Positions 1 to 27,688 of a stretch of 27,688 nucleotides of DNA are shown one piece after another; the stretch's first letter is position 1; every line of letters begins with the position of its first letter. The stretch is from a virus, in IMG/VR virus record IMGVR_UViG_3300043313_000532, positions 1 through 27,688 of that record; one strand, given 5' to 3'. The translations under genes were made by a program, and so were the position numbers. Below the pieces are notes generated by a model. It was not told the DNA's origin and searched no databases. It was given only the letters and a program-made list of their open reading frames with translations.

Positions 1-2
1 AT

Positions 3-311
3 AATACCGATTCATTGAAGGCGTATCGAGAAGCGTTGCAGCAGGAATGGGAGACAAAGAACGATCCCACGAATGCGAAGGAAACGGTTAAAACTACGAA
101 GGAAGAGATTAGAAGGCGTCTGCCAGATTATCTCGCCAATATGCGAGGTCTAGCAATGGGCGCCATGTCTGAAAGTGTAAGATATCAGGCTAACAAATTC
201 TTGATCGAAGCAGTTCTCTCTTCAGGTGGGGTTGGACAGAAAGATACACTTGCCGATCTTCTAGAAGAAATGGAAGAGGCAGAAAAGGAGGGTAAAGCGA
301 GCGATGCCTAG
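3..311 (+). CDS. Probable small terminase subunit, 5' end cut by the window
   Basis: The reading frame is open to the left edge, so this is the C-terminal part of a longer protein; an in-frame TTG at 15 is the first possible start but is probably internal. The visible ~100 residues are helical and charged. The stretch LPDYLANMRGLAMG followed by SESVRYQANKFLIEAVL resembles the helical oligomerisation segment of small terminase subunits, where residues around a conserved R/A/A pattern stack into a ring. The tail is acidic (DLLEEMEEAEKEG). Small terminase subunits recognise phage DNA and hand it to the large subunit. The large subunit lies 7.4 kb downstream, which is an unusual separation. The next gene overlaps by 8 bases. 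The assignment rests on pattern and position only. Confidence 0.45.
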   Translation, partial: NTDSLKAYREALQQEWETKNDPTNAKETVKTTKEEIRRRLPDYLANMRGLAMGAMSESVRYQANKFLIEAVLSSGGVGQKDTLADLLEEMEEAEKEGKASDA

Positions 312-708
312 AGTGTTCCTTCATGTACCTCCTATTGGTATTGGGCCAGACGATAACTTTTACTACGATGGAACTCGTCCTGCACAGCATTGTAGTATCT
401 GCGGAGATAGTTTCCAACCGTGGTTAGCCCGGACTAGTGAATATCTTACCGATGGTGAAGTACAGCTAGCTGTTCAACTAGAACTTGATGAGTGGAAGCG
501 TGGTCACAATAAGAGGCACAGTGACGCAGAACATCTTAGATTGCGTGAGAGTGGTAATCTTATGACCCCCACCGCCGCCTTGAAATTGATCCCATTGGGC
601 ATCTATCCTATTGGCGATCTTGTTACTGACGAAGAAGTTGCTCAGGCAGGATTAGAAGCAGCTAGAGCACCAAGTGATGACGTACAAGACCATTTGGATA
701 GGTTGTAG
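304..708 (+). CDS. Small protein with a possible zinc-binding CxxC/HxxxH motif
   Basis: 134 residues, starting inside the end of the previous gene (8-base overlap, frame shifted), so translation is probably coupled. Residues Cys30 and Cys33 (in HCSICGDSF) are followed 35 residues later by His68 and His72 (GHNKRH), with His77 further on. That spacing could form a C2H2-like zinc site with a long helical linker. The C-terminal half has a hydrophobic segment (ALKLIPLGIYPIGDLV) and an acidic end. I do not recognise the family. Its place beside the putative small terminase allows a DNA-packaging accessory role, but this is inference. Confidence 0.6.
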   Translation: MPRVFLHVPPIGIGPDDNFYYDGTRPAQHCSICGDSFQPWLARTSEYLTDGEVQLAVQLELDEWKRGHNKRHSDAEHLRLRESGNLMTPTAALKLIPLGIYPIGDLVTDEEVAQAGLEAARAPSDDVQDHLDRL

Positions 709-713
709 AACAT

Positions 714-935
714 ATGGCAGCTTTCTATCGGTGGGAGCTTTTTAGCTATGACACTAATACTACGGCGATACCGAGCTACAACTTCTATTCAGGTTCCAGT
801 TCTTCGAATCACTGGAATCAACCAAAGACTAAGACTGTTGTTCCGGTATCACAAAAAGCGCGCAACCAAGAGAACATACAAGCGTTGCGTAGGGACGAGC
901 TAAGAAGGGAGCGTAGACATTGTATTGCGAAGTAG
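714..935 (+). CDS. Hypothetical small basic protein
   Basis: 73 residues. The first half is rich in Tyr, Ser, Asn and Trp (YNFYSGSSSSNHW), the second half is basic (QALRRDELRRERRH). The ATG at 714 follows the previous stop by five bases and has no clear ribosome binding site. The 3' end overlaps the TTG start of the next gene by 16 bases. I recognise no domain. The Tyr/Ser/Asn-rich part suggests a virion-associated or disordered protein, but no function can be assigned. Confidence 0.5.
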   Translation: MAAFYRWELFSYDTNTTAIPSYNFYSGSSSSNHWNQPKTKTVVPVSQKARNQENIQALRRDELRRERRHCIAK

Positions 936-1366
936 TTTTTGAGACAGGACGATCTAGTGTTGTAGAAGGTAATCTAGATCAAGTTATGCTCGGTGTTGCA
1001 GAACACCACAGACGCGCTAGATTGGGACTACCATCATTGTCTAGTGCTGAAGAGAATGTTCCACCTGCTGAAAGAATCGTTAAAGTTCTAGAGTACGATC
1101 GGCACCCTAATGATTACAATACAGCCGACTCACTCACGGCAGACGAACTTAACAAGGTACTACCAAAGCTAGTTAAGGAGCTTGCTGACGAAAACGGCGT
1201 CGTAGCTGTGGGGGTCTTAGCTGTGGAGGTTCGCGGTTTGACGCATCCTATGCTAAATGCATCAGGACCACATGATTCAAATTACCGTATGGAAGAAAAA
1301 GGCTCAAAAGATAGACAAGAGGTTGAAACTGCTGCTGACCTGCTAGAAGCAGAAAGCGACAAATAA
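920..1366 (+). CDS. Hypothetical protein, 148 residues
   Basis: Starts with TTG at 920 inside the end of the previous gene; no closer ATG fits, so the exact start is uncertain. The middle (residues ~50-110) alternates helix and strand: ERIVKVLEYD, then a helix with ADELNKVLPKLVKELADE, then a hydrophobic strand GVVAVGVLAVEVRG. The C-terminus is charged and probably disordered. The stop overlaps the next start as TAATG at 1364-1368, a junction repeated through this genome. Family not recognised; position among structural genes suggests a virion or assembly role. Confidence 0.6.
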   Translation: MYCEVVFETGRSSVVEGNLDQVMLGVAEHHRRARLGLPSLSSAEENVPPAERIVKVLEYDRHPNDYNTADSLTADELNKVLPKLVKELADENGVVAVGVLAVEVRGLTHPMLNASGPHDSNYRMEEKGSKDRQEVETAADLLEAESDK

Positions 1367-1863
1367 TGGCGACTATTGCTTTTCAACGATTGAGCCAACT
1401 TGTTACCGATTACGTTCTTGGTAACTCTGGATCAATTACACCACCTGCGTCATGGACAATGGGTCTTTCAACTACTGTTGTTGGTACTGGCGCAAATATG
1501 GCAAGGAACAGCGTTTGGTCAGTAACCATCTCAGGCTCGAATGTCAACGAGATTGGATCAACTACTGCTAATGGATATGCACGCCAGACGATTGCACGAA
1601 CGATTGCACAAGGTGGAATTGATTGGGGAACATCTTCGTTTGACTCCACGTTCTCAACAGGTGGACAGTCTACTACTGCGGATCAGGTTACATTCGGCCC
1701 ATTCTCAGGAGCACCATCTCCAAACGGAGCGAACTCTTGGGCGCTTACCGATGGATCAACAATTAATGCGGGCCAGCTTTATTTCGCAGCTGATACTGCC
1801 GCCACTAGAACATTCGCAAACGGTGATACCGAAAAAGTAACTGCTACACTTAAAGCTGGTTAA
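1366..1863 (+). CDS. Phage tail-fibre-like structural protein
   Basis: 165 residues, Ser/Thr/Gly/Ala-rich, with few charged residues. The order WTMGLSTT, then a central YARQTIA, then TFGPF, then a closing GQLYFA and FANGD is typical of small beta-sandwich phage virion proteins with a YAR motif near the middle, often annotated as tail fibre or baseplate-like. Start ATG is coupled to the previous stop through TAATG. The next gene follows after 11 bases and has the same composition, so the two may form one surface structure. Exact place in the virion is unknown. Confidence 0.55.
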   Translation: MATIAFQRLSQLVTDYVLGNSGSITPPASWTMGLSTTVVGTGANMARNSVWSVTISGSNVNEIGSTTANGYARQTIARTIAQGGIDWGTSSFDSTFSTGGQSTTADQVTFGPFSGAPSPNGANSWALTDGSTINAGQLYFAADTAATRTFANGDTEKVTATLKAG

Positions 1864-1874
1864 GGAGCTATTTT

Positions 1875-2366
1875 ATGAGCGACGTTAGAACAGGTTACGG
1901 AACTTCAGGTCTAGCACTTACGATTACACTTACGTCTCTAGCTGACTCTTCTACAGCGGGACGCGAAAGTCTAGCAGTTGATAACTCGTCAGATAAATTT
2001 CTTGACGTACTAATTAGCGGTAAGATCAAGACACAGAACTCAGGTACTATCTCGGCTCCTTCTGCTGTATTTATCTGGGCTGCTGCCACAGTAGATGCAG
2101 GTACAACTTGGCCCGATACTATTACCGGGACAGATGCAGCTATTACATTTAATGCACCAACACAGCTTAAGCTACTTGGTGTTATTTACGTAGCTGCAAT
2201 TAACACTACGTATAAAGCTGGACCGTTCTCTCTAGCTAGCTTGTATGGTGGTAAGATGCCTGCTAAGTGGAGTATTGCAGTTCAGAACGATTGTGGTACT
2301 GCGTTAACCGCTACAGCCGGCGATCATGTATTCCAATATCAGGGTATCTTCGCTACGGTTGTATAA
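1875..2366 (+). CDS. Beta-rich virion structural protein
   Basis: 163 residues, low in charge, rich in Thr, Ala, Ser and Gly, with alternating hydrophobic strands (ALTITLTSLAD, FLDVLISGKI, KLLGVIYVAAI, FQYQGIFATVV). A ribosome binding site AGGAG (1863-1867) precedes the ATG by about seven bases. The composition and position match a small phage surface protein such as a fibre or decoration subunit. No named family is recognised with confidence. It is the last gene before two LamG-domain proteins. Confidence 0.5.
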   Translation: MSDVRTGYGTSGLALTITLTSLADSSTAGRESLAVDNSSDKFLDVLISGKIKTQNSGTISAPSAVFIWAAATVDAGTTWPDTITGTDAAITFNAPTQLKLLGVIYVAAINTTYKAGPFSLASLYGGKMPAKWSIAVQNDCGTALTATAGDHVFQYQGIFATVV

Positions 2367-2387
2367 CTTACGTAGCATTCCCATATA

Positions 2388-3845
2388 ATGGCTGCTAGAT
2401 TTTCGTATGCAACGGGTAATCGTCTTACTCAGACGTTGCCGTTTACTGACCTGAGTAATATCACGTTGATGTTTTGGTTCATACTGCATTCATCAAGTGC
2501 AGCAAGAGCCGATTTAATGTGTTACGGATATGATGATGGTGTTGCCAGTGGCGATGGATTTGAACTTGGCACACCTTTGGGTGGAGCAGTTATCTATATC
2601 TCCGAAGGTGGAGTTGTTCTTACTAGAGGCACCGGTTATACTGCTGTCATTGGTAGACGCTACTCTATAGCTGTCACTCGTAAGGCTAGCGGAAACTGGA
2701 TAATGTATATCGACGGTAAGTTTTACGAGTCAATGACAGCTGGTCCAGCTACGCCTGCTATTGCTCCTGTACTAACAATTGGTAGTCCTCTAGGAAATGT
2801 TCCTGCATGTGACTCATCTATTGGTCCTTTTATGGTATGGAAGTACGCATTAGAGGCTGGTCAAATTCTCGACGTACATCAATTTGGGAAACTAAAGGGT
2901 GCAGAACTTGAAACAGCATCGAGATACTTCAATCTAGACGAAACTACTCTACTTCCAGATCAAGCTAAAAGTGCAACCAGGCTTGCAGTTACTGGAACAG
3001 TTTCACTTGCACCTAGCCTTCCACAAGTTGAAAAGATTCTATCTGAAATTCGATTTAAAAGACCGGGGACAATTATTAGAGCTGCATTGACACACTATGA
3101 TTCTAAGATGCCTGAAGTAGCTAGAGACTTTTCTGGTTCAACTTCTAATTATTTAACTGTTGGAGATGTTCCTGCTCTAGATATCCTTGGCGATCAACTT
3201 ACATTACATGCTTGGATCATTACTAATACACTAAGTGGCAATCCCACTATTATTAGTAAATGGAATCAAGGCGGCGGTCAACAACAATACACATTTGCAT
3301 TACTATCTGGTAGTATTTTTGGTGGTATAGGCGATGGTGTTGGGGGCGGAGATTTTGTTACTGGTAGCGCACTCACAGTTGGTAGGCTATACAATGCTGT
3401 TTTGCGAAAGGCTGGTACAGGAACAGGTTCCTTACAAATCTTTCTAGATGGAAGTCAAGTTGGTGTTACTAACTCAACACGAGTAATGACTAATACTACT
3501 GCTGGATTCCACATCGGTCGTTTGGATAATGCAGTAGAGCCTTGGAATGGTAAAATTAGTCATCCAGCTGTTTGGGACGCTGCTCTAAATAATACTGAGA
3601 TAGAGCAACTAGCTAGAGGCGTGTCACCACGTTTGATCCGTCCAGGTAGTCTGAAGGGTTATTGGCCTATGGTCGAATATCCTTCTGCTAGAGATTATAG
3701 TCCATATAATAACCCGGCGACATTGGTTGGAACAGTCCCATCTATACCGTTTCCACAACCAGTCATAGAGCGTCAATTCTCTGTCGGTATTGGTGAAGCT
3801 CTCTTAGCTGCTGTTCCCTATGTTACAAGGGTGGCTAGTTATTAA
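2388..3845 (+). CDS. Tail-fibre or receptor-binding protein with two LamG-like domains
   Basis: 485 residues containing two concanavalin A/LamG-type jelly-roll domains, at about residues 20-205 and 245-450. Signatures are the order WFILHS, then RRYSIAVTRK, then WIMYIDGKFYES, then GPFMVWKYAL in the first, and LTLHAWI, then KAGTGTGSLQIFLDG, then WDAALNNTEIEQLARG and GYWPMVEYP in the second. LamG folds usually bind sugars, so host-envelope recognition is the likely role. The second domain clearly resembles the single LamG domain of the next gene; the first has diverged. The ATG has no visible ribosome binding site. The stop overlaps the next start as TAATG. Confidence 0.75.
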   Translation: MAARFSYATGNRLTQTLPFTDLSNITLMFWFILHSSSAARADLMCYGYDDGVASGDGFELGTPLGGAVIYISEGGVVLTRGTGYTAVIGRRYSIAVTRKASGNWIMYIDGKFYESMTAGPATPAIAPVLTIGSPLGNVPACDSSIGPFMVWKYALEAGQILDVHQFGKLKGAELETASRYFNLDETTLLPDQAKSATRLAVTGTVSLAPSLPQVEKILSEIRFKRPGTIIRAALTHYDSKMPEVARDFSGSTSNYLTVGDVPALDILGDQLTLHAWIITNTLSGNPTIISKWNQGGGQQQYTFALLSGSIFGGIGDGVGGGDFVTGSALTVGRLYNAVLRKAGTGTGSLQIFLDGSQVGVTNSTRVMTNTTAGFHIGRLDNAVEPWNGKISHPAVWDAALNNTEIEQLARGVSPRLIRPGSLKGYWPMVEYPSARDYSPYNNPATLVGTVPSIPFPQPVIERQFSVGIGEALLAAVPYVTRVASY

Positions 3846-4762
3846 TGGCTAGAGTCTTTCCAGGTAGCGACAGCAATGTTCTTACTGCGGGAGGAAGTAC
3901 GGCCGTAGATATAACTGGCGACTATATGACAGGTAGTGCCTGTTTTAAACTTGATGCTACTAGTGCCGATCAAAATGTTTTTTCAAAATGGCGTACTGAC
4001 GGTAGTGGTCATGCTCAGTATTCACTAAGTTTTATAGGTGCCGGCAACAAGTTGCGTGCACATATTTTCGATACTGCCGGGGCAGCAGATGTTATAGATA
4101 GCATTGAGACTATCTCATCAGGAAAATGGTATCATGGCGTTTTCGTTAAAAACGGTTCACTTTTGTCGCTGTATTTGAATGGACGATATCAAGGATCAGT
4201 TTCATCTACCAAAACAATGGTAAGTCGAACTGCTGCGACATTTATGGTAAGTCGTCGTGCTGATGGTTCGTCCGATCCTTTAGCTGGACGTATCGCTGAA
4301 GTAGCTCTATGGGACGTAGCTCTTAATCAGGAAGAAATAACTACTTTGTCGAGAGCGATAAGTGCCACTCGTATACGACCTTCCCGTTCTCGTGGCTATT
4401 GGAAGTTGGATGATTATCCATCTTCAGGGGGAGCGAAAGACTATTCTCTCAATGCGAATCATCTAGCATTGAGTGGTGCTGTTCCTCTAGCTCCAAGTCC
4501 CGAGATAGATGGTGGAGTTGTAACGTATCTTCCAACGGAAGCTCCAGCTGTTATTGCTGGTGTAAATTATACAGATGCCGCTACAGTGTATCTTGATCTT
4601 CAACCTAGTGGAATAGATGAGTATAGTCCACCCTGCTTTATCATTGGGGAAGGCGAAGCACAATTACGATGGTCAGCCGGCGATGATTACCTTAGATGGT
4701 TAGCTGATGACGCTGATCTACGTTGGGAAGCATCAATGCGTTTGGGTACAGGACAATGCTAA
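3845..4762 (+). CDS. LamG-like fibre protein with one YLDLQPSG repeat and an LRW tail
   Basis: 305 residues. Residues 1-215 form one LamG-type domain (SLYLNGRYQGS, WDVALNQEEITTL, IRPSRSRGYWKLDDYP), closely similar to the second domain of the preceding protein. Residues 242-260 carry one copy of the unit DAATVYLDLQPSG that is repeated twelve times in the protein at 6498-7439. Residues 274-300 contain LRW three times at exact nine-residue spacing (Trp276, 285, 294). I infer a receptor-binding fibre component with a C-terminal adaptor shared with the 6498 protein. It is followed by a small beta-domain gene, as that protein also is. Confidence 0.7.
   Translation: MARVFPGSDSNVLTAGGSTAVDITGDYMTGSACFKLDATSADQNVFSKWRTDGSGHAQYSLSFIGAGNKLRAHIFDTAGAADVIDSIETISSGKWYHGVFVKNGSLLSLYLNGRYQGSVSSTKTMVSRTAATFMVSRRADGSSDPLAGRIAEVALWDVALNQEEITTLSRAISATRIRPSRSRGYWKLDDYPSSGGAKDYSLNANHLALSGAVPLAPSPEIDGGVVTYLPTEAPAVIAGVNYTDAATVYLDLQPSGIDEYSPPCFIIGEGEAQLRWSAGDDYLRWLADDADLRWEASMRLGTGQC
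4568..4624 (+). repeat. Single YLDLQPSG unit shared with the 12-unit repeat protein
   Basis: Residues 242-260 of the 3845-4762 product match the consensus unit (YTDAATVYLDLQPSGID) found in tandem at 6543-7271. It is the only copy in this gene. Confidence 0.85.
4664..4744 (+). repeat. Three nine-residue LRW repeats in the fibre protein
   Basis: Codons 274-300 of the 3845-4762 gene encode three successive nine-residue units that each begin Leu-Arg-Trp. A related run of basic-aromatic pairs ends the 6498-7439 protein. Confidence 0.75.
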
Positions 4763-4792
4763 ATGTTGGTCAACCGTAAAGCAAGGTGATCT

Positions 4793-5110
4793 ATGCCAAT
4801 CGGTGTTGTAGCTCAGGGTACTAAAGAGAATTTCCAGGTTCTTATCACTGACCGCGAGGGTATCGTAACCACCCTCGCTTCATCGGGACCGAAGTTCGAT
4901 GTAATGGACGTTAACGATGCTTTCAAGTATGGAGATGGTACATATGCAGGTGCAGCTTCGGCTACTGCGGCTCTTATGGTTATCTCTTGTATTGTTGATA
5001 CTAATGTTGGTGGGGTTTGGGCTGAAGGTGAGTATCGACTATTCGCATGGTTTACAGTATCTTCTGAAATAATTCGTAAGGGACCATTCTTCTTCGATGT
5101 AATAGAGTAG
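4793..5110 (+). CDS. Small beta-domain virion protein, paralogue of 7439-7753
   Basis: 105 residues, mostly beta strands. It shares with the product of 7439-7753 the pattern FDV near the middle, then a central VIxCxxDTxxGGxWAxxEYR and a closing PxxFxxxFxV, over comparable length. A ribosome binding site (AAGGTG, 4782-4787) precedes the ATG. The pattern suggests an Ig-like or BppU-N-like sandwich used to cap or attach tail fibres, but no family is recognised for certain. Both paralogues directly follow a gene containing the YLDLQPSG unit, so the pair probably works with that fibre protein. Confidence 0.65.
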   Translation: MPIGVVAQGTKENFQVLITDREGIVTTLASSGPKFDVMDVNDAFKYGDGTYAGAASATAALMVISCIVDTNVGGVWAEGEYRLFAWFTVSSEIIRKGPFFFDVIE

Positions 5111-5515
5111 ATGGATGAATCCTCGCCTGACGCCACGCGAGAGAATAGTATTCGATCTACTAAGAAAAGGGTACACCAGGCCACAAGTAGCGAAGGAACT
5201 GAACATATCGTCGGAGACAGTGAAGGCACAGGCAAGTACGATAATCCGGAAATTTCGAGCAAGGAACATGGTTCATGCAGTAGAACTTTATCATCGGAGT
5301 CCGCAAGCAGAAGGGCAAGAAATCATATTAACGACAAGATTGAAATACCGTTTGAGAATATTGATGAATCAGTTAGAGAGCGAGTTGAGGGACGAACTGG
5401 TAGAAGTCTTGAGGCAAGTTATGAGGGTCTGACCAAATTGATGGATTCTGCAATAGAAGTATACTACGATATGGACAAGAGTAAATCTGCGAGACGACGT
5501 AAAGGAAGGAGATAA
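5111..5515 (+). CDS. Overlapping reading frame, possibly the true C-terminus of the LuxR-type protein
   Basis: 134 codons open in the frame one base back from the LuxR frame. The first ~70 residues are hydrophilic, Ser/Glu/Arg-rich and look like a frame shadow. From about 5330 on the translation looks like a real protein (IEIPFENIDESVRERVEG, then YEGLTKLMDSAIEVYYDMD) with a basic end (SARRRKGRR), and codons resemble the neighbouring genes. Its TAA overlaps the next ATG as TAATG, a junction also used at 1366, 3845, 7439, 10613, 14225, 15325 and 16119. Either the LuxR protein enters this frame by a -1 shift, or the sequence has an indel, or this is a separate overprinted gene. No canonical slippery heptamer is visible. 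Confidence 0.4.
   Translation: MDESSPDATRENSIRSTKKRVHQATSSEGTEHIVGDSEGTGKYDNPEISSKEHGSCSRTLSSESASRRARNHINDKIEIPFENIDESVRERVEGRTGRSLEASYEGLTKLMDSAIEVYYDMDKSKSARRRKGRR
5115..5432 (+). CDS. Lone LuxR/GerE-type helix-turn-helix protein, reading frame uncertain at the C-terminus
   Basis: 105 residues in this frame. Residues 5-60 match the LuxR (GerE) DNA-binding domain: LTPRERIVFDLLRKGYT, then PQVAKELNISSETVKAQAST and IIRKFRARNMVHAVELY. No receiver or autoinducer domain is present. After about residue 60 codon choice departs from the neighbours: eight leucines are TTA/TTG/CTG and none is CTA or CTT, and most Ile codons over the whole gene are ATA. A second frame (5111-5515) is open across the whole gene and ends in a TAATG junction with the next gene, so the true protein may switch to that frame after the helix-turn-helix. 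A transcriptional regulator inside the virion gene block is unexpected. Confidence 0.7.
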   Translation: MNPRLTPRERIVFDLLRKGYTRPQVAKELNISSETVKAQASTIIRKFRARNMVHAVELYHRSPQAEGQEIILTTRLKYRLRILMNQLESELRDELVEVLRQVMRV

Positions 5516-5805
5516 TGGCTAATCAGCAACATTACGCAGTTGAGGGAGAAGGATTCGTCCAGCTTCCTGTAGATAGTACCGGAAAGCGTATTCGTCATGT
5601 AGCAGTAGACGTTTATGATCCTGTTGCTGAAACGTACACTACTGTTTATATGCCAACCATGACTGTAGTTGATCCTGATACTGGAAGCATTCAACAGGTT
5701 GTATATGGTGAAGCAAAGGTTCTCGATAGAGACGTTCTTCAATCGCTGGGTGAGATGACTACACTACTTGAAGATATCCGTAATCTGCTAATGGAAATTG
5801 CTTAA
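5515..5805 (+). CDS. Hypothetical virion-associated protein, 96 residues
   Basis: Start ATG shares bases with the preceding TAA (TAATG). A ribosome binding site GGAAGGAG lies upstream at about 5504-5511. The N-terminal two thirds is beta-rich (HVAVDVYDPVAETYTTVYMP, TMTVVDPDTG) and the last 25 residues form a helix (VLQSLGEMTTLLEDIRNLLMEIA) that could oligomerise. No family is recognised. It probably acts with the following structural gene. Confidence 0.55.
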   Translation: MANQQHYAVEGEGFVQLPVDSTGKRIRHVAVDVYDPVAETYTTVYMPTMTVVDPDTGSIQQVVYGEAKVLDRDVLQSLGEMTTLLEDIRNLLMEIA

Positions 5806-5837
5806 CTACTAACTACGGAAAGGTATAGGTTACTTTA

Positions 5838-6476
5838 ATGTCAGTTACGGTAGAGATTCAGGCAGGACCGAGGCTAGTCTCTGATGGTTCAGAGAACAAA
5901 GTTCGTGGTGGACGTACTGGCGAGATTATTGTTTCAGATGCACATGGTAGACACTACGAAGCTACATCTCGTGGTAACGTATTCTTTGTCGCAGATCAGA
6001 CTGGTAAGACTGTTCCTGCTGGACTAAGTGCATCGCCTACTACAGTTACGCTATTCAACCCAAAGCTATCAGGTGTAAACGTCGCACTAATTTCAGCAAG
6101 CATTGATTTCATTGTAGCGTTTGCTGCTGGTTCCGCTGTTTGGCTTGGAGCTAATGTTAACCCCGCAGCGGCAGATGTAACGGGTACAGCGGCAGTTCCT
6201 GTTAACGCGCTAGTAGGTTCAGGTAAGAAAAGTTCTATTCTTGCATTTACTGCTGCTACTCTTCCTGCTGCTCCTATTGCTATCTGTCAGCTTGGTGCAG
6301 GTCTAACAGGCGCAATTACTACGGCTCCTGTTTCTCAGACGTTTAGCCGCGAGTTTGCAGGTTCCATTGTTGTTGGCCCTGGTGGAGCACTTTCATTCCA
6401 GGCATCAACTGCCGGTGGTGCATCCGGTGGCTTTGGCGAATTCTGTTGGGAAGAGGTTCCGCTTCTTTCTCAGTAA
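5838..6476 (+). CDS. Beta-rich virion structural protein, 212 residues
   Basis: Alanine-, glycine- and valine-rich protein of low charge. A first domain (residues ~1-55) ends in YEATSRGNVFFVADQTGKT. The remainder has strands such as TTVTLFNPKLSGVNVALIS and ends with FAGSIVVGPGGALSFQAST and a WEEVP motif. A layout of an NP-containing strand followed by an A/G-rich sandwich and a C-terminal WEE is common in phage surface proteins of unclear role. A ribosome binding site GGAAAGG (5818-5824) precedes the ATG. Probably a fibre, collar or decoration component; exact place not known. Confidence 0.55.
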   Translation: MSVTVEIQAGPRLVSDGSENKVRGGRTGEIIVSDAHGRHYEATSRGNVFFVADQTGKTVPAGLSASPTTVTLFNPKLSGVNVALISASIDFIVAFAAGSAVWLGANVNPAAADVTGTAAVPVNALVGSGKKSSILAFTAATLPAAPIAICQLGAGLTGAITTAPVSQTFSREFAGSIVVGPGGALSFQASTAGGASGGFGEFCWEEVPLLSQ

Positions 6477-6497
6477 TACCAATCAACTAATTAGCTA

Positions 6498-7439
6498 GTG
6501 TATATCGCTACTGAGTATTGGCTCCTTGGGTGGGTAGCTGGTTACGTTGATGCTGCCGAAGTTTACCTTGATCTACAAATCAGTAGTGTTGATGTTCTTG
6601 ATAGTACAGATAGTGCTGAAGTTTACTTAGACCTCCAACCAAGTAGTGTAGAAAATGCACAGTACGTTGAAACAGCGGAGGTATATCTTGATCTTCAACC
6701 GTCGGGCACGGATACCGCTCAATATGTCGAAGCGTCTACTGTATATCTTGACTTGCAGCCAAGTGGTACTGACGTTGCTCAGTTTGTGGATGCTGCAACG
6801 GTTGGGCTTCTTTTCACACCTTCAGGAGCAGATGTACTAGCAGCTATTGAAGCTGCCACTGTTTACTTAGACTTACAACCATCGACAACAGTTGAAGAAC
6901 ACACTACATTCGATGCAGCTACGGTTCTTCTATTGTTCACACCATCGGGTACTGAACAACAGCTATTTCAGTACACGGACTCCGATACTTTATATCTAGA
7001 CTTACAGCCAAGTGGAACGGAGCAACATGATATTCCATCAGCAGGATACACAGATTCCGCAACAGCCAGCTTTCGATTTACCATTAATTCCTCAGATGTA
7101 TCCGAATCTATCGAGGCCGCTACCGTCTATTTTGACTTACAACCTAGCGGTACTGAGCAGCAGTTATTCCAGTACATCGACGCAGCTACAGTTCCATTCC
7201 GATTCACAGTAACATCAACTGACCAATTCATTTATACCGATAGCGCAGTTATTTATCTTGATCTTCAAGTTATCACTCTCATTGCACCAACGATGGACTT
7301 GGAGATTGTTGGTATAAGCCGGCGATGGGTTCTACAGACTACAAAGAGATTTACAACGTATGTTGGACTCAGATGGTTACATCAACTGCAACCACAGAAG
7401 CGATTTGAACTAGCAGGCATGAGAAGGTGGGATGCTTAA
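6498..7439 (+). CDS. Fibre-like protein with twelve tandem YLDLQPSG repeats
   Basis: 313 residues starting with GTG; there is no clear ribosome binding site. A short hydrophobic N-terminus (residues 1-15) is followed by twelve ~20-residue units (16-258). From unit 4 on, two forms alternate: type A (TVYLDLQPSG) and type B (LLFTPSG or FRFT). The last ~40 residues place Arg-Trp or Arg-Phe pairs at Trp277, Phe285, Trp293, Phe303 and Trp311. Alternating polar and hydrophobic residues imply repeated beta strands, hence an elongated fibre or solenoid; that is inference. One unit also ends the LamG protein at 3845-4762. The stop overlaps the next gene as TAATG. Confidence 0.7.
   Translation: MYIATEYWLLGWVAGYVDAAEVYLDLQISSVDVLDSTDSAEVYLDLQPSSVENAQYVETAEVYLDLQPSGTDTAQYVEASTVYLDLQPSGTDVAQFVDAATVGLLFTPSGADVLAAIEAATVYLDLQPSTTVEEHTTFDAATVLLLFTPSGTEQQLFQYTDSDTLYLDLQPSGTEQHDIPSAGYTDSATASFRFTINSSDVSESIEAATVYFDLQPSGTEQQLFQYIDAATVPFRFTVTSTDQFIYTDSAVIYLDLQVITLIAPTMDLEIVGISRRWVLQTTKRFTTYVGLRWLHQLQPQKRFELAGMRRWDA
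6543..7271 (+). repeat. Twelve tandem ~60-base coding repeats
   Basis: Units start at residues 16, 37, 56, 76, 96, 117, 138, 159, 184, 205, 226 and 246 of the 6498 gene, with lengths 19-25 residues. The peptide core is far better conserved than the DNA: the same YLDLQ is written with several codon combinations. Units 5, 7, 9 and 11 are type B and units 4, 6, 8, 10 and 12 are type A, giving a higher-order period near 41 residues. Confidence 0.9.
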
Positions 7440-7753
7440 TGGAAATTCTCAAGAAGAATACCGTCGAACCTCTCGTTGTAGATATGCGCGATAGACTAAC
7501 GACCATCACTAACATGTCTACAGTAACTAACCTTAGGTTCGATGTAATCGGTAAAGACCCTGTTACTGAAGCAGATGTAGTTAAGATCAGTAACGGTGTA
7601 CCTACGACAAATGGGATGAAAGTAATTTGCGTGATCGATACATCAACAGGCGGAGGATGGGCAAGCGCAGAATACCGAGTCTATATCAAGTTTACAGACG
7701 GTTCTACGTCACCCATTTTGTTCGCAGGAAAGTTTCGCGTAGAAGATGATTGA
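7439..7753 (+). CDS. Small beta-domain virion protein, paralogue of 4793-5110
   Basis: 104 residues from the ATG at 7439, which overlaps the previous TAA (TAATG) and lies eight bases after GAGAAGG. A GTG at 7427 is in frame but less likely. It matches the 4793-5110 product: FDV at mid-protein, CVIDTSTGGGWASAEYR against CIVDTNVGGVWAEGEYR, and a C-terminal PILFAGKFRVE against RKGPFFFDVIE. Both are preceded by a YLDLQPSG-bearing gene, so a partner role in fibre attachment is inferred. Its end overlaps the large terminase start by eight bases. Confidence 0.7.
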   Translation: MEILKKNTVEPLVVDMRDRLTTITNMSTVTNLRFDVIGKDPVTEADVVKISNGVPTTNGMKVICVIDTSTGGGWASAEYRVYIKFTDGSTSPILFAGKFRVEDD

Positions 7754-9161
7754 TCCAGATAAGCGTAAGTTTCTCTTCAAGAAGTTAGGCTATAGCCCAC
7801 ACTCGCAAGAACAGTGGGATTGCCACGAATCGACACAGCGGTTTCGTATCCTATGCTGTGGGCGCCGTTGGGGTAAAACGACATTCGGTGGAAATGAACT
7901 AACTGTTGCTGCGATGGATCATACTGATCCTGGATACTATTGGATCGTTGGTCCAAACTACGTTCAAGGTGAAAAAGAGTTTCGTGTTCTCTATCATAAC
8001 ATCGTTGTTAAGTTGGGATTGGGGAATAAGGTAAAGAAGCAATACAATGTTGCTCAAGGTCAAATGCGTATCGAGATGCCCTGGGGAACTATCATCGAAG
8101 TGAAATCTGCTGATCGTAAAGATGGTCTACTAGGTGAAGGTCTTAGAGGCGTCATCATGGCAGAGGCAGCAAGGCATGATAAAGATACATGGGAAATGTT
8201 CATTAGACCAGCATTGTCAGATATTAAAACACGAACTAGTGGTGCAAACGAGCGCGGGTGGGCAATCTTCACGTCTACGCCAAGAGGACATAACTGGTTC
8301 CAAGGTTTATGGTTAATGGGACAGATTCAATCTATCCATCCAGATTATGATTCATGGCGCCTTCCGTCTTGGTCGAATAAATTTGTCTATCCCAACGGAA
8401 GAGAAGATAGTGAGATTAAGTTGATTGAAGATACTGTGTCCCCACAGTTCTTCGCACAAGAGATTGCTGCTGAGTTCACTTCATTCGTTGGACGCATCTA
8501 TGATGCATTCGTTCCGAAGGTTCATGTTCCAGAAAAAAGCATACAGTATCAACCTAGTTGGAGAAACTATTGGGTATTCGACTATGGTTTCGCTGATCCG
8601 TTTGTTTGCTTAGATATTATGGTTGATCCTGAAGATAACGTTTATGTGTGGAGAGAGTATCAGGAACGATATCAAGCTACATGGGACCATGCTCATAATC
8701 TTCAGAACCGTGTTAATCCAGAAGGATTCCATGTAGATGCAATGTTTGGTGATCCTCGTGGTGCAGATGCAGCAGCAACTATTGCACTAGTCCTTGGGCA
8801 AGTCTTTTCTGAAGATGTACCAAGAGAACAAGGATATGAAGCAATCCGACGTTGGCTTAAGATTCAGCCCAACGGTAAGCCCAAATTGTTTATAGATCGA
8901 GGTTGTACTGAGCTTATTAGACAGATGGAAATGCTGCATCTAAAGGAAGCTAAGGACGGAAAGAATGCTCCAGAAGAACAGCATGATTACGACGATCACG
9001 GCCCTGACGCACTTAGATATTTCTTCAGTCAATACTTTGTGCTTGGTGCAGGTGCGCGCCTTAGTGACGTGTACTCTGACCTTGGTTTGAAGGGTGAGGC
9101 ATTAACGTACTTTCAGCAACATACACCATTCACAAGACAGACAATTGGGTTCGGAAGGTAA
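7746..9161 (+). CDS. terL: Terminase large subunit (ATPase and nuclease)
   Basis: 471 residues, the usual length. The N-terminal ATPase has a Walker A loop CCGRRWGKTTF (residues 37-47, Lys44) and a Walker B region GVIMAEAARH with catalytic Glu140; the usual Asp before this Glu is Ala139. The coupling motif is FTSTPRGHNWF (175-185). The RNase H-like nuclease domain carries candidate metal-binding acids at Asp279 (FDYGFADP), Asp336 (FGDPRGAD) and Asp417/Asp421 (YDDHGPDALRYF). The protein drives DNA into the prohead at the portal and cuts the concatemer. It overlaps the upstream gene by eight bases and is followed by the portal gene. Confidence 0.95.
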   Translation: MIDPDKRKFLFKKLGYSPHSQEQWDCHESTQRFRILCCGRRWGKTTFGGNELTVAAMDHTDPGYYWIVGPNYVQGEKEFRVLYHNIVVKLGLGNKVKKQYNVAQGQMRIEMPWGTIIEVKSADRKDGLLGEGLRGVIMAEAARHDKDTWEMFIRPALSDIKTRTSGANERGWAIFTSTPRGHNWFQGLWLMGQIQSIHPDYDSWRLPSWSNKFVYPNGREDSEIKLIEDTVSPQFFAQEIAAEFTSFVGRIYDAFVPKVHVPEKSIQYQPSWRNYWVFDYGFADPFVCLDIMVDPEDNVYVWREYQERYQATWDHAHNLQNRVNPEGFHVDAMFGDPRGADAAATIALVLGQVFSEDVPREQGYEAIRRWLKIQPNGKPKLFIDRGCTELIRQMEMLHLKEAKDGKNAPEEQHDYDDHGPDALRYFFSQYFVLGAGARLSDVYSDLGLKGEALTYFQQHTPFTRQTIGFGR

Positions 9162-9164
9162 ATT

Positions 9165-10613
9165 GTGGCAGATAGCTCAGATAAGCGAAACTGGCTAAGT
9201 CGCAGATTGTTCCAGGCTGCCGAATCTCCGGCACCTGATCCAAGAAAGAGAACTACTGGAACCTCGCTAAATGCGAGAGGTTCCGTACCTGTCGAAAAAA
9301 GCGCGATGAGTGAACTAGGTTCATCTCGCGGTGGAGTCACAAGAGACATTGTTCCTGCATTGGGAACAGGCTCGCAAGCTATTCGTATCTATGACCAAAT
9401 GGCGAATAGTGTTGCGTCTGTCGATGTTTCACTTCGTGCCGGTAAGATGCCCATTATGGGTGCGATGTACTTTGTTGATGCTTTCGATGACTCGCCCGAG
9501 TCTGCTGATATTGCAGAGTTCGTAGACTTCAATCTTCTTAGAGGAACAGCAGCACCATTTCTTCTAGTGCTTGAAGATATTCTTCGTATGTACGAATACG
9601 GATATAGTGTCTTTGAGAAAATTTATGAGACTAGAGAATGGGCACCGAAGCGTAGCCGAGCTAACCGTCGTAAATATACGATGTTGAAGAAGCTCGCACC
9701 ACGTCCTACTCCTACGATCAAGAAGATTAACTACGACGACAACGGTGGCCCTCTTAGTGTTGTTCAATCCTCTGTTGATAAGAACAACAAGACGAAAGAT
9801 GTTGAGCTAGATATTTCCAAGCTAATCATCTTCAGCCACAATAAGAAGGGTGGCAATCTAGAAGGTAAGTCAATTCTTCGTACTGCCTATCAGCATTGGT
9901 ACTACGTCGATAACCTCTACAAGATTGATGGTATTCAAAAGGAACGTCACGGTATGGGATTCCCCGTACTAGAGTTGCCAGCTGGATTTACTGATGCTGA
10001 TAAAGCAGCAGCAGAATTGTTAGTTCAGAACATTCGCACTAATGAACATGGTGGAATGGTTCTACCTCCTGGCTTTAAGTTCCATTTTGCAGAACTACCA
10101 GGACAACCCGTTAACGTCATGGAATCGATCGATCACCACAATGGCATGATTATGCTTAACGTGATGGTTCAGTTCCTTATGATGGGTATTCAAGGTACAG
10201 GTAGTGGTGGTAGAGCTACTGCTGGATCGCATCAGGATATGTTCACGAAGTCATTGCGGTATATGGGTAATCTAATCTGTGACTGGATGAACTACTATCT
10301 CGTTCCACAGCTTGTTGCATATAACTTCGATACCGATAGATTCCCGAAACTACAAGTAAGGAACATCGGTGAAACGAAAGACTTGCAACAGTGGGCATCA
10401 GCGATCGCAAATCTTGCTGCACAGAATCTTATCACTCTTGACTATGAGACAGAACAGTGGGTTCGTCAGATTCTCGATTCTCCACCTAAGAAGGGCGGTG
10501 TCCAAACTCCCGAAGCTAACTCAGGTGGCTCTAGCGAGAAGAAAGGTGATGTTGGAACAGACTCAACTGACGCCGGTAATGCTGGCGTACCAACAGATCA
10601 AGCGGGGACATAA
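9165..10613 (+). CDS. Portal protein, DUF935/Mu gp29-like
   Basis: 482 residues, start GTG after GGAAGG. The segment from SVASVDVSLRAG through ADIAEFVDFNLLRG, MYEYGYSVFEKIYE and LIIFSHNKKGGNLEGKSILR is typical of the DUF935 portal family: variable N-terminus, clip region with YGYS/FEK, then a stem and crown. The last ~50 residues are Ser/Gly/Asp-rich and probably disordered. Portals form the dodecameric ring at the capsid vertex through which DNA enters and to which the tail attaches. Order terminase-portal-protease-capsid fits. The TAATG stop/start couples it to the protease gene. Confidence 0.85.
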   Translation: MADSSDKRNWLSRRLFQAAESPAPDPRKRTTGTSLNARGSVPVEKSAMSELGSSRGGVTRDIVPALGTGSQAIRIYDQMANSVASVDVSLRAGKMPIMGAMYFVDAFDDSPESADIAEFVDFNLLRGTAAPFLLVLEDILRMYEYGYSVFEKIYETREWAPKRSRANRRKYTMLKKLAPRPTPTIKKINYDDNGGPLSVVQSSVDKNNKTKDVELDISKLIIFSHNKKGGNLEGKSILRTAYQHWYYVDNLYKIDGIQKERHGMGFPVLELPAGFTDADKAAAELLVQNIRTNEHGGMVLPPGFKFHFAELPGQPVNVMESIDHHNGMIMLNVMVQFLMMGIQGTGSGGRATAGSHQDMFTKSLRYMGNLICDWMNYYLVPQLVAYNFDTDRFPKLQVRNIGETKDLQQWASAIANLAAQNLITLDYETEQWVRQILDSPPKKGGVQTPEANSGGSSEKKGDVGTDSTDAGNAGVPTDQAGT

Positions 10614-12301
10614 TGAAAGACTACAGTAAGATCATTACAGGTATGACTAGTATTCCGTGGATGATTACGGAACCTGCGATGAAACTGATTTGTCAGATCG
10701 TAGAGGAACATATCCACGGTAATATGTCACAAGAAGATATTCGCATTAGATATCAACAGTCACAGCAGGAAAGACAGGATCGCCACAATGGTAAACAAGT
10801 TCGTGGAATTGGCGTTCTTGAAGTAGCAGGTCCAATCTTTCCTAAAGCGAATCTTATGACGGAACTAAGTGGAGCTACATCTATCGAACAGTTCCGTTCT
10901 GACTTTCGTGCAATGATGATGGATGATTCTATTGATGCGATTCTTCTAGACCTAGATAGTCCTGGTGGCGCATCTTCACAGATTTCTGAAATGGCCGCTG
11001 AAATTCGTGCTGCTAGAGAAGTCAAGACTATCTGGGCGCTTGCGAATACTTCAGCAACTTCTGCTGCCTATTATCTAGGTTGTTCAGCAGATAAGATGTT
11101 TGCATCACCGTCATCTTTCGTAGCTAACATTGGTACGATTATGGTGTACCGTGATGATAGTAAGCAGAACGAAATGTTTGGTATCGTAGAAACTCCCATT
11201 GCTTCCAGTAAGATTAAGGCAGTTGGTCATGGACCTCTGGATCAAGAAACAACTGCGTATCTTCAAAGCCTTGTGGATGATACCAATGATGATTTCGTAA
11301 CTGGCGTCGCTCTAGGTCGTAGGGTTAGCGAAGAGACAGTACGTAACGATTATGGCGATGGTGCAGTTATGACAGCAAAACAAGGTTTGGAAGCTGGTGT
11401 AGTTGACGGTGTTGCTGATTTCGATTCGGTAGTCACACAGCTTCTTACTTCTACTTCAACACAAGGAGGCTCTATAGGTCGCGGGGAAAGAGTTGCAGCA
11501 ACTACGGTAATCGTCAATAATGTTAAGCAGACTGACGATCTAGATAAGCAACATGGCGATCCTGGGCCAACAGGTGAACCTATCCCACGCGAACCAGCAG
11601 AGAAAGATGATCCCGCTATTAAGGGAGGTTGGAGGCGTGATACACCACCGCCACCTGCACCACAACAAACTAATGAAGGAGGGTTAGACAATATGGATCA
11701 CGAGCAGCTAGTTGCTCTCGCTAGTGCGCTTGGCGTAGACATTGGCGAGGACGACGATGATGCAACGATCTACACTAATGTTCTGGAAGCAGCTAGTGAT
11801 GTTGAGCCACTGATTACTGCTACGGCAGAGTCACGTGACTTCGCTAGAGACTATCCTGAGCAGGCTGCACGTATGCTCGAACTTGAAAACACTAATCGAG
11901 AGAGTCGTGCAGATCAGTTCGCAAGTGAATTTGAAAGTGTTACTAGGGAAATCGGTGAGGGCGATGATAAGAAAACCAAGACGTTTGGTTATTCTGCTCT
12001 TATGGTTTCCAAGATCAAGGAAGCTCATGTTAAGATCGCTGCGCGTTCGTTCACGCATGAGGATCTTTCGGGACTTCTTAATACTGCATTCGATAGCGTA
12101 GTTGATCTAGATGAAGATGGTTCCTCTCGTATGATTGAGAAGAAGCCATTTGATTCTAATGCAAGTAGGCAGGAAGTACGCAAGCAGTTCGCTGATCTAG
12201 TAAGCGAAATTCGTAATGAAGATAATCTATCCCGTAGAGAAGCAATTGCAGAAGCAGCGCGGCGTGAGCCTGAGCTTGCCAAAGCATATGCGAGCAAGTA
12301 G
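10613..12301 (+). CDS. Prohead protease of the S49 (SppA/lambda C) type fused to scaffold
   Basis: 562 residues. Residues ~60-285 form a Clp-fold S49 peptidase: LLDLDSPGG (111-119), the nucleophile Ser150 in TSATSAAYYLG, and the likely general base Lys202 (or Lys200) in SSKIKAVGHGPL. The Ser-Lys distance of 52 matches bacterial SppA. A linker rich in Pro and charge (305-360) follows. Residues 361-562 are acidic and helical, as expected for a scaffold. An in-frame internal start at 11693 would make the scaffold alone. The enzyme would assemble inside the prohead and degrade the scaffold before packaging, as lambda C does. No frameshift or lost catalytic residue is seen. Confidence 0.9.
   Translation: MKDYSKIITGMTSIPWMITEPAMKLICQIVEEHIHGNMSQEDIRIRYQQSQQERQDRHNGKQVRGIGVLEVAGPIFPKANLMTELSGATSIEQFRSDFRAMMMDDSIDAILLDLDSPGGASSQISEMAAEIRAAREVKTIWALANTSATSAAYYLGCSADKMFASPSSFVANIGTIMVYRDDSKQNEMFGIVETPIASSKIKAVGHGPLDQETTAYLQSLVDDTNDDFVTGVALGRRVSEETVRNDYGDGAVMTAKQGLEAGVVDGVADFDSVVTQLLTSTSTQGGSIGRGERVAATTVIVNNVKQTDDLDKQHGDPGPTGEPIPREPAEKDDPAIKGGWRRDTPPPPAPQQTNEGGLDNMDHEQLVALASALGVDIGEDDDDATIYTNVLEAASDVEPLITATAESRDFARDYPEQAARMLELENTNRESRADQFASEFESVTREIGEGDDKKTKTFGYSALMVSKIKEAHVKIAARSFTHEDLSGLLNTAFDSVVDLDEDGSSRMIEKKPFDSNASRQEVRKQFADLVSEIRNEDNLSRREAIAEAARREPELAKAYASK
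11676..11683 (+). promoter_or_regulatory. Internal ribosome binding site for the scaffold
   Basis: AAGGAGGG inside the protease coding sequence, ten bases before an in-frame ATG at the boundary between linker and scaffold domain. It is one of the best matches to the 16S anti-Shine-Dalgarno in the window. Confidence 0.7.
11693..12301 (+). CDS. Scaffold protein made from an internal start (lambda Nu3-like)
   Basis: 202 residues from ATG 11693, in frame within the protease gene (codon 361). A strong ribosome binding site, AAGGAGGG at 11676-11683, sits ten bases upstream within the linker, where it is not needed for the longer protein. The product begins MDHEQLVALASALG, has an acidic stretch GEDDDDAT, and then long charged helices typical of scaffolds, ending EPELAKAYASK. 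In lambda the scaffold Nu3 is likewise produced from an in-frame start within gene C. Independent expression is inferred from this site. Confidence 0.7.
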   Translation: MDHEQLVALASALGVDIGEDDDDATIYTNVLEAASDVEPLITATAESRDFARDYPEQAARMLELENTNRESRADQFASEFESVTREIGEGDDKKTKTFGYSALMVSKIKEAHVKIAARSFTHEDLSGLLNTAFDSVVDLDEDGSSRMIEKKPFDSNASRQEVRKQFADLVSEIRNEDNLSRREAIAEAARREPELAKAYASK

Positions 12302-12321
12302 GAAAGGAGGAATAACGAACA

Positions 12322-12720
12322 ATGCCTTCAGCTACTAGTAATCAGGTACTTACTAAGGGCTTCGCTGTGCCTGCTGCAACAGTTATCGTTAAGGGTCGTG
12401 CAGTTAAGCTAAGTGGAGTTGCAGAAGAGATCACACCTGTTACAGCAGTAACCGATCCCGTTATCGGCATTGCGGTATTTGATGTATCTTCCGCAGAGCA
12501 GGCAAAGGGTAAGGGTGCAACTGTTGTTGTTATGGGTGAAGCAGTAATGGAAGCATCTGCCGTTATTGATGAAGGAAACCTAATTGCTCCATCAGCTAAC
12601 GGTAGGGCACAGGTTGCTGTTTCTACTAACCGAGTAATCGGTATTGCAATGGAACCAGCTTCAGGTGCAGGCAAGTATTTCAAAATTCAACTAAGTCTAC
12701 CCGGCACGATTCTGGCGTAG
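12322..12720 (+). CDS. Capsid decoration (cement) protein, DUF2190-like
   Basis: 132 residues, small and beta-rich, with no Cys and almost no aromatic residues. The order VLTKGFAVPAATVIVKGRAVKL, then VTDPVIGIAVFDVSS, then GATVVVMGEAVMEAS and NRVIGIAMEPAS follows the DUF2190-type head decoration fold, in which a trimer sits on capsid threefold sites. Position between protease/scaffold and major capsid protein is standard for this role. A very strong ribosome binding site (AAAGGAGGAA, 12303-12312) fits a protein needed in hundreds of copies. Confidence 0.8.
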   Translation: MPSATSNQVLTKGFAVPAATVIVKGRAVKLSGVAEEITPVTAVTDPVIGIAVFDVSSAEQAKGKGATVVVMGEAVMEASAVIDEGNLIAPSANGRAQVAVSTNRVIGIAMEPASGAGKYFKIQLSLPGTILA

Positions 12721-12738
12721 GAAGGGAGGGAAAACTAA

Positions 12739-13746
12739 ATGCCAATGTACGATCCAGGCGCGCTGTATACCGATCCGATTCTTACGGATTTCTCGACAGG
12801 CTATCAGTCGCCTCTATTCTATGCTCTACGACTACTTCCCGAAACGCCGGTAAATACTCAGTCAGGTATTTATCGTGTATGGGATCGTTCTAACCGTGTA
12901 TGGTTCCAGTCTCGTCGTGAACCCGGTTCTGTTGCTAATGAGGTTCGTGGTGGGAAGTGGAGCACAGATACATTCAAGACCGTACAGCACGCACTACAGG
13001 CTGCTGTTGCAGATGAAGAGGATATGGAGCTACAGTCTCAGGGTGGTTATGCTAATCCTGCCTTCGGTGGAGATTTCGATATTAACCCACACGAAGATGC
13101 TGCTGCTCTTGTGTTCGATTCACTACAGCTAGAGCATGAGCTAACGGCTGCTACGCTACTTCGCAATACCGCAACATATCCTGCTGGACATACTATCACG
13201 CTACTTACGGCAGATCAGTGGGATAACTATGCAGGTGCAACTTCCAATCCGATTGACATTCTTCGTGCAGCACTTCTGAAGGTTGAATCGAAGATTGGTC
13301 GTAAACCTAATCGTCTACTAATGAGCACTTTCGGTCAGACGTGGCTAGAGAACCATCCTGATATGGTTGCACGTTTCACTAACTTCACGCTTGCTGATCC
13401 AGAAGCATTCCTTAAGCTAACTGGTTTCGAGGGTGAAATTATTCTAGTTCAGGATGACTGGTACAACGCGAACGATATTCTAGAAGCAACTGAATCACTT
13501 ACTGCCATTTGGGGTAAGGACGTTATTCTTGCATACGTCAATCCTCAGATGACTCTTCGTGATCTTTCGTTCGGTAAGACATTCGCGCAAATCTATCCCG
13601 ATGGTTCAACACGGCCTACGGATCGTTGGCGTGAAGAGAGTCGTATGTCCGATATGGTGAGAACACATTGGAAGTGGGATTTGAAGATTACTTCTTCCAT
13701 TGCTGGTTATCTCATCAAGGACGCATTCGGATCGACGGCTTGGTAA
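12739..13746 (+). CDS. Major capsid protein
   Basis: 335 residues, acidic, with the lengths and motifs of an HK97-fold capsid protein of the family found with DUF935 portals and DUF2190 decoration proteins: N-terminal arm ending in GKWSTDTFKTVQHALQAAVADEE, a long helical spine with EDAAALVFDSLQLEHELTAA, the P-domain region KPNRLLMSTFGQTWLENHPD and the C-terminal WKWDLKITSSIAGYLIKD. A good ribosome binding site (AAGGGAGGG, 12722-12730) precedes the ATG. Leucine codons are strongly skewed: 16 of 33 are CTA and 13 are CTT. Confidence 0.9.
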   Translation: MPMYDPGALYTDPILTDFSTGYQSPLFYALRLLPETPVNTQSGIYRVWDRSNRVWFQSRREPGSVANEVRGGKWSTDTFKTVQHALQAAVADEEDMELQSQGGYANPAFGGDFDINPHEDAAALVFDSLQLEHELTAATLLRNTATYPAGHTITLLTADQWDNYAGATSNPIDILRAALLKVESKIGRKPNRLLMSTFGQTWLENHPDMVARFTNFTLADPEAFLKLTGFEGEIILVQDDWYNANDILEATESLTAIWGKDVILAYVNPQMTLRDLSFGKTFAQIYPDGSTRPTDRWREESRMSDMVRTHWKWDLKITSSIAGYLIKDAFGSTAW

Positions 13747-13772
13747 TACAGGAGAAAGGTAGATAACAACAG

Positions 13773-14225
13773 ATGCCTAGAGCACGTAGGACACGTAAAC
13801 CTGCACGCAAGAAGAGCGGATTCTACGCTTGGACTGATATTCACAACGGCGGTGAAACAAAGGAAGTGCGTGGACGTACTCTCGTCGTTGATCGTAACAT
13901 GGTTAAACTAGGTGATCCTGTTAGTCAGGATGATCTAGGTGTAACAGACGAAGAGTGGGATCATCTTCTAGAGGGTGGAAGTATTCGTGATTATCCTCTT
14001 CCTGAGGGAATTGGCGAGAACGAATCACCTTCTGCATATGTAACAAGAATGCAAGCAGAGAGACAGGAGCTTGATCCTGATACTCTTCTAAAGATGAATG
14101 CTGCACTTGAGGTTCCTGCTCCACAGCCTACTGAAGAAGCTGAAGTAGAGGAACCACCTACTACAGAAGAAGCACATGAAGCAATTGCAGCAGATGTACC
14201 GCCGGGAGAGGCATCGGATAAGTAA
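13773..14225 (+). CDS. Head-associated hypothetical protein, basic N-terminus and acidic tail
   Basis: 150 residues. The first 16 are basic (RARRTRKPARKKSG); residues 50-80 include SQDDLGVTDEEWDHLLEGGSI, a short helix seen in small proteins encoded after major capsid genes; the last ~40 are Glu/Pro/Thr-rich and likely disordered. It lies between capsid and connector genes and couples to the latter via TAATG. A minor head or connector-associated protein is plausible; no catalytic motif is seen. Confidence 0.6.
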   Translation: MPRARRTRKPARKKSGFYAWTDIHNGGETKEVRGRTLVVDRNMVKLGDPVSQDDLGVTDEEWDHLLEGGSIRDYPLPEGIGENESPSAYVTRMQAERQELDPDTLLKMNAALEVPAPQPTEEAEVEEPPTTEEAHEAIAADVPPGEASDK

Positions 14226-14662
14226 TGGCTCTAGTTGACGACAATGATATCAACAAGTTCCTCCCTGAAGATAAACTCATTGCGGAGGCAGAACCTCTTT
14301 ACGCAGAGATTCTAGAAGATATCGAGCGCGTCATTAGAGGTACTCTTGCCGGTCATGTATCTGCAACCGATATGGCACTATGGCTGACCCCCGCTACAAC
14401 TCCAGGAATTATCAGAGCTATCGGGGGTCGGCTAGGTGCTGCATTTATCTATCGTCGTAGATACTCGGAAGATTCACTAGAGGACCCACAGTATGCACAG
14501 TTTTTGTATAACGAAGCAATAGGGTGGCTAGCAGGAATTGTTGCTGGCACGATTTCTATTGATGTTATACCAACAGAAACTGGTGAGCTTACGACGGATA
14601 TGTTCTATCCGAATGATCCTAACACTCAACCACCGAAGTTTACTATGGATTCAGTATTTTAA
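14225..14662 (+). CDS. Head-tail connector (adaptor) protein
   Basis: 145 residues, mainly helical: INKFLPEDKLIAEAEPLYAEILEDIERVIRGTLAG, then ATTPGIIRAIGGRLGAAFIYRRRY, then YNEAIGWLAGIVAG. That pattern resembles gp6/gp15-like and Mu gp36-like (DUF1320) adaptors that bind beneath the portal. Its position after the capsid genes and before a tail completion gene agrees. Start coupled through TAATG. Assignment by pattern and gene order. Confidence 0.65.
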   Translation: MALVDDNDINKFLPEDKLIAEAEPLYAEILEDIERVIRGTLAGHVSATDMALWLTPATTPGIIRAIGGRLGAAFIYRRRYSEDSLEDPQYAQFLYNEAIGWLAGIVAGTISIDVIPTETGELTTDMFYPNDPNTQPPKFTMDSVF

Positions 14663-14668
14663 CACGCT

Positions 14669-15325
14669 ATGGCAATTACTCGTTCAGGCGCATTCATTGG
14701 TTCCTATGGCACACAAGCCGCAGGTTCCATTACGTTTGAATGGGTACCTGATCCATTGTACTTCAGTGATAAGATTCTAGACGTTAAGGATAGTCTAGAA
14801 GATCGTACTGTACCTTTGATTCTATCTAGAGCAGCTATCCAGAAAGATATCGAAGAGAACTTTGAAGGTGAGCATGATCCACAAGGGCAACCTTGGGCAC
14901 CTTGGAGTAGCACCGTTGATACAAGAGGCATAGTTGAAGAAGGTAGCTTGTTTAAAGGCTATGCCGATAATCTACCTCCGGGGCACAGTGGTAAGATTCT
15001 CAACTGGCGAGGTATTCTGAAAGCAGCAGCAACTAGTGAGAGTGCTTTCGTACAAGTATCTGGACAGAGTGTTAATGATGACTCTCTATTCTTTGATACG
15101 AAAGGTCTACCTCCATATTGGATTTACCATCAAGAAGGATTGCCTGATAGACAGACGCCACTACCACAACGTGAGTTCCTTGGTATTAGTGACGACGTTG
15201 TTATCCTTGAAATCTTCGATGAATGGTTTCAGGGTATTCTAGAGGTAGCTACATCTAGTAGAGGTAAGACATTCGGACGTAGACGTGATCCTTCTACTGG
15301 TCGGTTCATGGCTGCTGGTGGGTAA
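14669..15325 (+). CDS. Phage virion morphogenesis (tail completion) protein, Mu gpG/P2 gpS-like
   Basis: 218 residues. The hallmark pattern of the family is present: a helix with SRAAIQKDIEENFEGE, then GQPWAPWSSTVDTR, a GKILNWRGILKAAATS segment, an IYHQEG loop and LPQREFLGISDDVVILEIFDEW near the end. The C-terminal ~20 residues are basic and Gly/Arg-rich. Members of this family finish the head or tail so the two can join. There is no obvious ribosome binding site; the ATG lies six bases after the connector stop. TAATG links it to the next gene. Confidence 0.75.
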   Translation: MAITRSGAFIGSYGTQAAGSITFEWVPDPLYFSDKILDVKDSLEDRTVPLILSRAAIQKDIEENFEGEHDPQGQPWAPWSSTVDTRGIVEEGSLFKGYADNLPPGHSGKILNWRGILKAAATSESAFVQVSGQSVNDDSLFFDTKGLPPYWIYHQEGLPDRQTPLPQREFLGISDDVVILEIFDEWFQGILEVATSSRGKTFGRRRDPSTGRFMAAGG

Positions 15326-15801
15326 TGGCAGCACAGGATTATATTGACATTACCGAGATTCTCGATTACTTACATGATAGAATCGACAACAACAAGACAG
15401 CACTAGGTCTTAAGCATATCTCATATGGTGATGAACAGCTACTTCCCGAATATCCAGCCCTCGTACTTACAGCGGAACGGCCCACACAAACAAGACAACA
15501 CGCTACTCGACAATGGTATCGTTCGTTCTTTTGTGACCTGTGGTTGTTTCATGCGAAACTAAGCGTTAGTCGAAGAGTAAGAACTAGAGAAGATATTGAA
15601 CTAGCTCGTAAACTGGAGAAGTTTCTAAATGCAGATAGAACCCTTGGCGACCATATCATCTTTGGATTCGTTACCGATCTGCAACCAATCGTTATTGGCA
15701 GAATTACATCAACTAAAGGTAACGCAGTTATTGCCACAAGACTCTCATGGCAAGGAGAAAATAGAGTCTTGTGGTCTGTCGAAGAACAATGGGAATCATA
15801 G
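15325..15801 (+). CDS. Probable tail terminator protein
   Basis: 158 residues. Secondary structure reads helix (ITEILDYLHDRID), strands (PALVLTAERPTQTR, SFFCDLWLFHAKL), then helix (EDIELARKLEKFLNADRTLG) and strands (IIFGFVTDLQPIV, AVIATRLSWQGENRVLW). This alpha-beta layout is that of tail terminators such as lambda gpU and minor tail proteins that cap the tube and bind the connector. Gene order, between tail completion and tail tube genes, supports it. No conserved residue proves it. Confidence 0.6.
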   Translation: MAAQDYIDITEILDYLHDRIDNNKTALGLKHISYGDEQLLPEYPALVLTAERPTQTRQHATRQWYRSFFCDLWLFHAKLSVSRRVRTREDIELARKLEKFLNADRTLGDHIIFGFVTDLQPIVIGRITSTKGNAVIATRLSWQGENRVLWSVEEQWES

Positions 15802-15813
15802 CGGGAGGGAGTG

Positions 15814-16119
15814 ATGACGCTAACAGTTGAAATCAATCATCCTGATTATGAAGATGGTGTAGAGTTTGATGTTGCTGGAGTTCTTGTTCCAAACAAGGGA
15901 AAAACAACTCTCACTGAAGATCAGGAACGACTACTTGTAGCACGACGGCAGAAGCCTGCTAGAGAAGTTTTTGAGGGTAGTCAGTTTGTGAAGATTACAG
16001 GCAGTTCAACTCTGAGTGCAAAAGACCTAGAAGGTATTATTGTCGAGAGCAATTTTGGTCCTGCTCCCGAAGTTGCTGATGAACCTACTACTGAAGATAC
16101 TGAAGGGAGTGATGGTTAA
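15814..16119 (+). CDS. Hypothetical tail-associated protein, 101 residues
   Basis: The ATG at 15814 is preferred to the GTG at 15811 because GGAGG (15804-15808) is five bases from the ATG and only two from the GTG. The protein has an N-terminal beta domain (VEINHPDYEDGVEFDVAGVLVPN), a helix TEDQERLLVARRQ, and an acidic end (EPTTEDTEGSDG). It lies just before the tail tube gene and is coupled to it by TAATG. Family not recognised. Confidence 0.6.
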   Translation: MTLTVEINHPDYEDGVEFDVAGVLVPNKGKTTLTEDQERLLVARRQKPAREVFEGSQFVKITGSSTLSAKDLEGIIVESNFGPAPEVADEPTTEDTEGSDG

Positions 16120-17108
16120 TGCCAGCAGGTCTAGGCGGTGGCGGTAGTGTAGGTATCGCCCTTGAATCAACAATGGGCACCTATGTTGCACCAACCGTCT
16201 TTGTCCCCATTTTAGATGAGGACTTTATTTACACGGAAAGTAAGTATTACTCGGAACAGATTAGACAACAGAGTATCGTTTCTGATGTAAAATCATCGTA
16301 TTATCATATCGAGGGTCCAATTACTATGGAGGCCGATCCTCGATTCCTTCCGTACTTCATGTATGCGTCTAGACATACGATTGCTAAGACAGGCGCAGGC
16401 CCGTATGATTATACATTTACTCCATCATCTGCGGGTAGTGCAAGTACAGCAGCTTCCGGTACAGTACCGCGTACAATGTCTGTTACAATTGTTCGTAACA
16501 ATGTTGTGTTCGGATATGCCGGATGCGTAATTGGTAGCTTTGAATTTACTGTTGAAGAAGGTATTCTCAGAGTTACAATGGATGCACTAGGACTGAGCGA
16601 AGCAGTACAGGCTGATCCTACGGAAACATGGGTTGCTGCAGATATCTTGGGTGCAGATGCTCACCGTATCTATCTTGCTGCGTCTGCTGTTACACCTACG
16701 TTCGGTGCTATCGATACAGGGTTCAATGGATTCACGTTCCGCGTTAACTACAATGCGGAAGCACAGAATAGAATCCAGGCACAGCGATCGGCTAGCTACA
16801 TTAGCTTCGGTCTTACTGAAGCTGAAATCGAATCGGAACTAGACTTCATCAATAGAACCGATTACGATAACATGGTCGCTAATACTACTAGGGCTATCAA
16901 GTTGGAGTCCACAAATGGAGGCGCCACATACGCAGCAGCATCTAGTGCCGTTGCTCTACAGGGCAACCGCGTCAGCTATGATTCGTATGAGCCTAATCTA
17001 GAAGGTATGGGCGATCTAATCATGGCAGACTTCACAGGACGAATTATTGGTATTGCTGGTGGAGACGCCTATAGTATCAAGGTCAAGTCTCCTTCCAACA
17101 TTGCCTAA
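16119..17108 (+). CDS. Major tail (tube) protein
   Basis: 329 residues, beta-rich and Ser/Thr/Ala-heavy. The N-terminus GGGGSVGIALESTMGTYVAPTVF, the segment IEGPITMEADPRFLPYFMYA and the later FEFTVEEGILRVTMDALG are typical of siphovirus tail tube proteins with an extra Ig-like insertion. The tube surrounds the tape measure and forms most of the tail. The next genes (tail chaperones and tape measure) confirm the position. The gene overlaps the previous stop (TAATG). Confidence 0.85.
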   Translation: MPAGLGGGGSVGIALESTMGTYVAPTVFVPILDEDFIYTESKYYSEQIRQQSIVSDVKSSYYHIEGPITMEADPRFLPYFMYASRHTIAKTGAGPYDYTFTPSSAGSASTAASGTVPRTMSVTIVRNNVVFGYAGCVIGSFEFTVEEGILRVTMDALGLSEAVQADPTETWVAADILGADAHRIYLAASAVTPTFGAIDTGFNGFTFRVNYNAEAQNRIQAQRSASYISFGLTEAEIESELDFINRTDYDNMVANTTRAIKLESTNGGATYAAASSAVALQGNRVSYDSYEPNLEGMGDLIMADFTGRIIGIAGGDAYSIKVKSPSNIA

Positions 17109-17137
17109 TCGTAATTGCAAGAAAGGAAACAGGAGAA

Positions 17138-17623
17138 ATGCCACAGGCTACTATCGATAGAGAAGAGACTTTCCGCTACGACCTTAAGACTCTTCCAGCC
17201 AACAATGGCGATCAGGGTGGATACGTTATGCTGCGTCGATTGAGTTTCCATCAGATGATGCAGCGTCGCGATATCGCGTCAAAGATTGGTTGGGAAGAAC
17301 GACGCGCTGCTAAGGGAAGTAAGAAGCAGGAAGAGGAAACTATCAAGGCAATGATGGAGATTATGAATGTTGCCACGATGGAGTATGAATTCCGCCATAG
17401 CATCGTTAGTCATAATCTTGAGGACGCTAGCGGAAGTCTCATCGACTTCACTAATCCCGAAACGTATAAGGCACTTGATCCTCGTGTTGGTCAGGAAATC
17501 GGTAAGTATATCGATGAACTGAATCAAGAGATGGATGAGGATGAGTTGGCAAATTTTCCAACTGCATCCAAGCAATCCTCTGGGGAAGAGACGACGCTGC
17601 CGATTACTTCGGTAGAGAGCTAG
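17138..17623 (+). CDS. Tail-assembly chaperone, short form (G-like)
   Basis: 161 residues from ATG after AGGAG. The protein is charged and helical: LRRLSFHQMMQRRDIASKIGWEERR, then a helix with MMEIMNVATMEYEFRHSIV, and an acidic C-terminus (DELNQEMDEDEL). Position between tail tube and tape measure genes is diagnostic of the lambda G/GT pair. The slippery heptamer at 17551-17557 near the end allows part of the ribosomes to enter the -1 frame and make the longer product. The chaperones coat the tape measure during tail assembly and are absent from the finished tail. Confidence 0.85.
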   Translation: MPQATIDREETFRYDLKTLPANNGDQGGYVMLRRLSFHQMMQRRDIASKIGWEERRAAKGSKKQEEETIKAMMEIMNVATMEYEFRHSIVSHNLEDASGSLIDFTNPETYKALDPRVGQEIGKYIDELNQEMDEDELANFPTASKQSSGEETTLPITSVES

Positions 17624-17829
17624 TTCTCAAATGCATAGACTGGTTGAGAATAGCTCGCTTGTGTAAAGAGCTTCATATTCCACCTAGAGGCGGTGGGCTA
17701 TTGGATCAGCCAGCCCATGAAATCACCATGCTTGATAAAGTGTTTGAATCACACGAGAAGAACGAGAAGCGCAAGCAGGAACTAGATGAGATGCGTAATC
17801 GTAATCGAAAGCGTCACAGTACGAACTGA
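17138..17829 (+). CDS. Tail-assembly chaperone, -1 frameshift product (GT-like)
   Basis: Predicted 230 residues: 140 from the first frame (to the Phe codon 17555-17557), then 90 in the -1 frame from 17557 to the TGA at 17827-17829. The -1 frame opens just after a stop at 17542-17544, right at the slip site, and continues well past the end of the first frame. Its translation looks genuine: SNCIQAILWGRDDAADYFG, then a helix with LVLKCIDWLRIARLCKEL, then HIPPRGGGLLDQP and a charged coiled-coil tail. A lone TTG start at 17644 is therefore not needed. The tape measure gene follows after nine bases. Confidence 0.8.
17551..17557 (+). promoter_or_regulatory. -1 ribosomal frameshift site A AAT TTT
   Basis: In the reading frame of 17138-17623 the bases read A AAT TTT, which fits the X XXY YYZ rule (X=A, Y=T). 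Both tRNAs re-pair on AAA TTT after slipping back one base. The -1 frame is closed only nine bases upstream (TGA 17542-17544). Six bases is too little to judge a stimulatory structure; none was folded. Confidence 0.8.
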
Positions 17830-17838
17830 GGAATTGAT

Positions 17839-20800
17839 ATGCCGCTGAGATTGGGAGAGATGGTTCTAATTATCAGGACGCAGGATTTCGCGTCCCGTAA
17901 CCTAGATCGCGTCTCTGCCAATCTCGGCAAACTTTCTAAGTTTCAGCAATTGCAGCGTCGTCAAGCACAGCTAGGTTTACGCGAGGCTAGAGCAATTGAG
18001 AGAATCGGTAACTTCAGCCGTGACCTTTCATTGTTGCAACGTCGTGTTGATCTAGAAACTAAGCTCGCCAATGTTACTAAGGATAGACATTTAGCAGCTA
18101 AACGATTATCCTCATTGGAAGCTAGACAAGTAGGGCCAGGTGTCATTCGTGGGCCTACTGGTAGATTCCAGAGTATTGCGCCACAGCTAACAAGTGCAAG
18201 ATCAGCTCTAACGGGTCTAAAAGCTGCTGAAGCTGATTTGATGACGCAACATGAACAGTTGCTGAAACGGTTAAATGCAACTGCTCCTGCTCTTGCGAAA
18301 CTAGGATCAGATGCGTCTGCTCGCAGAGTGAAGCGTATGACCGCTGAGTTAGGTTTCATGCGTACAGGGTTACAGCATATTCAATCTGATTTGGCTGGCG
18401 TTAATTCTGCAATGAATCAAATTCATTGGGAGAGACTTCATCGTGCCGGTCAGACTGTTTCTCGACTTGGTAGAGTCATGCAGCTTACAGGTCTTATTGC
18501 CGCAGGCTCGTTTGTAGCCGCTGGTAATGCTGCTGCTAACTTTGAGCAACAGGTAACTCTTGCTGCTACGCAGGCGCGTGACATTGGCGCACCTATCGCT
18601 CAGGTTGCGAAACGATCGAAGCAACTAGAAACTGCCATTCTTGGTCAGATGCAGAGATTTCCTGCATCAGCAGATGATATGGCACAGGCAGCATATAAGA
18701 TTTTCTCATCTCTTGATCTTGCAGACAAGGGTAGATTCAAGTTCTGGAAGGGTCTACAGGTTCTAGAGAAGGCTAACAAGGTTGCTGTTGCAGGTGGTGT
18801 TGATCTAACCGAAACAATGAACGGTCTTGTTATCGTTCTCAACAACTTCGATCCTAACTTGAAGAACGTCAATGGTACTCTAGACACCATGTTTGATATT
18901 GTCAGGTTCGGTAATCTTACGGTGGCAGACTTCACTACTCTCATTACGAGAGTTGCAGCTACTGCAAAGGGTGTTGGTCATACACTAGAGGACCTTGCTG
19001 CGCCTATTGCGTTCCTATCAAGAGTGCTACCTAGTGAACGAGTGGGAACAGGACTATTCAGACTTGAAGAGGTATTCGCTAACAGAGATTTCCAGGCAGG
19101 ATTCAAGATTATTAGTAAGGCTAGACTTGGTAGAGCATTCGACTTCGCTAAGTCCGGTGGTGGACTAAAGCCATTCCAAACCATTCTAGAGAACATCGTT
19201 AAAACATTCCCCGAGTTGGAGAATGGAAAACTTGACGTAGCCGAGTTCTTGAAGATGGTATCGTCAGCAGGTAAAACTGCACGTATGGGCCGTCCATCAG
19301 AAGGTCAGCTATTCACATCACAGGCAAGAAACGTTCTTCGCCCACTGGTGCAAAACATGGATCAGTTGCGTGAGTTGCAACTACTGATCGCCGGCAACAA
19401 GGGTGAATTCAATGCTGCCTTTGCAGCGATGAAAGATACACCTGCAATTCAGTGGAAAATTTTCCTTAACCAACTTAGAGCCGTTGCTCTTGAAATTGGT
19501 AGAGATGCACTCCCCGCTCTACTGAGTATCGCTGGTGCTATTAAAGGTGCAATTGCCTGGTGGCGTGGACTTGACGATCACACGAAGAACCTCATCATTC
19601 GCATCGGTGTGTTTGCTGGCGTCCTTACGCTAGTCGGTGGCATTGTCCTCTCTGTGGTAGGTGGCATCATCTCGCTTGTTGGAGCCATTGCACTACTTAG
19701 CGGTGGTCTTGGCGCTGCTGGCGCAGGGGGAGTAATCGGACGTATAGTAATTCTTCTAGGTCTGCTACGTGCTCTAACTCTTATCGGTGCCATTGTTATC
19801 TCAGTGAATATTATCACGAACTGGATCAAACCGAAACTTCCGGGTTGGGCACAAAGACTACTTTCATATAGTGGTACCGATGCTGCTAAAGACTTGTTAG
19901 GTATGTTCGGTGTAGGTGGTGGAGCAGGTGGAGGTAACAAGGGTCTAGTCTTTAACGCCGATGCCAAATTGAATCTTAGTAAAGATTCCCGTAAGATGAT
20001 GAAGCAACTATCCGATGTTAGAAACACAAGTGAGTTCGATAAGATTACGGCGGGTGCTACGAAGAAAGTCAAAGATGAACTAGAGGCTCTTAATGGAATG
20101 ACTCTCGCTGATCTTCGTAAGCAGTTTGCTGCAACTGGCGAAGATGCCAACCAAATGGCACAAGTCGTAGATCAAGCAGGACAGCAAGCAGCACAATCTG
20201 TCGATCAGGCTGCTCAGAGAATGACACAAATTTGGGAACAGTTCCGACAGGAGAATGAGACAGCATTCGGACAATTGTTCAGTGGTCCATTCTTCCAGTC
20301 TGAAACATGGTCACTCGCTGAAGAGTGGGACGTTAAGCCTACTATGCGAGAAATCAATCGTGACCTTACAGAGCAGATTCAGAAGTTTCGAAAGTGGCGC
20401 AGTACCCTCTCATCTATCAGTAAGCGCAAAGGTGTCTCTCCTGCATTGATGAAGGAATTGCAGGGTCTTGGCCCTGATGCGCTAGACAAACTAGAGGTTC
20501 TTCGTAAAGCTGCACCAGGCGCATTCAACTCATTCATCCGACTGTGGAGAACTAAGCAGAAGGAGATTAACCGCGCTACGAAGATCGACTTCGATGCACA
20601 ACTCAAACAGTGGTATTCTTACGGTAAGGGTATTGCTAAGAATATCATCCTTGGACTACAAAGTGAGAACGTGGCACTCGATGCAGCATTCAAGAAGTAC
20701 ATCCTTAGCAAGTACCCGAACATCGTTTCAGAAGCCAGGGCAGATGCAAGACGTGAATACAAGAGACAACAGAATCTCACAAAGGAAAAGTCGGGCAGCA

Positions 20801-20952
20801 CCACAACTAACAGCACTACGAACACTACGAACATTACCGTTCATCCGACTAAAGGCGAATCTAACAAGGATGCCGCACGTAGAGCAGCACACACTTTCAA
20901 GCATGGTGGCAAGGGCGGATATGACAAGGGTGGCGGGGGCTTCGGTGGTTAA
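17839..20952 (+). CDS. Tape measure protein
   Basis: 1037 residues, by far the longest gene. Residues ~1-200 are charged coiled-coil; ~230-440 match the phage minor tail/TP901-type tape measure core (ANFEQQVTLAATQARDIG, MAQAAYKIFSSLDLADKG). Residues ~585-660 form hydrophobic, Gly-rich helices (VFAGVLTLVGGIVLSVVGG) that could insert in the host membrane during DNA entry. The C-terminus has Asn/Thr repeats and a Gly/Lys tail. At about 0.15 nm per residue the tail would be near 155 nm (rule of thumb). It fixes tail length and guides DNA into the cell. Confidence 0.95.
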   Translation: MPLRLGEMVLIIRTQDFASRNLDRVSANLGKLSKFQQLQRRQAQLGLREARAIERIGNFSRDLSLLQRRVDLETKLANVTKDRHLAAKRLSSLEARQVGPGVIRGPTGRFQSIAPQLTSARSALTGLKAAEADLMTQHEQLLKRLNATAPALAKLGSDASARRVKRMTAELGFMRTGLQHIQSDLAGVNSAMNQIHWERLHRAGQTVSRLGRVMQLTGLIAAGSFVAAGNAAANFEQQVTLAATQARDIGAPIAQVAKRSKQLETAILGQMQRFPASADDMAQAAYKIFSSLDLADKGRFKFWKGLQVLEKANKVAVAGGVDLTETMNGLVIVLNNFDPNLKNVNGTLDTMFDIVRFGNLTVADFTTLITRVAATAKGVGHTLEDLAAPIAFLSRVLPSERVGTGLFRLEEVFANRDFQAGFKIISKARLGRAFDFAKSGGGLKPFQTILENIVKTFPELENGKLDVAEFLKMVSSAGKTARMGRPSEGQLFTSQARNVLRPLVQNMDQLRELQLLIAGNKGEFNAAFAAMKDTPAIQWKIFLNQLRAVALEIGRDALPALLSIAGAIKGAIAWWRGLDDHTKNLIIRIGVFAGVLTLVGGIVLSVVGGIISLVGAIALLSGGLGAAGAGGVIGRIVILLGLLRALTLIGAIVISVNIITNWIKPKLPGWAQRLLSYSGTDAAKDLLGMFGVGGGAGGGNKGLVFNADAKLNLSKDSRKMMKQLSDVRNTSEFDKITAGATKKVKDELEALNGMTLADLRKQFAATGEDANQMAQVVDQAGQQAAQSVDQAAQRMTQIWEQFRQENETAFGQLFSGPFFQSETWSLAEEWDVKPTMREINRDLTEQIQKFRKWRSTLSSISKRKGVSPALMKELQGLGPDALDKLEVLRKAAPGAFNSFIRLWRTKQKEINRATKIDFDAQLKQWYSYGKGIAKNIILGLQSENVALDAAFKKYILSKYPNIVSEARADARREYKRQQNLTKEKSGSTTTNSTTNTTNITVHPTKGESNKDAARRAAHTFKHGGKGGYDKGGGGFGG

Positions 20953-20955
20953 TCA

Positions 20956-21474
20956 ATGAGTCTAACAAGCGTACAGATTAGACCAGTCACAGGTAGCAAC
21001 GTATCTGTTAATGCTGTAGATGGTAGCGGTAATCATTTGTATCCTTTGCACGAATGGGAACCTGAAGCTGATCTTCCAGATACCGTATTAAAGAGGATGC
21101 AAGCAGCGGGTGTATGGCCGACCTTTGCATATGCTGGTGCTATGACGATCATTGCAACTGGTGAGGTTCTCGGATTAGGAGCAAACGATTCAGCGCGATC
21201 TATCGATGCGATGACAAAGCGTGAAGCATTGCAAGATGCGTGCCAACCTACCTATACTATCAATCCTCCAACAACGTATACTACTCGCAAGCATGGGACT
21301 TTACGAGTGCGCTACGATCATTGGTCACAAGAAGGTGATGTAGATTTCCATTGCATCATGTGTCGTATTCCTTTAGCTGCACTCAGTCCAGCGCGAATGA
21401 CGTACTTCATCAACTTCAAGTGTTTCTATCCTTTCTTCGTTGGAGTAACTGACCAAGCGATTCTCTTACCCTAG
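20956..21474 (+). CDS. Hypothetical tail-tip protein, 172 residues
   Basis: Begins three bases after the tape measure stop. Strands SVQIRPVTGSNVSVNAVDGSG, then a helix DTVLKRMQAAGVW, then KHGTLRVRYDHWSQEGD and HCIMCRIPLAAL (two Cys three apart). The place directly after the tape measure is where distal tail proteins are encoded, but the sequence is shorter than usual and I recognise no Dit motif. A tail-tip role is inferred from order alone. Confidence 0.55.
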   Translation: MSLTSVQIRPVTGSNVSVNAVDGSGNHLYPLHEWEPEADLPDTVLKRMQAAGVWPTFAYAGAMTIIATGEVLGLGANDSARSIDAMTKREALQDACQPTYTINPPTTYTTRKHGTLRVRYDHWSQEGDVDFHCIMCRIPLAALSPARMTYFINFKCFYPFFVGVTDQAILLP

Positions 21475-21494
21475 TAGGAAGAACATAATAGCCA

Positions 21495-22718
21495 ATGGCT
21501 TACCAATCAGGAGAATGGGTAATCGAGTTTCGAGAAAATACCGCTGCGGCGAGATTAACGGCATGGGTAAAACCGCCACAGTTGCATTGGTCGATTAAGA
21601 ACTCCGAGAAGGGAGAGATGACTTGTGAGCTTCCTATCGGAATGGATCAATACGATGGTACTCCATTTACGTTTAGGCGCGATGGTATCGTTCCGTGGCA
21701 TACTGACTGGTATCTATATCGTGGCACGACTCTAAGAGACAGCGGTATCGTAACGTCAATCAATCTAGCCGATGACAGAGATACCGTTCTCGTAAGCGGA
21801 ATGAACTGGCTAGGCTATCTAGAGAATCGTACCTATCCCTTCGATCCTGAAGCATATGTCAACGAGAGAGATTGGGCGTCTTGGCCTAAAAAGTGGGGAG
21901 TAGGACTTACGAATGGAGTCGATCTAAGAATCATTGTTGAAGATATTATGGAGGCAATGATCGAAGCTGTGGTGATCGGTGCGAACGGTCCGATTAGCGC
22001 AGCATTCTACACTCCCCCATTTATCCTTGCGAATCCTAATACTGGACAAGATGGTCGTTACAAGATTCTACCCGCTGATGAGACTACTATCTACGATCAT
22101 ATCAAGAAGATATCGGAAAACTCTGACGGTTTTGAATTCGACATTCTTCCACAAAATCTTGAGTTCAAGATGTATTCACCGAATCGGGATCAGGGAACTC
22201 CGGTATATCGTTTCACAAAGAATGAACGTCTTATCGAACTTGATTGGACTAATGAAGGGCCACTTGCAACTGTCACAACTATCTATGGCACAGGCAGTAG
22301 TATCAAGCGTGGGGTTGTAAGAACAGACTTTGAATCAATCATTCGATATAGATGGACGGATCGTATTGCGAATGCTGGTCAAGTTGCATCACAAGTAGCA
22401 CTAGAGAAGGCTGCACAAGGTCATGCATTTGAGGATCGCTTTCCTCGTAAAAGAGCATCGTTTGCAATCCACGATCCCGAGCTATTAACTCCTAATTTCT
22501 GGACAGGTGGCCGCCCTAGAAATCTTATCGGGAATAGAGTTCGTGTCACACACGATTTCTTCTTCCACAAGGTTAATGCTGATTACCGTGTAATGGGATT
22601 AAACATCGATGTTGATGAACATGGCAATGAGAAAGTCAGTTTTGATGCAGAGATGATTAATACACCTGATGCCGCAGTTAGCTTCGGTGGAGGCGGTGGA
22701 GGATTTGAGGCAGCATGA
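21495..22718 (+). CDS. Gp37-like tail protein (baseplate hub/tail-tip)
   Basis: 407 residues. The pattern WVIEFRENTAAARLTAWV, then LHWSIKNSEKGEMTCELP, LYRGTTLRDSGIV, DTVLVSGMNWLGYLENRTYPF and a late RVTHDFFFHKVNADYRVMGLNIDVDEHGNEKVSFD is that of siphovirus Gp37-like proteins, which resemble the hub (gp27/gpD-like) and attach fibres at the tail tip. The Gly-rich end (FGGGGGGFEAA) may be a flexible linker. AGGAAGA lies 12 bases before the ATG. No peptidase motif is visible. Confidence 0.75.
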   Translation: MAYQSGEWVIEFRENTAAARLTAWVKPPQLHWSIKNSEKGEMTCELPIGMDQYDGTPFTFRRDGIVPWHTDWYLYRGTTLRDSGIVTSINLADDRDTVLVSGMNWLGYLENRTYPFDPEAYVNERDWASWPKKWGVGLTNGVDLRIIVEDIMEAMIEAVVIGANGPISAAFYTPPFILANPNTGQDGRYKILPADETTIYDHIKKISENSDGFEFDILPQNLEFKMYSPNRDQGTPVYRFTKNERLIELDWTNEGPLATVTTIYGTGSSIKRGVVRTDFESIIRYRWTDRIANAGQVASQVALEKAAQGHAFEDRFPRKRASFAIHDPELLTPNFWTGGRPRNLIGNRVRVTHDFFFHKVNADYRVMGLNIDVDEHGNEKVSFDAEMINTPDAAVSFGGGGGGFEAA

Positions 22719-22733
22719 TTGCTAGGTCTAGAT

Positions 22734-23339
22734 ATGGCTGACGGTAATAAGAACGCAATTGATCGTAGGCAGAAGTTTGCTCCCGATCCACCTACGCCTG
22801 AATTGGTATTGCTGGAACGTGTCAGGCAACTTGAAGCTGAGACTAGGCTGCTACGTCAGAACATGCAGCTTACTACTCTTCATGCATTTGATCGTGGACC
22901 ATATATCGATCCTACGCAGGGCGAGGTACTATGGGATTTTCAATGGCAGCGAGGTTACATCTTCCACCACAATGAATGGCGTCCTCTCGCGCCACCTACT
23001 TATCACATCAAAGTATTTGCTGATGATCGTCCTGTTCTTACAGGCGACGGTAGGTTTAAGTTTGCTATATCGAAAGATATGCATGGTATGTATTTGTACG
23101 ATGCAGAGGCTTATGTTACTACTGCTGGAGCATGTACTATATCACTTTACAACAACACGCAAGCACGCGATCTGTTGATTAACCCGCTTGTTATTACATC
23201 TCTGCATGATACTGGAACGAGAACTATCCATCCAGTTAATAGCGAAGTGAATTGGAAAGATCAAATTTGGATAAACGTCGATGCTGCGGGTGGTCAAGGA
23301 CTTGGTGTTATTCTAGTGTTCAATCCCTTCATTGACTAA
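22734..23339 (+). CDS. Minor tail protein with N-terminal coiled coil and beta domain
   Basis: 201 residues from ATG 22734; a TTG at 22719 in the same frame would add five residues but lacks a well-spaced ribosome binding site. Residues ~20-50 form a coiled coil (LVLLERVRQLEAETRLLRQNMQ). The rest is a single beta domain with the pattern VFADDRPVLTGDGRFKFAIS, LYDAEAYVTTAGACTISLYN and WINVDAAGGQGLGVILVF. That domain recurs at the ends of phage tail and collar proteins and may bind the host surface. It follows the Gp37-like gene immediately. Confidence 0.65.
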   Translation: MADGNKNAIDRRQKFAPDPPTPELVLLERVRQLEAETRLLRQNMQLTTLHAFDRGPYIDPTQGEVLWDFQWQRGYIFHHNEWRPLAPPTYHIKVFADDRPVLTGDGRFKFAISKDMHGMYLYDAEAYVTTAGACTISLYNNTQARDLLINPLVITSLHDTGTRTIHPVNSEVNWKDQIWINVDAAGGQGLGVILVFNPFID

Positions 23340-23341
23340 CT

Positions 23342-23983
23342 ATGCCTGATATTCGCGCATCATCACTTATTACCACTTTTGTTGGACCGGATGAGAACCC
23401 GTTGTCTGTGGGTGGTCAGTTCAGTCGTGCATCAAATATTTGGACTGATATGATGCGACAAGGTAATGCTGCTACTAACGATTTCACTGGTACACTAGGT
23501 TTCTCATACTGGAATCCAATTAGTTTTAATGCTGCTACCGACGCGGTAGAAGTCTGGGGATTAGCTACTGGTGGTGGCGGTGGAGCAGGTGGTGAGGGAT
23601 GGAGATTAGGATTTCTTAAAGATGTTGGTATGGGTGGCGGAGTCGATGGTTATGTAGCTATTCATTTCTCAGCAGGATCACCAATTATTATTATCAGACG
23701 ATACGACAACGGTGGCTTTACTGCACTAGCTGCCGTTGGAGTAGGATTCATTGGTGGATATTTTCTTTTCAAGATCAATGGAAATGACTTAGAATTTTGG
23801 TACTCAGGCGACACAATAAACTGGTCCTTAGTAGTTAGCACAACGGATACAACTTATCGTACAGGACTATATCTTGCCCTTGGTGCAGAAGATCAGGGCT
23901 TCGGACATATTTGTGGTTGGAATCTATTTGGCGGTGGTCAGGAGAGTGCTCTACCACAAATCTATCGAAGGCCGAATGAATGA
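23342..23983 (+). CDS. LamG-like tail-fibre protein
   Basis: 213 residues with Gly-rich stretches (LATGGGGGAGGEGW, GMGGGVDGY) and strands typical of a jelly-roll: YVAIHFSAGSPIIIIRRYD, GGYFLFKINGNDLEFWYSGD and TGLYLALGAEDQG. The strand WYSGDTINWSLV resembles a concanavalin-like carbohydrate fold. As the last tail gene before lysis genes it probably encodes a tail-tip adhesin. It is unlike the LamG genes at 2388-4762 in detail. Confidence 0.6.
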   Translation: MPDIRASSLITTFVGPDENPLSVGGQFSRASNIWTDMMRQGNAATNDFTGTLGFSYWNPISFNAATDAVEVWGLATGGGGGAGGEGWRLGFLKDVGMGGGVDGYVAIHFSAGSPIIIIRRYDNGGFTALAAVGVGFIGGYFLFKINGNDLEFWYSGDTINWSLVVSTTDTTYRTGLYLALGAEDQGFGHICGWNLFGGGQESALPQIYRRPNE

Positions 23984-23989
23984 AAACTA

Positions 23990-24208
23990 ATGCAAAATAG
24001 CACAGACCCACTACTGCAATGGCTATCAAACGCAGGCGCATTAGGAATTCTTGCAGCCGCGTGTGTTGCATTTCTCAAGGGCTGGATTGTTCCCCGAGCT
24101 ACATACGAGAGAGCATTAGCTGAAAAGGATAGAGCACTAGAGCTAGTCTACAAACAAGCTGACGTTGCTCAGAAAGCACTTGAAGCAGCAGAAAAATTTA
24201 ACCCATGA
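23990..24208 (+). CDS. Holin-like membrane protein with a cytoplasmic or external coiled coil
   Basis: 72 residues. One hydrophobic segment (~15-34, AGALGILAAACVAFLKGWIV) is followed by a charged helix (~38-70, AEKDRALELVYKQADVAQKALEAAEKF). This layout is common in small membrane proteins beside endolysins of actinobacterial phages. A single transmembrane helix suggests a type III-like holin or an accessory. It begins the lysis cassette; its TGA overlaps the next ATG (ATGA). Confidence 0.65.
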   Translation: MQNSTDPLLQWLSNAGALGILAAACVAFLKGWIVPRATYERALAEKDRALELVYKQADVAQKALEAAEKFNP

Positions 24209-24384
24209 GAAAATGGCTGGATCGTATAAGAGGTCGTGAAAGTTCAGAAAAGTCCGAGCAGACAAATGCTGAATTGAATGTCATGGAAAAACAAGTACGA
24301 CAGTATGAGATACGTGTAGAATATCTAAAACGCGAGCGTGCATTGTACGAGGAAAGACAAAAACGTAGGGGGATAACTGGATGA
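24205..24384 (+). CDS. Small charged coiled-coil protein, 59 residues
   Basis: ATG at 24205 overlaps the previous TGA by four bases, and its own TGA (24382-24384) overlaps the next ATG. The product starts MRKWLDRIRGRESS and continues as one long charged helix (VMEKQVRQYEIRVEYLKRER), ending YEERQKRRGITG. It fills a gap of 172 bases between two genes exactly, with four-base overlaps on both sides, which supports it strongly. No membrane segment. It probably binds one of the neighbouring membrane proteins, perhaps through coiled-coil pairing with the 23990 product. Confidence 0.75.
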   Translation: MRKWLDRIRGRESSEKSEQTNAELNVMEKQVRQYEIRVEYLKRERALYEERQKRRGITG

Positions 24385-24806
24385 TTAGTTTTGGTTTTAG
24401 TAATACTGTTATTGAAATTCCCCAATGGGGATCAGCTACGTTAATTGAAATTCTCTGGCTAGCTTCTGGACTAATGGCACTCTCATTCTCTAGTTTACGT
24501 ATACATGCGCTATGGGTGGATTATCAACTTACAATGCGCCTTGGCCACGCAGATTTGTGCATTATCGCACGAGGCTACCTACGTCGTGAGGTTCTTCGTA
24601 TAGTAACAGCATTAGCTATCACCTTTATTGGTGTCTACTCTGTACTAACCGATCCTCTGCTTCCCGGCCCTGCAAGAATAAGTATATCAGGCTTGTTAAT
24701 AACTGCTAGTTTGTTCGTTATTTCACTAATCGTCTCAGTCAACAGCGTTCTCGACTGGCATGATCGAATTCGCACAATGGAAATTGTCAGAAGGAGTGAA
24801 AGATGA
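24381..24806 (+). CDS. Three-helix membrane protein of the lysis cassette
   Basis: 141 residues with hydrophobic segments at ~21-39 (LIEILWLASGLMALSFSSL), ~72-90 (LRIVTALAITFIGVYSVLT) and ~101-121. Loops and termini are basic (GYLRREVLR; DWHDRIRTMEIVRRSER). Overlaps both neighbours by four bases. Three helices would suit a class I holin, but the length is greater than most and a regulatory or accessory role is equally possible. Confidence 0.65.
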   Translation: MISFGFSNTVIEIPQWGSATLIEILWLASGLMALSFSSLRIHALWVDYQLTMRLGHADLCIIARGYLRREVLRIVTALAITFIGVYSVLTDPLLPGPARISISGLLITASLFVISLIVSVNSVLDWHDRIRTMEIVRRSER

Positions 24807-24985
24807 ATGTGATAGTAACGCTCATTCTAATCGCCGTAGTTATCGTAGTGTATAAATTGACCAGCAGACAACTCAATAGCATTCATCTTCTTGTTAACTC
24901 CAATCTGACAAAGGTTAGTGCTGATCTGGAAATTGCTCTAGATCGCATTCATACTCTAGAGGACATTCTGACCAATAAAAAATGA
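24803..24985 (+). CDS. Small single-helix membrane protein
   Basis: 60 residues. A hydrophobic N-terminus (residues 2-18, VTLILIAVVIVVYKL) is followed by QLNSIHLLVNSNLTKV and a helix EIALDRIHTLEDILTNKK. The IHLLVNS segment followed by a coiled coil is a motif I associate with small proteins in actinobacterial phage lysis regions. Overlaps the previous and next genes by four bases. Function unknown; an accessory to the holin is likely. Confidence 0.6.
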   Translation: MNVIVTLILIAVVIVVYKLTSRQLNSIHLLVNSNLTKVSADLEIALDRIHTLEDILTNKK

Positions 24986-25593
24986 GCAGAATCCTTATAT
25001 GGGTAGTTGTTAGTTGCTTTGTAATCGTTGCTAGCGCGCAAGCCGTTGCTGCTTACCGCCAGTACCAAACTGAGCGAGATGTTGAAGTCGTACAGCAAGT
25101 TGTTAAGAAGGGTGTTTGTGCTGAACTTGAAAGTATCGACTGTCTAGCAGCCCTTGAGAAACGTCTAGTAACACATCGTGGTAAACCTGGCGAAGTAGGT
25201 ATACGTGGTCCAAAAGGGCCGCAAGGTGACACTGGAGTTAAGGGTGATAAAGGTGATACTGGTATCAAAGGTGCGAAGGGTACAAAAGGCACCAAAGGAA
25301 CAACTGGTAAACAGGGGAAACAAGGTGTACCCGGAGATACACTAACACAGGAGGAATTAATTGTAGCTATCACAATTTTTTGTAGAGATCATTCTCCAGT
25401 ATGTCAAGGGCCGATTGGTCCACAAGGGCCGAAAGGTGATCCTGGTGAAAAAGGTGACAATGGTAATAATGGGAATAATCCACCAGGACAACCACCTGGC
25501 CCACCTAATCCACCGCCAACAACACCTGCACCGCCAACACCGCCACCTTGTCCAAAACCACCACCTAAGAAACCAAAGCCACCGTGTAAATAG
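24982..25593 (+). CDS. Membrane-anchored collagen-like protein with proline-rich tail
   Basis: 203 residues. Residues 4-24 form a signal anchor (ILIWVVVSCFVIVASAQAVAA). A helix with Cys46 and Cys54 follows. Eighteen Gly-X-Y triplets run from residue 67 to 120, then a 22-residue break (LTQEELIVAITIFCRDH) with Cys134 and Cys141, then eight triplets (143-166). The last 37 residues are largely proline (PPPCPKPPPKKPKPPCK) with Cys190 and Cys202. The arrangement implies a trimer anchored in the membrane and extended into the cell wall, perhaps cross-linked by disulfides. It sits just before the endolysin. A spanin-like or wall-penetrating role is speculation. Confidence 0.7.
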   Translation: MSRILIWVVVSCFVIVASAQAVAAYRQYQTERDVEVVQQVVKKGVCAELESIDCLAALEKRLVTHRGKPGEVGIRGPKGPQGDTGVKGDKGDTGIKGAKGTKGTKGTTGKQGKQGVPGDTLTQEELIVAITIFCRDHSPVCQGPIGPQGPKGDPGEKGDNGNNGNNPPGQPPGPPNPPPTTPAPPTPPPCPKPPPKKPKPPCK

Positions 25594-25607
25594 GCACAGG
25601 AGATGTT

Positions 25608-26444
25608 ATGGCAACAACACTGACAGAACGACAATTCCCATTCACTGAGAATTATGGTTTAGTAAGTGGCCCGTTTAGATCAAAAGGCCCAACTGCTGAA
25701 GCATGTAAAAGGTTCTTCGGTCGTCTAGGATATATTGACTGGAACGACTACGATCCACATTGGAATCTAATTCTCGGTGATGCAATGAAGAAGTACAAAG
25801 TCAAGCATGGACTACCTAGCGATCCTTCTTACGGCAAGCTAATATGGTCGGTTATGCGAAAGCAGAAAGTACCAGCAGGTAGACCTAATGCTGGAGAATT
25901 CTGTTTCGATTTCTTTGCGCGAAAGATTGTTCAGGACGAAGCTAAAGTAACTAGTGATAGCGATGAAATGGCTCTCGTCCAATTCCACATTCGTAGCTTC
26001 TGGCTACAGGCTATTGCGAATGAACCAGCTTGGCATTACTCACAAGCTAGAGCATTTAAAGTAGACATTGTTCCTACATCTAAAAGCGTATATGCAGATT
26101 GTTCTGCAACGCCTGTTATCGCAGTTCGCTACGCCGGAAAGAAAGCTGCTGTGGAGGTCGTCGATCCCGCTAAATACAATTTCACAGGCTATGGCAATAC
26201 CGATATGCATGAGGATGACTGGCCTAAGATTGGTAGTCCATTCCGTATCGGTGATCTAGCTCACTTCCATTCTTCCCGTCATGTTATTCAATGCATTAAG
26301 GAGGGAAATATCGATACAGCTGAATGGGGATCAAATGGTTGGGAGGGAGCACCCGAACTAGTTAAGCTCCGTTCATACAATAGATACCCCGACGAATTCA
26401 TGTTTGCTGTTCGTCCTGATCTAATTGTCGATAAGGAGGCATAG
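25608..26444 (+). CDS. Endolysin with NlpC/P60-like cysteine peptidase domain
   Basis: 278 residues. Residues ~15-85 look like a peptidoglycan-binding helical domain (CKRFFGRLGYI, LILGDAMKKYKVKHGLP). Residues ~140-270 form the catalytic part: Cys165 in YADCSATPV, His225 in RHVIQCIKEG, the RIGDLAHF strand before it and AEWGSNGWEGAP after. The order Cys, then GDL, then His matches NlpC/P60 enzymes that cleave the cell-wall peptide. DCSA replaces the commoner DCSG/DCSS. AGGAG lies five bases before the ATG. It is followed by the holin gene. No signal peptide, so a holin is needed for export. Confidence 0.75.
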   Translation: MATTLTERQFPFTENYGLVSGPFRSKGPTAEACKRFFGRLGYIDWNDYDPHWNLILGDAMKKYKVKHGLPSDPSYGKLIWSVMRKQKVPAGRPNAGEFCFDFFARKIVQDEAKVTSDSDEMALVQFHIRSFWLQAIANEPAWHYSQARAFKVDIVPTSKSVYADCSATPVIAVRYAGKKAAVEVVDPAKYNFTGYGNTDMHEDDWPKIGSPFRIGDLAHFHSSRHVIQCIKEGNIDTAEWGSNGWEGAPELVKLRSYNRYPDEFMFAVRPDLIVDKEA

Positions 26445-26449
26445 GTTAT

Positions 26450-26707
26450 ATGAAGCCCGTTGTTAACAAGTGGCTTGATTTGCTGGATAGAGTAGGTTGG
26501 ACAGCAATTCAGGCTTCGGCAGCAGCAGCCGTTGTGTTCCTAACAAATGGAACAGACTTCGACTGGCAGGTACTACTTAGTTTCGTTGGTACTGCCACAG
26601 CTATTGCCGTACTAAAAGTAGTGATCGGTCAGAATACAGGTACCGACAATACTGGTTCTCTTATCGGTCAGCCTGTTATTGAACCGCCACCTACCAGCAA
26701 TCCATGA
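26450..26707 (+). CDS. Holin, two transmembrane helices (r1t-like)
   Basis: 85 residues with helices at ~15-33 (VGWTAIQASAAAAVVFLTN) and ~40-59 (VLLSFVGTATAIAVLKVVIG), then a polar, proline-rich end (EPPPTSNP). The opening WLDLLDRVGWTAIQA is typical of holins next to endolysins in actinobacterial phages. AAGGAGG at 26433-26439, inside the end of the endolysin gene, precedes the ATG by ten bases. The stop overlaps the next ATG (ATGA). It would permeabilise the membrane and release the endolysin. Confidence 0.8.
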   Translation: MKPVVNKWLDLLDRVGWTAIQASAAAAVVFLTNGTDFDWQVLLSFVGTATAIAVLKVVIGQNTGTDNTGSLIGQPVIEPPPTSNP

Positions 26708-26802
26708 GTAGCGAACTGTACCATTTCCTAGTAGTTGTCAGCGTAGTTGCAATCGCTGTCATGCTGCTCATTGCAATGCTTTCGGATAACGTCACGTTCT
26801 AA
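26704..26802 (+). CDS. Very small single-helix membrane protein, 32 residues
   Basis: The ATG at 26704 overlaps the holin stop by four bases and the frame ends at TAA 26800-26802. The product is MSSELYHFLVVVSVV followed by AIAVMLLIAMLSDNVTF: almost entirely one transmembrane helix with a short polar end. The overlap and hydrophobic composition make it a likely gene despite its size. It may be an antiholin or holin partner. Confidence 0.6.
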   Translation: MSSELYHFLVVVSVVAIAVMLLIAMLSDNVTF

Positions 26803-26821
26803 TCTAATCTAATTTAACAAG

Positions 26822-26841
26822 GTTGCGCTCACCCGCGCAGC
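26822..26841 (+). terminator. Small hairpin after the lysis cassette
   Basis: The arms TGCGC (26824-26828) and GCGCA (26835-26839) pair across six bases; the stem can extend two more pairs (one G-T). It lies 20 bases after the last rightward gene, immediately before the larger hairpin. It has no T-run of its own. Confidence 0.4.
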
Positions 26842-26842
26842 A

Positions 26843-26886
26843 GAGGGTCACTCGCTAGTTTTTCTCCTGGGCTACGAGTGACCCTC
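26843..26886. terminator. Strong hairpin between convergent operons, likely bidirectional terminator
   Basis: A perfect 12-base inverted repeat: GAGGGTCACTCG (26843-26854) and CGAGTGACCCTC (26875-26886), with a 20-base loop. On the plus strand it is followed by CACTATTTTAT, a moderate T-rich tract. It begins one base from the stop codon of the minus-strand gene. The place between two converging transcription units fits a terminator for both. The minus-strand side has no T-run. Confidence 0.75.
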
Positions 26887-26887
26887 A

Positions 26888-27100
26888 CTATTTTATCATA
26901 CCCGCACGCATAGCAATAACAACACAGTGAGTACGATTACGTGCGCCAAGAGCTTTAGTAATATTTCTCATATGAGACTTGATGCCTTCCTCACTTATAC
27001 CTAGCATCGGACCAATCTCACTGTTGTTCCATCCTTCTGCGACCAACGCCAATACTTCTAGTTCTCGCTCAGTTATTACAGCTAGCTCTACTCTTCTCAT
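26888..27100 (-). CDS. Lone LuxR/GerE-type helix-turn-helix regulator
   Basis: 70 residues, nearly all of it the LuxR-type DNA-binding domain: ITERELEVLALVAEGWNNSEIG, then MLGISEEGIKSHMRNITKALGARNRTH, then CVVIAMRAGMIK. No sensory or receiver domain is attached. Start overlaps the end of the preceding gene by four bases (ATGA). It is the last gene of the leftward unit, so it may set the timing of early or late expression. The second LuxR-type gene at 5115 has only general similarity. Confidence 0.85.
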   Translation of the reverse strand: MRRVELAVITERELEVLALVAEGWNNSEIGPMLGISEEGIKSHMRNITKALGARNRTHCVVIAMRAGMIK

Positions 27101-27306
27101 TTCTTTACCTTAGGATGCAATTCACGATAGAATTGGTTATAGCTAGAGATAACATTCTCTACTGTAACAAGCTCTACATTCAAATTGTCTTTGTCTAGCA
27201 CACGCAACACACCGACCAACATAGATTGACCATCTTCCTTTATCTCAGCCCACTGTTCTAGGGATTTAACTTCAAACCCATTATCAGTCGTAAGTTTAAG
27301 TAGCAT
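27097..27306 (-). CDS. Hypothetical protein, 69 residues
   Basis: Begins inside the end of the RuvC-like gene (11-base overlap) and ends overlapping the LuxR-type gene. The sequence is charged, mixed alpha-beta (LTTDNGFEVKSLEQWAEIK, then SMLVGVLRVLDKDNLNVELVTVENVISSY) and ends in lysines. No family is recognised. Tight overlap with both neighbours suggests co-translation. Confidence 0.55.
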   Translation of the reverse strand: MLLKLTTDNGFEVKSLEQWAEIKEDGQSMLVGVLRVLDKDNLNVELVTVENVISSYNQFYRELHPKVKK

Positions 27307-27688
27307 CTTTCACCTCATACTTAGTAAAGGGTGTCGTCTTATGGAATTGGAAACCGTATTTGAATTGCCACCATTGTAACAAGTGGCGCATTGCATCTCT
27401 ACCGTGTTGTAAACCTGGCACGTATACTTGAAAGCGTTTGAGTTGATCGTCAGTCCAATACCCCATAGCTTCTGACGGCATTTGAGGAAAGTAAGTTACT
27501 CCTTCAGACTGACAGAACAACTCAATTACTCCAATCAATCTTGTCGGCGTAAGATCAAGTCCCGGCCTTGCCTTGTTGCGGTAATGGAATCGTTCGTATA
27601 TCAGGTAAAAATTCTTCTGCCAATGCTCATGCAGAAATTTGAACAGTTCACTCTCTTTGAACTTTTCTTGCCCTAGTGTCAACACTAA
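27296..27688 (-). CDS. RuvC-like Holliday junction resolvase, 5' end cut by the window
   Basis: The frame is open to the window edge (a GTG at 27685-27683 is possible but probably internal), so the N-terminal strand with the first catalytic Asp is not seen. Numbering from that GTG, Glu31 in YLIYERFHYRNKARPG, then TPTRLIGVIELFC, then PQMPSEAMGYWTDDQLKRF and QHGRDAMRHLLQW (His94, Asp97, His101) match the second half of phage RuvC-like RNase H-fold nucleases, in which Glu and a late Asp bind the metals. Such proteins resolve branched DNA before packaging. It is the first gene seen in the leftward operon. Confidence 0.55.
   Translation of the reverse strand, partial: LVLTLGQEKFKESELFKFLHEHWQKNFYLIYERFHYRNKARPGLDLTPTRLIGVIELFCQSEGVTYFPQMPSEAMGYWTDDQLKRFQVYVPGLQHGRDAMRHLLQWWQFKYGFQFHKTTPFTKYEVKDAT

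Follow-up and report, generated by a model that had tools for sequence, protein, structure and literature searches.

The window, that is, the whole stretch of DNA analysed here (IMG/VR record IMGVR_UViG_3300043313_000532, 27,688 bases), contains the late operon of a tailed phage, the recognisable genes of which are listed in Table 1 together with the features of the locus under study. Between the genes at 4793-5110 and 5515-5805, two overlapping reading frames are present, with that of 5111-5515 being in the -1 register relative to that of 5115-5432. Viral contigs were searched with both frames and also with the adjacent genes as queries, and five related loci of uncultivated phages were found, namely L015, L007, L016, L017, and the G+C-rich L020; the sequence of L015 recurs identically in L014, which is derived from another assembly. 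Together with the window, these are referred to as the six loci. A homologue of the structural-region gene at 4793-5110 lies directly upstream of the helix-turn-helix (HTH) gene in L014/L015 (80% identity) and in L016 (79%).

Table 1. Coordinates of the locus, of its surroundings in the window, and of candidate starts of orfB
Feature	Position	Strand	Basis or remark
Small terminase-like gene	15-311		phrog_2538
LamG-like and other virion genes			window late operon
Upstream structural-region gene, 105 aa	4793-5110	+	ORF; its TAG abuts ATG 5111
-1-frame ORF, 134 codons	5111-5515	+	ORF; ATG 5111 is an alternative orfB start in this phage
LuxR/GerE HTH-frame ORF, 105 codons	5115-5432	+	ORF
LuxR/GerE helix-turn-helix, frame 0	5115-5298	+	PF00196, PDB matches, codon-phase variation
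Hand-over zone between frames	5301-5321	+	change-point likelihood, column scores
orfB, -1-frame segment to TAA, basic C-terminus in window	5309-5515	+	homologues, codon usage
HTH-frame tail to TGA 5430-5432	5322-5432	+	variation peak at own position 2; non-gene-like codons
TAATG stop/start junction to next gene	5513-5517	+	sequence; same junction in L007, L016
Large terminase	7746-9161
Portal	9165-10613
Major capsid	12739-13746
Candidate orfB start, window	ATG 5111
Candidate orfB starts, L016	ATG 5380 or 5530
Candidate orfB start, L017	ATG 6337
Candidate orfB start, L007	ATG 1770
Candidate orfB starts, L020	GTG 1352 or ATG 1178

The gene that follows orfB occupies a cargo position of the late operon. 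In L015 (5726-6802) and L017 (from 6525), phages that are otherwise divergent, it shares the beginning MDTL(D/E)QIL(E/D)NLW...YVQKNP, while the gene of the window is unrelated to these counterparts. Further downstream, 6498-7439 of the window encodes a protein of repeated units around TVYLDLQPSG(T/V)D, and a single copy of this unit lies close to the end of the gene at 3845 of the window and of that at 4078 of L015. A protein with collagen-like Gly-X-Y repeats is encoded at 24982-25593; its N-terminus has a membrane-like segment, and its end is rich in proline.

In 5115-5432, codons 1-60 encode a GerE-type HTH. The domain is recognised by PF00196 over residues 5-57 with E=1.4e-12 (47.5 bits versus a Pfam gathering cut-off of 23.5), and the PDB matches to NarL, CviR, and GerE (E 2e-6 to 1e-3) stop at residue 56-61; since the matches end there, the end of the HTH is placed near 5285-5298. 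While the HTH itself is like that of the NarL, CviR, and GerE proteins, its position is different. In LuxR/NarL proteins the GerE domain is located C-terminally, whereas here it is an N-terminal unit of about 70 residues that is followed by orfB in another frame. Judging from the HTH, the product would be a small DNA-binding regulator or an accessory protein. A second, stand-alone GerE HTH gene of 70 amino acids is found on the minus strand of the window at 26888-27100; unlike the gene at 5115, it has a normal stop right after the HTH.

The -1-frame segment, orfB, has homologues in the five other loci with identities of 33-59% (from the window, 57% to L015 and 49% to L007), and about 60 residues are conserved. 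Behind the HTH of every locus, the -1 frame encodes the pattern R-x-[AC]-x-[ND]...P[FW]..[IVL]....R.R...RTGR[ST][LI]E.SYE. With an orfB profile, fifteen records were searched, seven of which match (six distinct loci), in each case directly behind a GerE HTH. The first-pass annotation had recommended a comparison with homologues for a continuous protein joining both frames; the relatives have both parts conserved in -1 register, and a same-frame fusion of HTH and orfB was not seen among these 15 records. No further relatives were obtained from other viral contigs or from the phage, plasmid, and prokaryote genome records searched, and for orfB Pfam, PHROGs, NCBIfam, and PDB returned no credible match; the Pfam family CmlA_N was dropped, as it was matched by one member only and below the cut-off. 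A locus of this type was not found reported in the literature searched.

The assignment of coding function to either frame is based on codon-phase variation, conserved columns, and codon usage. Until about 5300, pairwise differences between the loci fall mainly on position 3 of the HTH frame; thereafter they fall mainly on its position 2, which is position 3 of the -1 frame. When three pairs picked so as not to share branches were pooled, the differences at HTH-frame positions 1/2/3 amounted to 76/52/116 in the HTH (166 sites each, P=1e-11) and to 29/60/39 in the orfB span (112 each, P=8e-5), the swap of phase between the two regions having P=3e-6. As a single change point, 5310 gives the best fit, and 5301-5313 lies within about three log units of likelihood. 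The first columns of the -1 frame to be conserved in all six loci are R at 5309 and N at 5321 (D in L020), followed by E, P, and F. Over 5321-5428, the codon usage of the -1 frame is gene-like with 0.27 bits/codon (true genes, 0.34 +- 0.17), versus -0.40 for the HTH frame. Upstream of about 5300, in turn, the protein sequence of the -1 frame is not conserved, and stops interrupt it in L015, L007, and L017. Codon usage does not discriminate as to a dual coding of the HTH region: the composition of the HTH depresses the score in L015 and L007 too, both of which have -1 stops.

From codon-phase variation, conserved columns, and codon usage it follows that the HTH-frame tail, which runs down to the TGA at 5430-5432, is a shadow of orfB without selection of its own. 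This accounts for the odd leucine codons to which the first-pass annotation had drawn attention: all eight in the tail are TTA, TTG, or CTG, as compared with 201 of the 694 leucine codons of the other genes (P=6e-5). In line with that annotation are also the two competing frames, the HTH in the frame of 5115, the coding character of the 5111 frame after about 5310-5330, and the TAA at 5513-5515 as a real gene end. The TAATG junction at this gene end is likewise real; however, seven other boundaries of this kind had been claimed, and six true stop/start junctions were counted in the window (1366, 3845, 10613, 14225, 15325, and 16119).

No stop interrupts the HTH frame across the linker in any of the six loci, the differences in linker length are all multiples of three, and the register is always -1. 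Both frames are selected on their own side of the junction, in -1 register and in the relatives as well, which is what is expected of programmed -1 frameshifting. The locus is very probably a genuine coding unit made of two frames, with the hand-over lying near 5301-5321. Two of the alternatives raised earlier can be dismissed on these grounds. An indel, be it a sequencing error or a recent frameshift mutation that split a once-continuous gene of the window, would agree with the fact that both parts would form one plausible protein; it is, however, highly improbable, because the same -1 register is found in five divergent relatives, one of which, L015, is identical in two assemblies, and these relatives exclude an assembly error. 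An indel would be compatible with them only if all had inherited a single ancestral loss, after which the -1 part was kept under selection for long. Overprinting, by which both C-terminal halves would be functional, is ruled out by codon phase and codon usage, as the HTH-frame tail is not under selection.

How ribosomes would enter orfB is a separate question. On the mechanism that is slightly preferred here, the HTH would be read in the frame of 5115 to about 5300-5320, where a fraction of the ribosomes would slip back by one base and continue in the -1 frame until they reach the TAA at 5515, thereby synthesizing a fusion protein of about 133 residues consisting of HTH, linker, and orfB; the remaining ribosomes would terminate at the HTH-frame stop, releasing an HTH with a meaningless tail. 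Such a family-wide recoding, with a slip somewhere in the hand-over zone, may be the source of orfB. It is favoured by the same layout in five relatives, always in -1 register, by the hand-over of selection, and by the occurrence of orfB, in the records searched with the profile, exclusively behind the HTH. A further argument is provided by L015, in which, from the last stop upstream to orfB, the -1 frame contains no ATG, GTG, TTG, or CTG, the nearest ATT/ATC lying 39-43 codons upstream; the differences between the orfB segments of the window and L015 are distributed 11/5/16 over -1 codon positions 1/2/3, which indicates purifying selection. An orfB that is selected yet has no usual start would have to be reached by recoding or by a very unusual start. 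Against recoding stands the lack of the usual signals. No slippery heptamer X_XXY_YYZ is in frame at the junction in any of the six loci, as the first-pass annotation had stated for the window, and an in-frame Z_ZZN tetranucleotide, which is the minimal site of nearly all, though not quite all, -1 shifts (Atkins et al., PMC5009743), is absent from the window and L016, while its presence in L015, L007, L017, and L020 is not above chance (34-46% per linker, compared with random gene stretches). Pseudoknot-free folding of the downstream RNA is ordinary, with z between -1.3 and 1.3. Of the earlier proposal of a -1 shift, the conserved -1 register of the two parts is confirmed, whereas the shift that would join them finds no heptamer, Z_ZZN, or RNA structure in the window. 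The PF motif offers a U_UUN at 5350, with TTT in five of six loci, which at first made it an attractive slip site; it was ruled out, since the change point and the residues conserved in the -1 frame (R at 5309, N at 5321) are all located upstream. Transcriptional slippage was rejected as well, as in the window the zone offers no more than three A in a row.

The main competitor, a separate overlapping orfB gene whose own start codon would lie within the HTH gene or shortly ahead of it, is a serious possibility. An ATG or GTG is present somewhere upstream in the -1 frame in five of the six loci, with a Shine-Dalgarno-like sequence at ATG 5380 of L016 and ATG 1178 of L020, and in the window the -1 frame is free of stops back to ATG 5111, directly after the upstream TAG. 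Over the HTH of the window, no stop occurs in 69 codons (P=0.0004 from genome codon usage; P=0.019 when permutation is limited to the synonymous codons of the gene itself), and among the 69-codon stretches of the other window genes none of 6016 has an open -1 frame. L016 has a single stop at the very beginning (open run, P=0.004 by permutation). Over the six HTH genes, -1 stops are depleted with a combined P=6e-4; the control detected no such depletion in 105 stretches of other window genes, and the frameshift gene G has 17 stops versus 17 expected. This depletion upstream of the hand-over is not predicted by a pure shift. L016 and L017 are, moreover, most alike from the inner ATG onward, with 4 differences in 24 versus about 10 in the HTH, and this rise of nucleotide conservation also counts against recoding. 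On the other hand, L015 is without a usual start, the inner ATGs of L007, L016, and L017 are not preceded by a clear Shine-Dalgarno sequence, and over the HTH the -1 frame is not conserved in sequence and is blocked by stops in L015, L007, and L017, so that an own start would have to lie at a different place in each phage. The first-pass annotation had named, as an outcome that would speak against its shift, homologues in which the frame stops at the corresponding TGA and the next gene has a start of its own; the HTH frames of L015 and L007 do end there, yet this applies only by half, because their tail is the shadow of the conserved -1 frame. Mixed routes, in which the window and L016 would use a long overlapping ORF from an upstream ATG and L015, L007, L017, and L020 a -1 slip at A_AAR/G_GGG, are unlikely. 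They would explain why both genomes without a Z_ZZN have a -1 frame that is open back to a start, but with six loci only this association can be due to chance, and a single mechanism would be simpler for one conserved layout.

An internal standard is provided by the tail-assembly chaperone pair G/GT of the same phage (17138-17829), which, as in lambda, consists of overlapping frames, the second in -1 register, selection being handed from one to the other. Its junction at 17551-17557 carries the -1 heptamer A_AAT_TTT; the T frame is without an own ATG and is 73% identical in the relatives L052 and L053, both of which keep AAATTTT. Since this shift uses a conserved canonical heptamer, the contrast with the HTH/orfB locus, which has none, is real within one phage. 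With a plain ORF caller, T would be given a TTG start at 17644, and its true beginning would be lost. In insertion sequences of the IS1/IS3 kind, an HTH-containing upstream ORF is joined to a downstream ORF by a -1 frameshift. The present locus resembles these in having the HTH upstream and a second module in the -1 frame; it is different in that orfB has about 60 residues, no transposase and no slippery heptamer are present, and the locus lies inside a phage structural operon.

Whichever route is taken, gene callers would annotate only 5115-5432 or only 5111-5515, which results in a wrong protein either way. It is conceivable, albeit rather doubtful, that a GerE HTH is joined here to a new C-terminal domain by -1 recoding that proceeds without a recognised slippery site or structure, the product being a conserved phage regulator. 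If recoding is true, the locus would represent a -1 event that has phylogenetic support, belongs to neither the tail chaperone nor the transposase class, and lacks a known slip signal; the rule by which a Z_ZZN is the least that a -1 shift requires could be tested on it directly. If it is not, the six loci would represent a well-dated gene pair, the second member of which starts inside the first by means of a shifting start codon.
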